A DNA stretch of 56,358 bases from an uncultured Atopobiaceae bacterium (GCA_947625235.1 CANQNP010000004.1:1-56358), one strand, 5' to 3'; shown: positions 1 through 56,358, numbered from the stretch's first letter. Notes: generated from the letters alone by a model not told the origin. A program made the numbers and translations.

Positions 1-806
1 GAGTGGAGCATGTAGTTCCTGAGCTTCACGCTCTTCACGTCGTCGTAGAGGTGGTAGCTGTCGATGAGGATCCTCGATACGCGCAGCTGGTGGTCGATGC
101 GCCCGGCCATCACCTTCTCGTTCACCGACTGGTCCTCGCGGCCGATGTAGTAGCGGTAGAGGTCCACGTCGAGGTAGTAGAGCGTCGTGCACCTCGGCAG
201 CGGCACGTAGGCGTAGATGCTGTCCACGTAGAACGTGTGCGGCGGAAGCGGCAGGCCGCCGTGCGAGCGCAGGATCTCCGTCTTGTAGGTGAGCGAGTGC
301 ATGAGGATGTTCTGGGCGTAGCCGAAGTGGCCGATCTCGTCCCACGTCATCACCTTGTTCGGCTTCAAGGCGCTGCGGTAGTCGATGGCCTTGGAGGAGC
401 CGTCATCGGCGTGCTCGTAGACGTAGTTGTTGATCACGAGGTCCACGGGGTCGCCGCCCTCGATGAAGCCGCGAAGCGTGCCGAGGAGCTCGTGGAAGGC
501 CTCGGTGTCGTACCAGTCATCGGAATCGCAAACCTTGTAGTAGAGCCCGTGCGCGTTCGCGAGCGCGGTGAGGACGGCCGTGCCGTGGCCGCCGTTCTCC
601 TGATGCACCGCGTGCACGATGTCGGGGAAGCGGCGCTCCCAATCCTTGGCCTTCTCCCAGGTGTCGTCCTTGGTGGAGCCGTCGTCGACGATCACGATCT
701 CCACGTCGTCGGCGTAGTCCGATCCCTCGAGGACGGCCGAGATGGCGTGGTCCATGTAGGCGGACGAGTTGTAGCAGGGAATGCCGATGGTGATCGTCTT
801 ATCCAA
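1..806 (-). CDS. Family 2 glycosyltransferase (3' part cut by window edge)
   Basis: The gene runs off the left edge; about 268 codons are visible. A TTG start at 804-806 is chosen because a GGGAGGAG ribosome-binding site lies just upstream and the protein begins directly with the first strand of a GT-A fold (TITIGIPCYN). The DDGS nucleotide-binding motif is at residues 41-44 and an acidic CDSDDW motif, expected to bind metal and sugar nucleotide, at 93-98. It probably transfers a sugar from a nucleotide donor during capsule or wall polysaccharide synthesis at the inner face of the membrane. The neighbouring UDP-galactopyranose mutase, read in the same direction 54 bases upstream, suggests a galactofuranose-containing polymer, but the acceptor cannot be read from sequence. 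Confidence 0.88.
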   Translation of the reverse strand, partial: MDKTITIGIPCYNSSAYMDHAISAVLEGSDYADDVEIVIVDDGSTKDDTWEKAKDWERRFPDIVHAVHQENGGHGTAVLTALANAHGLYYKVCDSDDWYDTEAFHELLGTLRGFIEGGDPVDLVINNYVYEHADDGSSKAIDYRSALKPNKVMTWDEIGHFGYAQNILMHSLTYKTEILRSHGGLPLPPHTFYVDSIYAYVPLPRCTTLYYLDVDLYRYYIGREDQSVNEKVMAGRIDHQLRVSRILIDSYHLYDDVKSVKLRNYMLH

Positions 807-860
807 GGGTGCTCCTCCCGCGCGTGTTCCCAGCCACCAGTCTAAGCCGCCGTCGCGCGA

Positions 861-2063
861 TCAGGCGCGCGCAAGCAGCAGGTCCGCGAGCTCGAGCGCC
901 GAGGCGCAGACGCCGTCCATGTCAAAGTAGCGATACTCCGCGAGCCGGCCCACGCACGAGAAGTTCTCCACGCCTTCCACACGCGCGCGATAGGCATCGT
1001 AGAGCGCCTGGTTCTCGGGCGAGAGGATGGCGTAGTAGGCGTCCATGCCGCAGTCCGGCACGAAGGGGCGCGGATACTCGCGCATGATGGTGGTGACGCC
1101 CTCCTTCACCTGCCCCGTCATGTTCTTGAACTCGGTGATGCGGGTGAAGTCCTCGCTCGTGGTGTAGTTCACCGTGCCCACGGGCTGGAAGCGATCCATC
1201 GCGAGCGTCTCGAAGTCCATGCGAAGCGAGCGATACGGAAGGTCGCCGAGATCGCGGCCGAAGAGCTCGTCGAGGGGGCCGCTGTAGACGACCTCGCCCG
1301 CATAGGGCTCGCCGCAGACAAGCACCTGGTCGCCCGCCACGGAGAGGAACTCGCGCGCGTCCTGGCCGAGCACGACGGTGATGCCCTCGTGGTCGAGCAT
1401 GCGCGCGAAGAGCGCGGTGTAACCGCACCTAGGCATGCCCTGCCAGGTGGCTTGCGGGAAGTAGCGATCATCGTCGCCCACGAAGACGGGCACGCGACCC
1501 GTCACGGAGGGATCGATCTCGTCCGGCGTCTGGCCCCACTGCTTCATCGTGTAGTAGAGGAAGACGTTCTCGTAGACGTAGTCCGCCACGCGCGCGAGGT
1601 CCTCGTCCTTCGCGGCGCGGAGCTCCATGATGGGCACCTTCACGTCCTCGCCGAAGGTGGCCACGAGCTTTTGGTAGAGGCGCTCGCCCTCCTCCTCGCC
1701 GAAGGCGAGCTTGAGGGAGGCGTGGTTGAAGGGGACGGGCATGAGCGTGTCGTGGATGAGCGCGAGGACGCGGTGCTCGTAGGGAGCCCACTCGGTGAAG
1801 CGCGAGAGGAACTCGTGCACGCGCTGGTTCGTGGTGTGGTAGATGTGCGGGCCGTAGGCGTGGATGAGGATGCCGGCCTCGTCCTCGCAATCGTAGGCGT
1901 TGCCGGCGATGTGGTCGCGGAGCTCGACGACGAGGACCCTCTTGCCGCCCTCCTCCGCGAGGCGGCGCGCCACGGTGGAGCCGGCATAGCCCGCGCCCAC
2001 GCAGATGACGTCGAAGGAACGCGGATCGAGATCGCCCAGGCCGTGCTGGCAGGTGAGGGACAT
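861..2063 (-). CDS. glf: UDP-galactopyranose mutase
   Basis: This 400-residue flavoenzyme is predicted to interconvert UDP-galactopyranose and UDP-galactofuranose, the donor for galactofuranose-containing envelope glycans. The N-terminal Rossmann motif GAGYAGS (about residues 21-27) binds FAD and is followed by the family pattern VVELRDHIAGNAYD, then GPHIYHT; the C-terminal half carries the conserved NFSCVGRLAEYRYFDMD stretch. Length matches the family. The reading frame stays open upstream, but the ATG at 2063 is preferred because it has an AAGGGGAG ribosome-binding site and leads straight into the Rossmann fold. It is followed on the same strand by a family-2 glycosyltransferase, probably co-transcribed. 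Its leader holds two inverted repeats (2083-2114 and 2122-2141). Confidence 0.95.
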   Translation of the reverse strand: MSLTCQHGLGDLDPRSFDVICVGAGYAGSTVARRLAEEGGKRVLVVELRDHIAGNAYDCEDEAGILIHAYGPHIYHTTNQRVHEFLSRFTEWAPYEHRVLALIHDTLMPVPFNHASLKLAFGEEEGERLYQKLVATFGEDVKVPIMELRAAKDEDLARVADYVYENVFLYYTMKQWGQTPDEIDPSVTGRVPVFVGDDDRYFPQATWQGMPRCGYTALFARMLDHEGITVVLGQDAREFLSVAGDQVLVCGEPYAGEVVYSGPLDELFGRDLGDLPYRSLRMDFETLAMDRFQPVGTVNYTTSEDFTRITEFKNMTGQVKEGVTTIMREYPRPFVPDCGMDAYYAILSPENQALYDAYRARVEGVENFSCVGRLAEYRYFDMDGVCASALELADLLLARA

Positions 2064-2082
2064 GGCGGCTCCCCTTCGGATC

Positions 2083-2114
2083 GGAGGTCGGCGAGCGCAG
2101 CTGCGCTCACCTCC
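2083..2114 (-). promoter_or_regulatory. Inverted repeat in the glf leader
   Basis: A perfect 16-base palindrome GAGCGCAGCTGCGCTC lies at 2093-2108. It is flanked by GGAGGT (2083-2088) and ACCTCC (2109-2114), which are complementary to each other with a four-base bulge. It ends about 20 bases upstream of the glf start codon and could form a hairpin in the glf mRNA next to the ribosome-binding site, or be a DNA operator. Function is inferred only from position. Confidence 0.4.
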
Positions 2115-2141
2115 ACAACAAAGGCCGCCTTCGCGCGGCCT
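2115..2141 (-). terminator. Terminator-like hairpin in the glf leader
   Basis: The arms at 2122-2128 and 2135-2141 are a perfect 7-base inverted repeat (AGGCCGC / GCGGCCT) with a 6-base loop. On the minus strand the hairpin is followed directly by TTTGTTGT. No gene ends here on the minus strand, so it may be an attenuator at the 5' end of the glf transcript rather than a gene-end terminator. Confidence 0.4.
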
Positions 2142-2151
2142 CCTCTGATTC

Positions 2152-2180
2152 TTCGGCCATTCTACCATGCACCCTATAAT
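2152..2180 (+). promoter_or_regulatory. Putative sigma-70-type promoter of pta
   Basis: A perfect -10 hexamer TATAAT is at 2175-2180, with a poor -35 (TTCGGC, 2152-2157) 17 bases upstream. The predicted start of transcription is near 2187, giving a leader of about 37 bases before the pta start codon. A TAGAAT on the opposite strand (2159-2164) overlaps it and could serve the divergent glf gene. Confidence 0.5.
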
Positions 2181-2223
2181 GCACACGTACGCTCGAAGGC
2201 CCTTGAGAAAAAGGAGAGAGACG

Positions 2224-3201
2224 ATGGAGAACTTCCTCGATCGCATGAAGGCGCAGGCAAGGAGCAAGAAGATGACCATCGTCTTGCCCGAGGGCGAGGA
2301 CCCGCGCACGAGAGACGCCGCGCGACAGATCGTGGCGGAGGACCTCGCGAACCTCGTGATCCTCGGCGACCCCGCCACGATCGACGTCGCCGGCGTGACG
2401 GTCATCGACCCGAAGGCCTCCGAGAACCACGAGCCCTACGCGCAGGCGCTCCAGAAGCTCCGCGAGAAGAAGGGCATGACCATCGAGCAGGCGCGCGAGC
2501 TCATGGACGATGCCACGTACTTCGGCACCATGATGGTGAAGATGGGCGACGCGGACGGCCTCGTCTCCGGCGCCTGCCACTCCACCGCGAACACCTTGCG
2601 CCCGGCGCTCCAGATCTTGAAGACCGCGCCCGGCACGAAGCTGGTCTCGAGCTTCATGATCATGTGCATCCCGAACTGCGACCACGGCCTCGACGGCACG
2701 CTCCTCTTCGCCGACATCGGCCTCAACGAGTACCCCGACGCGAACGGCCTCTCGGAGATCGCCATCTCCTCGCATGATTCGTGGAAGGCGCTCATGGGCA
2801 CCGAGCCCAAGGTGGCCATGCTCTCCTACTCGAGCCACGGCTCGGCGAACTCCGACCACGTGGACAAGGTGGCCGAGGCCACGAAGCTCGTGCACGAGAA
2901 GCGCCCCGACATCCTCTGCGACGGCGAGCTCCAGCTCGACGCGGCCCTCATGGAGGAGGTGGCCTGCCTGAAGGCGCCCGAGAGCGAGGTGGCGGGCGAC
3001 GCCGACATCCTCATCTTCCCGAACCTCGACGCGGGAAACATCGGCTACAAGCTCGTGGAGCGCCTCGCCGGCGCCGAGGCCTACGGCCCCGTGCTGCAGG
3101 GCATCGCGCGTCCGGTGAACGACCTCTCGCGCGGCTGCAAGGCGACGGACATCGTGGCCGTCGTGGCCATCACCGCGGTGCAGGCGCAGCTCAGCGCCTA
3201 G
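2224..3201 (+). CDS. pta: Phosphate acetyltransferase
   Basis: The 325-residue protein is predicted to convert acetyl-CoA and phosphate into acetyl phosphate, feeding ATP formation through acetate kinase in fermentation. It is the short, single-domain type of phosphotransacetylase: it starts with the family pattern KMTIVLPEGEDPR, has DGLVSGACHSTANTLRPAL in the middle and ends with the conserved GPVLQGIARPVNDLSRGC region. An in-frame ATG exists at 2167, but the ATG at 2224 has an AAGGAGAG site 5 bases upstream and matches the family N-terminus. The usual partner ackA is not adjacent; the gene stands alone, divergent from glf. Confidence 0.95.
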   Translation: MENFLDRMKAQARSKKMTIVLPEGEDPRTRDAARQIVAEDLANLVILGDPATIDVAGVTVIDPKASENHEPYAQALQKLREKKGMTIEQARELMDDATYFGTMMVKMGDADGLVSGACHSTANTLRPALQILKTAPGTKLVSSFMIMCIPNCDHGLDGTLLFADIGLNEYPDANGLSEIAISSHDSWKALMGTEPKVAMLSYSSHGSANSDHVDKVAEATKLVHEKRPDILCDGELQLDAALMEEVACLKAPESEVAGDADILIFPNLDAGNIGYKLVERLAGAEAYGPVLQGIARPVNDLSRGCKATDIVAVVAITAVQAQLSA

Positions 3202-3241
3202 CGCGCGCGAGCGCGGCGCACGGGAAGGCGCGCAAGGCGCG

Positions 3242-3270
3242 TGCACAGGCGCCGATCCTTGTGCTAGACT
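3242..3270 (+). promoter_or_regulatory. Putative promoter of tRNA-Phe
   Basis: TGCACA (3242-3247) and TAGACT (3265-3270) are separated by 17 bases. Transcription would start about ten bases before the mature 5' end of the tRNA at 3287. The call rests on spacing and position. Confidence 0.45.
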
Positions 3271-3286
3271 GCTCGCACACTGACGT

Positions 3287-3362
<76 letters not shown>

Positions 3363-3371
3363 GATAAAACC

Positions 3372-3403
3372 GCAGGTCGGAGGCCCTAAAACCTCCGACC
3401 TGC
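3372..3403 (+). terminator. Terminator-like hairpin after tRNA-Phe
   Basis: A perfect 12-base inverted repeat (GCAGGTCGGAGG / CCTCCGACCTGC) with an 8-base loop starts ten bases after the tRNA. The run of T downstream is weak (TTCCGTTT). It probably ends the tRNA transcript and may also serve the M32 gene arriving from the other strand. Confidence 0.65.
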
Positions 3404-3474
3404 TTCCGTTTGGGCATGGCCTCCAGGGAGCTCCCGGTCGCCTCTCCTTGCCCAAGGCCCCCCGTCGGCGCGTC

Positions 3475-3512
3475 CCCTCACGCGTCGTGGCCACCCTCAC
3501 GCGTCGTGGCCA
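3475..3512. repeat. Perfect 19-base tandem duplication
   Basis: The unit CCCTCACGCGTCGTGGCCA occurs twice without a gap (3475-3493 and 3494-3512), between the tRNA terminator and the stop codon of the M32 peptidase gene. It contains ACGCGT palindromes. No function is evident. Confidence 0.8.
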
Positions 3513-3521
3513 TCTCGTACC

Positions 3522-5072
3522 TCACTTCTCGAAGGGCGACGAGCTCGGGTTGAACTTCTCCTCGAGGTAGTCGACGTAGTAGCGGGGATTGAGCGGCTCC
3601 CCCGTCGCGTCGAGGAGGATGTCGGCGGTGTCCTTGGCGCGCCCGAAGCGCCACACGTGCTCCACCATCCAGAGGCGCACCGGCGAGAGGTCGCCTGCGG
3701 CGAGCGTCTCGTCGAAGGGCACGCCGCCTTCGCGCATGGCGTGCAGGAGCTGCGCGCCGATCACCCCACCGAGCGCGTAGCTCGGGAAATAGCCGATGAG
3801 GCCCATCGACCAGTGCACGTCCTGGAGCGCCCCCTCGACATCTCCCGTCGGGCGCACGCCGAGGGAGCGCTCGTAGAGCTCGGCCCAGCGCGCGGGCACT
3901 TCGGACACCGTGAGCTCGCCCGCCATGAGCGCGCGCTCCACCTCATAGCGGATGACGATGTGGAGGGGGTAGGTGAGCTCGTCCGCCTCCATACGCGACG
4001 TGGAGAAGCGCACCTCGTTCACGAGGTGCCAGAGATCATGCGCGGAGACGCCCTCCACCGCCTCGGGGAAGTGCGACGCGATGAGGCCGCGGAGCGCCGG
4101 TGCGAAGGCCGCGCTTCGCGCCACGTAGTTCTCGAAGAAGCGCGACGAGGCCTCGTGGATGCCCGTGGAGGTGCCGTGCGCAAGGCAGGTGTAGTCGTAG
4201 CGCCCCTCCACGGAGGATTCGTAGAGCGCGTGGCCGCCCTCGTGGATGGCCGCGAGGAGCCCGCTCAAGATGTCCTCGGGGTCGGCGTGGTTCGCGATCA
4301 TCACGTGGTGCGAATCCACCGACGACGTGAAGGGGTGGATGGTCTCGGCGAGCTCGAGGCGATCGAGGTCGATCCCCTCGAAGGCGGCAACGTCCCTGAA
4401 GAACGCGTACTGCGCGGCGGGATCGAACGGACCCCTGAGCGCGGGCGGCGACGGCAGGCGACCCTCGTCCGTCGCCGCGCGCACGCGCGCCGCGATTTCC
4501 TGGACTCGTGGCGTCACCACGTCGAAGAGCGCGTCGAAGCTCGCCTCCGAGCTCGTCGGCTCGAACTGGTCGAGCCAGAAGTCGTAGGGGCGCATCTCGG
4601 GCGCCGAGACCTCGGCGATCTCCCGGTAGAGCGCGACGAGCTCCTCCATCGCGGGCGCGAAGACGGCCCAGTCGTCCGCGGCGCGCGCCTCCTTCCAGAT
4701 CGCGGAGGAACGGTTCACGAGCTCGACGCGCCTCGACTCGAGCGCGGCGGGTATGCGGAGCCGGTCCGCGCGATCGCGCGAGAGCACGCGAAGCCGCGCG
4801 GCGTGGTCGGCATCGAGCTCGGAGGCGATCTGGCGCATCGCGTCGAGAAGCGCTGCCGCCTCCTTGCCGCAGAGGAGGTCGTGGTCGGCCGCCTCGAGCT
4901 CGGCCATCGCCACGCCACGGCCCCGCGAAGCCGCCGGAGGATCGGTGAGCTCGGAGAATTCGAGCACGGCTTGGGCGCTCGCCAGCGCGTAGCGCCTTCT
5001 CTCGAAGGCATCGAAGGCGGCTATCACGTCCTCGGGCTCAGTGCGCACGCTCGTGCTCTCGCATCCGTCCAT
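3522..5072 (-). CDS. M32 family metallocarboxypeptidase (Taq-type)
   Basis: The 516-residue cytoplasmic zinc carboxypeptidase is predicted to release C-terminal amino acids from peptides. The metal motif HEGGH is at residues 277-281, preceded by the family pattern HPFTSSVDSHHVMI and followed by GIHEASSRFFEN, which supplies the third ligand region; the C-terminal part has GYFPSYALGGVIGAQL, also typical of M32. Length agrees with the family (about 500). The start is supported by GGAGG four bases upstream. The first about 60 residues are less typical of the family. The gene stands alone and no export signal is present. Confidence 0.93.
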   Translation of the reverse strand: MDGCESTSVRTEPEDVIAAFDAFERRRYALASAQAVLEFSELTDPPAASRGRGVAMAELEAADHDLLCGKEAAALLDAMRQIASELDADHAARLRVLSRDRADRLRIPAALESRRVELVNRSSAIWKEARAADDWAVFAPAMEELVALYREIAEVSAPEMRPYDFWLDQFEPTSSEASFDALFDVVTPRVQEIAARVRAATDEGRLPSPPALRGPFDPAAQYAFFRDVAAFEGIDLDRLELAETIHPFTSSVDSHHVMIANHADPEDILSGLLAAIHEGGHALYESSVEGRYDYTCLAHGTSTGIHEASSRFFENYVARSAAFAPALRGLIASHFPEAVEGVSAHDLWHLVNEVRFSTSRMEADELTYPLHIVIRYEVERALMAGELTVSEVPARWAELYERSLGVRPTGDVEGALQDVHWSMGLIGYFPSYALGGVIGAQLLHAMREGGVPFDETLAAGDLSPVRLWMVEHVWRFGRAKDTADILLDATGEPLNPRYYVDYLEEKFNPSSSPFEK

Positions 5073-5118
5073 GGCGCCTCCAGGTTGTCGAGGTGGGTGA
5101 TGGGCCCAGTATCACCCA

Positions 5119-5817
5119 TCACTCGCATTCCCTGCGCACGAGCGCGAATCTCGCACCCGCGATGTCGAGCTCCTCACCCGCGGCGAGCTCCGTCGATCCC
5201 CGGACGTCCGCGCCATCCTTCGTGGCGCGGGCCCGACGGTCCATGAGCACCACCGTGGCATGCTCGCCCGAGAGTGCGATCCGCGCGTGCTCGTCGCACA
5301 CCGTGAAATCGCTCAGCACGATCTCGCTTTGCGGCAGGCGGCCGATGGTGAGGCCCGCCCCCTCAAGCGGCACGAGCACCTCGACGCCCCGCCATCGCAC
5401 GCGAAGGAAGAACCGGCCACCGCCTGTCGAGCGGGCGGCGTCCGCGCCCTCCTCGCGCGGGGCTTCGGAGGGGACTTCCTCGACGATTTCACGCGGGGCA
5501 AGGGGCGGGGCCTCCAAGAGCGCCGCACTCGCCATCGCGTGCGGCGCACTGGCCTTCGGGATTGCGGGGGCGGAGGTGACGATGCGCGGGGTCGCCACGG
5601 GATGTGGCGCCGCCTCGGCCGCAGGCGGCGAGATCTCCCCCTCAGGCGTTCCCGAGCCGGGGTAATCGAGGCTCGGTCGGGTGAAGTCGTAGAGGCAGCC
5701 GTAGCACACGTCCATGTCGGCGAAGACCACCGCCCCGCACCTCGGACACGTCTTCGTGAGCGACGTCGGCTGGCGCTTCTCGCGCTCCCCCTCGAGAACC
5801 TGCGTACCTGAAACCAT
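5119..5817 (-). CDS. Zinc-ribbon and FHA-domain protein
   Basis: The 232-residue protein has an N-terminal zinc ribbon (CPRCG...CYGC, about residues 25-45), an Ala/Glu/Pro-rich linker and a C-terminal forkhead-associated domain (about 135-230) with the GR and S/H signature in IGRLPQSEIVLSDFTVCDEHARI. FHA domains read phosphothreonine, so a Ser/Thr-kinase-dependent partner is likely. The reading frame is open further upstream, but the ATG at 5817 has GGAAGGAGC in front and places the zinc ribbon near the N-terminus. It is the last gene of the Tad pilus operon, 56 bases after the DUF192 gene. A role as regulator of pilus assembly or secretion is inferred from context only. Confidence 0.8.
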   Translation of the reverse strand: MVSGTQVLEGEREKRQPTSLTKTCPRCGAVVFADMDVCYGCLYDFTRPSLDYPGSGTPEGEISPPAAEAAPHPVATPRIVTSAPAIPKASAPHAMASAALLEAPPLAPREIVEEVPSEAPREEGADAARSTGGGRFFLRVRWRGVEVLVPLEGAGLTIGRLPQSEIVLSDFTVCDEHARIALSGEHATVVLMDRRARATKDGADVRGSTELAAGEELDIAGARFALVRRECE

Positions 5818-5873
5818 TGCGTGCTCCTTCCTTCTTGCGTTCCGATTCGCCTTCTGCGGGCGCATCCCGCACT

Positions 5874-6212
5874 TCACGCGCTGATGCGCACCCTTTCGCC
5901 ACGCTCAACCCAAGGACCATCCGCCGCCGGCCTTTCCACCACGCACACGGCGCCCCGTGCCGAAAGCACGCGTCCGGGCCTCACCCCACGCGCCACCCGC
6001 ACCGCGTTCATATGGCGATCGATGAAGCAGATATCGAGGTCGAAGGCCATGCCGATGGTGTGCACCGAGCGGCAACGGTCGATGAGCACGCAGGGTGCCT
6101 CCTCGAGGCGCCTCGCCCAGAGAAGCCCCACGAGCTTCTCCGCGAAGCCCCTGAGCACGATGAGGCGAGCCCTCTCCACGCTCCGTGCCTCGAGATAGCG
6201 AACCTCAGGCAT
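5874..6212 (-). CDS. DUF192 family protein in the Tad locus
   Basis: This 112-residue protein matches the DUF192 pattern: an early Arg-rich helix, a GLLWARRLEEAPCVLI segment, then the signature SVHTIGMAFDLDICFID followed by V.RV.RGVRPGR and a final ERP segment. The family's function is unknown. The ATG at 6212 is favoured over a TTG at 6227 because GGGGGAGAGGG precedes it and the overlap with the upstream gene is only 8 bases. No signal peptide is evident, unlike many DUF192 proteins. It is placed between a TadE-like gene and the FHA gene, so it is probably co-translated with the pilus genes; its job there is unknown. Confidence 0.75.
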   Translation of the reverse strand: MPEVRYLEARSVERARLIVLRGFAEKLVGLLWARRLEEAPCVLIDRCRSVHTIGMAFDLDICFIDRHMNAVRVARGVRPGRVLSARGAVCVVERPAADGPWVERGERVRISA

Positions 6213-6675
6213 GGCCCTCTCCCCCAATCCCGATCGTCGAGGCGTCCACCACGATCGAGCGCGTATGCGTCGCCAGCACCGGCAGTGCGAACGAGGCCCC
6301 CGCTATGGAGAAGCTCGAGGGATGCGGCCGATACCCCATGGAACAGGTGAAGCGCACCCGCGAGGGCGAGATGGAGAACACGCCCCCGGAGAAGAGGTCG
6401 AGGTGCTCCGCGGAGACCTCGATCACGAGATCCGGATCGGCCATGGCGCCCTCGATCGCCGCCTTCACCTGCGAGGCGGCAGCCGTGGCATCCTGCTCGC
6501 CCGCGGGAGAGACCCCGTGGGCGAGCGCCGCGTCCATCGCCACGCGGTCGAAGCGGGCGCAGAGATTCGCGAACCACGCCCCGTTCATGGCCACGAGGGC
6601 GCAGACGAGGATCACCGGCACCATCACCGCCATCTCCGCCACCATCTGGCCGCGTTCCTCGGCAAAGACCGTCAT
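6205..6675 (-). CDS. TadE-like pseudopilin (second copy)
   Basis: The 156-residue protein has the TadE layout: a short charged N-terminus with RGQMVAEMAVMVPVIL, in which a glutamate sits five residues after the glycine, then one hydrophobic segment (about residues 13-35), then a small extracytoplasmic domain. TadE-like proteins are processed like pilins and act as minor pseudopilins or anchors of the Tad machine. The start ATG overlaps the stop of the TadG-like gene in an ATGA junction, so the two are translationally coupled. Sequence similarity outside the N-terminal segment is low, as is usual for this family. Confidence 0.75.
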   Translation of the reverse strand: MTVFAEERGQMVAEMAVMVPVILVCALVAMNGAWFANLCARFDRVAMDAALAHGVSPAGEQDATAAASQVKAAIEGAMADPDLVIEVSAEHLDLFSGGVFSISPSRVRFTCSMGYRPHPSSFSIAGASFALPVLATHTRSIVVDASTIGIGGEGHA

Positions 6676-8780
6676 AGGAGCCCCAATCCCGCGAGGCTCA
6701 CCTTGAGCGGGATGCGGATCTGCGTCCCGGGGATGGGGAGCTCGGCCACGGTGAACTCCACGTCGCGGATATCGCTCGCAAGCTCGCGGCCGGCGGCGGC
6801 GAGGAGCTCCGCCACCCCGCCGTTGGTGGGCATCGCCTGGAGGTAGCGTCGGATGTCCGCCGATTGCGTGGAGCCGTCCTTGTCGAGGACATCCTGCGTG
6901 TTGCAGAGCACGGGCTTCTTGATGCGCATATCCGCGGGTTGGAATCCGAGCGCGTCCACGATGCTCGTGAGCGTGTTCGAGAGCCAATCGGCGATGACGC
7001 CGAGCCCTATGGAATCGAGGCCGTCGAAGAGGCTGCGCGCCGCTCCCGAGATGCCCTCGGCGGCGGATCCGTATCCCACGAGGAGCCGGCCCCAGAGGGT
7101 CGTGATGCCCTGGAGGAGGCCCTCGATGCCGCCGTCCTCGCCCTCGGAGACCGCATCGAAGAACCGCGAGAGGATGTTGTTCTCGGCGGTGGCGTCATCG
7201 GGAGCGAGGGTCGCGGCCGCCATCGCGCAGCCAGCGGGGAGCTCCGCGTCACCGGTAAGCGTGCTCGCGAGCGAGGACGGACTGTCCGCGGAACCATGGA
7301 TGACGATGGCGATGCAGCCCCATGCCCCGGGCGGGCAGAGTGAGGGCCTCGGAACGGCGAGCGCTTGCAACGCCTCCTCGAAGGCGTCGGCTCCGCCCTC
7401 GCCCGACGAGCGCATCGCCTCCTCGGCGGCGTCGAGCTCGGCCTTGGCCGCCGTCCACTCGTGGGAGGCCTCGACGACGATCCGCCAATAGTGTTCGAAG
7501 CCGTTCGTGGTGTTCGTCGAGGCCGCGGCCACGCGTCCCATCTCGGAGGTCGACAGGTGGCAGACGGCGCATTCCCGCGCGGCGCCCGCGTCCATCTGGG
7601 CGAGCGTGATGGATCCCGCAGGCGCGCCCTTCGCGCCCGGGCACGAGGCGTAGGCGTGGATCGTCCTTCCCCCCGCCTCCTCGGTCGTGGGCCACGCGAC
7701 CTGCGTGTACATGGAAGTCGCGCGCGTCTCGGATGCGTTGTGCGCGAGCGAGGGAAGCTCCATCGACACGGAACCATCGGCGTTTTGCCGGTAGAAGCCC
7801 CGGTTCACCTCGCTCAGGGCGTAGGCGTAGTAGACCTTGCGCATGGCCGAGTTCGCCTGCTCGTCGGGAGCGCTCGAGGCCGGGGCCTCTTGGGCGCGGC
7901 GCGCCGCGTAGTAGGCCCGCGCACGGGAGAGCGCGACGCCGAAGTTCCATCCCTCGGGATTCGAATAGTTGGGGTTGTCCTCGCCGTAGAGCGAGGCGAG
8001 GCTCGCCGCGCGCGACCTCATGCAGAGGGGATCGTCCACGCAGTCCGCGCGCCAACCCTTCTCCTGCGCGCGGTCGAGTGCCTCCTTGGCCTCCTTGGCC
8101 TCGTCGGAGGCCTCTCCCAGCTCCTCCGCCGCCCCCTCGATGTCGTCGATCTCCACGTCGTCGGCGAGGTCGAAGTCGGATTTCCCCTCCTCGGGGAACG
8201 GAATCGCCACCCCCGCGTAGCCCACGGCCCCGGTGTTATTCGCCTGGACGGTCACGAACGAATCGGCGGCGATGAGCGCGGGCACGCTTCCCTCGAGCTT
8301 CTCGAGGTTCTGCGCCGCGGAGGTGGCGAAGTCCTTGCGGGCGTCCATGATCTTTCCGCCGGCATCCACCACGTGGAGCCCCGTGGGGGCCATCCCCGGG
8401 ACCGCGCAGACGATGAGTCCCGCGCCCATCACGAAGAGGCCGGCGAGCCCGAGCGTGAGCACGCAGGCATCCGTCACCTCGGCGACGAGCGTGTAGGCCT
8501 TCACGACCTGCTCGCCCGAAAGCGCGCAGGAATCCGCCACCGCCTGGACATCGGCCGCGCGCGATCCCACCCACTGCACCTGCGCGAGCGTGAGCGTGAG
8601 GGAAAGCGAGACCAGGAGCGCGAGGGCCACGGCCACGGTCGTATAGCCGCCCTCCTCGTCGAGGAAGAGGGAAAGCCCGAGGTGGCGGGGCCCGTGAGGA
8701 CGAAGGTGCGCGACGCGCCCGCGCCTCGCCCTGCGCGCACGGCCTCCTCGCTCAGCCATTCCACATGGAAACCCAGTCAT
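6672..8780 (-). CDS. Large TadG-like Tad pilus protein with Cys-rich exported domain
   Basis: The 702-residue protein starts with an Arg-rich cytoplasmic tail, then EEGGYTTVAVALALLVSLSLT and SRAADVQAVADSCALSG, which is the TadG/TadE-like pattern, and a second hydrophobic stretch near residues 105-125. The rest is predicted outside the membrane and holds many paired cysteines (DCVDDPLC, ECAVCH, LCPPGAWGC), suggesting disulfides. The ATG at 8780 has GGAGGGAGG five bases upstream and overlaps the preceding gene by 29 bases. TadG proteins are thought to anchor the pilus or sit at its base; the size here is above the roughly 400-600 residues common for TadG. The exact role is inferred. Confidence 0.7.
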   Translation of the reverse strand: MTGFPCGMAERGGRARRARRGRVAHLRPHGPRHLGLSLFLDEEGGYTTVAVALALLVSLSLTLTLAQVQWVGSRAADVQAVADSCALSGEQVVKAYTLVAEVTDACVLTLGLAGLFVMGAGLIVCAVPGMAPTGLHVVDAGGKIMDARKDFATSAAQNLEKLEGSVPALIAADSFVTVQANNTGAVGYAGVAIPFPEEGKSDFDLADDVEIDDIEGAAEELGEASDEAKEAKEALDRAQEKGWRADCVDDPLCMRSRAASLASLYGEDNPNYSNPEGWNFGVALSRARAYYAARRAQEAPASSAPDEQANSAMRKVYYAYALSEVNRGFYRQNADGSVSMELPSLAHNASETRATSMYTQVAWPTTEEAGGRTIHAYASCPGAKGAPAGSITLAQMDAGAARECAVCHLSTSEMGRVAAASTNTTNGFEHYWRIVVEASHEWTAAKAELDAAEEAMRSSGEGGADAFEEALQALAVPRPSLCPPGAWGCIAIVIHGSADSPSSLASTLTGDAELPAGCAMAAATLAPDDATAENNILSRFFDAVSEGEDGGIEGLLQGITTLWGRLLVGYGSAAEGISGAARSLFDGLDSIGLGVIADWLSNTLTSIVDALGFQPADMRIKKPVLCNTQDVLDKDGSTQSADIRRYLQAMPTNGGVAELLAAAGRELASDIRDVEFTVAELPIPGTQIRIPLKVSLAGLGLL

Positions 8781-9261
8781 CGTAGCCTCCCTCCAACCAA
8801 TCGGGCCTCACGGCCTCCGTCGTGCTCACGGAGAGCGCGAGGCCCTCCTCGTCGGCGACGCCGAGCGCGCGCGAAACGAACGCGAAGAGCGGGAGGAGGG
8901 GCACGTGCCCAGAGATGGTCACCGTCACCTCCGCGTCTCCCTCGGCCCCCGAGGTATCGATCGTCCAGTCCTCCTCGCCACCGCCGTGGAAGGGCGCGGC
9001 CTCGGGAACCGCGGCGAGCCTCCTCCTCGCGAAGGCCTGGAGCTGCTCGTCGGTGATGTCGCCCCTGCGCGTGGCGAGGATCCTGCAGAGCTCGGAGGCG
9101 GTGGCGCTCATCACCGAGCGGGTGTAGAGCACGCAGACGGGCTCCATGAGCACCGCGAAGACCACGAGGAGGGAGGGCAGGAGCAGCCCCGCCTCCACGC
9201 TCGATTGGCCGCGTTCCTCGCGCACGGGCGCCCGCAAGGGCCTATCCCTCCGCATCCGCAT
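8752..9261 (-). CDS. TadE-like pseudopilin (first copy)
   Basis: The 169-residue protein has a basic N-terminus, the motif ERGQSSVEAGLLLPSLLVVFAVL with a possible prepilin cleavage after the glycine and glutamate at +5, one membrane segment, and a short exported domain ending in YDDWVSMWNG. This is the TadE-like pattern of minor pseudopilins in Tad systems. The start is 9 bases after the stop of the small Flp-like gene, with a modest GAGGG site. Its 3' end overlaps the TadG-like gene by 29 bases, again indicating coupling. Confidence 0.78.
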   Translation of the reverse strand: MRMRRDRPLRAPVREERGQSSVEAGLLLPSLLVVFAVLMEPVCVLYTRSVMSATASELCRILATRRGDITDEQLQAFARRRLAAVPEAAPFHGGGEEDWTIDTSGAEGDAEVTVTISGHVPLLPLFAFVSRALGVADEEGLALSVSTTEAVRPDWLEGGYDDWVSMWNG

Positions 9262-9270
9262 GGACGGCCC

Positions 9271-9501
9271 TCAGTAGAGCGCGACGTCTTGGAGGGCGCC
9301 GACGAAGGACTGGGCCTGGCTATGGGAGGCGGCTTCGACGGCCTCGCTCACCACCACGCCCGAGCTCGCCGCCTTGGCGATCGCCCCGAGCGCGACGACC
9401 ATGGCGAGGAATGCGCCGAGCACGATCGCGTACTCCACCGTCGATTGGCCAAGGCGCTCAGAGCGCATCTGCGCTAAGCGCCTCTTCCCACATCTCAGCA
9501 T
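9271..9501 (-). CDS. Second Flp-like pilin
   Basis: The 76-residue peptide has an 18-residue basic leader ending in glycine, then QSTVEYAIVLGAFLAMVV, which fits the Flp/TadE prepilin site G|XXXXEY and a single hydrophobic helix, followed by about 35 further residues. The ATG at 9501 has GAGG close upstream and gives a 44-base overlap with the preceding gene; an ATG at 9468 would shorten the leader to 7 residues but has a poorer site. It is probably a minor pilin, because it lies away from the first Flp gene and has a longer mature part than that gene's product. Confidence 0.72.
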   Translation of the reverse strand: MLRCGKRRLAQMRSERLGQSTVEYAIVLGAFLAMVVALGAIAKAASSGVVVSEAVEAASHSQAQSFVGALQDVALY

Positions 9502-10018
9502 CGAGCCTCACCACCTCCACGAGCGAGCTGCCGCTCGCGCGTTCTCGCACGCAACACACGTCGACCCATCCCGCGTCTGCGACCACGCATCCCCAGGCCC
9601 TCCCGAGGAAGTCGAGGTAGGAGGCCTCGAAGAGCGTGGCTCCCGCATCGCGGTAGCTCTCGAGGACCCACGTGGCCACCTCCGGCACGTCGCCGTCGCG
9701 CTCAAACGCCTTCGCCTCGCCGAGCTCGCCCATCACGCGTTCGATGGACTGGGCCGCACGGAGCGCCGCATCGCCCTCGAGGCCGTCGCCCGCTTCCCCG
9801 CCGAGCGCGCCAAGCTCGCCCAGCGCCTCGCCAAGGGACTGGTCGCCGGGATCTCCCCGCGTCGCCCCAGCCCCGGGCACCGTGGATTGCGCGGAGCTTG
9901 GCGGACTCCCCTCGGAAGGGGACGCGGACCCGCCCGGCACGCACGCGCACCATGCGAGCAATCCGAGCGCCGCGAGGATGCCCACCCAAACGCACCACCT
10001 TCCGCGCCCGCGCGTCAC
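9458..10018 (-). CDS. Membrane-anchored or exported protein of the Tad locus, unknown function
   Basis: I do not recognise the family. A GTG start at 10018 overlaps the stop of the Flp pilin gene (GTGA), so it is translationally coupled to it. The 186-residue product begins with a basic stretch and one hydrophobic segment (about residues 9-25) ending in WCACV; no good lipobox is present. A Gly/Ser/Pro-rich linker follows, then an acidic helical part and a C-terminal segment with CVV and CC cysteines that would be outside the cell. Its position between two pilin genes suggests a pilus accessory or assembly protein, which is inference only. Confidence 0.65.
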   Translation of the reverse strand: MTRGRGRWCVWVGILAALGLLAWCACVPGGSASPSEGSPPSSAQSTVPGAGATRGDPGDQSLGEALGELGALGGEAGDGLEGDAALRAAQSIERVMGELGEAKAFERDGDVPEVATWVLESYRDAGATLFEASYLDFLGRAWGCVVADAGWVDVCCVRERASGSSLVEVVRLDAEMWEEALSADAL

Positions 10019-10362
10019 AGCGAGTTGATGCCGTCGGCGATGGAGGTCCAAAGCTCCTGCACCTTGTCGCGGAAGATGAGGATGGCCATGATCGCGATCA
10101 CCACGAGCACGCCCACCAAGATCGCGTACTCGGTCGTGCCTTGGCCGGCTTCCTCCTCGATGAGCGCGCGACGCCACCGCCGACGGGACCCCCTGCGCTC
10201 GAGCTTCGCGGGCGCCTCATCGACCTCAACGCCTTCCGGATGGAAGACGAGCACCTCCGCGCCTCCAGGCGGGACGGGGCGCCTCCTCGAGGGGGCGCTT
10301 CTTTCTCCCTGCTTCGAAATCCAATCCTCTTCGAAGGGGATCACCTGGGCTTTTGCCTGCAT
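10015..10362 (-). CDS. flp: Flp-type major pilin with long leader
   Basis: The 115-residue prepilin contains the canonical Flp site EEAG|QGTTEYAILVGVLVVIAI: cleavage after Gly73 would give a 42-residue mature pilin with Glu and Tyr at +5 and +6 and one hydrophobic helix. The N-terminal 73 residues are far longer than the usual leader of 10-25 residues. The ATG at 10362 is supported by AAAGGAG five bases upstream and no closer good start was seen, although GAGGAGGAAG inside the codons for IEEEAG could mimic a ribosome-binding site. It lies 38 bases after tadC and overlaps the next gene by 4 bases. Confidence 0.85.
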   Translation of the reverse strand: MQAKAQVIPFEEDWISKQGERSAPSRRRPVPPGGAEVLVFHPEGVEVDEAPAKLERRGSRRRWRRALIEEEAGQGTTEYAILVGVLVVIAIMAILIFRDKVQELWTSIADGINSL

Positions 10363-10400
10363 GACGGCTCCTTTCCCTATTCGCTTCGATAGACGGGCGC

Positions 10401-11057
10401 CTAACCCACGCTCACGAGCGCCGAGGCCACGAGGGGGCCGAGTACGGCGAGGAGCATCGCGGGTACGACGAGGACCCCGAGGGGGACGAGCATCTTCACG
10501 GGCACCTTCTCGATGGCCTCCTCCACGTCGCGCTTGTGGTCGGCGCGGATGGCCGAGGCCTGGCGCACGAGGGTGTCCGTGAGGGGAATCCCGAAGGCAA
10601 GCGACTCGGAGACGGCGGACGCGAAGCGCTCGAGCGCCGACGCATGGACGCGCCCTGCCATGGAATCCAGCGCCTCCGCGCGTGACGCCACGCCCATCGA
10701 CCACGAGAGCCTCGTCTGGTCCATGAGCTCCGCAAGCGGCGTGTCGAAGCGCTCGCAGTAGAGGGCGAGCGAGGCGTCGAAGGAGAGGCCCGCGGAAAGC
10801 CCGAGCGTGAGGATGTCGAGCATCTCGGGCACCTCGGCAAGCTGCGAGATGGCGACGCCCTCGCGCTCCCCGCGTTCCTTGAGCTCGCGCACGAGGGCGA
10901 GGCTTGAGAGCGCCTTGAGGGGACCGGCGTGCCGTGCCCGCCTCGGCGTCGCGGACCCGCCATGCGCGAGGTCCCCACGTGCGCCCGATCCGCCTTGGAA
11001 GAGCCACGCGGCAAGCACCGCGGCCACCGCGGCCATCGCCATGAAGACCACGCTCAT
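10401..11057 (-). CDS. tadC: Tad pilus inner-membrane platform protein TadC (type II secretion F domain)
   Basis: The 218-residue membrane protein has an N-terminal membrane helix (about 2-20), a cytoplasmic GspF-type helical domain containing VPEMLDILTLGLSAGLSFDASL, and two C-terminal hydrophobic segments (LVPLGVLVVPAMLLAVLGPLVASALV). With TadB it should form the platform on which the CpaF ATPase acts. It is somewhat shorter than the typical 280-320 residue TadC. The start ATG overlaps the tadB stop as ATGA, with GGAGGTGAAG in front. Confidence 0.85.
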   Translation of the reverse strand: MSVVFMAMAAVAAVLAAWLFQGGSGARGDLAHGGSATPRRARHAGPLKALSSLALVRELKERGEREGVAISQLAEVPEMLDILTLGLSAGLSFDASLALYCERFDTPLAELMDQTRLSWSMGVASRAEALDSMAGRVHASALERFASAVSESLAFGIPLTDTLVRQASAIRADHKRDVEEAIEKVPVKMLVPLGVLVVPAMLLAVLGPLVASALVSVG

Positions 11058-11980
11058 GGCTTCACCTCCGCCATGATGCGCCGCATCGCGAAGAGCGCGA
11101 TCACGTCGAGCGCGACGGCGATCAGAAGGCAGGCGAGCCCCAGAAGCGTGGACAATCCCTGCCGGTAGTCGGGCGTGAGCATGGCCAGGAACGCGACGAG
11201 CGCCGCGGGGAGGATCATCACGAGGTGCGCGGAGAGCCGCACCTGCGCGGTCTTGGTGGCGAGCTCCGCCTTGAGCGACTGCTGCTCCTCTACGAGCGCG
11301 GCCGAGCGCCGAAGCAAGTCGTCGAGCGGCGCGCCGGTCCTCTGGGAGACCGTGAGCGCGCAGGTGAGGAGCGAGACCCCCGGTGCGTCGAGGGTGCGCT
11401 CGAGCTCGCCCAGCGCCTCGAACACCGACATCCCGCACTGCACCGCGAGGCTCGCGCGCACGAACGCGCGGCCGGCGTCGCCCTTCGCGTGCGAGCCCAC
11501 GTAGCCGATGGCCTGGGTGAGGGTCTTGCCGGCTCCCAAGCTCGAGGCAAGCGAGCGCAGGAGATCGGGCATGGCCGCGGCAATCGAATCCTTGCGCGCG
11601 CGATCGAGGGCCTTGGCCACGAAGGGCACGAGGGCGAGGCTCCCCAGGAGCGCGATCGGAACCATGAGGAGCGTGCCGCAAAGCCAGCTCGCCACCAGGC
11701 TCGCCGCGAGCGTGGCGAGGACGATCGCCCCCGCGGCGCTGCGTCGCCCGAGGTAGAGGTCCACCTTCGCCGCCGCCTCGCGAAGCGCGTCCTCGCAGGC
11801 GATCCATGGCGCGGATTGCACGAGGGGCTCGAGGATCGGCGCCGATCCGAGCCACGCGCAGAGGTCGAGCACGCGGCGATGGAGGAGGATCCGCGAAGCC
11901 CGCGTGCTCCCCGATGCGCCATGGCAGCAGAGGCTCGCCGACGCCATGGCGAAGAGGCAGCAGAGGACGCACGCGCTCAT
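11054..11980 (-). CDS. tadB: Tad pilus inner-membrane platform protein TadB (type II secretion F domain)
   Basis: The 308-residue protein has a hydrophobic N-terminal segment, a pair of membrane helices near residues 83-118, the GspF-like cytoplasmic domain with MPDLLRSLASSLGAGKTLTQAI and GELERTLDAPG, and C-terminal helices around 247-290. TadB and TadC family proteins form the inner-membrane platform of Tad machines. The start at 11980 overlaps the cpaF stop as ATGA; upstream GGGGGG may act as a weak ribosome-binding site, consistent with coupling. Confidence 0.87.
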   Translation of the reverse strand: MSACVLCCLFAMASASLCCHGASGSTRASRILLHRRVLDLCAWLGSAPILEPLVQSAPWIACEDALREAAAKVDLYLGRRSAAGAIVLATLAASLVASWLCGTLLMVPIALLGSLALVPFVAKALDRARKDSIAAAMPDLLRSLASSLGAGKTLTQAIGYVGSHAKGDAGRAFVRASLAVQCGMSVFEALGELERTLDAPGVSLLTCALTVSQRTGAPLDDLLRRSAALVEEQQSLKAELATKTAQVRLSAHLVMILPAALVAFLAMLTPDYRQGLSTLLGLACLLIAVALDVIALFAMRRIMAEVKP

Positions 11981-13311
11981 GCGGCCACCCCCCTGTTCGC
12001 GGAGGTGGAGGATGCCGACGCCGCTCGGACGGTCGGCGCGAGGCGTGGCGCGGTTTCGCGCGCAAAGGGCGGCTCGCCCACGAGCTCCCAGTGGTCGCGT
12101 TCCTCGTCGTAGGTGACGATCGGCGTGAGCGCGACGCTCCCGTCGGGGGCGCGCGTGACCGCCGAGGCGGACGTGACGCGACGCTCGCCCGAGGCCATGC
12201 GCTTGCTCATCACGATGAGGTCGAGGGCGGTGGCGATCTGCTCCTCGAGGATGAGCGCGGGGAGGTCCATCCCGAAGCGCGCCATGAGCACGAGGCGCAG
12301 TATCGCCTCGTCCTCCGTACCCGCGTGGAGGGTCGTCATGGAGCCGTCGTGGCCGGTGTTCATGGCCTGGAGCATGTCGACGCACTCGGCGCCGCGGACC
12401 TCGCCCACGATGATACGATCGGGACGCATGCGCAGGGCGTTCGTCACGAGATCGCGAATGGTCACCTGCCCCCGGCCCTCCACCGAGGCGTCCCTCGCCT
12501 CGAGCCGCACGACGTGGGGATGCTCGTCGAAGGCGAGCTCCGCGGAGTCCTCGATCGTGACGATCCGCTCCGCGTGGCTGATCTCCGCCGAGAGGGCGTT
12601 CAGGAGGGTGGTCTTGCCGGAGCCCGTGCCCCCGGCGACGGCGATGTCCTGCCGACACGTCACCGCCTGCGAGAGCAGCCTCGCGTACCACGCGGGCAGG
12701 CTCCCCATCGCGACGAGGCTCTCGAGCCTGTGGATGCGCCCGGTGAACTTGCGGATCGTCACCACGGGGCCGTCGATGGCGATGGGCGCGATCACGGCGT
12801 TCACGCGGTCTCCGTTTGCGAGGCGCGCGTTCACGATGGGACTCGATTCGTCGAGGCGTCGTCCGAGGGGCGCGAGGATGCGGTCCACCACGAGGAGGAT
12901 CTGCTCGGCGCTCTCGAATACGCGCTCGGCCTCGAGAAGGCGGCCCTCGCGCTCGAAGAAGAGCGAGCTCGTGCCGTTCACCATCACCTCGGTGACGCTC
13001 GGGTCGTCGAGCAGGGGCTGGATGGGCCCCAGGCCCACGACCTCGTCGAGGACCTCGGACACGAGGTGCGCGCGATCCTCTCCCTGCAAACCGTGGTAGT
13101 CGTTCTCGTTGAGGAGCGCCTCGAGGGTGACGGCGAGCTCGCTTCGCGATCGCTCGGCGCTCTCCGATCCCACCACCCCCGCGATGGCCTTGAGGCCGAG
13201 GCGCTCCACGAGGTCGCGCTTGAGTTGTTCTCGCAGCGGGCTGAGGCTCGGCCGGGGCTCGGCCCCCTCCATGTCCGCCTGCGAGGCGATGACCCGCTCG
13301 AGGAGGCTCAT
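11977..13311 (-). CDS. cpaF: Tad pilus secretion ATPase CpaF/TadA
   Basis: The 444-residue hexameric ATPase is predicted to power polymerisation of Flp pilin. Walker A GGTGSGKT is at residues 227-234, and downstream are the Asp-box region VTIEDSAEL, the Walker B-like RIIVGEVRG and the His box MTTLHAGT. The N-terminal domain carries VLDEVVGLGPIQPLLDDPSVTEVMVNG, typical of CpaF/TadA. The ATG at 13311 matches the family start and overlaps the CpaE-like stop codon as ATGA. Only one ATPase gene is present, so retraction, if it occurs, would depend on this enzyme. Confidence 0.95.
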   Translation of the reverse strand: MSLLERVIASQADMEGAEPRPSLSPLREQLKRDLVERLGLKAIAGVVGSESAERSRSELAVTLEALLNENDYHGLQGEDRAHLVSEVLDEVVGLGPIQPLLDDPSVTEVMVNGTSSLFFEREGRLLEAERVFESAEQILLVVDRILAPLGRRLDESSPIVNARLANGDRVNAVIAPIAIDGPVVTIRKFTGRIHRLESLVAMGSLPAWYARLLSQAVTCRQDIAVAGGTGSGKTTLLNALSAEISHAERIVTIEDSAELAFDEHPHVVRLEARDASVEGRGQVTIRDLVTNALRMRPDRIIVGEVRGAECVDMLQAMNTGHDGSMTTLHAGTEDEAILRLVLMARFGMDLPALILEEQIATALDLIVMSKRMASGERRVTSASAVTRAPDGSVALTPIVTYDEERDHWELVGEPPFARETAPRLAPTVRAASASSTSANRGVAA

Positions 13312-14966
13312 GATGCGAGCGCCCTCAGGAACGGAAACACCTCGGCGCGCTTTCCGTGGGCCTTCTCGCCCACCGCCTTCCTCGCACGCTCGCAATCGGG
13401 AAGGACCCCCAACTCGGAGAGGACGAGGGCGAGGTGATGCGCCACGCTCTCCGAGAACGCGTTCGGCACGTCCACGAGCTCGCACGCGTGTCCCGCGCTC
13501 ATGAGCTCTCCCACCTCGATGCCCCCTTCGAAGATGGTGAGCTGTCGCGCGGTCTCGAAGCCCACGTCGGCACGGCTGATGAATCCCTCGTCGCGGTGCC
13601 GAGGGTCGCAGCGGTTGATGAGGCGGCAGATCCTCGTGCGCGCCACGCCGAGGCGCTGCGCGAGGAGGCCCGCCCGGGAGAGCGTGCCGATGGCCCCGGC
13701 GCGCTCGTCCGAGCACACGAGCAGGCGCGATGCCATCTGCGTGGCCTGCGCGACGGCGTCTCCCCACGAGGTCCCGCCGTCCACCACCACGAGGTCGAAG
13801 GCGGCGGAGAGGAACTCGAGGATCTCGGCCGTCCGCGGCGCCACGGTCTCCGCGTACTCCGGCTTGGCGCAGGGTCCGAAGAGCGTGAGCCGCTCCGCCA
13901 CCTGGCGCCCCACCCTCGGCAGTTCGACGTCGAGCGACGCGGTGGCGGTCGGCGTGAGGTCGGCGGGGCCGTCGAGGCCGAAGTAGCCGAAGAGGTTGCC
14001 GAAGGCGAGGTCGAGGTCCACGAGCGCCACCTCCATGCCCCAGGAGGCGGCCGTCGCGGCCATGAGCGCGGCGATCGCGCTCTTGCCCACCCCGCCTCGT
14101 CCGCTCACGAGCACGAGGCGAGGCGAGGCGTGCGCATCGTCGAGTCGCGGCACGAGCGCGAGGTGGGGATGCGGATCATCGTCCGGAAGCGCGGGCATGC
14201 GCACGGTATCCGCGGGCGCCTCGTGGCGCGCGTCTCGCGCCTCCCGGATGCGCGAGGAGAAGGGCTTGTGGCGAAGCCCTTGCTTGGGCTCAGGGGGATT
14301 CCCGAGGCCCGGAACCTGGCGCGCGAGGGTTGCGCCGGCGGTACGTTTGGAGGAGGTTGATGGGCCTCGGGCACCTTCCACGTCGCCAAGTTCCGGTTCC
14401 TCGAGATCGTCTCCCCACGGCGAGGGGGCATGGGCAGTCTCAGCCTCCTCGATCGTGGGCAGAGAGCGGAAGAAGAGGCGACGGTGCGCCACCTCGTCCA
14501 CGTCCAAGGACGCGTCGGCCCGAGAATCGCGCCCAGCCGATGGCTCGTCGTCGACGACCGTCCCCGCACTCGGCGCATCGCCGTGGCGCGGCGCGGGCGC
14601 CGCCTCGTTCGTCGAGGAGGCGAGCCCGAGGACGCCCACCACCTCCCAGGGCTCCACGACCCGCGTGACCTTCGCCTGCGCGGCGCGAGATCGAAGCGAC
14701 CCCGAGGGCGCGTCCGCGACGAGGTAGACGCTCCTCGCCCGCCCGTCTCGCGCGACGGCGGCCGCCACGTTCACCGCCTCGATGGGGCTCGTGTCGCCCA
14801 CCACGGCGCGCCTCAGCCCCGCGGGCCCTTCGAGGAGGGCCTGGCGAAAGAGCCATGGGTCGTCGTAGGCCTCGACGTCGACGCCGCGTGCCTCGAGGAT
14901 CTCCCTCGCCCACGCCTCCTCGCCGGTGCTGATGAGGGAAACGGGGCGTTCGCGATCGGCGATCAT
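13308..14966 (-). CDS. cpaE: CpaE/MinD-like pilus localisation ATPase
   Basis: The 552-residue protein has an N-terminal receiver-like domain (about 8-115), a disordered linker of roughly 160 residues rich in Ala, Pro and charged residues, and a C-terminal MinD/ParA-type ATPase (about 282-500). Its deviant Walker A is GRGGVGKS (289-296), followed by VALVDLDLAFGNLFGYFG and VVVDGG. CpaE/TadZ proteins place the Tad machine in the cell. The linker is longer than in most CpaE proteins. Start at 14966 with AGAGGAG in front, overlapping the upstream gene as ATGA. Confidence 0.85.
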   Translation of the reverse strand: MIADRERPVSLISTGEEAWAREILEARGVDVEAYDDPWLFRQALLEGPAGLRRAVVGDTSPIEAVNVAAAVARDGRARSVYLVADAPSGSLRSRAAQAKVTRVVEPWEVVGVLGLASSTNEAAPAPRHGDAPSAGTVVDDEPSAGRDSRADASLDVDEVAHRRLFFRSLPTIEEAETAHAPSPWGDDLEEPELGDVEGARGPSTSSKRTAGATLARQVPGLGNPPEPKQGLRHKPFSSRIREARDARHEAPADTVRMPALPDDDPHPHLALVPRLDDAHASPRLVLVSGRGGVGKSAIAALMAATAASWGMEVALVDLDLAFGNLFGYFGLDGPADLTPTATASLDVELPRVGRQVAERLTLFGPCAKPEYAETVAPRTAEILEFLSAAFDLVVVDGGTSWGDAVAQATQMASRLLVCSDERAGAIGTLSRAGLLAQRLGVARTRICRLINRCDPRHRDEGFISRADVGFETARQLTIFEGGIEVGELMSAGHACELVDVPNAFSESVAHHLALVLSELGVLPDCERARKAVGEKAHGKRAEVFPFLRALAS

Positions 14967-15787
14967 GGCTGCTCCTCTGGGATCGCGTCGGATGGGATGT
15001 CCTCGGAAGGGGTGCCGGTGGTCGCATCGCCCCACGCGTCCTCGACGAAGACCTCGCCGATCTCCGCGTCGTCCCCTTCCGCGGGAACGTTCGGGGGAGC
15101 CACGGGATCGACCGCTTGGCCGGCGTCGGCCTCGCCTTCCGCGGTGCCGGATTCCACGCCGTAGAGCCCATCTGCGGGCTGTACGAGGCGAAGGCTGCCG
15201 TCGGTGGCGGCGGCGATGAAGGCCGCCACGTCATCGAGCGGCACGGCGACCGTGAGAGACGCACCGGAGGCGCTCGCGCCCTCGCCCTGGCCGATGACGG
15301 TGAGTCCCGTGGACACGACGCGCGTCTCGCCGTCGACGACGCGGTACCCCACGAGTTGGGTGCCGAGCGCCACGTCGGAGCCCACGCCCGTCTTGTCGCC
15401 AAGCGCCACGGACATGGCCACCGTGCCGTCGGGAATGGGAAGCGTCGTCGAATCCTCGCGAACCGCGGTTTCGGTGATGGGCGTGCCCGCGCTCACCGGA
15501 GAGGTGAGCGTGAGGCCGAGGGAATCCTCGAGGGACGTGAGCGAGCCCTCGGGCACGAGCTCCGCCACCCAGTCGCGTTCCTCGCACGTGAGGGAATCGA
15601 CCTTCTCGCCGGGTTCGAGATCGCGCGCGGCGACCACGATGCCCACGAGCTCGCCGCCATAGCGCTCGAGCGCCTCGGCGCGATCCGTCTCCGCCTCGGC
15701 GCGCACCTGCTCGCCATAGCCGAGGCAGGCCATGAGCGCGAGCACGCCGAAGGCGGCGGAGAGTATGAGGCGAAATCGCTTGGACAT
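14963..15787 (-). CDS. cpaB: CpaB/RcpC-like SAF-domain Tad pilus protein
   Basis: The 274-residue protein has an N-terminal membrane segment (about 6-24, ending LMACLG, which could also be read as a weak lipobox) and then a SAF domain with IVVAARDLEPGEKVDSL and SPVSAGTPITETAV, the pattern of CpaB pilus assembly proteins. A second beta-rich part follows and the C-terminal 60 residues are acidic and low in complexity. In Gram-negative Tad systems CpaB works with the secretin; here no secretin gene is seen, so it may act at the outer face of the membrane or wall. It is the first gene of the operon, with GGGGAG before the start. Confidence 0.82.
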   Translation of the reverse strand: MSKRFRLILSAAFGVLALMACLGYGEQVRAEAETDRAEALERYGGELVGIVVAARDLEPGEKVDSLTCEERDWVAELVPEGSLTSLEDSLGLTLTSPVSAGTPITETAVREDSTTLPIPDGTVAMSVALGDKTGVGSDVALGTQLVGYRVVDGETRVVSTGLTVIGQGEGASASGASLTVAVPLDDVAAFIAAATDGSLRLVQPADGLYGVESGTAEGEADAGQAVDPVAPPNVPAEGDDAEIGEVFVEDAWGDATTGTPSEDIPSDAIPEEQP

Positions 15788-15872
15788 TCGGCTCCCCCAA
15801 ACAAGTGGAGCCTCAGTGTGCGAGCCGCCCTCCCGCCTCCTTGGCCCCTCGCGCCGAAAACCGCCACGTCGA

Positions 15873-15890
15873 GCTGACCGGGGGCTGACC
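15873..15890 (-). promoter_or_regulatory. Direct repeat upstream of the Tad operon
   Basis: GCTGACC occurs at 15873-15879 and again at 15884-15890, separated by GGGG, giving an 11-base period (one helical turn). It is 86 bases upstream of the cpaB start in the only sizeable gap before the operon (15788-16018). This spacing suits a dimeric DNA-binding regulator. I could not find a convincing -35/-10 pair next to it. Confidence 0.35.
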
Positions 15891-16018
15891 ACAATCCAAC
15901 AAATCGCATGAAAGCCGAGCTCAGGGCCTGTGCAAGCAAGCGAAGATTCGTGTGGTGGGACGATGGAGAAACCGATGTCTCCCCACACGATCTCCTCAAA
16001 TGCCCAAGGGAGGCGAGC

Positions 16019-17146
16019 CTAGAGCGCCACGTCCGGGTCAAGCGAGCTCGCGTGCCGGCGCATCTCGTCCGCGAGCGCGACGTAGGCCTCCAGGCGAAGG
16101 GGATCGACCTCCCCCGCGTCCGCGGCCTCGGCGAGCGCGCACCCCGGCTCGCCATGATGCGTGCAATCGCGGAAGCGGCACTCCCAGGCACGCGCCGCCA
16201 CCTCGCCGAACACCTTCTCGAGGCCGTGCTCGTGCCCCACGAGCGGAAGGTTCCGAAGGCCCGGGCAATCGATGATCACGCCGGCGTCGGGCACCTTCAC
16301 CATGCGACGCGCGACCGTCGTGTGGCGTCCGGCGTCGTCGGCCCTCCGCACGCAAGAGGTCTCGAGCGCCTCCTCGCCGAGGAGCGCGTTCAGGAGCGTC
16401 GACTTGCCCGCCCCCGATTCGCCGAGCACGAGCGCCGTCGAGCCCGGCGCCACCAGCTCCCGCACGCTCGAGAGCCCGAAGTGCCCGCCGGCTTGCGCGG
16501 TGGCGTCGGCGAGCGCGTCGAGGTCCACGTCCCCGCGCTCGCCCGCGGCGAGCGCCGCGAGGGCGAGCACCCGCACTCCCCCACCCAAAAGCGCCCGCAC
16601 GCTCGCCACGTCGCGCCCGAGCGCGAGGGGCGAGGCCGCGCGATCGGCCTTCGTGAGCAGCACCGCGATCTCCGCCCCGCTGTCCGCCGCCACCACCGCC
16701 GAGCGCGCGATGCGATTGAGCGAGAGCGCCTCGCGCCCGAGTGGCTGCGCGATGAGCACGAGCTCGACGTTTGCCGCGAGCACCTGGAGATCGCCTCGCT
16801 GGCTGCCCCGCCAGCGCACGAGCGCCTGCTCTCGCGGCAGCACCTCCTCGATGAGCGCCACGTCGTGCGTCTCCGGGCGGCGAAGCACCACCCAGTCGCC
16901 CACCGCGGGCCGCTCGAGGTCGCCCTTGAAGATGCGCTCCGCGTGCTCGGCCCGATAGAGCCCCGACGACGTGCGCACGGCGGGGAAATTGCGGTCGAGC
17001 CGGCACACGAAACCGAGCTCGAGCTCAGGGTCGCCCTCGCACGCGCGGACGAACGAGTCGAAGGCCCCACGCTGGCGCTCCGAGGGCGGGAGGTCGCCGA
17101 AGGACGGCACGCGCGCGAGGCCCTCGAGCGCGGGGAGCCCGCGCAT
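16019..17146 (-). CDS. rsgA: Ribosome small-subunit biogenesis GTPase RsgA
   Basis: This circularly permuted GTPase matures the 30S ribosomal subunit. From the ATG at 17146 it is 375 residues: an OB-fold region (AVGDWVVLRR), the GTPase with G4 LLTKADRA, G1 LGESGAGKSTLL, the switch segment DDAGRHTTV and G3 DCPG, and a C-terminal zinc finger with CRFRDCTHHGEPGCALAEA. The frame is open to a GTG at 17257, which would add a 37-residue Arg/Lys-rich tail, but the ATG at 17146 has a strong GGGGGAGGT site eight bases upstream and the GTG has none. It is preceded by the P-type ATPase gene on the same strand, 132 bases away. Confidence 0.93.
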   Translation of the reverse strand: MRGLPALEGLARVPSFGDLPPSERQRGAFDSFVRACEGDPELELGFVCRLDRNFPAVRTSSGLYRAEHAERIFKGDLERPAVGDWVVLRRPETHDVALIEEVLPREQALVRWRGSQRGDLQVLAANVELVLIAQPLGREALSLNRIARSAVVAADSGAEIAVLLTKADRAASPLALGRDVASVRALLGGGVRVLALAALAAGERGDVDLDALADATAQAGGHFGLSSVRELVAPGSTALVLGESGAGKSTLLNALLGEEALETSCVRRADDAGRHTTVARRMVKVPDAGVIIDCPGLRNLPLVGHEHGLEKVFGEVAARAWECRFRDCTHHGEPGCALAEAADAGEVDPLRLEAYVALADEMRRHASSLDPDVAL

Positions 17147-17278
17147 GGCCGAGACCTCCCCCGCGGGTCCCGCGCCTCCCCCTCGCCGCCTCGCCTTCGC
17201 GCCGCGCGCGAGCGAGGAGGTGCGGACCTTCGTCCTTCCCTGTGGGCGCTTCGCCACCGCTGCGTATGGTTCTTCGAG

Positions 17279-19984
17279 CTAGGCCACGATGCCCTTGCGC
17301 CTATCGTGCGCGCGCCAGCACGCCTTGTAGACCTCCATGATCGGGATGATCAAGAAGGCGATCCCCATGGCGATGAAGTACGCGTGGGCCGGAAGCTCGG
17401 TGAAGTCGAAGAGCTCCACGAGGAACGGCACCTCGACGACGGTCGTCGTGAGCACGAGCGAGAGCGCGAAGGATCCCCAGAGCCACCAGTTGTGCGAGCC
17501 GAGCCTGAAGATCGACTGGCGCCTCGAGCGCATGTTGAACGAGTGGAACATCTCCACCATCGAGAGCGTGAGGAAGGCCATCGTCACGCCCTCGTTGCCG
17601 TGCACGGAGGATCCGAGCACCGCGTCGAAGGAGAACGGCTCGCCCGCCGTGGAGAGCTGGAAGTACTCGCCGATGAAGTAGCTCACGAGCGTGAAGGCGG
17701 CGATGATGATGCCCTGGAAGATCACGTCGAAGGCCATGCCGCCCGCGAAGATGCCGTCCGTGGCGCTCCTCGGCTTGCGCTGCATGATGTTCGGCTCGGC
17801 CTTCTCCATGCCGAGCGCGAGCGCCGGGAAGCAGTCCGTGATGAGGTTGATCCAGAGCAGGTGCACCGGCTCCAAGATGGTAAAGCCGATCATCGTGGCC
17901 ACGAAGACGGCGATGACCTCGGCGATGTTGGAGGAGAGCAGGAACTGGATGGCCTTGCGGATGTTGTCGTAGATGCGCCGGCCCTCTTCGATGGCCGAGA
18001 CGATCGTGGCGAAGTTGTCGTCCGCGAGCACCATGTCGGCCACGTTCTTCGTCACGTCCGTGCCGGTGATGCCCATGCCGATGCCGATGTCGGCGCGCTT
18101 GATGGAGGGGGCGTCGTTCACGCCGTCGCCGGTCATGGCCACGACGTTTCCGCGCGCCTTCCACGCCTCGACGATGCGCACCTTGTGCTCGGGCTGCACG
18201 CGCGCGTAGACGCCGTAGCGATCGATCGTGGCGTCGAGTTCCTCGTCGGAGATGTGGTCGAGCTCGGCGCCCGTGAGGGCCTGCGAGCGATCGGTGACGA
18301 TGTCGAGCTGCTTGGCGATGGCGACGGCGGTGTCGATGTGGTCGCCCGTGATCATCACGGGGCGGATGCCCGCGCCGTGCGCCTCGGCCACGGCCGGCCC
18401 CACCTCGGGGCGCACCGGGTCGATCATGCCGGAGAGCCCGATGAACGTGAGGTCCTGCTCGAGGTAGTCCGCGTCGAAGCGATCGGGCTCGGCATCCCAA
18501 TCGCGCTTGGCGGCGGCGAGCACGCGGAGCGCCTCGTCGGCCATGCCCTTGTTCGCCTCGAGGATGCGCCCGCGGATCTCGTCGGTGAGCGGCACGACGC
18601 CGTCCTGCTCCACGACCCTCGTGCAGCGCTTGAGCACCTCGTCCGGCGCGCCCTTCGTGTACTGCGTGAAGGAGCCGTGCGGGGTCTCCACCACGACGCT
18701 CATCATCTTGCGGCCGGAATCGAAGGGCGCCTCCCCCACGCGCGGGAAGTTGTACTCGAGGTCGGTCTTGAACTCGCCCTCCTTGGCGGCGTCCGCCACG
18801 AGCGCGGCCTCGGTGGGCTCGCCCTTGGCGACGTTGTCCACCGGATCCCACGCGGCGTCCGAGGCGAGCGCCATCGCGCACACGAGCTCGTGGAGCTCCT
18901 CGGTGGCGTGGCGCACGACGGTCATGCGGTTCTGCGTGAGGGTGCCGGTCTTGTCGGAGCAGATCACCTGCGTGCAGCCGAGCGTCTCCACGGCCGTGAG
19001 CTTGCGGACGATGGCCGCCTGGTGGCTCATCTTCGTGACGCCGAGCGAGAGCACGATCGTCACGACGGCGACGAGGCCCTCGGGGATGGCGGCGACGGCG
19101 AGCGACACGGCCACCATGAAGGTGTCGATCACGAGCGACGGATCGTTGAAGAAGTCCGCGCCGTGGCGGATGAAGCTCACGCCGAAGATCACGAGGCAGA
19201 TGACGATGACGCCGATGGTGAGGATGCGGGAGAGCTCGGCGAGGCGGAGCTGGAGCGGCGTGCGCTCGTCCTCGGCCTCGGAGATCGATTCGGCGATCTT
19301 GCCCATCTCGGTGGCCATGCCGGTGCTCGCCACGACGGCGCGCCCGCGCCCGTAGACCACGGTGGAGCCCATGTAGACCATGTTCGTGCGGTCGCCGAGC
19401 GGCACGTCGTCGGCGCCGTCGGGCACGCTGAGCGCGTCTGTCGACTTGTCCACCGGCACGCTTTCGCCCGTGAGGGCCGATTCCTCCACCTTCATGGAGG
19501 CGCACTCGACGATGCGCGCGTCGGCGGGCACCGCGTCGCCGGCCTCGAGGACGATCACGTCGCCTGGCACGAGCTCTTGGCTTTTGAGGTCGATCTGCCG
19601 CCCGTCGCGGATGACCTTCGAGGTGGCCGCGGCCATCTCCTGGAGCGCCTCGAGCGCCTCCTCGGCCTTCGATTCCTGCACGACGCCGAGCACGGCGTTC
19701 ACCACGACCACGAAGAGGATGATCACCACGTCGGCGATGTCGGATTCGCCTTGGACGGCACCCGCGATGGCGCTGATGATCGCCGCCACGATGAGCAGGA
19801 TGATCATGGGGTCGGCGAGCTGGGCGAGGAAGCGCTTCCAGAGCGGGTCCTTCTTCGCCTCGTCGAGCTTGTTCGGCCCGTATTGCGCGAGGCGCGCCTC
19901 GGCTTCGCTCGCGGAGAGGCCGCTCGCCTCGTCGGTCTTGAGCTCGGCGAGGACGTCCGCCGTCGCCTTCAGGTGTTCCTTCAC
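17279..19984 (-). CDS. Calcium-type cation-transporting P-type ATPase
   Basis: The 901-residue membrane pump has the P2-type layout: cation ATPase N-domain, two membrane helices, actuator with LTGESVPVDK, helices M3-M4 with IPEGLVAVVTIVLSLG, phosphorylation site CSDKTGTLTQN with Asp344, the hinge MTGDGVNDAPSIKRADIG, and six C-terminal helices including LLWINLITDCFPALALGMEKAE. The PEGL in M4 and the N..TD in M6 are the ion-binding signatures of bacterial Ca2+-ATPases, so calcium export is the best guess; other divalent cations are possible. A GTG start at 19984 is chosen because GGAGG lies seven bases upstream; the frame extends further up without a signal. Confidence 0.92.
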   Translation of the reverse strand: MKEHLKATADVLAELKTDEASGLSASEAEARLAQYGPNKLDEAKKDPLWKRFLAQLADPMIILLIVAAIISAIAGAVQGESDIADVVIILFVVVVNAVLGVVQESKAEEALEALQEMAAATSKVIRDGRQIDLKSQELVPGDVIVLEAGDAVPADARIVECASMKVEESALTGESVPVDKSTDALSVPDGADDVPLGDRTNMVYMGSTVVYGRGRAVVASTGMATEMGKIAESISEAEDERTPLQLRLAELSRILTIGVIVICLVIFGVSFIRHGADFFNDPSLVIDTFMVAVSLAVAAIPEGLVAVVTIVLSLGVTKMSHQAAIVRKLTAVETLGCTQVICSDKTGTLTQNRMTVVRHATEELHELVCAMALASDAAWDPVDNVAKGEPTEAALVADAAKEGEFKTDLEYNFPRVGEAPFDSGRKMMSVVVETPHGSFTQYTKGAPDEVLKRCTRVVEQDGVVPLTDEIRGRILEANKGMADEALRVLAAAKRDWDAEPDRFDADYLEQDLTFIGLSGMIDPVRPEVGPAVAEAHGAGIRPVMITGDHIDTAVAIAKQLDIVTDRSQALTGAELDHISDEELDATIDRYGVYARVQPEHKVRIVEAWKARGNVVAMTGDGVNDAPSIKRADIGIGMGITGTDVTKNVADMVLADDNFATIVSAIEEGRRIYDNIRKAIQFLLSSNIAEVIAVFVATMIGFTILEPVHLLWINLITDCFPALALGMEKAEPNIMQRKPRSATDGIFAGGMAFDVIFQGIIIAAFTLVSYFIGEYFQLSTAGEPFSFDAVLGSSVHGNEGVTMAFLTLSMVEMFHSFNMRSRRQSIFRLGSHNWWLWGSFALSLVLTTTVVEVPFLVELFDFTELPAHAYFIAMGIAFLIIPIMEVYKACWRAHDRRKGIVA

Positions 19985-20204
19985 GTCGATCCTCCGCCCG
20001 CGCGAGGGGCCCCGCCCCCTTTGATGCATTGCCATTTGAAGGCGATTCACTCGCCATGCGTGTTCGTTCCCCTTCCACGGATACACGATACGACCTTGGC
20101 GATTGGATGGCACGCGCGAGCCCCGTCGAACCTAGAATGGCAAGCGCTTGGGAATGCCCGCGGAATAGGCCGCGCTCGAGGAGTTTGAGACGAAGGAGAA
20201 CCCC

Positions 20205-21197
20205 ATGAAGATCCTCTTCTACGACACCCGCGACTACGATAAGGATTCGTTCGAGGAGCAGCTCAAGGACTTCCCCGACATCTCGATCGACTTCATCGAA
20301 GCCGACATCAACCCCATGACCGCCACGCTCGCCAACGGCTACGACGCGGTCTGCGGCTTCGTGAACTCCAAGATCAACGCCTTCGCGCTCGAGATCCTCG
20401 CCGGCTTCGGCGTGAACCTCGTGCTCATGCGCTGCGCCGGCTACGACGCGGTGAACGTGAACGTGGCCAAGGACCTCGGCATCACCGTCATGCGCGTGCC
20501 GGGCTACTCGCCGGAGGCCATCGCCGAGCACGCCATGGGCCTCGCGCTCGCCTCCGACCGCCACATCGTGAAGGGCTTCAACCGCGTCCGCGAGAACGAC
20601 TTCGAGCTCTCCGGCCTCCTCGGCCACACGCTCTACGGCAAGACCGCCGGCATCGTGGGCACGGGCAAGATCGGCGCCGCCATGTGCAAGATCGTCCGCG
20701 GCTTCGGCATGGAGGTCCTCGGCTACGACGTGTACCAGAACCCCGACCTCAAGGATTTCGTCACCTACGTCGAGCTCGACGAGCTCCTCGAGCGCTCCGA
20801 CCTCATCTCGCTCCACTGCCCGCTCTTCGACTCGAACTACCACATGATCGACGCCAAGGCCATCGAGAAGATGAAGAAGGGCGTCATCTTCGTGAACACC
20901 GCGCGCGGCGGCCTCGTGGACACCGAGGCCCTCATCGACGGCATCCGCACGCAGAAGATCGGCGCCTGCGGCATCGACGTCTACGAGGAGGAGGGCGCCA
21001 ACGTCTTCCGCAACCGCTCCTCGGCGATCATGGAATCGGTCACCTCGACGCTCTGCGCGTTCCCGAACTGCGTCGTGACCTCGCACCAGGCGTTCTTCAC
21101 CAAGGAGGCCCTCGCGGCGATCGCCCAGACGACCCTCTCCAACGCCCAGGCCTTCTCCGAGGGCGCCGAGCTCCCCAAGGCGAACCTCGTCTGCTAA
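20205..21197 (+). CDS. ldhA: D-lactate dehydrogenase (2-hydroxyacid dehydrogenase family)
   Basis: The 330-residue cytoplasmic enzyme is predicted to reduce pyruvate to D-lactate with NADH. The NAD-binding motif GIVGTGKIGAAM lies in the middle; the catalytic residues are in NTARGG (Arg), GIDVYEEE (Glu) and SHQAFFT (His), the last being typical of D-lactate dehydrogenases. A GAAGGAG site precedes the ATG. It is followed 45 bases later by pyruvate kinase, so pyruvate formation and its use as electron sink are likely co-expressed. A TAGAAT at 20133-20138 could be the -10 of its promoter, but no good -35 is seen. Confidence 0.95.
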   Translation: MKILFYDTRDYDKDSFEEQLKDFPDISIDFIEADINPMTATLANGYDAVCGFVNSKINAFALEILAGFGVNLVLMRCAGYDAVNVNVAKDLGITVMRVPGYSPEAIAEHAMGLALASDRHIVKGFNRVRENDFELSGLLGHTLYGKTAGIVGTGKIGAAMCKIVRGFGMEVLGYDVYQNPDLKDFVTYVELDELLERSDLISLHCPLFDSNYHMIDAKAIEKMKKGVIFVNTARGGLVDTEALIDGIRTQKIGACGIDVYEEEGANVFRNRSSAIMESVTSTLCAFPNCVVTSHQAFFTKEALAAIAQTTLSNAQAFSEGAELPKANLVC

Positions 21198-21242
21198 CCC
21201 ATCCACCGCACCACCTTGAGAAATCGGAGGCTGAACCCCCTC

Positions 21243-22688
21243 ATGATCCTTGATTCAAAGCGCACGAAGATCGTCTGCACGATGGGCCCGGCCACGGAAG
21301 ACGAGGACGTCCTCCGCGAGCTCATGAAGGCAGGCATGAACGTCGCCCGCTTCAACTTCAGCCACGGCAGCCATGCCTACCACAAGGCCGGCATCGAGCG
21401 CGTGCGCCGCATCTCGGACGAGCTTGACGCGCATGTGGCCATCCTCCTCGACACCAAGGGCCCGGAGATCCGCACCGGCCTCCTGGAGGGAGGCGAGCCC
21501 GTGGCATTCGCCACCGGCGACCACGTGGTGATCACCACCGACGACGTCAAGGGCAACCACGATCGCATCTCCATCACCTACAAGGGCCTTCCCGAGGAGG
21601 TGGATCGCGGCCACGTGATCCTCATAGACGACGGCCTCATCGGCCTCACGGTGGACCATGTGGACGGCCCGGACATCTACTGCGTGGTCACGAACGGCGG
21701 CGTGCTCGGCGAGCGCAAGGGCGTGAACGTGCCGAACGTGAACGTGGGCCTTCCCGCGGTCACCGAGCAGGACAAGGAGGACATCGCCTTCGGCTGCGAG
21801 ATGGGCGTGGACGCCATCGCCGCCTCCTTCGTGCGCGACGCGAAGGCCGTGGAGGAGATCCGTGCGCTCTGCCTCGAGCATGGCTGCACGCGCATCTCCA
21901 TCTACCCGAAGATCGAGTGCGCGCTCGGCGTCACGAACTTCGACGAGATCCTCGAGGTGTCCTCCGGCGTCATGGTGGCGCGCGGCGACCTCGGCGTGGA
22001 GATCCCGCCCGAGAAGGTGCCGCACATCCAGAAGATGATCATCCGCAAGTGCAACGAGGGCTACAAGCCCGTGATCACCGCTACGCAGATGCTCGATTCG
22101 ATGATCCGCAACCCGCGCCCGACGCGCGCCGAGGTCACCGACGTGGCGAACGCCGTGCTCGACGGCACGGACTGCGTGATGCTCTCCGGCGAGACGGCCG
22201 CCGGCAAGTACCCGGTGGAATCGGTGAAGATGATGCGCTCCATCTGCCAGGAGACCGAGCACTACCTGCAGGAGCGCCAGCACTACTTCGACCGCGGCGG
22301 CGTGCGCAACGTGAACGGCGCCATCGGCTTCGCCTGCGTGACGACGGCCGAGCGCTGCGGGGCGAGCTCCATCCTCACCCCCACGGCCACCGGCCGTACG
22401 GCGCGCCTCATCTCGAACTTCCGCCCGCACCTGCCGGTCTACGCCTTCTCGCCCTCGGAGATCACCATCCGCAAGTGCTCCTTCTACTGGGGCGTGCAGG
22501 CCTTCAAGTCCACCACGCAGGGCACCCTCTCCGCCACGATCTACGACGCGCTCGCCGTGGCGAAGAAGAACGGCGTCGTGGAGCAGGGCGACATGGCCGT
22601 GATCACCGCGGGCGACCCGCAAACCTCGCCGTCTTCGGGCGACTACGTCACCAGCACGAATATGATGATGGTCGCGCAGGTGTCGTAG
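21243..22688 (+). CDS. pyk: Pyruvate kinase
   Basis: The 481-residue enzyme catalyses the last step of glycolysis, phosphoenolpyruvate to pyruvate with ATP formation. Visible are the N-terminal RTKIVCTMGPA, NFSHGSH, DTKGPEIRTG, the beta-barrel insertion domain, MVARGDLGVEIP, ATQMLDSMI and RAEVTDVANAVLDGTDCVMLSGETAAGKYP; the C-terminal allosteric domain is complete. The ATG at 21243 matches the family start and has CGGAGG twelve bases upstream. It lies directly after ldhA and ends before a strong hairpin at 22717-22744. Confidence 0.96.
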   Translation: MILDSKRTKIVCTMGPATEDEDVLRELMKAGMNVARFNFSHGSHAYHKAGIERVRRISDELDAHVAILLDTKGPEIRTGLLEGGEPVAFATGDHVVITTDDVKGNHDRISITYKGLPEEVDRGHVILIDDGLIGLTVDHVDGPDIYCVVTNGGVLGERKGVNVPNVNVGLPAVTEQDKEDIAFGCEMGVDAIAASFVRDAKAVEEIRALCLEHGCTRISIYPKIECALGVTNFDEILEVSSGVMVARGDLGVEIPPEKVPHIQKMIIRKCNEGYKPVITATQMLDSMIRNPRPTRAEVTDVANAVLDGTDCVMLSGETAAGKYPVESVKMMRSICQETEHYLQERQHYFDRGGVRNVNGAIGFACVTTAERCGASSILTPTATGRTARLISNFRPHLPVYAFSPSEITIRKCSFYWGVQAFKSTTQGTLSATIYDALAVAKKNGVVEQGDMAVITAGDPQTSPSSGDYVTSTNMMMVAQVS

Positions 22689-22716
22689 GAAGACCTTGCC
22701 ATGCGATGAGTTGAGA

Positions 22717-22744
22717 GCGGCTCAAGGCGCACGCCTTGAGCCGC
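22717..22744 (+). terminator. Terminator-like hairpin after pyk
   Basis: A perfect 12-base inverted repeat (GCGGCTCAAGGC / GCCTTGAGCCGC) with a GCAC loop begins 29 bases after the pyk stop codon. A T run is lacking, so termination may be imperfect, but there is no other candidate for the end of the ldhA-pyk transcript. Confidence 0.65.
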
Positions 22745-23099
22745 CACATCGTTGCTACCTCCCCGCTTTTCCCGCGCCTGCCATGCGCACCTACCGTTCA
22801 CCGGCGCCTTTCCCATTCACGACTTTGGATGCGTGCCCGCAAACGGTCCCCCCGCGCGGATGAACGGCGGTTTTCTTGGAGAGGATGTGGTCGCCGATTA
22901 TTCGGCGCTACCCCACGCGAAAAGTGGGAATGTAGTGGCCAGAGCGAAGGACGCACCGAAGCGGCTTCTCCTCCCCCGCCCAAACCGGGAAGTCGCGAGC
23001 GCCTTCGATGGAAGCCCGGATGCCAGCGCATCTCTCTCATTTCTCTCCTCTCTCCGCTGGCCTCCGGGCTTCGTTCCCTTTGGGGCTACACTTGGCGCC
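22745..23099 (+). other. Non-coding region with stacked inverted repeats before the phospholipase-like gene
   Basis: No convincing gene is seen on either strand, although reading frames are open by chance. Three inverted repeats follow each other: CGCCGA/TCGGCG (22892-22907), CTAC-CCCAC/GTGGG-GTAG (about 22908-22936), and a long one at 23011-23072. TTGGAG (22876-22881) and TATTCG (22899-22904) with a 17-base gap could be a promoter, which would put the second and third hairpins in the 5' leader of the next gene. None of the motifs of the riboswitch classes I know was recognised. Confidence 0.45.
23011..23072 (+). repeat. 18-base inverted repeat with polypyrimidine loop
   Basis: The arms 23011-23028 (GAAGCCCGGATGCCAGCG) and 23055-23072 (CGCTGGCCTCCGGGCTTC) are complementary with one T-C mismatch. 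The 26-base loop consists almost only of C and T. The structure ends 27 bases before the start codon at 23100. In the mRNA the CU-rich loop is complementary to purine-rich stretches such as GGAGAGGA at 22878-22885. Confidence 0.7.
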
Positions 23100-23942
23100 A
23101 TGCCTTCTTGGAACATCCACGCAGCCCACGTCGAGCGGCTCCTCCGCGAGAGCCAGCCCTCGGAGCTGGGCATCCGCGACGTGAACGCCTTCCTCTTCGG
23201 GAACTTCGCGCCGGATGTCTACGTGGGCTACCTCGTGGGCGACGTGAGCCACACGCTGCGCTATTGCGACACGCACGTCACGGCGCCGCATGCCATCCCC
23301 CTTCCCGGCGCAAGCGAGTTCTGGGACGACTACATCGCCTGCGGCATCCTCGAGGGCGGCGTCGACGACCTCACGCTCGGCGTGTGGGCGCACCTCGTGG
23401 CCGATCACACCTACAACGCGCTCGTGCGCGCCTTCAACGCCGCGCACGACATCCCCGCGGGCACGACGACGAGGATTCGCAAGCAGAAGGACTTCGCGCG
23501 CTTCGGGCGCCTCCTCGCGCCAGACCTCCGCGTGGAGGCCACGCCGGCGCTCCTCGCGGCATGCGAGCGCTTCGGGCCCTACGAGATCCGCGCAGACGAT
23601 GCGAGGAGGGCCGTCGTGGCCGCGGGGAGGCTCCTCGACCCCTCGGCGGCAGACACCGTCTCCGGCAACGCGGAGGAGCTGGACGTGGGGCCGGCCGCCT
23701 GCGCCGCCGACGGCTACCTGCTCCTCACGCGAGCCTTCCTCGAGGCCGCCTTCAACGCCGCCGACGCGCAGATCCGCGCGGGGCTCACGCGCTACGTGGC
23801 CGAGATGGAAGCCGCGGGATTCGACCCCATGGCTCCCGCGCCCGTGCGCCCGCCCAAGAGAAAGCACCTCGAGGAGGGCCCGCCCCCGGCGATCCTCCTC
23901 GCGGGCAATCCCGAGGCCGCGAGCTACGAGGGACGGAAATAG
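23100..23942 (+). CDS. Zinc-dependent phospholipase C-like protein
   Basis: The 280-residue protein resembles the zinc-dependent phospholipase C / S1-P1-like superfamily: it starts PSWNIHAAHVERLL, continues with FLFGNFAPDVYVGYLVGD and THVTAPH, and has GVWAHLVADHTYNALV, so the spaced His and Asp residues could build a metal site. Such proteins hydrolyse phosphate esters, but many bacterial members lack a tested activity. No signal peptide is visible from this start. The frame is open upstream to about 22752, but that part is low in complexity and holds the hairpins; the ATG at 23100 fits the family start, though it lacks a strong ribosome-binding site. Orphan gene, convergent with pheT. Confidence 0.65.
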   Translation: MPSWNIHAAHVERLLRESQPSELGIRDVNAFLFGNFAPDVYVGYLVGDVSHTLRYCDTHVTAPHAIPLPGASEFWDDYIACGILEGGVDDLTLGVWAHLVADHTYNALVRAFNAAHDIPAGTTTRIRKQKDFARFGRLLAPDLRVEATPALLAACERFGPYEIRADDARRAVVAAGRLLDPSAADTVSGNAEELDVGPAACAADGYLLLTRAFLEAAFNAADAQIRAGLTRYVAEMEAAGFDPMAPAPVRPPKRKHLEEGPPPAILLAGNPEAASYEGRK

Positions 23943-24023
23943 CGTTTCGCCGCATGGCCGCCTCTTCGGTGCGGCGAAGGCGCCCGAGAAGTGGCCATGC
24001 GGCGTGATGGGTGAGCGTGGAAG

Positions 24024-26459
24024 CTAGCTGCGCACCTCGGCGCCGAGCGACTTCTGCACCTTCTTCACGAGCTTCGCCATGACGGCGTCCACTTCCTCGG
24101 CCGTGAGCGTGCGATCGGGAGAGCGGAAGGTGAGGCGGAAGGCCATGGACTTCTTGCCCTCGCCCACGCGATCCGGATCGCGGTAGACGTCGAAGAGCTC
24201 GACGTCCACGAGCAGGCGCCCACCCGCGGAATCCAAGCGCTGGACGCAGGTCTCGTAGGTGGTCTCCTCGTCGACCACGAGCGCGAGGTCCACCTCGACG
24301 CCGGGGAAGACGGGGATGCCCTTGAAGGGAAGCTCGTCGTGCGCGAGCTCGACGATCGCGTCCTGGTCGAGCTCGAAGGCCACGACCGGCTGCGAGATGC
24401 CGAAGCGCTTGAGCGTCTCGGGGTGCACGTCGCCGAGCCACCCGAGGCGCCTCTTGCCGGCGCGCACCTCGGCGGCGCGGCCCGGAAGGAGCCAGCCGTA
24501 GCGCTCGGGCGAGGCGGGCACGTAGTGCACGCGCTCCACGCGAAGCTTGTCGAGAAGCGCCGAGACGATGCCCTTCGCGTCGAAGAAGTCGAGTTCGCGG
24601 GGCTTCTCGTCCCACGTCTCGTCCGTCCATGCGCCCGAGAGGACGCCCGCCACGCGATCCGGCTCCGCGGGCTGGGGGGCCTCGGGGCTTCCGAGGAGCA
24701 CGCGACCCTGCTCGTAGAGCGTCACGTTCGCCACGCCGTGGTCGAGGTTATAGGCCACGGAGCGCAGGAGGCCGGGAAGGAGGGTGCGGCGCATCTCGCC
24801 CTGGTCCATCGAGAGCGGGTTCAGGATGCGCACCGGAATGCCGAGCCCCACGTCCTCGCGGCCGAGGCGCGCAAGGTCGCCCTTCTCGGCGAAGTTGTAG
24901 TTGATCGTCTCGGAGAGCCCCGTCGCGCGCAGGATGCGCCCGATCTCCTCCACGCGCTCTTGGGCCTTCGTGAGGCCGCCCGTGTGGTTCTTCGCCGCGG
25001 GTATCGTGGCCTCCACCTTGTCCATGCCGAAGAGTCGGCAGACCTCCTCGATGAGGTCGGCCTCGCGCGTGAGGTCGGGACGGTTCGTGGGGCAAAGCAC
25101 CGAGAGCGCGCCGTCCGCATCCTCGGCCACCTCGCAGCCGAGGCGCCGCAAGCGCTCCACCATGAAATCCGTGGGGATGCGCGCGCCGATGAAGGCGCGG
25201 GCGCGCTCGGGGCGAAGCGCCACGCGCACCGGCTCCACCGGGCGCGGATACACGTCCACGGCGCCCGGGCACACGGTGGCGCCGCAGCACTGCTCGAAGA
25301 GCGCCGCGGCGATGTCGGCCACGGCGGCTGAGCGGGAGGCGTCCACGCCGCGCTCGAAGCGAAGCGAGGATTCGCTCATGAGGTCGAGGTCGCGGCTCGT
25401 GTGCGAGATGGAGCCCGGCGCGAAGCACGCGCTCTCGAGGAGCACGTCCACCGTGTGCTCGTCTATCTCCGAATCAAGGCCGCCCATCACGCCCGCAAGC
25501 GCCACGGCCTCCTCGCCGCCATCGGTGATCACGGCCATGCCGGCTTCGAGCGTGCGCTCGGTGCCGTCGAGGGTCGTGAGCTTTTCGCCCTCCGTGGCGG
25601 CGCGCACCACGATCGAGCGCTTGCCGTCTCGGCATTTCAACTTTCCGAGGTCGAAGGCGTGGAGGGGCTGGCCGGTGAGGTACATCACGTAGTTCGTGAC
25701 GTCGACGACGTTGTTGATCGCGCGGGTGCCCGCCGCCTGCACGCGACGCGCGAGCCAGGCGGGGCTCGGGCCGATCTTCACGCCCCGCACGACGCGCGCC
25801 ACGTAGCGGCTGCAGAGCTCGGGCGCCTCGATGGCCACGTCCACGAGCTCGGAGGCCTCGGGGCCCTCCTCGTGCTTGATGGCGGGGAGCTCGATGTGCG
25901 TGTCCACGTCGAGGTCCGCCGAGACCTCGGTGGCAAAGCCCGTCATGGAGAGGCAGTCAGGGCGGTTCGGCGTGATCTCGCAGTCCACCACCGTGTCGGC
26001 AAGCCCAAGGTAGAGCGCCGCGGGCACGCCGATCGGCGCGTCTTCCGGAAGCACCATGATCCCGGAGTGGTCGTCGCCCAAGCCGAGCTCGCGCTCGGAG
26101 CAGTTCATGCCCTGCGATTCCACGCCGCGGAGCTTCGAGCGCTTGATCTTCACCTCGCCCGGGAGCACCGCGCCCTCGAGGGCCACGACCACGTGCTCGC
26201 CCGCCGCCACGTTCGGCGCGCCGCACACGATCTGGAGCGGCTCGGCGGCGCCCACGTCCACCCTGCACACGTGGAGCTTGTCCGCGTTCGGGTGCTGCTC
26301 GCAGGTTTCGATGTAGCCCGTCACCACGTGGTCGAGGGCCTGGCCGGCCGTCTCAACGGCCTCCACCTCGGTGCCCGTGCGCACGAGCTCGGCCACGAGC
26401 GCATCCGGATCGTCCGGGAGGTCCACCATCGTCTTCAGCCATTCATATGAGACGCGCAT
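24024..26459 (-). CDS. pheT: Phenylalanyl-tRNA synthetase beta subunit
   Basis: The 811-residue beta subunit of the (alpha-beta)2 enzyme that charges tRNA-Phe. It begins with the family pattern MRVSYEWLKTMVDLP, has the N-terminal EMAP/tRNA-binding fold (about 40-150), the B3/B4 editing domain (about 215-370), the B5 domain (about 410-480), a catalytic-like domain without active residues, and the C-terminal ferredoxin-fold anticodon-binding domain (about 715-811). AAAGGATAT precedes the ATG. It lies 48 bases after pheS, and the pair is expected to be under control of the T-box upstream of pheS. Confidence 0.97.
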   Translation of the reverse strand: MRVSYEWLKTMVDLPDDPDALVAELVRTGTEVEAVETAGQALDHVVTGYIETCEQHPNADKLHVCRVDVGAAEPLQIVCGAPNVAAGEHVVVALEGAVLPGEVKIKRSKLRGVESQGMNCSERELGLGDDHSGIMVLPEDAPIGVPAALYLGLADTVVDCEITPNRPDCLSMTGFATEVSADLDVDTHIELPAIKHEEGPEASELVDVAIEAPELCSRYVARVVRGVKIGPSPAWLARRVQAAGTRAINNVVDVTNYVMYLTGQPLHAFDLGKLKCRDGKRSIVVRAATEGEKLTTLDGTERTLEAGMAVITDGGEEAVALAGVMGGLDSEIDEHTVDVLLESACFAPGSISHTSRDLDLMSESSLRFERGVDASRSAAVADIAAALFEQCCGATVCPGAVDVYPRPVEPVRVALRPERARAFIGARIPTDFMVERLRRLGCEVAEDADGALSVLCPTNRPDLTREADLIEEVCRLFGMDKVEATIPAAKNHTGGLTKAQERVEEIGRILRATGLSETINYNFAEKGDLARLGREDVGLGIPVRILNPLSMDQGEMRRTLLPGLLRSVAYNLDHGVANVTLYEQGRVLLGSPEAPQPAEPDRVAGVLSGAWTDETWDEKPRELDFFDAKGIVSALLDKLRVERVHYVPASPERYGWLLPGRAAEVRAGKRRLGWLGDVHPETLKRFGISQPVVAFELDQDAIVELAHDELPFKGIPVFPGVEVDLALVVDEETTYETCVQRLDSAGGRLLVDVELFDVYRDPDRVGEGKKSMAFRLTFRSPDRTLTAEEVDAVMAKLVKKVQKSLGAEVRS

Positions 26460-26507
26460 GGCGCATATCCTTTCGTTTCGCGAGTGTCGCGCGGGAGGGA
26501 GCCGGGG

Positions 26508-27575
26508 CTAGAACTGGGCGAGGAAACGCATGTCGCCCGTCATGAGCATGCGGAGGTCGGGCAGGTCGTAGCGCAGGCACGCCACGCGCTCGGCGCCGAT
26601 GCCGAAGGCGAAGCCCGAATAGCGCTCCGGGTCGATGCCGCTCATCTCGAGGACGTTCGGATCGACCATGCCGCAACCGAGGATCTCGAGCCAGCCGGTG
26701 CCCTTGCAGAAGCGGCAGCCCTTCCCGCCGCACACGCCACACGACACGTCCACCTCGGCCGAGGGCTCCGTGAAGGGGAAGAAGTGCGGACGATAGCGCG
26801 TGGCGCGGTCCTTGCCGAAGATCGCGCGGGTGAAGTGGTCGAGCGTGCCCTTGAGGTCGCCGAAGGTGATGCCCTCGTCCACCACGAGGCCCTCGATCTG
26901 CGTGAACTGCGGGAGGTGGTTCGCGTCGGCCGTGTCCGGGCGGAAGACGCGGCCCGGGCTGATCATGTAGATCGGCGGCTTATGCGCCTCCATCGCGTGC
27001 ACCTGCACGGGCGAGGTCTGCGTGCGGAGCAAGAGCTCGCTCTCGGCGCGCGCCTCGCGCGCGGGGTCGCCGTGGACGGGATCGGCCACGTAGAACGTAT
27101 CCCGCGGCGAGCGGCTCGGGTGGTCGGCCGGTGCGTTCAGGGCGTCGAAGTTGTAGTAGGTCGTCTCCACGTAGGGGCCGTCGATGACGTCGTAGCCCAT
27201 GCCGCAGAAGACCTGCTCCATCTCCTCGACGATGGCCGAGATGAGGTGCTGCGTGCCCACGTGCGGCGCCCGTCCGGGAAGCGTGATGTCGATCGCGCTC
27301 GCGGCGATCCTCTCCTTAAGCGCCTCGGCCTCGAGGGTGCCCTTGCGCTCGGCGAGGGCCGCCTCCACCTTGCCGCGCACGTCGTTTGCCGCCTTGCCCA
27401 CGAGCGGACGCTCCTCGGGGGCGAGCGATCCCATGGAGCGCAGGATCTGCGTGAGCGAGCCCTTCTTGCCGAGCACCGCCACGCGCACGGCGTCGAGGTC
27501 GGCGAGGTTCGCCGCCGCGCCGATTGCGGAAAGCGCTTCGGAGCCAATTCCCTCGAGCTCTTGCAAAGCCGCCAT
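26508..27575 (-). CDS. pheS: Phenylalanyl-tRNA synthetase alpha subunit
   Basis: The 355-residue catalytic subunit. An N-terminal coiled-coil (about 1-90) is followed by the class II core with motif 2 (PIYMISPGRVFRPD) and motif 3 (GFAFGIGAERVACLRYDLPDLR). An insertion with four Cys residues, SCGVCGGKGCRFCKGTGW, sits between EVDV and LEILG and may bind zinc. AAGGGAAG precedes the ATG. Expression is predicted to rise when uncharged tRNA-Phe binds the T-box leader. Confidence 0.97.
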   Translation of the reverse strand: MAALQELEGIGSEALSAIGAAANLADLDAVRVAVLGKKGSLTQILRSMGSLAPEERPLVGKAANDVRGKVEAALAERKGTLEAEALKERIAASAIDITLPGRAPHVGTQHLISAIVEEMEQVFCGMGYDVIDGPYVETTYYNFDALNAPADHPSRSPRDTFYVADPVHGDPAREARAESELLLRTQTSPVQVHAMEAHKPPIYMISPGRVFRPDTADANHLPQFTQIEGLVVDEGITFGDLKGTLDHFTRAIFGKDRATRYRPHFFPFTEPSAEVDVSCGVCGGKGCRFCKGTGWLEILGCGMVDPNVLEMSGIDPERYSGFAFGIGAERVACLRYDLPDLRMLMTGDMRFLAQF

Positions 27576-27589
27576 CGTCTCTTCCCTTC

Positions 27590-27855
27590 AAAAGGCATCG
27601 CCCGCCCCTGTGCTTCGCAAGGACGGACGAATCCGCGGTACCACCTTGGTTGGCCTTCGGGTTGTCTCTCCCTGAAGGCCCGCTTCGAGTGCCCCTGTGT
27701 CGGGGGGCGGCCGGCTTCCCTACTGGCGCCTCGCGAGGCCGTTCAGGTCGCGGCTGGTGGAGTGAACGCGCGGCTCCAAGGCCCGTGGAAACCTCTCAGC
27801 CCTACGGGTTTCCGCTCTGTCCGAACCTTGCGCGGGAGCCGCACCCTCTCCGTCA
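27590..27855 (-). promoter_or_regulatory. T-box riboswitch (Phe) controlling pheST
   Basis: On the minus strand the canonical T-box AAGGTGGTACCGCGG lies at 27647-27633. About 120 bases upstream is a Stem I: GCGGCTCC pairs with GGAGCCGC, its distal part holds GGAAACC/GGTTTCC, and the specifier loop contains GUUCA with UUC (Phe) at 27766-27764, followed by A as expected. Downstream of the T-box, CGTCCGTCC (27629-27621) can pair with GGGGCGGGCG (27608-27599), then ATGCC and TTTT. CCTTTTGAAGG next to the ribosome-binding site could also hide it. The switch is therefore clear, but whether it acts on termination or on translation is not. Confidence 0.9.
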
Positions 27856-27897
27856 TCGCCTCAAGGCCCCAAGTCTAGCCCAATGCCCCTCGCTGGG

Positions 27898-27935
27898 AAA
27901 ACGGGGCCCGAGGCCAATTCCGGCCGCGGGCCCCG
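27898..27935 (-). terminator. Intrinsic terminator after the flavodoxin gene
   Basis: On the minus strand CGGGGCCCG and CGGGCCCCG form a perfect 9-base stem, with an inner GGCC/GGCC pairing, followed at once by TTTT. It separates the nagA cluster from the T-box leader of pheST. Confidence 0.85.
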
Positions 27936-27967
27936 CGCCTCATCCGCGCTCCCGTGCGCGGCGCGCC

Positions 27968-28459
27968 CTATCCTCGCGGAACGCCGAGGGTCTCCACCCA
28001 CTGGGCGACCTCGGCGTCGCTCGCGTTGGCCGCGAAGCGCATGCCGGGGCGCCAGCGCGTATCGAAGGAGACGCATCGCTGCAGCGTGGGGATGGTGTCG
28101 CCGAGCCCGCTCGAGCCCGAGGTACAAAAGACGACCATCGTCTTTCCCGCGAAGTCGTGGCCCTCGAGGAAGGTTTCCACGATGTGGGGCGCCGTGTACC
28201 ACCAGATGGGAAAGCCGAGGATCACCATCTCGTAGTCCGCCACGCTCGCGAGGTCGTGGTCGAGCGCGGGACGGCTCGTGGGATCGCCCATCTCGAGCGA
28301 GCTCCTGCTCTGCTTGTCATGCCAATCGAGGTCGGCCGCGGTGTAGGGCTCGCGCGGCTTGATCTCGAAGATGTCGGCGCCGGCTGCCTTCGCGACGGCC
28401 TCGGCGACGCGCTTGGTGGCGCCGCCCGCGGAGAAGTACGCGACGAGGGTCTTTGCCAT
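27968..28459 (-). CDS. Flavodoxin family protein
   Basis: The 163-residue protein has a flavodoxin-type FMN fold: the phosphate-binding loop is VAYFSAGGATKRVAEAVA at the N-terminus, with FPIWWYTAPHIVETFLEG contributing to the isoalloxazine pocket and FCTSGSSGLGDT as the second flavin loop. It probably carries electrons or reduces small molecules; the partner is unknown. The start ATG has GGAAGGA in front. It is the last gene of the nagA cluster, 14 bases after nagA, and is followed by a strong terminator. Confidence 0.87.
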   Translation of the reverse strand: MAKTLVAYFSAGGATKRVAEAVAKAAGADIFEIKPREPYTAADLDWHDKQSRSSLEMGDPTSRPALDHDLASVADYEMVILGFPIWWYTAPHIVETFLEGHDFAGKTMVVFCTSGSSGLGDTIPTLQRCVSFDTRWRPGMRFAANASDAEVAQWVETLGVPRG

Positions 28460-28473
28460 GATTCCTTCCTTCC

Positions 28474-29625
28474 CTAGGCTTCCCAGGCGAGCTCGCCCGC
28501 CACGTAGGTGGCGAGGTGCTCCATCGCCGGCGAGAAGACGCAGAGATCGGCGTCTCGGCCGGGGAGGATCTGCCCGCACACGTCATCGATGCCCGCCGAA
28601 CGGGCGGGATTGAGCGTTGCCATCCGCACGGCCTCTGCCGGGGTGGCGAGGCCCCAATCCACGACGTTCTTCACGGCGCGGTCGAGCTCGAGGATGGAGC
28701 CCGCGAGGTTTCCCCCGTCCCTCAGGCGCGCCGTGCCGTCCCTCACGACGACCGGCAGCTCGCCGAGCATGAAGTCGCCCTCGGGCATGCCGCCCGCGCG
28801 CATGCAATCGGTGATGAGCACCACGTGGTCGGCGCCCTTGGCGGCAATCGCGAGGCGCGCCGCGGCGGGGTGCACGTGGTGGCCGTCGCAGATGAGCTCG
28901 GCGTAGGTCTCGGGCGTGGCGAGGGCGCAGCCCACCATGCCCGGTTCGCGGTGCGTGAAGCCGCTCATGCCGTTATACGTGTGCACGAAGACCGTGGCGC
29001 CCGCGTCGACGCAGGCCATGGCCTCGTCGTAGGTGGCGTCTGAGTGTCCGAGCGCGACCACGCAGCCGAGCTCGACGGCCTTGGCGACATACGCGGGGGC
29101 GTCCTTGCGCTCGGGGGCGAGGTCGGTCTTCACGGCCTTGCCGGCCAAGGCGCGGATCCACGTCTCGAGGAGCTCCACGGAAGGATCGATGAGGTAGGCG
29201 GCGTTCTGGGCGCCCTTGTGCCTCTCGGTGAAGAAGGGGCCCTCGAGGTGCACGCCCTCCACCTTGGCCGCCTTGGGGGCGTTCACGTGGTTGCCGATGA
29301 CGACGCAGGCCTCGGTGGTCGCCTCCACCGGGGCCGTGAGGGTCGTGGCGAGGAAGGACGTGGTGCCCGTCCGAGGAAGGGCGGCCGCCATCTCCGAAAG
29401 CGCCTCCTCCGAGCAATCCATCACATCGTGGTCGAGGTAGCCATGGATGTGCACGTCCACGAGGCCGGGGGCCACCCAGGCGTCTCCGAGGTCGCGGACC
29501 TCCACGCCCTCGGGCGCGGAGGGCGAGAAGCGGCCGAAGACGCGATCGCGCACCTCGAGGTAGCCGGGGCCGGCGGGGCCCGAGGGCAGGAAGAAGCGCG
29601 TGGCTTTCAGTGCGGTGTGCGCCAT
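28474..29625 (-). CDS. nagA: N-acetylglucosamine-6-phosphate deacetylase
   Basis: The 383-residue amidohydrolase removes the acetyl group from N-acetylglucosamine 6-phosphate, directing amino sugars into glycolysis or wall recycling. Metal and substrate motifs are visible in order: GLVDVHIHG, HLEGPF, ALGHSDATYDEA, VHTYNGMSGFTHREPG, CDGHHVHP and ITDCM with the catalytic Asp. Length fits the family. It lies 3 bases after the ROK kinase gene, which would supply the phosphorylated substrate. Confidence 0.95.
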   Translation of the reverse strand: MAHTALKATRFFLPSGPAGPGYLEVRDRVFGRFSPSAPEGVEVRDLGDAWVAPGLVDVHIHGYLDHDVMDCSEEALSEMAAALPRTGTTSFLATTLTAPVEATTEACVVIGNHVNAPKAAKVEGVHLEGPFFTERHKGAQNAAYLIDPSVELLETWIRALAGKAVKTDLAPERKDAPAYVAKAVELGCVVALGHSDATYDEAMACVDAGATVFVHTYNGMSGFTHREPGMVGCALATPETYAELICDGHHVHPAAARLAIAAKGADHVVLITDCMRAGGMPEGDFMLGELPVVVRDGTARLRDGGNLAGSILELDRAVKNVVDWGLATPAEAVRMATLNPARSAGIDDVCGQILPGRDADLCVFSPAMEHLATYVAGELAWEA

Positions 29626-29628
29626 GGC

Positions 29629-30573
29629 CTACCGCGCCCTTCCCTTGGTGAGGGCTTGATAGGCGGCGCCGAGCGCGCCGGCGTCGTTTCCGAGCGAGGC
29701 CGGGAGGATCTGCGTGTTCTGGCACGCGGGGATGCTCCACTCCACGTAGTGCTCGCGCACAAACGGCCCGAAGAGGTCGAAGGCGCCGCTCATGCCGCCG
29801 CCGATCACGAACACGCCGGGGTCGATCGTCATGGCCACGTTCGAGAGGGCGCGCGCGAGGTAGTGCGCGAGGTCGGCCACCGCGGCGGTGGCGGCGGCGT
29901 CGCCTCCTCGCGCGGCCTCGAAGATCGGCAGCGCGTGGGCCTCGTGGTCGAGCTTCACCGGCTCGATGCCGAGCGAGGCGCAGTGCTCCTTGTAGTTCAG
30001 CACGAGTCCGCGCGAGGAGGCGTACATCTCAAGGCAGCCCTTGAGGCCGCAGTTGCACTGGCGGCCGTCCTCCACCACGTTCGTGTGGCCGAGCTCGCCG
30101 CCCGCGCCATGCGCGCCGACGACGATCTTGCCGTCGATGACGATGCCGCACCCCACGCCCGTGCCGAGCGTGATGAAGACGAGGTTCTTGGAACCGGCGC
30201 CCGCGCCCTTCCAGAGCTCGCCGAGCGCGGCGGCATTCGCGTCGTTCACGGGCCAGATGCCGCAGCCGGGGAAGACCTTCGCGAGCTCGTCCATGAGCCC
30301 CTCGAGGTCGAGCGAGATGTTCGGGGCGTTCGTGAGCTTGTCCTCAGGCGAGACGACGCCCGGCACGGCGAGGCCCACGTCGGCCACGCGATCCACGTCG
30401 TCGCCCGCCACGGCGAGGATGGACTGCGCCACCTTGGCGAGCTCCTCCTCGGACTGCATGATGCCCGTACGCACGGCGGTCTGCGAGATGATCTCGCCCT
30501 CCATGGAAATGAGCGCCGCCTTGACGGTGGTGCCTCCGATGTCGATGCCTACGAGCAGGTTCTTCTCCGCCAT
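29629..30573 (-). CDS. ROK family sugar kinase
   Basis: The 314-residue protein has the N-terminal phosphate loop GIDIGGTTVKAAL, the catalytic VNDANAAALGE, ITLGTGVGCGIV, the ROK zinc motif CNCGLKGCLEMYAS and the C-terminal VIGGGMS. No helix-turn-helix is present, so it is a kinase rather than a repressor. Glucose is the usual substrate, but sitting directly before nagA it may phosphorylate N-acetylglucosamine or another amino sugar. AAGGGG precedes the ATG; it starts 3 bases after the Ddl-like gene. Confidence 0.92.
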   Translation of the reverse strand: MAEKNLLVGIDIGGTTVKAALISMEGEIISQTAVRTGIMQSEEELAKVAQSILAVAGDDVDRVADVGLAVPGVVSPEDKLTNAPNISLDLEGLMDELAKVFPGCGIWPVNDANAAALGELWKGAGAGSKNLVFITLGTGVGCGIVIDGKIVVGAHGAGGELGHTNVVEDGRQCNCGLKGCLEMYASSRGLVLNYKEHCASLGIEPVKLDHEAHALPIFEAARGGDAAATAAVADLAHYLARALSNVAMTIDPGVFVIGGGMSGAFDLFGPFVREHYVEWSIPACQNTQILPASLGNDAGALGAAYQALTKGRAR

Positions 30574-30575
30574 AG

Positions 30576-31568
30576 CTACACGCCCCTTTCCATGGCCTTC
30601 TTCACGAGGCCGTCGACGAAATCGGCAAACGAGATCCCCGCCCCGTCGAGTGCCATGGGCACGAGCGAGGTCTCGGTGAGTCCTGGGAACACCTTGAGGT
30701 CGAGCACGAGCGGGCGATGGCCGTTCCACACGAGGTCCACGCGCGCCATGTCGCGGCACTGGAAGGCGCGATAGACGAGGCGCGCCGCCGCCATGCAGGC
30801 CTCTTGGATGTCGGCCTCCTCGGCGGCGTCGTCCGCGAGGTCGCCGGGGTTGGGCGGGCAGTAGTAGCGCACGGCGTCGGGATCCTGGCGCGCCTTGACG
30901 TCGAAGAGGCCCTCGAGCGGGCGGATCTCCACCGGCGGGAGCACGAGCTCGTCTCCCGGCGCGCCCATGACGGTGAGCGAGAGCTCCACGCCCTCCACCC
31001 ATTGCTGGATGACCACCACGTCGTCATAGGCGAGCGCGGCCATGATGGCCTCGCCGAGCTCGCCTTGGCCCTCGACCTTCGAGAGGCCCATGGCGCTCCC
31101 GCCCTTGGCGGGCTTCACCGCGAGCGGGAAGTCCACGCCGAGGCGCTTCGTCACGAGGTCGAGCGCCTTCGCCGCGCCGAGGTCCTTGAAGGCGTCGAGC
31201 GGGAGGGCCACCTGCGGCGGCCAGTTCACGGTGGCGTCGTCCTCCACGCGCTGCATGATGAAGGGGAGCTCGGCCTTCGACCACGTCGTGCGGCAGACGG
31301 CCGGCGCAGAGCCCACGTAGGGGATGCCGAGGAACTCGAGGAGCGAAGGCACCGCGCCGTCCTCGCCGCCCTTGCCGTGGAGCGCGACCCACGCCACATC
31401 GGGCTTCTCCTCGCGAAGCGTGTCCACGAGGTGCTCGGTGGCGTCGAGCGGCAGCACGTCGTAGCCAAGCTCCTCGAGCGTACGGCACACGTGGCGCCCG
31501 CTCTCGAGCGAGAACTTCCGCTCGAAGGAGGCGCCGCCCATGATGACGGCGACTTTTGATGTGGGCAT
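30576..31568 (-). CDS. D-alanine-D-alanine ligase-like ATP-grasp protein
   Basis: The 330-residue protein has the Ddl layout: GGASFERKFSLESG for the first D-Ala site, HGKGGEDGAVPSLLE, the ATP-grasp lysine in LAVKPAKGGSAMG, VEGVELSLTV, and near the end LVLDLKVFPGLTETSLVPMA. Ddl enzymes carry Glu-x-Asn before xxPGxTxxS as Mg2+ ligands; here positions 290-292 read Asp-Leu-Lys, so the Asn is replaced by Lys. It is either an active but altered Ddl or a paralogue joining other substrates. It is probably co-transcribed with the ROK kinase and nagA, which fits wall metabolism. Gene name withheld for this reason. Confidence 0.8.
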   Translation of the reverse strand: MPTSKVAVIMGGASFERKFSLESGRHVCRTLEELGYDVLPLDATEHLVDTLREEKPDVAWVALHGKGGEDGAVPSLLEFLGIPYVGSAPAVCRTTWSKAELPFIMQRVEDDATVNWPPQVALPLDAFKDLGAAKALDLVTKRLGVDFPLAVKPAKGGSAMGLSKVEGQGELGEAIMAALAYDDVVVIQQWVEGVELSLTVMGAPGDELVLPPVEIRPLEGLFDVKARQDPDAVRYYCPPNPGDLADDAAEEADIQEACMAAARLVYRAFQCRDMARVDLVWNGHRPLVLDLKVFPGLTETSLVPMALDGAGISFADFVDGLVKKAMERGV

Positions 31569-31604
31569 CGCGAAGGTCCTTTCCCTAGATGCGGGTGCCA
31601 GCCC

Positions 31605-32873
31605 CTAGCCCTCGAGGGGGTCGTGCGCGAGGACGCCCGCGTTGAGCATCGCGCGATAGAGCTCCATGCGCTCGTCGATGGCGTCGGCGAGGCGATGGAT
31701 GGCCTCGCGGATGTGCTCCGGCGTCTCGTAGGAGAAGTTCACGCGCATCGCCGAGCGGCCGCGCCCGTCGGGGTAGCAGTTCGTGCCCGGCACGTAGGCC
31801 ACGCCGGCCTCGAGCGCCGTCGCGAGCATCTGCTCGGTGTCGAAGTACGGCGGGAGCTCGATCCACAGGAAGAAGCCGCCCTCGGGATTCGTCCACTTCG
31901 CCTCGGGCGGGAAGAACTCCTCGAGCGCCGATATCATCGCGTCCTTGCGCTCGCGATACTTCACGACCGTCTTGTCGAGCACGCTTCGCCAGTCCACGTC
32001 GTGGAAGTAGTGCTCGCAAAACACCTGGTTGTAGGCCGAGACGCAGAGCCCCGCGCCTTGGAGGCAGAGGTTGAGCTTCGCGATGAGGGGCTTCGGGGTG
32101 ATCATCCACGCGATGCGAAGTCCCGGCGCGAAGGTCTTCGACACGGTGCCGAGGTAGATCACGCTGTCGTCCATCGAGCGCATGCACGGCACCGGCTCGC
32201 CCGCGAAGCGAAGGCGCCCGTAGGGGTCGTCCTCGATGACGGGCACGTCCCACTCGTGGCTGAGCTCGAGGAGGCGCTTCCTGCGCTCGAGGCTCATGGT
32301 CACGCCCGCGGGGTTCTGGAAGTTCGGGATCACGTAGATGAACTTCGCCACGCCACGGCCGAGCTCGGCCAGCTTGGCCTCGAGGAGGTCTGTCCGCATG
32401 CCCTCCTCGTCGAGGTCCACGACCTCGAAGGTGGGCTCGTAGGCCGAAAACGCCTGGAGCGCGCCGAGGTAGCTCGGGCCCTCCACGATGATGTGGTCGC
32501 CGGGGTTGATGAACACGCGGCCGATGAAGTCGAGCGCCTGCTGGGAGCCCGCCGTGATGAAGACCTCGTCGGGGTCCACGTGGATGTCGAAGTCGCGCAC
32601 GAGCTCGCACACGGTCTCGCGCATCTCCCGCCGCCCGTCGGAGCCGCCGTACTGGAGCGCCTTCAGGCCCTCGTCGAGGATGGCGCGCTTCGCACACTCG
32701 GCCACCTCGTCGAGCGGAAGCGAGGAGATGTCCGGCATGCCGCCGGAGAGGCCGATCACGCCGGGGCGCGAGATGGCGGCGAAGAGGTCGCGCACGGCGC
32801 TTCGCCGAAGCGATTCGAGCCGGGTGGCGTAGAAGTCCTCGAACTCGTCAAACGCCAATCGTGAGCTGGGCAT
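31605..32873 (-). CDS. Class I/II PLP-dependent aminotransferase (2-aminoadipate/LysN-like)
   Basis: The 422-residue fold-type I transaminase shows VIGLSGGMPD, LQYGGSDGRREMRE, EGPSYLGALQ, VIPNFQNPAGVTMSLERR, EDDPYGRLRF and the PLP lysine in GTVSKTFAPGLRIAWM. The pattern is that of the aminotransferase part of MocR/2-aminoadipate enzymes, without the DNA-binding domain. The substrate is uncertain: aromatic, branched or aminoadipate amino donors are all possible. The ATG at 32873 has AAAGGAG in front. It is the first gene of the cluster with ddl-like, ROK and nagA. Confidence 0.88.
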   Translation of the reverse strand: MPSSRLAFDEFEDFYATRLESLRRSAVRDLFAAISRPGVIGLSGGMPDISSLPLDEVAECAKRAILDEGLKALQYGGSDGRREMRETVCELVRDFDIHVDPDEVFITAGSQQALDFIGRVFINPGDHIIVEGPSYLGALQAFSAYEPTFEVVDLDEEGMRTDLLEAKLAELGRGVAKFIYVIPNFQNPAGVTMSLERRKRLLELSHEWDVPVIEDDPYGRLRFAGEPVPCMRSMDDSVIYLGTVSKTFAPGLRIAWMITPKPLIAKLNLCLQGAGLCVSAYNQVFCEHYFHDVDWRSVLDKTVVKYRERKDAMISALEEFFPPEAKWTNPEGGFFLWIELPPYFDTEQMLATALEAGVAYVPGTNCYPDGRGRSAMRVNFSYETPEHIREAIHRLADAIDERMELYRAMLNAGVLAHDPLEG

Positions 32874-32949
32874 GGGCGATCTCCTTTGCAAACTGCCGGC
32901 ACAGCCTTGGAAACGGCCGCCCGCGAAGCCCATTCTAGTGAGCCGCACG

Positions 32950-32969
32950 GCATGCGCACGCGCGCATGC
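32950..32969 (-). terminator. Inverted repeat after ricT
   Basis: GCATGCGC and GCGCATGC (32950-32957, 32962-32969) form an 8-base stem with an ACGC loop, 63 bases after the ricT stop codon. There is no T run, so the terminator call is weak. Confidence 0.35.
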
Positions 32970-33031
32970 GGCAGGTGGCCCGGCTCGCGCGGGCCGCGGG
33001 ACGCGCAAAGGGGGATCGACGCGAAGTGGCG

Positions 33032-34681
33032 CTAGCCCTCGCTCGCCGCTCCGCCGGAAGCGGCGCGGCGATGGCGCCGCCTCGCGCGTCCGGGCTTCTT
33101 GTCGCCCTCGGCGCCCGTGGGCTGGCTGGCCTCCTGCGTCCGTGGCGGGCGCGTGCCCTCGGGCCTTGGCTGGGCCGCGTCGGGCTTTGCCTGGGCGGCG
33201 TCGGGCGCCTTGGATCCTCGCCTTCCGCGACGGCGACGCGGCTTCTTGGGCTGGCCCTCCTTGGATCCTCCCTCTGCGTTCGCGCTGCTCGCGGGCGCGT
33301 GCGGGGCCGTGGCCTCTCCGGGCTGCGCCGGCTTCTTCCGGCGCCTGCGCGAGCGCTTCTTCGGCGCCTCCCCGGTGGCCTTCGCCTCGTCTGCCTTCTG
33401 GGCTTCGGAGTTCTTCTGGGCCTCGGGGGCGGGCTGCGCCTTCCCCTCGCCCTTGCCACGACCACGACCCCTGCGCCTGCGCGAGCGACGGCTCTTCGTG
33501 GATGCGGCCTCGTCCTCCGCGCCCCTGGCCTCGGCGCCCTTGGCATCCCCTTCTTGGGCGCCCTGGGCCGCCTTGCGATGGCGGCGCTTGGCGCCACCCC
33601 CCTCTAAGGCGTCCTCGCCGCGCGCGCCCCTTGCCTCGGCGGGGGATTCGGCGGAGCGCGCGCGGCGACGTCGCTTCGACTTCTTGTCGTGCTCGTCGAT
33701 GAGCACGTCCTCGGGCGCGAGGTAGTCCTCGTTCTCGAGTTCCTCCTCGGCCTCGAGCTGGGCGAGCGCGAGCCGCACTTGCGCCGAATCGAGGGCCTCG
33801 AGCGCCTTGCGACTCACGCAGTCAGGGCGGCAGACGCTGTGGTTGCGCTCTGCCTGCTCGCGTGCCTGCTCGCTCGCCTCCATGCAGGCGATGGGCACCT
33901 TGAACGACTTGTTGTTCTCGAGGCGCAGCGTCACGGCCTCGCGCGGCGTGTCGAGCTCCGTCACGCGCGCCTCGCCCATCGGCGTCTGCACGCGGGCGTT
34001 CTTCTTCGGAGCACGGCTCTTGAACTCGCGGTAGGCGTCGTTCTCATAGCGAAGGCAGCACATGAGGCGCCCGCAGGCGCCGCTGATCTTCGGCGAGGAG
34101 AGCGGGAGGTCCTGGTCCTTGGCCATGCGGATGGTGACCGTGCCGAAGCCCTGCCCGAGCCGAGCACAGCAGAACTCCTGGCCGCAGTGCGCGATGCCGC
34201 CCATGATGGCGGACTGCTCGCGCGCGCCGAGCTGGTGCATGTCCACGCGCTGGTCGAGCCGCTGGGAGAGGTCGCGGGCGAGCGCGCGGAAATCCACGCG
34301 CCCCTCGCTCATGAAGTAGCAGACCACGCGCTCGAGCCCGAAGAGGTACTCCACGCCCACGGGCTTCATGGGAAGCTCGTGCGCCTGCACGGCCTCCTGG
34401 AAGACGGGAAGGGCCTGCTTGCCCTGCTCCTCGCGCTCGTCCGCAACCACGTCGTCCTCGTCCGTGGAGAGGCGAAGGATCGGCGCGAGCGCCTCGCCGC
34501 CGAGCTCCTCGTCGAGGCGCTCCTCGTCCCACTTCTCGGGAACGCCCGTGGCGATGCCGCGTTCCGTGCCGCGCGCCGTGGAGCAGATGACCGCGTCGCC
34601 GCGATGGATCTCGAGGTCGGAGGCATCGAACCAGAGATCGCGCGCCGCGTAGGGAAATTTCACCGAGCAGACGGTTGCCAT
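33032..34681 (-). CDS. ricT: PSP1/RicT family protein with long basic C-terminal tail
   Basis: Residues 1-275 are a PSP1 (RicT/YaaT) domain, with the conserved cysteines Cys166, 171, 172 and Cys203, 208, 209 (HCGQEFCC and CGRLMCC) that in Bacillus RicT take part in Fe-S binding of the Ric complex, a partner of RNase Y. From about residue 333 to 549 the protein is a disordered tail with clusters such as KRRRRAR, RRSRRRRGRGRG and KKRSRRRRKK, resembling RNA-binding tails of RNase E/G-type proteins. The usual RicT is about 275-400 residues. The start overlaps holB by 22 bases, in the conserved tmk-holB-ricT order. Confidence 0.9.
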   Translation of the reverse strand: MATVCSVKFPYAARDLWFDASDLEIHRGDAVICSTARGTERGIATGVPEKWDEERLDEELGGEALAPILRLSTDEDDVVADEREEQGKQALPVFQEAVQAHELPMKPVGVEYLFGLERVVCYFMSEGRVDFRALARDLSQRLDQRVDMHQLGAREQSAIMGGIAHCGQEFCCARLGQGFGTVTIRMAKDQDLPLSSPKISGACGRLMCCLRYENDAYREFKSRAPKKNARVQTPMGEARVTELDTPREAVTLRLENNKSFKVPIACMEASEQAREQAERNHSVCRPDCVSRKALEALDSAQVRLALAQLEAEEELENEDYLAPEDVLIDEHDKKSKRRRRARSAESPAEARGARGEDALEGGGAKRRHRKAAQGAQEGDAKGAEARGAEDEAASTKSRRSRRRRGRGRGKGEGKAQPAPEAQKNSEAQKADEAKATGEAPKKRSRRRRKKPAQPGEATAPHAPASSANAEGGSKEGQPKKPRRRRGRRGSKAPDAAQAKPDAAQPRPEGTRPPRTQEASQPTGAEGDKKPGRARRRHRRAASGGAASEG

Positions 34682-35817
34682 AAGGACTCCTTCAAGGAGA
34701 GGAAGAGCACCTGCAAGACGAGCACGGGCGTGGTCGAGCGATTGAGGTGGCGCGAGGCCCCCTCGCAGGCCTCGAGCGCTTCGAGGAGCGGCTCCTCGCC
34801 GCGCGCGGCGAGGGCCGCCACGAGATCCGGCGCGTCGGCGTTGAGGGGCGGCTCAGAGGTGCCCGCGCTCGTTGCGAGGGCGTCGCGAAGGAGCGTCTCC
34901 ACCTCGCGCACTGCCTCGGCAAGGGCGCGGCGCTCCGCCGCCGAGGTGGCGCGCTTCTTGCGATCCACGATGGCCTGGCGCGCGGTCTTCGTGAGGAAAT
35001 CCTCGAGTCCCTCGTCGTCCGCGTCGTCTCGCGCCTCGTCGTCCGCGGCACCCGCGTGGGCGCGCTCGACGACGCCCTCGGCGAGCGAGAGCGCGTCCCA
35101 ATCGCTCGGCGCCTCGGGGCGTGCGAGGAAGGCGCAGATGGCGCGCCTCGTCTCCTGCCTAGGCTCGCTTTGGAGGAAGGCCCGCGCCTGCGGAGCCGAC
35201 GAGGCGATCGCGAGCGCCATCCGCGCGCGCTCGGGCGCCTCGCCCGCGAGGAGCGCGCTTTCGGCGGCGCTCGGATCCGCCGCGGAGAACGGCACCACCG
35301 AGCAGCGGCTGCGAATGGTCTGGAGGACGGAATCGGCCGAGGGCGCGCAGAGGATGAAGACGACGTCCGAAGCGGGCTCCTCGAGGGTCTTGAGCAGCGC
35401 GTTTGCCGCCTGGATGCCGAGAGTGTCGGCCTCCTTCACCACATAGACCTTGCGCGTGGCCTCGATGGGCGTGAGCGCGGCGTCGGCGATGATCCCCTGC
35501 ACCTGCTCGAGGAGGTAGCCGCGGGTGGCCGAGAGCGGCTCGAGCACCTTCACATCGGGATGCGAGCCCCTCTCCACTCGCGCGCACTGCGCACACGGCG
35601 CCTCCGTCGAGCACCCGCCCTCGGGGCAGACGAGCGATTTCGCGAGCGCGAGCGCGGCATCCTCCACGAGCGCGCTTCCCGAGAAGAGGTACGCGTGCGA
35701 GATGCCCTGCGCGCCCCCCTCGCGCGCCACTCCCGCGCGCTCGGCGTCGAGGGAGCGCTCGAGGTAGGCGAGCACGCGGGGCTGGCCCGCAAGGACTTCG
35801 CGAAGCGGCGTGGCCAT
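34660..35817 (-). CDS. holB: DNA polymerase III delta-prime subunit
   Basis: The 385-residue clamp-loader subunit has the delta-prime pattern: degenerate P loop FSGSALVEDAALALA, a Cys4 zinc module (CPEGGC...CAQCARV), VLEPLSATRGYLLEQVQGI, the sensor segment KVYVVKEADTLGIQAANALLKTLEEP, and TIRSRCSVVPF. The degenerate Walker A is normal for delta-prime, which does not hydrolyse ATP. Start ATG overlaps the tmk stop by one base (TGATG); the 3' end overlaps ricT by 22 bases. Confidence 0.92.
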   Translation of the reverse strand: MATPLREVLAGQPRVLAYLERSLDAERAGVAREGGAQGISHAYLFSGSALVEDAALALAKSLVCPEGGCSTEAPCAQCARVERGSHPDVKVLEPLSATRGYLLEQVQGIIADAALTPIEATRKVYVVKEADTLGIQAANALLKTLEEPASDVVFILCAPSADSVLQTIRSRCSVVPFSAADPSAAESALLAGEAPERARMALAIASSAPQARAFLQSEPRQETRRAICAFLARPEAPSDWDALSLAEGVVERAHAGAADDEARDDADDEGLEDFLTKTARQAIVDRKKRATSAAERRALAEAVREVETLLRDALATSAGTSEPPLNADAPDLVAALAARGEEPLLEALEACEGASRHLNRSTTPVLVLQVLFLSLKESLWQPSAR

Positions 35818-36446
35818 CACGCGCACTCCTCCCCGAAACGCGCGGAGATCGCGTCCTCCACGAGCGCGAAGGTCCTGCCTCTCGTGCCCGATGCGTCGAT
35901 CACGCGCACGCGCTCCCCCTCGGCCTCCGCGAGGGCGAGGTAGGCCTTGCGCACGGTCTCGGCGAAGGCGTTTCCCTCGCGCTCGATGCGGTCCGGCTCC
36001 TCGCCACGGCGCCGGGTCGCCTCCTCGACGGGGAGGTCGAAGACGAGGGTGAGGTCGGGGGCGACGCCAAGCGAGCCGAGCTCGTTTGCCCTCCGGATGA
36101 AGTCCGCGTCGATGGCGCGGCCCCCGCCTTGGTAGGCGGTGGTGGAATCGAAGAAGCGGTCGGTGAGCACCCACGCGCCTCGCTCGAGCGCCGGGCGTAT
36201 GACCTCCGCCACGAGCTGGGCGCGTGCCGCCTCGTAGAGCAGGAGCTCGCACTCCCGGGCCATCTCGGAGTTCTCAGGGTCGAGCAGAAGGGCGCGGATC
36301 TCCTCGGAGAGGCGGGTGGAGCCGGGATCGCGCACGAGCACGACCTCACGTCCCCGTCCCTCGAGCTCCTTCGCCAAGCGCGCGACATGGGTGGACTTGC
36401 CGCTCCCGTCGATCCCCTCGAAGCTCACGAATCGTCCGTGCGCCAT
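35817..36446 (-). CDS. tmk: Thymidylate kinase
   Basis: The 209-residue enzyme phosphorylates dTMP to dTDP. It begins GRFVSFEGIDGSGKSTHVARL (P loop), and has VRDPGSTRLSEEIRALLL and DRFFDSTTAYQGGGR, the DR(Y/F) and lid-region motifs of the family. The ATG at 36446 is chosen because GGAGG lies just upstream and the P loop follows; the open frame upstream belongs to the topA tail region. It lies 17 bases after topA and overlaps holB by one base. Confidence 0.95.
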   Translation of the reverse strand: MAHGRFVSFEGIDGSGKSTHVARLAKELEGRGREVVLVRDPGSTRLSEEIRALLLDPENSEMARECELLLYEAARAQLVAEVIRPALERGAWVLTDRFFDSTTAYQGGGRAIDADFIRRANELGSLGVAPDLTLVFDLPVEEATRRRGEEPDRIEREGNAFAETVRKAYLALAEAEGERVRVIDASGTRGRTFALVEDAISARFGEECA

Positions 36447-36463
36447 GTCCACCTCCTCATCTC

Positions 36464-38971
36464 CTATGAGCGACGTCTCCTCGAAGACGACGTCTTCGCG
36501 TGCGAAGACGCCCTGCCCCGCGAGGCGCCGCGCCTCTTGGACGCGCGCTTCTCGCGATCGGGACACTCTAGATTAGGACAGAGCTCCCACGGACCGCGAT
36601 CGGTTTTCACGGAAACGATCGGGGCACCACACGCCGGACACGTCTTGCCGGTGGCGGAGAGCGCGCCGCGCGCGGGAAGCGGGTATGACGTGCCGCACTC
36701 CTCGTAGTGCTCGCAGCGGATGAACCGCTTGCCCGTGCGCTCGGACTTGTGGGCGATGAGCTTTCCCTCGCGTCCCTCGGCGGCGCACGTGGGGCACTCC
36801 CCCACCACCACGTCGGGCTCCTCGTTCGTGGCGCAGCGTGGGTTCACGCAGGTCTCATAGGGGCGCGAGCGGAAGGGCCGTACGCGGATCCTCGGCGCAC
36901 CGCACACCGGGCACGGATCGTCGAGGGGCTCGATGCGCCCGTTCGGCACGGGGTACGTGACGTCGCAGTCCGGCCACCCCATGCAGCCGATGAAGCGGCT
37001 CTTGGTCTTCGGGGAGTTCTTCACCACGAGGTCCTTGCCGCACTTCGGACACGCGCCCACGCGCGCATCGGCGACCACGGCGTCGGCGATGGAGGTGGCG
37101 AGGTCGTCCTTATGGGTGATGAGCTCGGCGAGCTGGCTGGCGAGGAGCTCGCGCGACGTCTCCACGACGCGCTCTTCGGTGTCCTTGCCCAAGGCCACCT
37201 CGCTCATGGAATCCTCGAGCTCGCTCGTCATCTGCGGCGTGGTGATCCTCGGGGCGTACGCGTCGAGCGCGGCGATGATGGCCATGCCGAGCTGGCTCGG
37301 CACGAGCGGATCGTCCTTCAGGTAGTTCACCGAGATCAGGCGATCGATGATGGAGGCGCGCGTGGACTTCGTGCCGAGGCCGCGCTTCTCCATCTCCTGG
37401 ATGAGGCGACCCTGCGAGTAACGCGCGGGCGGCTCGGTCTGCTTCGCCTCGAGCGTGAGGTCCTCCACGCGCACCTCGTCGCCCTCGGCGAGCTCGGGCA
37501 GGATCTCGTCCTTCTTCTGCCCGAAGTGGTAGATCTCGCGATAGCCCGGGACCTTCAAGACGTCGCCCTTCGCGCGGAAGGGCTCGCCGGCGACGTCGAG
37601 CTCCACGGTGGTGCCCTCGATGGTGGCGGGCCCCATGAGCGTGGCGAGGAAGCGGCGCGCGATGAGGTCGTAGAGCCTCAGCTCCTGGCCCGAGAGCTTG
37701 CCGGCGTCAGCCGCCGCCGTGGGGTAGATGGGCGGGTGGTCGGTCGTCTGCTGCTTGCCGCGCGTGGCGGTGATCTTCGGCTGCTCGAGGAGGCGATCGC
37801 ACACCTTCGAGTACGCGTCCACCTTCCCGAGCGTGCGCACGCAGTCGGCGAGGTCGAGCGAGGGCGGGTAGACCGTGTTGTCCACGCGCGGGTACGAGAT
37901 GAAGCCGTTCATGTAGAGCGATTCCGCGAGGCGCATGGTGCGACCGGGCGCGATGCCGATGGAGGCGGCCGCGGCTTGGAGCGAGGTGGTGTTGAAGGGC
38001 GCGGGCGGACGCTGCGTGCGGCTCTTCTTCGCCACGGAGCGCACCACGCCCGAGGTGGCGTCCCTCACGTGGCCGAAGGCGGCGTTCGCCGCCGCCTCAT
38101 CCTTGAACTGGCCCTTCGCGTGGGAGATCTTGAAGGCCTCTCCGTCCTTTTCCGCCTGGCCGGTGATGACCCAAAAGTCCTCGGGCACGAACGCGAGGCG
38201 CTCCTTCTCGCGCTCCACCACGAGCGCGAGCGTGGGGGTCTGCACGCGGCCGGCGCTCCGCACGTTGCCGAAGCCGCCGCGCTTGGCCACCGTGAGGTAG
38301 CGCGTGAGGACCGCGCCCCAGATGAGGTCGATCTCCTGGCGGCTCTCGCCCGCGGCCGCGAGGTCGCGGTCCACCTCGACGAGGTTCGTGAAGGCGTGCT
38401 CTATCTCGGCCTTCGTGTAGGCGGAGTAGCGGGCGCGCTCGGCGGGGAGATTCGGGGCCGCCTCGTGCACCTGGTCGAGCGCGTCGGCGCCGATGAGCTC
38501 GCCCTCGCGGTCGAAGTCCGTGGCCACGATCACGCGGTCCGCCTTGTTCGCGAGGTTCTTGAGCGCGCGGATGATCTGGCGCTCGGCGGGCTTCTTCTCC
38601 ACCGGCGACCACACGAGGTACGGAAGCGAATCGAGGTTCCAGCCCTTGAGCGAGACACCGTCCTCTTGGTAGGGCTTCCGCTTGCTCGCGAAGGGCGGGT
38701 GCGCGAGGCCGTCGGGAAGGTCGGCGGGCATGACCTCGCCCTCCTCGTCGACGGCGAACCAGCCCTCGGCGTCGGTGAACTTCAGTTCCTCGGGAAAATC
38801 GGGCTCGAGGATGTGGCCCTTGAGCCCGATCGTCACCCATTCCTCGCCATCGCGCTCGAAGCGATAGACGGGCACCCCGTAGACGCTGTCCTTCTTGGGC
38901 GCGCCACCCTTCGCGAGCAGCCGCGAGATCTGGCGCGACGCGTCGCTCTTCTCGGTAATCACAAGCCGCAT
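36464..38971 (-). CDS. topA: DNA topoisomerase I, archaeal-type
   Basis: The 835-residue type IA topoisomerase relaxes negative supercoils. The Toprim domain starts MRLVITEKSDASRQI and contains ATDFDREGELIG; the active-site tyrosine is Tyr360 in NGFISYPRVDN; LIQEMEKRGLGTKSTRA follows, and at least four C-terminal zinc-ribbon-like modules (CPKCG, CPVCG, CPTC, CPACG) precede an Arg/Ser-rich tail. The N-terminus and the phrase YPRVDNTVYPPSLDL match archaeal-type topoisomerase I more than the E. coli-type, which begins with a VIVESPAKAKTI-like motif. AGAGGGAA precedes the ATG at 38971. First gene of the topA-tmk-holB-ricT cluster. Confidence 0.93.
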   Translation of the reverse strand: MRLVITEKSDASRQISRLLAKGGAPKKDSVYGVPVYRFERDGEEWVTIGLKGHILEPDFPEELKFTDAEGWFAVDEEGEVMPADLPDGLAHPPFASKRKPYQEDGVSLKGWNLDSLPYLVWSPVEKKPAERQIIRALKNLANKADRVIVATDFDREGELIGADALDQVHEAAPNLPAERARYSAYTKAEIEHAFTNLVEVDRDLAAAGESRQEIDLIWGAVLTRYLTVAKRGGFGNVRSAGRVQTPTLALVVEREKERLAFVPEDFWVITGQAEKDGEAFKISHAKGQFKDEAAANAAFGHVRDATSGVVRSVAKKSRTQRPPAPFNTTSLQAAAASIGIAPGRTMRLAESLYMNGFISYPRVDNTVYPPSLDLADCVRTLGKVDAYSKVCDRLLEQPKITATRGKQQTTDHPPIYPTAAADAGKLSGQELRLYDLIARRFLATLMGPATIEGTTVELDVAGEPFRAKGDVLKVPGYREIYHFGQKKDEILPELAEGDEVRVEDLTLEAKQTEPPARYSQGRLIQEMEKRGLGTKSTRASIIDRLISVNYLKDDPLVPSQLGMAIIAALDAYAPRITTPQMTSELEDSMSEVALGKDTEERVVETSRELLASQLAELITHKDDLATSIADAVVADARVGACPKCGKDLVVKNSPKTKSRFIGCMGWPDCDVTYPVPNGRIEPLDDPCPVCGAPRIRVRPFRSRPYETCVNPRCATNEEPDVVVGECPTCAAEGREGKLIAHKSERTGKRFIRCEHYEECGTSYPLPARGALSATGKTCPACGAPIVSVKTDRGPWELCPNLECPDREKRASKRRGASRGRASSHAKTSSSRRRRS

Positions 38972-39053
38972 ATGCGTTCCCTCTTGCGTTCGTCGGATGC
39001 GCGGGCGGCCGTCGCACTTTATATAGAGCACGGCCCCCTCATGAGCGCGCCCT

Positions 39054-39081
39054 ACTATACCCACTCGCAAGGACGGCGCAA
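39054..39081 (-). promoter_or_regulatory. Putative promoter of topA
   Basis: On the minus strand TTGCGC (39081-39076) and TATAGT (39059-39054) are separated by 16 bases, about 80 bases before the topA start. A second AT-rich element, TATATAAA, lies at about 39025-39018 and could be an alternative -10. Confidence 0.45.
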
Positions 39082-39107
39082 TGGAGGTCACGAACACGCC
39101 AGATTCG

Positions 39108-39126
39108 GCCCAACACCGTGTTGGGC
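39108..39126. promoter_or_regulatory. 19-base palindrome between tatC and topA
   Basis: GCCCAACAC and GTGTTGGGC are perfect complements around a single central base, just upstream of the putative topA promoter and 28 bases after the tatC stop. It may be an operator or, as a hairpin with a short loop, a weak terminator for tatAC; no T run follows. Confidence 0.45.
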
Positions 39127-39153
39127 GGGCGCACGGCGCGACGCGTGCGCGCC

Positions 39154-39945
39154 TCACGCCTCTTCGATATCGCGATTCGAGTAGTCCTCGCGCGTCCACT
39201 TGAGCGCGGCCTTGCCGTCCTTCGCCACGATGATGTAGCGCGCCACGGCAAGCGAGATCTCGTAGAGGAGCACGAGCGCCGCGAACATGAAGAACATCGT
39301 CACCGGCGAGGCGTCCGGCGTCGTGAAGGCCGAGAGCACGAGGAGGCCGATGTAGATGAAGCGCCAGTTCTCGCGGAAGAACTTGTACGGCACGAGGTGG
39401 AAGATCGAGAGGTAGAAGATCACGAGCGGAAGCTCGAAGCCGAGCCCGAAGCCGAGCTCGAGGAGCATCATGATGTTGAGGTAGTCCTCGGCGTTGGGGA
39501 TGACCGTCGCGAAGGCCACGGATTGCTCGACCATCCACCCCACGGCCGTGGGCAGGATGACGAAGTAGCAGAACACCATGCCGATGAGAAAGAGCACCAC
39601 GAAGGCCGCGACGGTGGGCACGACCCAGCGCCTTTCGTTGGGCTTCAGCGCGGGAAGCGTGAAGGCCATGATCTCCCAGATGATGATCGGCAGGCAGATG
39701 ATCACCGAGCAGAAGAACGCCACCTTGAAGCGGATGGTGAAGCCGCCGAGCGAGCTGAAGATGGCGAGCTGGCCGTCGTTTGGCAGGAAGCGGCGCACGG
39801 GGTCGAGGAAGATCTCGATGATCGTGGGCGTGGCCATGTAGACGACCACGGCGCACACCACGACCGCCGCGACAATGATGGTGAACCTGCGGCGAAGCTC
39901 GCCGAGGTGGTCCATGAGGGGCATGCGCGCGGGGCCGATGGGCAT
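39154..39945 (-). CDS. tatC: Sec-independent protein translocase TatC
   Basis: The 263-residue polytopic membrane protein binds twin-arginine signal peptides and is the core of the Tat translocase. Conserved features are MPLMDHLGELRRRF at the N-terminus, FKVAFFCSVIICLPIIIWEIMAFTLPALKPNER, and the FELPLVIFYL segment in the middle, with six predicted membrane helices. The start follows the tatA stop codon without any spacer (TAGATG). Confidence 0.96.
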   Translation of the reverse strand: MPIGPARMPLMDHLGELRRRFTIIVAAVVVCAVVVYMATPTIIEIFLDPVRRFLPNDGQLAIFSSLGGFTIRFKVAFFCSVIICLPIIIWEIMAFTLPALKPNERRWVVPTVAAFVVLFLIGMVFCYFVILPTAVGWMVEQSVAFATVIPNAEDYLNIMMLLELGFGLGFELPLVIFYLSIFHLVPYKFFRENWRFIYIGLLVLSAFTTPDASPVTMFFMFAALVLLYEISLAVARYIIVAKDGKAALKWTREDYSNRDIEEA

Positions 39946-40551
39946 CTATGCCTCCTCGCCCTCGGCGCTCGAGCCGGCCTGCGGCTCAGGATCAGCGGCG
40001 GGTGCGTCGGCTGTCTCGGGCTCAGCATCGGATGCGGCCCCATCACGTGCGCTGAGGCCCCAGATGGAGGCGACGCTCGGCGCAGCCGGTTCCTCCTCCA
40101 CGAGCGCCTCGGTGGCCTCGCGCGTTTCCGCGGCCTCAGGCGCATCCGCGGGCGCTGCCGCCGAATCCTCGGCCTCCGCTACCCCCTCTGCGGCCTCGGC
40201 GGCCTTCGCGGCCTTCTCGGCCGCGAGGCGCGCGCGACGCTCGGCGAAGGTCTCCTTGGAGCGATCGGCGAGGTTCGCCTTGTCCTCCTCGGCGGTGATG
40301 GGAGACGCGGTACTCGCGGTCGCAGCCGCACCCGCAGCGCTCGCCGCTCCCGCCGCAGTGGCGTTCGCGGATTGGGAGATGGGGTCGATGACCTCGCTCT
40401 TCACGACCTTCGTCACGCTGTCGGAGGCCTGGCGGAACTGGCGGATGCCCCGCCCGATCGTGCGGCCCATGCTCGGCAGCTTGTCGGGCCCGAAGAGCAG
40501 GAAGGCAAAGATGAGAATGAGGACGAACTCGGTGTCGCCGATGCCAAACAC
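39946..40551 (-). CDS. tatA: Sec-independent protein translocase TatA/TatB-type subunit
   Basis: The 201-residue protein has a very short N-terminus, MFGIGDTEFVLILIFAFLLFGPDKLPSMGRTIGRGI, giving one membrane helix (about 7-22), the FGPDKLP hinge and an amphipathic helix, then a long Ala/Glu-rich, probably disordered, acidic tail (about 70-201). It forms the pore or partner of TatC. The Glu at residue 8 and the GPDKLP motif are TatA/TatB-like; with only one such gene beside tatC it may serve both functions. The tail is longer than in most TatA proteins. Confidence 0.9.
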   Translation of the reverse strand: MFGIGDTEFVLILIFAFLLFGPDKLPSMGRTIGRGIRQFRQASDSVTKVVKSEVIDPISQSANATAAGAASAAGAAATASTASPITAEEDKANLADRSKETFAERRARLAAEKAAKAAEAAEGVAEAEDSAAAPADAPEAAETREATEALVEEEPAAPSVASIWGLSARDGAASDAEPETADAPAADPEPQAGSSAEGEEA

Positions 40552-40652
40552 GCGTCCCCCCTCTCCTCTCTCAGGCCGAAGACTCTAGCAGTGTAGCGGC
40601 TAGCTCGGCCTTTTCCAAAACAACGTTTGAGGGGGAGGGGAAGCGCGGGACG

Positions 40653-40967
40653 CTAGCCCTCTTGGACGTGGAACTCGGTGCCCACGCCGAGGAGCGTGAG
40701 CACGCGAAGGACGTTCGGCTGGGGCTTCGAGAGGGTCATCTCGCCGCCCGCCTCCGACATCTTGTGCGCGGCGCCCACGAGTACGCCGATGCCCGTGGAA
40801 TCGATGTAGGGCACGCTCGCCATCGAGACGTCAACGCTCTTCACGCCGTCATCGACGAGGCCCTCGAGGACCTCCGAAAGCTCGCTTGCGTTCGAGACGT
40901 CGACTTCGCCTGCGACATCGACGTGCGCACGAGTGTCATCGACGGTGGTGTGAATGGTGAGGCTCAT
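40653..40967 (-). CDS. STAS-domain anti-sigma factor antagonist
   Basis: The 104-residue single-domain protein has the SpoIIAA/RsbV fold pattern, with the phosphorylation site YIDSTGIGVLV (Ser57) and the C-terminal VLRVLTLLGVGTEF. Such proteins release a sigma factor by binding its anti-sigma kinase; no kinase or sigma gene is in view, so the partner is unknown. The ATG at 40967 is preferred to one at 41000 because AAGGGG lies upstream and the STAS fold begins at SLTIHTTVDD. It is a single gene between tatA and the TPR gene. Confidence 0.88.
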   Translation of the reverse strand: MSLTIHTTVDDTRAHVDVAGEVDVSNASELSEVLEGLVDDGVKSVDVSMASVPYIDSTGIGVLVGAAHKMSEAGGEMTLSKPQPNVLRVLTLLGVGTEFHVQEG

Positions 40968-41043
40968 GGTGTCAAACCCCTTCCATCGTTGCTCGGGCAC
41001 GGCATCGCGCCATGCGACCGCCGGTCTGAAAGCATTTTAAGGT

Positions 41044-41895
41044 TTATGAGTTTTCGCCCTCGCCAGTTTCGGCGTCGGACCCGTCGGTGGTCGAAGAACC
41101 ATCGCCTGCGGCCGAATCATCGCCCGCATCGTCCTCATCCACCGTCACCTCGGCGCTCTCCGGAGGGTTCTGGAGCGATTCGATCTGCTGCTCGCAGTAG
41201 CTCTTCACGCCGAGCGCGTCGTCGGGGTCGGCCGCCGCGCCCTTCTCGTAGCACTCGATGGCTTGGTCGGTGGAGCCCTGGGACGCGTAGATCATGCCGA
41301 GGTTGGCCCACGCGGAGGCGAAGTCCGTCTTCTCGGCGAGGTCCTCGAGCGAGGTGATCGCCTGCGCGGAGTTGCCGGTGTAGTAGTCGCAGAGCGCCTC
41401 GGAGACGGCCGCCTGCTTGGCCTCCTCGGAATCGGTGTTGCCCACGAGCTCGAGGTACGCGGCGTAGGCGTTCTTGGCCTCGCCGAAGACGCGCTCGACC
41501 TCGGCCTGGAAGTCCTCCGTGCCGGCGAACATCTGCGCGTAGCTCCCCCATTGGAAATACGTGTTCGCGAGCTCGAGCTGGGCGTCCTGGTTCGTGGGGT
41601 CGGCGGCGAGCTCGCCTTGGAGCTCGTCGACGAGCGGCTGGTAGCGCTCTTGGAATCCCTCGACCGTGGTGGGGATGGATTCCGAGGTGGAGGGCTGCGC
41701 GAAGATCTGCGCGAGCGAGGGGAGCATGAGGCCGAGCGCCACGATGACGGAGATCACGATGACGGCGATCTCCTTGGCGGAGCGCTTCTTCTTGCCCGCC
41801 TTCTGCGCGACGAGCTCTTCCTGCTGCTTCTTGTAACGAGCGCGCTGGGCGGCGACGGTTTGCTTGTTGCGCTTCTTGGGCCGCTTGGTAGCCAT
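41044..41895 (-). CDS. Membrane-anchored tetratricopeptide-repeat protein
   Basis: The 283-residue protein has a strongly basic, Gln/Lys-rich N-terminus (1-41), one membrane helix (about 42-64) and an exported part with TPR-like repeats: DAQLELANTYFQWGSYAQM, a middle helical pair, and ASAWANLGMIYASQGSTDQAIECYEKGAAADPDD. The last 45 residues are acidic and Gly/Ser-rich. It is likely a scaffold on the outer side of the membrane; no enzymatic motif is seen. The ATG at 41895 begins a typical lysine-rich lead-in. Confidence 0.82.
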   Translation of the reverse strand: MATKRPKKRNKQTVAAQRARYKKQQEELVAQKAGKKKRSAKEIAVIVISVIVALGLMLPSLAQIFAQPSTSESIPTTVEGFQERYQPLVDELQGELAADPTNQDAQLELANTYFQWGSYAQMFAGTEDFQAEVERVFGEAKNAYAAYLELVGNTDSEEAKQAAVSEALCDYYTGNSAQAITSLEDLAEKTDFASAWANLGMIYASQGSTDQAIECYEKGAAADPDDALGVKSYCEQQIESLQNPPESAEVTVDEDDAGDDSAAGDGSSTTDGSDAETGEGENS

Positions 41896-42088
41896 ATGAA
41901 CGAGAACCCTCCCCGTCGCACGCCCACGACGGGGCGTGCGGTGTTGTCGCGTCCGAAAGTTCCTTCAGAAAGTCCAAAGGGAAAGCGTACACGTTTGCAC
42001 GCCCTCGTGTCCCGCGCCATGCGAAGAGATCGCGATTCATCCACGCCTCGTGCGCGCGCGGCGCCCCCCCGGCTCGGGAAGCGCTCCC

Positions 42089-43372
42089 TCAGCTTCTGCG
42101 CGCGCGCTCCAAGCGAGCGCAGACGAGGCGCGCGCAGGCGCAGAAGACGTCGATCGCCTGGCTGAGTTCCGCGAGCGTGGGGTACGAGGGCGCGATGCGA
42201 AGGTCGCGATCGTAGGGGTCCTCGCCGCCCGGCCACGTGGCGCCCGCGGGCGTGAGCGTGACGCCCACCTCGCGGCAGAGCGAGACGATGGCCGCGGCGC
42301 TTCCCTCAGGACCGCGGAAGCTCACGAAGTAGCCGCCACGGGGATGGCCCCACGAGCAGCCGTCGACGCCGGCGAGGCCCGCCTCGAGCTTGTCCACCAC
42401 CACCTCGAAGCGCGGGCGCAGGACCTCGGCCTCGCGCGCCATGTGGGCCCTCACCGCGGCAAGGTCGCCCAGGTAGCGCGCGTGCCTGAGCATGTTCACC
42501 TTGTCGGGGCACACGCGCTCGATGGCGAAGGTCTCCTCGAGGTCGGCGAGGTCGGCCTCTGAGGCGGCCATGGCCGCGATGCCCGAGCCGGGGAAGGTGA
42601 TCTTCGACGTGGAGGCGAACTCGTAGACGAGGTCGCGCCCGCCCTCCTTCTCGATGGCGCCGAAGATCTCGAGCAGCTCGTCGCCCTCCTCGTAGAGGTC
42701 GTGCACGGCGTAGGCGTTGTCCCAGAAGACGCGGAAGTCCGGCGCCGCGGGCTCGAGGCGCGCGATCCTTCGCACCACCTCGTCGGAAAACGTGATGCCG
42801 GTGGGGTTTTGGTACTTCGGAACGACCCACATGCCCTTCACCGCGGGGTCCCTCACGAGCTCCTCGACCACCTCCATGTCCGGGCCGTCGCCTTGGAGGG
42901 GCACGGGGATGTTCTCGATGCCGAAGTGCTCGGTCATCGCGAAGTGGCGGTCGTAGCCGGGGCTCGGGCAGAGGAACGCCACGCGCGGGAGCGTGCCCCA
43001 GGGCGCCTCGCCGCGCACGCCGCGCACCCACGCGTGGACGAGGCAGTCGAACTGGATGTTCAGGCTCGAGGCGCCCGCCACCACCACCTGCTCCTCCGGG
43101 CAGCCCATGATGGCCGCCATGAGGCGCTTTGCCGAGGGAAGGCCCCAGGGGACGCCGTAGTTCGCCGCGTCCTGGCCGGAATCGGTGAGGTCGGAGGCGC
43201 TGTCCAGCACGTCGAGGAGCGGCCGCGAGAGATCCACCTGCTCCGTGCTCGGCTTCCCGCGCGCCATGTCGAGGGAGATCCCCTTCGCCGAAAGCGCCTC
43301 CACCTCGGCCTCGAGGCCCTCGATGGTCGCATCCAGCTCCGCATTGCCCATGGAGGCGAAATCCCACGCCAT
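42089..43372 (-). CDS. Aminotransferase of the MocR-like / aspartate aminotransferase Ic group
   Basis: The 427-residue PLP enzyme shows the pattern of the Aminotran_MocR/aspartate aminotransferase Ic group: LDMARGKPSTEQVDLSRPLLD near the N-terminus, ANYGVPWGLPSAKRLMAAIMG, VAGASSLNIQFD, VVPKYQNPTGITFSDEVVRRIA, FWDNAYAVHDL, and the PLP lysine in FASTSKITFPGSGIAAM. Aspartate to oxaloacetate transamination is the best guess. No strong ribosome-binding site precedes the ATG. The short gap to the next upstream gene is divergent. Confidence 0.9.
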   Translation of the reverse strand: MAWDFASMGNAELDATIEGLEAEVEALSAKGISLDMARGKPSTEQVDLSRPLLDVLDSASDLTDSGQDAANYGVPWGLPSAKRLMAAIMGCPEEQVVVAGASSLNIQFDCLVHAWVRGVRGEAPWGTLPRVAFLCPSPGYDRHFAMTEHFGIENIPVPLQGDGPDMEVVEELVRDPAVKGMWVVPKYQNPTGITFSDEVVRRIARLEPAAPDFRVFWDNAYAVHDLYEEGDELLEIFGAIEKEGGRDLVYEFASTSKITFPGSGIAAMAASEADLADLEETFAIERVCPDKVNMLRHARYLGDLAAVRAHMAREAEVLRPRFEVVVDKLEAGLAGVDGCSWGHPRGGYFVSFRGPEGSAAAIVSLCREVGVTLTPAGATWPGGEDPYDRDLRIAPSYPTLAELSQAIDVFCACARLVCARLERARRS

Positions 43373-43540
43373 GGTCGCCCGCTTTCTCTCGTTCGTCCCG
43401 AGCCGCGTGAGGGCGCCTTGCCCCCGCGGCGTATGCTTGGCCCCATGCTAAGGCTCCCTCGGGCGAAGGCGCGCCACATCGGGCGCCGGGCGCCCAATCG
43501 AGCCAAAGATGAAACGTCCGCGAGCGAGACGAGGTACGCG

Positions 43541-43798
43541 ATGGCCCAGGCATCCTATGAGCCCGCTTTCGAGGAGGGCGATCTCCAGCGACTCGTGGAC
43601 GCGCTCTTCAAGGACGCGAAGCGCGTGGAGAAGCGCGACGTGCTTGCCCTCGCGGATGCCTTCGACGTGGGCCCGCTCGCGCGCGAGGTCGTGGAATCGC
43701 TTCCCGCGGGCACCTACCACCGCGTGCGGCTCGCCACGCAGCTGAATTCCACGATCACCGCCCACGGGTGGACGCTCAAGCTGGGGCTTGTGGAGTAG
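43541..43798 (+). CDS. Small conserved-looking protein of unknown function
   Basis: I do not recognise the family. The 85-residue product is acidic at the N-terminus and appears helical: EGDLQRLVDALFKDAKRVEKRDVLALADAFDV, then a strand-turn motif LPAGTYHRVRLATQLNSTITAHGWTLKLG. No membrane segment or signal is present. GACGAGG lies 5-10 bases before the ATG; the open frame upstream (from about 43445) has a basic N-terminal stretch and no better site. It is divergent from the aminotransferase and its stop codon lies 3 bases from the nhaA stop. Confidence 0.6.
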   Translation: MAQASYEPAFEEGDLQRLVDALFKDAKRVEKRDVLALADAFDVGPLAREVVESLPAGTYHRVRLATQLNSTITAHGWTLKLGLVE

Positions 43799-43801
43799 CT
43801 C

Positions 43802-45238
43802 CTAGCTGCGCTCCATGGCGCGATCGAGGAGCGCCTCGTCGGCGGCCTCCTCTTCCTCCTCTCGCGCGTCCTCGCCCGAACTGCGACGCCTGCTGAAGAC
43901 GAGGAGGAAGATCGAGCCGATGAAGGCCGCCGTGAGCGAGCCCGCGAGGATCGCGCACTTCACCGCGAGCACGTGCGCGGGATCGGAGAACGCGAGTCCG
44001 GCGATGAGGATCGACATCGTGAAGCCGAGTCCTCCCATGAGCCCCACGCCCACGATCTGGATCCAGTCCACGCCCTCGGGAAGCTTCGCGAAGCGGATGC
44101 CCACGAGCAGCGCGGTCACGCAGATGATGCCGATGGGCTTGCCCACGACCGCGCCCACGTAGGCGCCGATGGTGACGGGGTCGGTGACGATCGAGAGCAG
44201 GTCCACGCCCACGAGCCGCACCTGCGCGTTCACGAAGGCGAAGATCGGCAGGATCACGAAGTTCACCGGCACCGTGATGGCGCGCTCCATGCGCTCGAGC
44301 GGCGGCGTCACGTGGTGCATGATGCGCTCGACGTCGCCCGCGATCCGCGTGAAGCGGTGCTGGCCGAGCACGTGGATGTTGTCGTCGTAGCTCTCGTCGA
44401 GCTCGATCGCCTTGCGGCGAAGCCACGGGCGCAGCTTCGAAAGCCGGATCTCGCTCTTCACCGGGAGGAAGAACGCGAGGATCACGCCCGCGAGCGTGGC
44501 GTGGATCCCCGAATCGTAGACGCACACCCAGAGCACGAGCCCCACCACGAGGTAGTGGCGGATCTGGAAGGCCTTGCGCTTGTTCATGATGGCGAGGATG
44601 ACGATGCACATGCCGCTCGCCGCGAGCCAGGGGATGCTCGGCGCCTTCCCGTAGAAGGCCGCGATCACGACGATCGCGATGATGTCGTCGGCGATGGCGA
44701 GCGTGGAGAAGAAGACCTTCGTGGCGGGCGCCACCTTGTCGCCGAGGAGCGACATCACGCCGAGCGCGAAGGCGATGTCCGTGGCGATGGGCACGGCCCA
44801 GCCCTGCGTGGCGCCGCCGGCGTTCACCGCGAGGTAGATGAGGGCGGGCGCGGCCACGCCGCCCACCGCCGCGAGCATGGGGAGCGCCGCCTGGCGCGGC
44901 TTTCTGAGCTCGCCCACCGTGACCTCGTACTTGAGCTCGATCCCCACGAGCAAGAAGAAGATCGCCATGAGGAAGTCGTTCACGAACGCCTCGAGCGACA
45001 TCGACGCCGTGAAGGAGCCGAAGCCGATGGAGAGCGGCGCCTCGAGGACCTCGCGCACCACGTCGTAGGCGTCGGTGTTGGCGATCACCACCGCGAGGAG
45101 CGCGGCGAAGACCATCACCCCCGCGGCGATGGTGCCGTCGCCGAACACGCGCCCCGCGCGCTGGCGAATGGCCATGCGCTGCTTGACCTCGGGATACGCG
45201 ATGATCGACGTCGGCGAGCCCGCGGGCACGCCATTCAT
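43802..45238 (-). CDS. nhaA: Na+/H+ antiporter NhaA
   Basis: The 478-residue polytopic antiporter exchanges external protons for internal Na+. The key segments are PIATDIAFALGVMSLLGD (equivalent of Asp133) and LAIADDIIAIVVIAAFYG (Asp163-Asp164 pair), with GIHATLAGVILAFFLP after them. The C-terminal tail is Arg/Glu-rich. The frame is open to an ATG at 45289, but that start lacks a ribosome-binding site, whereas the ATG at 45238 has GCAGGAG seven bases upstream. Convergent with the small gene at 43541. Confidence 0.95.
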   Translation of the reverse strand: MNGVPAGSPTSIIAYPEVKQRMAIRQRAGRVFGDGTIAAGVMVFAALLAVVIANTDAYDVVREVLEAPLSIGFGSFTASMSLEAFVNDFLMAIFFLLVGIELKYEVTVGELRKPRQAALPMLAAVGGVAAPALIYLAVNAGGATQGWAVPIATDIAFALGVMSLLGDKVAPATKVFFSTLAIADDIIAIVVIAAFYGKAPSIPWLAASGMCIVILAIMNKRKAFQIRHYLVVGLVLWVCVYDSGIHATLAGVILAFFLPVKSEIRLSKLRPWLRRKAIELDESYDDNIHVLGQHRFTRIAGDVERIMHHVTPPLERMERAITVPVNFVILPIFAFVNAQVRLVGVDLLSIVTDPVTIGAYVGAVVGKPIGIICVTALLVGIRFAKLPEGVDWIQIVGVGLMGGLGFTMSILIAGLAFSDPAHVLAVKCAILAGSLTAAFIGSIFLLVFSRRRSSGEDAREEEEEAADEALLDRAMERS

Positions 45239-45301
45239 GTGCGGCTCCTGCGATCCCGTGGTCTCGGGCTCGCTCGCGTGCTCGCGCATGCGATACGCGG
45301 C

Positions 45302-46246
45302 CTAGGCCGTGGCGGCCGCGAGGATGGGCGCCGCGATCTGCTTCTTGCGCGAGAGCACGCCGGGAAGCCACACGCCGCCGGGCTCGTCCTCGATGCCGAG
45401 GCCGCGCTCGGGCAGGCTCTTGTCCCCGCACATGAGGATCTGCGAGCCCTCCTCCATGATGTCCGTCACCGCGAGGACGAGCGTGTCGGCGTTCTTCTCC
45501 TTGCGGAAGCTCTCCATGGCGGCGCGGAGCTCGGGAAGGCGACTGAGCGCGATGTTCTTGTCCACCGTCTCGTACTGGCCGATGAACACGCGCTTGCCGT
45601 TGATGACGAAGCCCTTGATGTCGTGCGCCACCATCTCGTCGGGCGTGTACTTGTCCGTGGCGCGGTTCGTGAAGATGTTCATGCCGAAGTCCACCGGGTC
45701 GAGCCCGAGGATCTCTCCCACGTTCTCCACGAACTGGCGATCGATCTCGGTGGTGGTGGGGCTCTTCATCATCACCATGTCCGTCATCATCGCCGAGAGC
45801 AGGCACGAGAGCTGCGCCACCGTGGGCGTGATCTCGTAGGCGTGGAAGAGGTAGAGCACGATCGTGGCGGTGGAGCCCCACGGCAGCGTGATGAAGAAGA
45901 TCGGCTTGTGGGTGGAGAAGTCGGCGATGCGGTGGTGGTCGACGACGCCCACGACCTCGGCGTTCGAGAGGCCGTGGACCGATTGCACCTCCTCGTTGTG
46001 GTCGACGAGGATCACCTTCTGGCGCTCCTGGCCGGGCTCGGGCGCGGGGATCTCGTCCAGGTACTCCGGCTCGGGAAACTCCCAGCTCTTGAGGATGGCC
46101 GCCGATTCGAGCGGCATCTCCCCGAGGCGCCTCGGCACGTAGGTGTTGCCATCCTCGAGGGTGTTCATGAGCTGCGAGAGCATGACGGCGGCAAGGATGG
46201 AATCGTTGTCGGGATGCTTGTGGCCGAAGACGTAGACCGTGCTCAT
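45302..46246 (-). CDS. ppaC: Manganese-dependent inorganic pyrophosphatase
   Basis: The 314-residue family II pyrophosphatase hydrolyses PPi from biosynthetic reactions. The metal-binding motifs of the DHH superfamily are visible: VFGHKHPDNDS at the N-terminus, ILVDHNE, GVVDHHRIADF, and the family II signature SRKKQIAAPIL at the C-terminus. AAGGAG lies six bases before the ATG at 46246. It is divergent from degV and lies upstream of nhaA on the same strand. Confidence 0.96.
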   Translation of the reverse strand: MSTVYVFGHKHPDNDSILAAVMLSQLMNTLEDGNTYVPRRLGEMPLESAAILKSWEFPEPEYLDEIPAPEPGQERQKVILVDHNEEVQSVHGLSNAEVVGVVDHHRIADFSTHKPIFFITLPWGSTATIVLYLFHAYEITPTVAQLSCLLSAMMTDMVMMKSPTTTEIDRQFVENVGEILGLDPVDFGMNIFTNRATDKYTPDEMVAHDIKGFVINGKRVFIGQYETVDKNIALSRLPELRAAMESFRKEKNADTLVLAVTDIMEEGSQILMCGDKSLPERGLGIEDEPGGVWLPGVLSRKKQIAAPILAAATA

Positions 46247-46431
46247 GGGAGACTCCTTCAAGGCCGAAGCCAACGCGCATGGTGGGGGTTTCCCCGATTG
46301 TAGCCAACCCCACGCCCCATCCTCGGCGAGGAGACGAGCGAACTGGCCGATGATGGGGAGGTGGAGCGCGCGGATTTGGCTACGCTTGGGTATGACCCTC
46401 AAGGCCAGTCCGTCCAAGGTTCGGGGGTGCT

Positions 46432-47325
46432 ATGAACGACCAGAGGATCGCCATCCTCACCGACTCGGGCACCAATACCCCGCTTGACTTCGCGCGCGAG
46501 CACGACATCACCATCGTGCCGCTCGTGATCAACTTCTCCGACGGCACCTACCACACCGACGTCGACATCACCACCGACGACGTGATCGCGCGCCTCCCCG
46601 AGGAGATACCCAGCACCTCGCTGCCCTCCCCCTCGACGCTCCTCGCCGCGCTCGAGGACTGCCGGAAACGCGGCTACGAGAAGGCCATCTTCGTCACCAT
46701 CAGCTCGGGGCTCTCCGCCACGAACCAGACCGTGCACCTCGTGGCGAGCGAGATCGAGGACTTCCCCGTTGCCGTCATCGACACGAAGTCGATCGGCGTC
46801 GCCGCCGGGCTCGTGACCATGAACGCCGCGCTCATGGTGGAGGCGTGCGTGCCCTTCGAGGAGGCCGAGAGGCGCCTCACGGAGCTCTCCGAGCACACGC
46901 TCGTGCTCTTTTGCGTGGATGAGCTCGTGTACCTGCGCAAGGGCGGCCGCATCTCCGAAGCGGTCTACCGCCTTGGCTCCGCGCTCAACATCAAGCCGGT
47001 CTTCGATTGCGATTCCGAGGGTCGCTACCGCATCGTGAAGAAGAGCAGGGGGCTGCAGAAGGCCGTGCGCGCCATCGAGGACCTCATCGTCGAACGCGCG
47101 AGCCACTACGCGCAGGTGGTGCTCGCCATTTGCTCGGCGAACCCGAACGCCCCCGTCGACACCTACGAGCGAAACCTCCGCGAGCGCGTGGCGAACGAGG
47201 TGGGGCTCATCCGCTCGGGCATCACCGCCGACCTCATCGTCCACACCGGGCCGACGCTCCTCGGCATGGCCGTGCAGCCCGCCACGCCCGAGATGGCCGC
47301 GTGGTTCGAGGGCGCCAAGGCCTAG
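46432..47325 (+). CDS. DegV family fatty-acid-binding protein
   Basis: The 297-residue protein has the DegV/FakB fold: AILTDSGTNTPL at the N-terminus, VPLVINFSDGTYHTDVDI, STSLPSPS, FVTISSGLSATNQT and CVDELVYLRKGGRIS. DegV/FakB proteins bind a fatty acid and present it to the FakA kinase for phosphorylation; no fakA is in view. GGGGG precedes the ATG. Its stop codon overlaps the pcrA stop on the other strand. Confidence 0.92.
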   Translation: MNDQRIAILTDSGTNTPLDFAREHDITIVPLVINFSDGTYHTDVDITTDDVIARLPEEIPSTSLPSPSTLLAALEDCRKRGYEKAIFVTISSGLSATNQTVHLVASEIEDFPVAVIDTKSIGVAAGLVTMNAALMVEACVPFEEAERRLTELSEHTLVLFCVDELVYLRKGGRISEAVYRLGSALNIKPVFDCDSEGRYRIVKKSRGLQKAVRAIEDLIVERASHYAQVVLAICSANPNAPVDTYERNLRERVANEVGLIRSGITADLIVHTGPTLLGMAVQPATPEMAAWFEGAKA

Positions 47326-49673
47326 GCGCCGGAATCGACCTTCACGAGGGGCGCGAAGCCGAGCATGAGGCGCTTCGGCGCATCCATGCCCTTGAACCGC
47401 ACCTCCACGATGTCGCCCTCCGCGGCGAGCACCGTGCCCTGGCCAAACGTCTTATGCGCCACCACGTCCCCCACCGCGAAGGAGGGCTTCTGGGCCCGCG
47501 TCGTGTGGCGGATCGCGGGGCTCTGGGGGGCCTTCGGGGCCACGGAGCCCGCGGTGGTGGAGCGCGCGCCCCATGCGTACGCACCCGTGCCCGAGCCGAA
47601 GGTGCCATGGCGGTCCCCGCGCTTTTCCCACCCCGTGCCCTCGAAGCCGAGCGAGCCCGTGCCCTCCGAGCGGAGGTGCTCCTTGGGGATCTCCTTCAGG
47701 AAGCGACTCGGGGCGGCTGCCTGGGTCGAGCCCCACGTCCTGCGCTTTTCGGCATAGGAAAGGTAGAGGCGCTCGCGGGCGCGCGTGATGGCCACGTAGG
47801 CGAGGCGCCGCTCCTCCTCCACGTCCCTTTGATCGGCCTCGGGACCGCGGTGCGGGAAGAGCCCCTCCTCGAGCCCCGCGACGAAGACGGCGGGGAACTC
47901 GAGCCCCTTGGCCGCGTGGACCGTCATGAGGGTGACGGCGCTCGTCTGCCCCGAGAGCGCGTCGAGGTCGCTTCTGAGGGCGAGCCACTCCAAGAAGGCG
48001 GGGAGCTTCTCCGAGCTCGGCGCATCGGCGTCGAACGCCGCCGGCTCCTCGGGGCCCGCCTCGAGATCGCCCACGCCGAGGAGCGCCGCGGGCGAGACCT
48101 CGTGCTGCTCGTCGAACTCCTGGGCGATGAGGAAGAACTCGCGGATGTTCTCCGCCCGCGCAAGCGCCTGCGGCGTGTTCGCGCGCTCGAGCTCCTCGAG
48201 CATGCCCGTCTTCGCGATGATCATCTCCACCACGCGCGCGAGCTCGCCGGTATAGCGGCGCGCCTCCTCGATGGCGCTCGTCCAGGCGCCGAGCGCCTCC
48301 CGGGCACGCGGCGCGAGGCCGCCCTCGCCGCCCACGGCGAGCTCGGCCGCCTCGAAGAACGAGACGCCGTAGCGCGCGGCCAACGCGTCGATCTTGGCCA
48401 TCGACTGGTCGCCGATGCCGCGACGCGGCACGTTCACGACGCGCCTCGCCGAGACGTCGTCTAAGGGGTTCACCACGAGGCGCAGGTACGCCATGACGTC
48501 GCGCACCTCGGCGCGATCGAAGAACCGCGTGCCGCCCACGATCTTATAGGGCACGCCCGCGCGCAGGAACATGTCCTCGATGGTGCGGCTCTGCGCGTTC
48601 GTGCGGTAGAACACCGCGACGTCGTCGTAGGAGCGCCCGCGCCGGTGGAGCCGCTCGATCTCCGAGGCGATCCACCTTCCCTCGTCCTGCTCGTCCGTGG
48701 CGCGATAGACGCCGATGAGCTCGCCTTTCTCGCCCTCGGTGTAGAGGTGCTTCCTCTCGCGGCGCCGGTTGTGCGCCACCACCGCGTTGGCCGCCTCGAG
48801 GATGTGCGCGGTGGAGCGGTAGTTGCGCTCGAGCTTCACCACGGTGGCCTCGGGGTAGTCGCGCTTGAAGTCGAGGATGTTCTGGATGTCCGCGCCGCGC
48901 CAGGAGTAGATGGACTGGTCGTCGTCTCCCACGACCATGAGGTTTCGCGAGCGCGCCGCGAGGAGGTTCGTGAGGAGGTACTGCACGCGGTTCGTGTCCT
49001 GGTACTCGTCCACCGAGAGGTAGCGGAAGCGCTCCTGGTAGCGCGCGAGCACGTCGGCGTTGCCCGAGAGCAGGCGGTACGCGTTCACGAGGAGGTCGTC
49101 GAAATCCATCGCGTTCGTGCGCTCGAGCTCGGCTTGATAGCCCTCGTAGACGCGCGCGATGGCGAACTCCTCGGGCCTTCCCGCGCGGGCGAGGAACTCC
49201 GAGGGCCCCACGAGCGCCATCTTCGCGTTCGAGATGCGGGAGCGCACCCGCGCGAGGGGGTAGCGCTTGGGATCGAGGTGCGCCTCGTCCGAGAGCCGCC
49301 GGATGAGCGCGCGCGAATCCCCGTCGTCGTAGATGGTGAAGTTGGGGCCATAGCCCACGCGCTCGGCGTCCTCGCGAAGCATCCGCACGGCCATCGCGTG
49401 GAAGGTGCACACCCACATGCCGCGGATGCCACCGGGGACGGTCTCGAGGAGGCGCTCGCGCATCTCCTGCGCGGCTTTGTTCGTGAAGGTGATGGCGAGG
49501 ATGCGCCACGGACGAACATCGAGATCGGCCACGAGGTGCGCGATGCGATACGTGAGCACGCGCGTCTTGCCCGAACCGGCGCCGGCGAGCACGAGGAGCG
49601 GCCCCTCCGTGCACATCACCGCCTCGCGCTGGGCTTCGTTCAAACTCTCGAGATCAAGGACGCTCTCAGGCAT
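47322..49673 (-). CDS. pcrA: ATP-dependent DNA helicase PcrA/UvrD type
   Basis: The 783-residue SF1A 3'-5' helicase acts in repair and replication-fork maintenance. Motif I GAGSGKT is at 31-37, then DEYQDTN (motif II), DDQSIYSWRGAD (motif III), NYRST (motif IV), TVHAAKGLEFPAVFV (motif V) and VAITRARERLYLSYA (motif VI). The C-terminus has a Tudor-like fold, VGDVVAHKTFGQGTVL, that contacts RNA polymerase in PcrA. The ATG at 49673 has GGGGAG upstream; the longer open frame to 49730 has no site. Confidence 0.95.
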   Translation of the reverse strand: MPESVLDLESLNEAQREAVMCTEGPLLVLAGAGSGKTRVLTYRIAHLVADLDVRPWRILAITFTNKAAQEMRERLLETVPGGIRGMWVCTFHAMAVRMLREDAERVGYGPNFTIYDDGDSRALIRRLSDEAHLDPKRYPLARVRSRISNAKMALVGPSEFLARAGRPEEFAIARVYEGYQAELERTNAMDFDDLLVNAYRLLSGNADVLARYQERFRYLSVDEYQDTNRVQYLLTNLLAARSRNLMVVGDDDQSIYSWRGADIQNILDFKRDYPEATVVKLERNYRSTAHILEAANAVVAHNRRRERKHLYTEGEKGELIGVYRATDEQDEGRWIASEIERLHRRGRSYDDVAVFYRTNAQSRTIEDMFLRAGVPYKIVGGTRFFDRAEVRDVMAYLRLVVNPLDDVSARRVVNVPRRGIGDQSMAKIDALAARYGVSFFEAAELAVGGEGGLAPRAREALGAWTSAIEEARRYTGELARVVEMIIAKTGMLEELERANTPQALARAENIREFFLIAQEFDEQHEVSPAALLGVGDLEAGPEEPAAFDADAPSSEKLPAFLEWLALRSDLDALSGQTSAVTLMTVHAAKGLEFPAVFVAGLEEGLFPHRGPEADQRDVEEERRLAYVAITRARERLYLSYAEKRRTWGSTQAAAPSRFLKEIPKEHLRSEGTGSLGFEGTGWEKRGDRHGTFGSGTGAYAWGARSTTAGSVAPKAPQSPAIRHTTRAQKPSFAVGDVVAHKTFGQGTVLAAEGDIVEVRFKGMDAPKRLMLGFAPLVKVDSGA

Positions 49674-49778
49674 GCGCACTCCCCATCGACTGCTTGGCCC
49701 AGCCATTCTACCGACCGAGCCCCACGACAAATACGCACCTTCGAAATGGCAGCTCAGAGGCCTCGAGGACCCGAGGAG

Positions 49779-50702
49779 CTAGCGCGCGAGGAGCGCGAAG
49801 TAGGCGATCACGACGACGCCGAGGACGATGCGATACCACCCGAAGGGCTTGAAGTCGTGGCGGCGCACGAAGGCGAGGAGGAACTTCACCGCGAGGATGG
49901 ACACGATGAAGGCCACCACGCAGCCCACGACGAGGATCGAGAGCTCGCCCGAGGTGGGCGCGAATCCCTGAAGCGCGTACTTGGCCACGCGCACGAGGCT
50001 CGCGCCGAACATCACCGGGATGGCGAGGTAGAACGTGAATTCCGCCGCCACCGTGCGGCTCGTGCCGAGCAGGAGCCCGCCCAAGATCGTGGAGCCGGAG
50101 CGCGAGGTGCCGGGCACGAGCGAGAGCACCTGGAAGCAGCCGATGCCGAAGGCGCGCCGCACGTCGAGCGCCTCGATCGACTGGACGCTCGCGTCCATGT
50201 CGGCGAGCTCGGCGGCGCTTTGGGGCTGGGCCACCTTGCGCAGGTGCTTCATCCGCACCGAACTCAGCGCGAGCTCCCGCGCCTTCTTCTCCCTTGCGCC
50301 CTCCACCCAGATGAAGGCGATGCCGTAGACGATGAGCGCGGCGGCGATGGTGAAGGGGCCGGACAAGTGCTCCTCCATCCAGTCGTCAAGCGGAATGCCC
50401 ACCACCGCGGCGGGGATGCACGCGAGGACGATCTTTCCCCAGAGCGCCCACGTCTCGCGCCTGCCCTCCACGCCCTTCGACGGGGCGAAGGGGTTCAGCT
50501 GCCGGAAGAAGAGGACGCAGATGGCGAGGATCGCGCCCAATTGCACGACCACGAGGAAGAGGTCCCAGAACTCGGGGCTCACGTCGAGCGAGATGAATTG
50601 GTCGAGCAGGAGGAGGTGGCCCGTCGAGGAGATGGGGAGCCACTCCGTGACCCCCTCCACGAGCCCGTAGAGCGCCGCCTTCAGAAGCTCGACGAGATCC
50701 AT
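49779..50702 (-). CDS. uppP: Undecaprenyl-diphosphatase
   Basis: The 307-residue membrane enzyme recycles the lipid carrier undecaprenyl diphosphate for peptidoglycan and polysaccharide synthesis and gives low bacitracin resistance. The two catalytic motifs are present: EGVTEWLPISSTGH at the N-terminus and SLVPGTSRSGSTI near the middle, with eight or so hydrophobic helices. A charged insertion (about residues 145-175) separates the halves. GGAGGTGCC lies before the ATG at 50702. Divergent from uspA. Confidence 0.95.
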   Translation of the reverse strand: MDLVELLKAALYGLVEGVTEWLPISSTGHLLLLDQFISLDVSPEFWDLFLVVVQLGAILAICVLFFRQLNPFAPSKGVEGRRETWALWGKIVLACIPAAVVGIPLDDWMEEHLSGPFTIAAALIVYGIAFIWVEGAREKKARELALSSVRMKHLRKVAQPQSAAELADMDASVQSIEALDVRRAFGIGCFQVLSLVPGTSRSGSTILGGLLLGTSRTVAAEFTFYLAIPVMFGASLVRVAKYALQGFAPTSGELSILVVGCVVAFIVSILAVKFLLAFVRRHDFKPFGWYRIVLGVVVIAYFALLAR

Positions 50703-50876
50703 CGGCACCTCCTCCTTCGCGATCACGCGCCCGAAGCCCCATGATCGCGCATCCGCACACCGATTCCCGGCACGGTCCAAGCAGCGTAGCGAGCATACGA
50801 GCGCCGCGAGACGGGCACAGTCCCAAATGCGGGAGACTACACTTTCGCTCAACCACATTCACGTGAAGGGACAATC

Positions 50877-51332
50877 ATGGTCGCCACCTTTAAGGACTTG
50901 GGTTACAGGAAGATCTTCGTGTCGCTCGACGGCACCGAGCAGCAGTACAAGGTGCTTGATCGCGCCATCACCGTCGCCGACAACAACGGCGCCGAACTCA
51001 TCATCGGCCACGTGATCGACACGAGCGCCATGGAGGTGGGCGGCAACAAGGTGCCCGAGGGCACGGTCGACAACCTCAAGGCCGCGTTCCTCGAGTCCAT
51101 CGCCGAACCGCTCGCGGAGGCGAAGTCCCTCGCCACCATCCCGCAGGTGACCGTCATCCAGGAGGAGGGGCGCGTGCGCGAGACCCTCGAGGACAAGATG
51201 CTCGACGTCATCAAGCCCGACCTCGTGCTCTGCGGCGCGCGCGGCCTCTCGAAGGTGAAGTACGCGCTCCTCGGCTCCATCTCCTCCTTCCTGCTTCGCA
51301 GCTGCGAGTGCGACATCCTCGTGGTGAAGTAG
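50877..51332 (+). CDS. uspA: Universal stress protein family
   Basis: The 151-residue single USP domain starts RKIFVSLDGTEQQYKVLDRAI and ends with LVLCGARGLSKVKYALLGSISSFLLRSCECDILVVK, which includes a GxxG(x9)GS-like ATP-binding pattern. Role: stress survival, partner unknown. GAAGGGA precedes the ATG. It forms a single transcription unit ending in the hairpin at 51353-51386. Confidence 0.92.
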   Translation: MVATFKDLGYRKIFVSLDGTEQQYKVLDRAITVADNNGAELIIGHVIDTSAMEVGGNKVPEGTVDNLKAAFLESIAEPLAEAKSLATIPQVTVIQEEGRVRETLEDKMLDVIKPDLVLCGARGLSKVKYALLGSISSFLLRSCECDILVVK

Positions 51333-51352
51333 CGTCCATCCCAACGCAATCG

Positions 51353-51386
51353 TGCGAGCGGCACTCCTCTTGGGGTGCCGTTCGCT
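51353..51386 (+). terminator. Terminator-like hairpin after uspA
   Basis: GGCACTCC and GGGGTGCC pair around a TCTT loop, with outer GCG/CGC pairing, 20 bases after the uspA stop codon. A T run is missing. A second hairpin (GGCGGG 51411-51416 with CCCGCC 51435-51440) follows. Confidence 0.55.
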
Positions 51387-51480
51387 TCTGACCCCAAGAT
51401 GTGGGGATGGGGCGGGTGGATTTCTTGCACAATCCCCGCCGTCCATGCGAATCGCGAGCCGAGACGCTACACTTGCCTTC

Positions 51481-51511
51481 CCGCCTTAAGAAACCCTTAC
51501 GGCGGTTTTTT
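51481..51511 (+). terminator. Strong intrinsic terminator 41 bases before the coiled-coil gene
   Basis: CCGCC-T-TAAG and CTTA-C-GGCGG form a stem with one T-C mismatch and a short loop, followed at once by six T (51506-51511). It ends 41 bases before the ATG at 51553 and more than 170 bases after uspA. No promoter is evident between it and the start codon, so it may be an attenuator in the leader of the downstream gene. Confidence 0.75.
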
Positions 51512-51552
51512 GGCACGAAATCAGGCTACGGAAGGATCCCGCTCCGCGGCAT

Positions 51553-52665
51553 ATGACGCGCTTCACGACGAAACTCCGAGGCATCGCGGCAGGCCTGTGC
51601 GCAGGCGTGGTGGCCCTTTCCCTCGGCTTCGCCTCTCCCGCCATCGCCGACGAGCCCTCGATCGACGAGCTCGAGGCGCGCGTGGCCGCCGCGGCGAAGA
51701 CCTACGAGGACGCGATGGCCAAGGTGCAGCAGCTCGAGGCCTCCATCCAGGAAAACCAAGCCAAGATCGCCGACATCGAGGCGAGGATCCCCGAGCAGAA
51801 GGAGAAGAGCGCCGAGGCCATCCGCAGGCTCTATAAGTTCGGGCAGAACAAGAACGGCCTCCTCGAGCTCATCCTCTCCACCGACGACTTCAACTCGTTC
51901 ATCTCCATGGTGGGCTACCTCGGCGCCGTGACCGATGCCAACACCGCCGAGGCCAATCGACTCTCCAACCTCAAGGCCGAGCTCGAGAGCACCGAGGCGA
52001 CGCTCGAGGCGCAAAAGGAAGAGGCCGAGAAGCAGCGCGAGATCGCCGACCAAGCGGTGGAAGAAGCAGAGGAGCTCCGCGACCAAGCGGTGGCGGAAGC
52101 CGCGCGCAAGGCCGCGGAGGAGGCTGCGAGGGCAGCGGCGCGAAGTGCCGCGCAGGAAGCGGTCTTCGGAGGCGACACCTCGGCCCTCAACAGCGCCATC
52201 CACGAATCCGCGCCCCAGAACCAGCCTCCCGCGGCGGAGCCGGCGAAGCCCTCCGAGAGCCCCTCCTCGAGCGCGAACCCGAATGCGTCGGTTGAGCCCA
52301 CCGATCGCGACAGCTTCATCGCGGAGTGGACGGAGCGCATCGACGCCTACCTCGCGGGCTCTCCCCTCGCGGGCTACGGCTATGCCTTCGCCGAGGCTGC
52401 CTGCGACTACGGCGTGGATCCGCGTTGGTCTCCCGCCATCTCCAACACCGAGAGCTCCAAGGGCGCGAACTGCTTCCTCCCCCACAACGCGTGGGGCTGG
52501 GGCGAGACCACGTGGCCTGATTGGGAGACGGCCATCCGCGCCCACGTGCGCGGGCTTGCGCAGGGCTACGGCTACACCATCAGCGAGGCCGCGGCCCAGA
52601 AGTATTGTCCGCCCAACGCCCACGATTGGTACGTGGCCACCGCGTCGGAAATGGCCAAGATCTAG
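51553..52665 (+). CDS. Secreted coiled-coil cell-wall protein with lysozyme-like C-terminal domain
   Basis: The 370-residue protein has a Sec signal peptide (about 1-32, cleavage after SPAIA), a long coiled coil with PcsB-like pattern (about 37-200: EARVAAAAKTYEDAM, LYKFGQNKNGLLELIL), an Ala/Pro/Ser linker (200-255) and a C-terminal domain (about 260-370) with YGVDPRWSPAISNTESSKG, NAWGWGE and GYGYTISEAAAQKYCPPN. The ESSKG position looks like the catalytic Glu region of lytic transglycosylase/glucosaminidase-like domains. It likely acts on septal peptidoglycan under FtsEX-type control, by analogy to PcsB; no ftsEX is in view. The ribosome-binding site is poor (AAGGAT 17 bases upstream). Confidence 0.82.
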   Translation: MTRFTTKLRGIAAGLCAGVVALSLGFASPAIADEPSIDELEARVAAAAKTYEDAMAKVQQLEASIQENQAKIADIEARIPEQKEKSAEAIRRLYKFGQNKNGLLELILSTDDFNSFISMVGYLGAVTDANTAEANRLSNLKAELESTEATLEAQKEEAEKQREIADQAVEEAEELRDQAVAEAARKAAEEAARAAARSAAQEAVFGGDTSALNSAIHESAPQNQPPAAEPAKPSESPSSSANPNASVEPTDRDSFIAEWTERIDAYLAGSPLAGYGYAFAEAACDYGVDPRWSPAISNTESSKGANCFLPHNAWGWGETTWPDWETAIRAHVRGLAQGYGYTISEAAAQKYCPPNAHDWYVATASEMAKI

Positions 52666-52773
52666 CTAACTGGGAAAAACCGCGGGTAGATCGCGTGCAT
52701 TGATGTTCCGAAACGACATGCGGATGATCACGAACAAGAGCCAGCAGAACATGATCGTGACGAAGGCTTCCAT
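52666..52773 (-). CDS. Candidate 35-residue membrane peptide
   Basis: A short frame starting at ATG 52773 with a strong GGGAGGAG site seven bases upstream encodes 35 residues: a hydrophobic helix (about residues 3-18, rich in Ile, Phe, Leu, Val and Trp), then RMSFRNINARDLPAVFPS, a basic and polar tail. Its stop codon abuts that of the coiled-coil gene on the other strand. The pattern (one membrane span, basic tail) resembles small membrane proteins such as KdpF or type I toxins, but I recognise no family. Coding status is supported only by the ribosome-binding site and composition. Confidence 0.45.
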   Translation of the reverse strand: MEAFVTIMFCWLLFVIIRMSFRNINARDLPAVFPS

Positions 52774-53124
52774 GGCTCGCTCCTCCCCTCTGCGCTCTGG
52801 ACCCCTACGACGACGCCCAGCATCTTCAACGTTCCGTCGTCGACCTCGAGCACGAGGTGATCGTACTTCTCGCAATTGACAACAATTCGAGGCGTTTCGC
52901 ACGACCTCTGCCGCGCGGGCCATCCTTTCGCATTTGAATCCGCGCACCCCTCTCTTTCGCATGAGGTTTGCGTCGCGCATGCACCTCTTTCGCAGGATCG
53001 GCGCATCATCGCAGCTAAGGGCATTCGTGGCGACTACGGGAACTTAACATCCGCGAGGCCAAGATCTAAGCTTGCCGGAAGCCTTGACGAGGCTCCCTTT
53101 TCCATTTGAACCGAAAGGCTTGCC
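52774..53124. other. Non-coding region with TTTCGCA repeats
   Basis: No convincing gene is seen here beyond the short peptide frame on its left. Near its middle is AATTGACAACAATT (52874-52887), an inverted repeat that contains a perfect -35 box TTGACA (52876-52881) without a matching -10. The four TTTCGCA copies are listed separately. The A/T content appears somewhat higher than in the flanking genes, and remnants of a degraded gene cannot be excluded. Confidence 0.5.
52895..52994 (+). repeat. Four TTTCGCA direct repeats with about 31-base period
   Basis: TTTCGCA occurs at 52895-52901, 52926-52932, 52955-52961 and 52988-52994; start-to-start distances are 31, 29 and 33 bases, close to three helical turns. 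The flanks differ (the last two share CTC before the motif). The group lies between the candidate peptide on the minus strand and the M16 peptidase on the plus strand, so it could serve either as a regulator-binding cluster. Confidence 0.6.
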
Positions 53125-56118
53125 ATGAGCTCGTTCACGCTGCCGTCACATGATCCGCGCCTGCGTCCGAGAGCGACGTTCTCGGGGTTTGAGCTCGAGC
53201 GATGCGAGGACGTGCCCGAGATCGACGGCGAGGCGCTCGTCTTTGCGCACCCCGCGAGCGGGCTTCGGCTCCTCTGGCTCGCCAACGACGACGTCGAGCG
53301 CGCCTTCTCGATCACCTTCAAGACGCCGCCCGCCGACGACACCGGCGTCTTCCACATCCTCGAGCACTCCGTCCTCGACGGCTCCGAGCGCTACCCCGTG
53401 AAGGAGCCCTTCGTCGAGCTGCTCAAGACCTCGATGGCCACCTTCCTGAACGCCTTCACCTTCCCCGACAAGACGATGTATCCCGTGGCCTCCACGAACG
53501 TGGACGACCTCGAGAACCTGATGGACGTGTACTTCGACGCCGTCTTCCACCCCGACCTCCACACGCGCCCGGAGATCTTCGAGCAGGAGGGCTGGTACCT
53601 CGAGCTCGAGGACGCGGACGCGCCCCTCAAGCGAAACGGCGTCGTGCTGAACGAGATGAAGGGCGCGCTCTCCGACCCCGACGACGTGCTCTACCTCGGC
53701 GTGAAGCAGGCGCTCTTCCCGAGCACGTGCTATCGCTACGAATCGGGCGGCGACCCGAAGGCCATCCCGACCCTCACCTACGAGCGCTACTGCGACGCGC
53801 ACCTTCGCCACTATCGGCCGGAGAACGCCCATGCGGTGCTCTACGGCGACCTCGACATCGAGCGGGAGCTCGCCTTCCTGGACGAGCGCCTCGGGAAGCT
53901 CGACCTTCCGGATGCCGGCCCCGTGAACCCGCTTGCGCTCCAAGAACCCACCGGCTGGACCACGAGCGAAAAGACCATGGCCACGAGCCCGGAGAACGCC
54001 GCCGTGGCCGTGGGGATCGCCTTCGCGAAGTCCTCCGAGCGCGAGCGCATCCTCGCCGCGGACGTGCTCCTCGACGCGCTCGCTGGCTCGAACGAGGCGC
54101 CGCTCAAGCGCGCCGTCCTCACGAGCGGCCTCGGACGCGAGTTCCTCGCCTACGTGGTGGACGCGTGCGCGCAGCCCTTCATCCTCTTCGAGCTCAAGGG
54201 CGCGAAGGCGGACGCCGCCGCGCCCTTCAAGGAGCTCCTCGTGAGCGAGCTCACGCGCGCGGCTGACGAGGGCATCGACCGCGCGCGCCTCGAGGCCTCC
54301 CTCGCCTCCGTGGAATTCGACCTCCGCGAGAACGAGAGCACCTATCCCCTCGGCATCGCGTACTCGATGGCGAGCCTCGCGAGCTGGCTCTACGACGAGG
54401 ACGACCCGCTCTCCTACATCCGCTACGAGGAGGCGCTCGCGCACGTCAAGGAGGGCCTCGACGCGGGGCTCTTCGAGGAGCTCCTGGGCGAGATCCTCGG
54501 CTGCGAGCACGCCTGCACCGTGGAGCTCGTGCCCGTGGCGGAGGGCGCCGGCGACGCCGAGGAGGCCGAGCTCGCCGCCCTCAAGGCCTCGCTCACCGCG
54601 AGCGAGGTCGAGGGCATCGTCGAGGAGACGAGGCGCCTCCACGAGCTCCAGGCCGCGCCCGACACGCCGGAGGCCCTCGCCACGCTCCCGCGCCTTCGCG
54701 TGGACGAGATCGGCGAGGAGCGCGAGGACCCCCCGCTCGAGGCCATCGACGGCGCGCCGCTTCTCGTGGCCGACCTCGAAACCCACGGCATCGACTACGT
54801 GAACTACAGCTTCGACCTCGAGGGATTCGAGACCTCCGACCTCCCCGTCCTCGCCATCCTCTCGAGCGTCCTCGGCAAGCTCCCCACGCGCCGCCACAGC
54901 GCCGAGGAGCTCGACACGCTCGTGGAATCCACGCTTGGCGACCTCAGCTTCCAGGTGACGTCGCTCGGCCTCTGGAAGCGCCCGGGGGAGGCGCGCACGG
55001 TCATGGGCACCATGGCGGCGCTCCTTCCCGAGCACCTTGACGACCTCATCGAGCTCACGCAGGAGATCTGGCTCGAGACGGACTTCAGCGACCTCGAGCG
55101 CATCCGCGCCATCCTCACCCAGAACAAGCTCTGGCTCGAGCAGGGCATGGTCTCGGGGGGCCACGTGGTGGCGCTCTCGCGCATCGCCGCGAGGAGCTCC
55201 AAGGCCGCGAGGATTGCGCAACACCTCGCGGGGATCGACTTCTACCGCGCGCTCACGCACCTCGTGGAGCACTTCGACGAGGAGGCGCAGCCCCTCGCCG
55301 AGCGCCTCGCCGAGCTCGCGCACGAGGTCTTCTGCAGGAGGCGCCTCACGATCTCGGCGGCGGGCCCGAGCGCGCGTTCCCTTTGGGACGCGGGGTGCGC
55401 GGCTCGCCTCCCCGAGGGGGCGGCCCTTGGCGGCTCCTTCGCCTTCGAGGGCGAGATCGGCGAGGTGGAGGCCTTCAGCGTGCCCGCGGGCGTGGTCTAC
55501 GTCGCGCTCGGCGGCCCGTTCGAGGACGCCGAGGTCGCGGTGGACGGGCGCGCCATCGTGGCCGCCCATGCGCTCACCTACGACTACCTCTGGAAGGAAG
55601 TGCGCATCCTCGGCGGCGCCTATGGCGCGGGCCTGAGGTGCGGCACGAGCAGCGTCGCGGGCTTCTACTCCTTCCGCGACCCCGCCGTCGACCCCACCAT
55701 CGCCCGCTTCCAAAACGCCGCCACGTGGCTGGGCACGGCCCCCCTCACCTCGAGCGACGTCGACGGCTACATCGTGGCGTGCGTGGGATCCGCCGATAAG
55801 CCGCTTCGCGCGAAGGCGCTCCTTCGGCGCCTCGACGCCGAGCGGCTCTCGGAAAAGCCCCATGACGCGCGCCGCCGGCAGCGCGACGAGATCCTGCGCA
55901 CCACGCCCGAGGGCTTGAGGGCGTTTGCCCGACCGCTCGGCAAGCTCATCGCCAAAGCGGGTATCTGCTGCATAGGCGAAGCCTCGCTCCTCAACGCCTC
56001 GAGCGTGGGCGAGGTGGCCACGGAGCTCATCCACGGCGGCGGAGGAGGCGACGATGCCAGCGCAAACCAAGTCGGACGGAGACAAGCTCGGCGTCCGCAT
56101 CCTCGATCTCTGGGCTGA
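53125..56118 (+). CDS. M16C metalloprotease (presequence-protease-like)
   Basis: The 997-residue zinc protease is related to PreP/Cym1 and insulinase enzymes that degrade peptides inside a closed chamber. The inverted zinc motif HILEH is at residues 77-81, followed by EPFVELLKTSMATFLNAFTFPDKTMYPVAST, and the second part of the active site with NEMKGALSDPDDVL. Three further M16-like domains complete the molecule; the C-terminal domain has the usual YLWKEVRILGGAYGAG pattern. No signal peptide is seen, so it is probably cytoplasmic. GAAAGG precedes the ATG. The last 22 residues overlap the next gene in another frame and are not family-like. Confidence 0.93.
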   Translation: MSSFTLPSHDPRLRPRATFSGFELERCEDVPEIDGEALVFAHPASGLRLLWLANDDVERAFSITFKTPPADDTGVFHILEHSVLDGSERYPVKEPFVELLKTSMATFLNAFTFPDKTMYPVASTNVDDLENLMDVYFDAVFHPDLHTRPEIFEQEGWYLELEDADAPLKRNGVVLNEMKGALSDPDDVLYLGVKQALFPSTCYRYESGGDPKAIPTLTYERYCDAHLRHYRPENAHAVLYGDLDIERELAFLDERLGKLDLPDAGPVNPLALQEPTGWTTSEKTMATSPENAAVAVGIAFAKSSERERILAADVLLDALAGSNEAPLKRAVLTSGLGREFLAYVVDACAQPFILFELKGAKADAAAPFKELLVSELTRAADEGIDRARLEASLASVEFDLRENESTYPLGIAYSMASLASWLYDEDDPLSYIRYEEALAHVKEGLDAGLFEELLGEILGCEHACTVELVPVAEGAGDAEEAELAALKASLTASEVEGIVEETRRLHELQAAPDTPEALATLPRLRVDEIGEEREDPPLEAIDGAPLLVADLETHGIDYVNYSFDLEGFETSDLPVLAILSSVLGKLPTRRHSAEELDTLVESTLGDLSFQVTSLGLWKRPGEARTVMGTMAALLPEHLDDLIELTQEIWLETDFSDLERIRAILTQNKLWLEQGMVSGGHVVALSRIAARSSKAARIAQHLAGIDFYRALTHLVEHFDEEAQPLAERLAELAHEVFCRRRLTISAAGPSARSLWDAGCAARLPEGAALGGSFAFEGEIGEVEAFSVPAGVVYVALGGPFEDAEVAVDGRAIVAAHALTYDYLWKEVRILGGAYGAGLRCGTSSVAGFYSFRDPAVDPTIARFQNAATWLGTAPLTSSDVDGYIVACVGSADKPLRAKALLRRLDAERLSEKPHDARRRQRDEILRTTPEGLRAFARPLGKLIAKAGICCIGEASLLNASSVGEVATELIHGGGGGDDASANQVGRRQARRPHPRSLG

Positions 56119-56358
56119 CATCATCGACGCACAGATCGACGAGCGCCCGAACTACACGGCGTACTGGCTCGTGAAGGCATTCCAGATCAAGCGCGCCGTC
56201 TCGCACTACCTGCCGGATTCGTGGATGTACGAGAGCGCGAAGCAGGCACAGCTCCTCTCGGTGGACGCCATCACCGGCGCGCTCGAGCACGCCGACGAGA
56301 GCGTGCTCACGAGCATCTTCATGCCGAACGAGATCTTCCATGCGCTCGGGCTTCGTCC
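56054..56358 (+). CDS. 2-hydroxyacyl-CoA dehydratase-like subunit (3' part cut by window edge)
   Basis: About 101 codons are visible. GGAGGAGG lies four bases before the ATG. The product starts with an Ala/Gln/Lys-rich stretch, then LWADIIDAQIDERPNYTAYWLVKAFQIKRAV and ends TSIFMPNEIFHALGLR, which resembles the entry to 2-hydroxyglutaryl-CoA dehydratase D-component (HgdB/FldBC-like) proteins, where an N-terminal ITAYMPSEILHALGL-like segment precedes the Fe-S cysteines. Those cysteines lie beyond the window, so the assignment is provisional. It overlaps the M16 gene by 65 bases and is thus likely coupled to it. Confidence 0.6.
   Translation, partial: MPAQTKSDGDKLGVRILDLWADIIDAQIDERPNYTAYWLVKAFQIKRAVSHYLPDSWMYESAKQAQLLSVDAITGALEHADESVLTSIFMPNEIFHALGLR

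Follow-up and report, generated by a model that had tools for sequence, protein, structure and literature searches.

Introduction

Tad pili are surface machines of wide distribution; the DUF192 proteins form a common family for which, to our knowledge, no function has been established. Tad systems of monoderm bacteria are described as lacking outer-membrane parts, the secretin included (PMC6916266), and in actinobacteria the prepilin peptidase gene lies outside the tad locus (PMC6916266, PMC4322843). The Tad/Flp pili of Bifidobacterium breve and Micrococcus luteus (PMC6916266, PMC4322843) resemble the locus analysed here in having CpaF, a pair of platform proteins, Flp pilins and, in our case putatively, TadE-like pilins, in lacking a secretin and in having the peptidase encoded outside the locus. 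Our locus differs by additional genes for a DUF192, a Zn-ribbon/FHA and a CpaB-like protein, for a protein here called orf7, and for one of 702 aa that occupies the TadG position.

In the literature searched, a single paper, from 2025, describes a tad operon that includes a DUF192 gene; it concerns Firmicutes, namely Bulleidia extructa (PMC12786226, Dec 2025). As in our locus, its penultimate gene encodes a 112-aa DUF192 protein with a structure like 3pjy and 3m7a and a function given as unknown; in contrast, TadV is encoded within that operon, and the last gene encodes a coiled-coil protein instead of a Zn-ribbon/FHA protein. Operons of the Bulleidia type have been described only in Erysipelotrichales and Helcococcus (PMC12786226), and a literature search for COG1430 together with tad found no report. 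FHA domains are also found in the Kil system of Myxococcus (PMC8460266), likewise a Tad-like machine, which differs from ours in the fusion of FHA to the KilF ATPase, the presence of a secretin and its role in prey killing.

Organization of the operon

The stretch of DNA analysed (56,358 nucleotides, hereafter the window) comes from an organism whose nearest relatives among named genomes are metagenome assemblies of uncultured Atopobiaceae, so that the host is a Gram-positive coriobacterium. Read directly from the sequence, the minus strand carries between 15787 and 5119 thirteen genes that make up a Tad (type IVc) pilus operon of an uncultured gut Atopobiaceae (Table 1). A previous sequence-only reading had placed the same thirteen genes on a single strand, from a CpaB-like gene to an FHA gene, and both this arrangement and the Tad identity of CpaF, TadB, TadC, the CpaE-like and CpaB-like proteins and the Flp-like pilins stand, the latter with Pfam and NCBIfam support and, for these pilins, through family profiles; the two TadE-like proteins are putative minor pilins, with position and profile conserved across loci.

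Table 1. Genes of the Tad operon, in order of transcription, with the matches obtained for each product.
Product	Position	Strand	Support
CpaB/RcpC-like SAF-domain protein, 274 aa	14963..15787	-	SAF 9.3e-9; TIGR03177 7.3e-17, below cut-off
CpaE/TadZ-like MinD-type ATPase, 552 aa	13308..14966	-	CbiA/ParA 3e-7; CpaE_hom_Actino 1.5e-6
CpaF/TadA motor ATPase	11977..13311	-	T2SSE 3.7e-55; TIGR03819 6e-92
TadB platform protein	11054..11980	-	T2SSF 1.9e-14
TadC platform protein	10401..11057	-	T2SSF 4e-11
Flp-type major prepilin (flp1)	10015..10362	-	Flp1_like 3.4e-4, below cut-off; class III site in sequence
orf7: one predicted N-terminal membrane helix and a C-terminal alpha/beta domain	9458..10018	-	
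Second small pilin-like protein (flp2), site LGQSTVEY	9271..9468	-	TadE 0.0017, below cut-off; position conserved
TadE-like minor pilin 1	8752..9261	-	TadE 1.4e-4, just below cut-off
702-aa protein, TadG position, one N-terminal hydrophobic segment	6672..8780	-	Conserved in 40/41 loci
TadE-like minor pilin 2	6205..6675	-	TadE E 0.12 alone; profile conserved in 41/41 loci
Cys-x3-His DUF192 protein, 112 aa	5874..6212	-	PF02643 27.8 bits (cut-off 27)
Zn-ribbon (CPRCG..CYGC) and degenerate FHA domain protein, 232 aa	5119..5817	-	FHA 4.5e-4; Yop-YscD_cpl 9.4e-7

The junctions had been described as mostly ATGA or GTGA overlaps. Five are indeed ATGA (cpaB/cpaE, cpaE/cpaF, cpaF/tadB, tadB/tadC and tadG/tadE2) and one, flp1/orf7, is GTGA, while longer overlaps join orf7/flp2, tadE1/tadG and tadE2/DUF192, and gaps of 38 and 9 nt separate tadC/flp1 and flp2/tadE1. 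The description does not hold for the last junction: the best start of the Zn-ribbon/FHA gene is the ATG at 5817, which has an AAGGAGG-like ribosome site and is preferred over the GTGA at 5877, and the junction with the DUF192 gene is hence a gap of about 56 nt. Sequence scans, which are weak at 70% GC, detected within the operon neither a promoter-like site nor a convincing terminator. A hairpin at about 5122-5097, just 3' of the FHA gene, was considered as a terminator and rejected, having no T run and being no better than shuffled sequences. With profiles built in this analysis, nearly all genes of the operon were recovered in the same order in 40 further loci.

Pilin and TadE matches fall singly below the Pfam cut-offs, but the family profiles find both in 41 of 41 loci examined. 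The flp1 product is a small Flp pilin of the Tad system with a G/XXXXEY site, G/QGTTEY (GQGTTEYAI), as predicted cleavage point behind a leader of about 73 residues; the pilin is conserved in 41/41 loci. Two genes had been left unnamed in the previous reading, orf7 and the one encoding the 702-aa protein in the TadG position, which has no Pfam or NCBIfam match. orf7 sits between the two pilin genes, a place it keeps throughout Atopobiaceae and in certain other families; its apparent occurrence in several Eggerthellaceae loci proved to be a profile artefact, since those matches overlie flp1 in another frame. The predicted model of orf7 is confident only in about residues 101-180, the C-terminal domain, whose closest fold is DcrB (6e8a, E 9.7e-4, TM 0.46), a weak DcrB/PsbP-like resemblance.

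Secretin and prepilin peptidase

Neither a secretin nor a prepilin peptidase gene is present in the locus, as had been noted, and no secretin was found anywhere in the 91%-complete genome, where the CpaF of the operon is the single T2SSE-type ATPase match. The search of the rest of the genome yielded one prepilin peptidase, a Peptidase_A24 gene of 158 aa on another contig, C11, in which the two catalytic aspartates can be recognised, one of them within GFGDVKLM; judged by eye, its neighbours are MltG-, YqeG- and AroB-like genes. A secretin-free locus with its peptidase elsewhere is thus ordinary, as this is the published rule in monoderm and actinobacterial Tad systems (PMC6916266, PMC4322843). 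Neither absence was retained as a novelty, the first being usual for monoderms (PMC6916266) and the second being answered by the gene on the other contig.

Linkage of DUF192 to cpaF

For the class survey, PF02643 and CpaF were located in 248 Coriobacteriia genomes. Among the matches listed, 94 of the 102 DUF192 genes in CpaF-bearing genomes of the class have a CpaF gene at a distance of about 8 kb or less, and 85 of the 102 follow cpaF downstream at 5.2-8.0 kb, on its strand. Of the 17 genes that depart from this spacing, nine have a second CpaF copy at no more than about 3.3 kb; another two keep the strand at a distance of 40-50 kb, four are located on other contigs, and the remaining two are far away. 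A second DUF192 type present in the class served as control; those of its members that could be read have an N-terminal signal or lipoprotein-like segment and no Cys-x3-His, and as far as contigs show this type occurs within 12 kb of CpaF in none of the 11 genomes that have both genes. Homologues are therefore not rare next to tad genes, and the proposed association of DUF192 with the operon is upheld: in Coriobacteriia the position of the gene is nearly fixed, and it is not a passenger.

Outside the class, named genomes were scanned across phyla with patterns that contained the Cys-x3-His motif, so for the 40 Cys-x3-His DUF192 loci obtained the motif is not an independent observation but the neighbourhood is; CpaF lies within flanks of roughly 10 kb in 22 of them, which include Acinetobacter, Dyella, Pigmentiphaga, Pseudidiomarina, Desulfobulbaceae, Solirubrobacterales, Eremiobacterota and Bacillota. 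A secretin gene was present in all five DUF192-bearing Tad loci tested outside Coriobacteriia, and with this coexistence the idea of DUF192 as a secretin substitute was discarded. In other Actinomycetota, 13 of 61 profile-matched DUF192 genes, among the matches listed, lie within 15 kb of cpaF; the family thus also works outside Tad loci or in trans, and with linkage only partial beyond Coriobacteriia it was not retained as an exclusive Tad marker. Since it accompanies the machine in the majority of related genomes and also in certain distant bacteria, the Cys-x3-His DUF192 protein is probably an overlooked working part of the Tad machine.

Sequence and fold of the DUF192 protein

Marked residues in the DUF192 protein of the window are C47, H51, T52, M55, D60, E93 and R94. 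In a set of homologues picked by cpaF neighbourhood and not by motif, C47, H51, G29, P79, E93 and R94 are invariant, and T52, M55, D60 and A88 nearly so. The predicted structure (pLDDT 90) matches 3pjy (TM 0.80) and 3m7a (TM 0.71), a relationship also found by profile; both entries are DUF192 proteins of unknown function. Although these secreted proteins share the fold, the Cys-x3-His motif is absent from the secreted homologues and, in the profile alignment, from 3m7a, and the secreted homologues read in the class differ further in their signal or lipoprotein-like N-terminus and in lying away from cpaF. No signal peptide is seen in the small, soluble window protein, which for this reason is most likely located on the cytoplasmic side.

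The invariant Cys and His, with the nearly invariant T52, M55 and D60 around them and the lack of the motif in the secreted relatives, might point to an enzyme that uses a metal or a thiol to modify the pilins or another part of the machine. We regard this as unlikely, given that no catalytic relative is known and that conservation alone would look the same for catalysis, metal binding or a structural role.

The Zn-ribbon/FHA protein

In the neighbourhood survey the Zn-ribbon/FHA gene was found in 32 of 41 loci, in agreement with its earlier assignment to the Tad operon. The Zn ribbon is the conserved part, being present in 54 of 55 family members; Eggerthellaceae keep it alone, with no FHA domain, and the whole gene is absent from a further family, probably Coriobacteriaceae. 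The FHA domain of the window protein scores 21.0 bits against a cut-off of 20.7 (Pfam FHA, PF00498). Ranked by E-value, the top Pfam match is a different one, the YscD-type domain known from type III secretion.

From the FHA domain, the sequence-only reading had suggested phosphothreonine control of the machine. In its developed form, the FHA domain would read a phosphothreonine made by a kinase, perhaps one in its own linker after the manner of GarA/OdhI, and so switch the machine. The genome does contain five Pkinase matches, and sister lineages have the Arg, Ser and Asn of the phosphothreonine-binding pocket intact; a linker motif, Asp/Glu-x-Thr-x-x-Leu, accompanies the intact pocket in 15 of 17 lineages against 2 of 7 with a non-intact one (Fisher p 0.009, from counts scored by hand and a test that ignores phylogeny). 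In the window protein, however, this conserved set is incomplete: across its genus Arg and a His are kept, Ser is replaced by Cys or Leu (Cys in the window copy), Asn is lost, and close to the FHA domain there is no linker motif. Other families lack the FHA domain or the gene altogether, as described above. Phosphothreonine control is consequently unsupported in this genome, because its FHA copy has lost the pocket Ser and Asn, and the domain is probably not a phosphothreonine reader; for the window we consider such a switch quite improbable, while in sister genera with an intact pocket it is plausible.

Of 10 Proteobacterial/Desulfobacterota Tad loci with a Cys-x3-His DUF192, 9 have an FHA domain fused to CpaF itself, and in the five of these that were aligned the pocket Ser is also replaced, again at odds with phosphothreonine reading. 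Because of these fusions, and purely as a gene-fusion argument, we propose that the Zn-ribbon/FHA protein is most likely a lineage-specific adaptor that would dock at CpaF in trans.

Discussion

The reading we favour, with moderate confidence, is that the locus encodes a monoderm Tad (type IVc) pilus machine with DUF192 as a dedicated part and the Zn-ribbon/FHA protein as an adaptor at CpaF; overall, the pilus is of the usual monoderm Tad kind, supplemented by a DUF192 component that is conserved but unexplained and by a Zn-ribbon adaptor that is lineage-specific. Starting from gene content, conservation, motifs and folds, we infer for the DUF192 and Zn-ribbon/FHA proteins locations, partners and roles that would fit the following scheme. 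The single prepilin peptidase, with its gene on the other contig, would process Flp prepilins and TadE-like minor pilins, and CpaF would assemble them on the TadB/TadC platform, joined by the CpaE-like and CpaB-like partners and with no outer-membrane secretin. DUF192, most likely on the cytoplasmic side, may help to assemble, or control the quality of, the motor and platform or the prepilins. The Zn-ribbon/FHA protein would most likely dock at CpaF, where in the genus of the window the FHA fold may serve as a scaffold and not as a phosphothreonine reader. Concerning the part given to DUF192, a conserved neighbourhood is a different thing from a demonstrated function.

The product of the locus might instead be a pseudopilus for secretion or DNA uptake. 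The Flp system of Micrococcus luteus does serve DNA uptake (PMC4322843), and orf7 brings an apparently extracytoplasmic DcrB-like domain, but the major pilin has the full Flp motif, and we give this alternative to a surface pilus a distinctly small chance. That DUF192 and the Zn-ribbon/FHA gene are accidental passengers of the operon is very hard to sustain, for although several families lack the latter and DUF192 is often unlinked to cpaF among the matches listed in other Actinomycetota, the position fixed across the class, the second copies beside a second cpaF and the control subfamily (0/11) speak against it.

Beyond the favoured Tad pilus with DUF192 as a dedicated part, a broader generalization may be offered as a tentative idea that we would not yet back. 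Many Tad machines in various phyla, with or without a secretin, could have in the Cys-x3-His DUF192 protein an overlooked, dedicated assembly factor, one per machine in Coriobacteriia, and FHA-fold modules, either fused to CpaF or carried by the Zn-ribbon protein, would accompany it recurrently. In those Atopobiaceae whose pocket is intact, the module would form a phosphothreonine switch with its own linker, and in the genus of the window this switch would have degenerated together with the linker motif.

An FHA domain in a Tad locus is not, then, automatic evidence of phospho-control, and the earlier reading is corrected in this respect. The DUF192 subfamily tracks the Tad motor gene class-wide, duplicates with it and recurs in distant Tad loci. 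This linkage provides a concrete system for testing DUF192 function, and may extend the accepted list of Tad parts.

Arrangement of CpaF and DUF192 genes

Second, divergent CpaF loci occur in eight Coriobacteriia genomes (G224, G219, G237, G132, G140, G141, G127 and G223), each with its own divergent DUF192 gene at 2-3 kb, whose product in some cases carries the motif CSSVHM or CSSVHC. In G131 and G149 CpaF and DUF192 genes lie on the same strand, 42-50 kb apart; the G131 operon appears to be split, since the locus beside CpaF (L060) is without the pilin/DUF192 half. In the window, the Tad operon is followed by an M32 carboxypeptidase gene, near which a tRNA-Phe gene is found.

FHA domains and pilin region

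CpaF bears an N-terminal FHA domain in L126, L093, L129, L117, L105, L087, L107, L116 and L128, and in all five fusions aligned the canonical FHA Ser is replaced by Ala or His. The split of the zinc-ribbon/FHA gene in L075, a sister-species locus, is probably a frameshift or assembly error.

AQVIPF and GGAEVIPF-like pieces of the Flp1 leader are kept within the window's genus (L032, L033), and the leader looks shorter in L034 and several other genera. The orf7 product is apparently membrane-anchored, with a predicted DcrB/PsbP-like C-terminal domain.

Coordinates of the features discussed
Feature	Sequence	Position	Remark
tRNA-Phe	window	3287-3362	
flp1	window	10362-10015	~73 leader residues before the cleavage site
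orf7	window	10018-9458	between the two small pilin genes
Zinc-ribbon/FHA	L075	10233-11320	parts in two different frames
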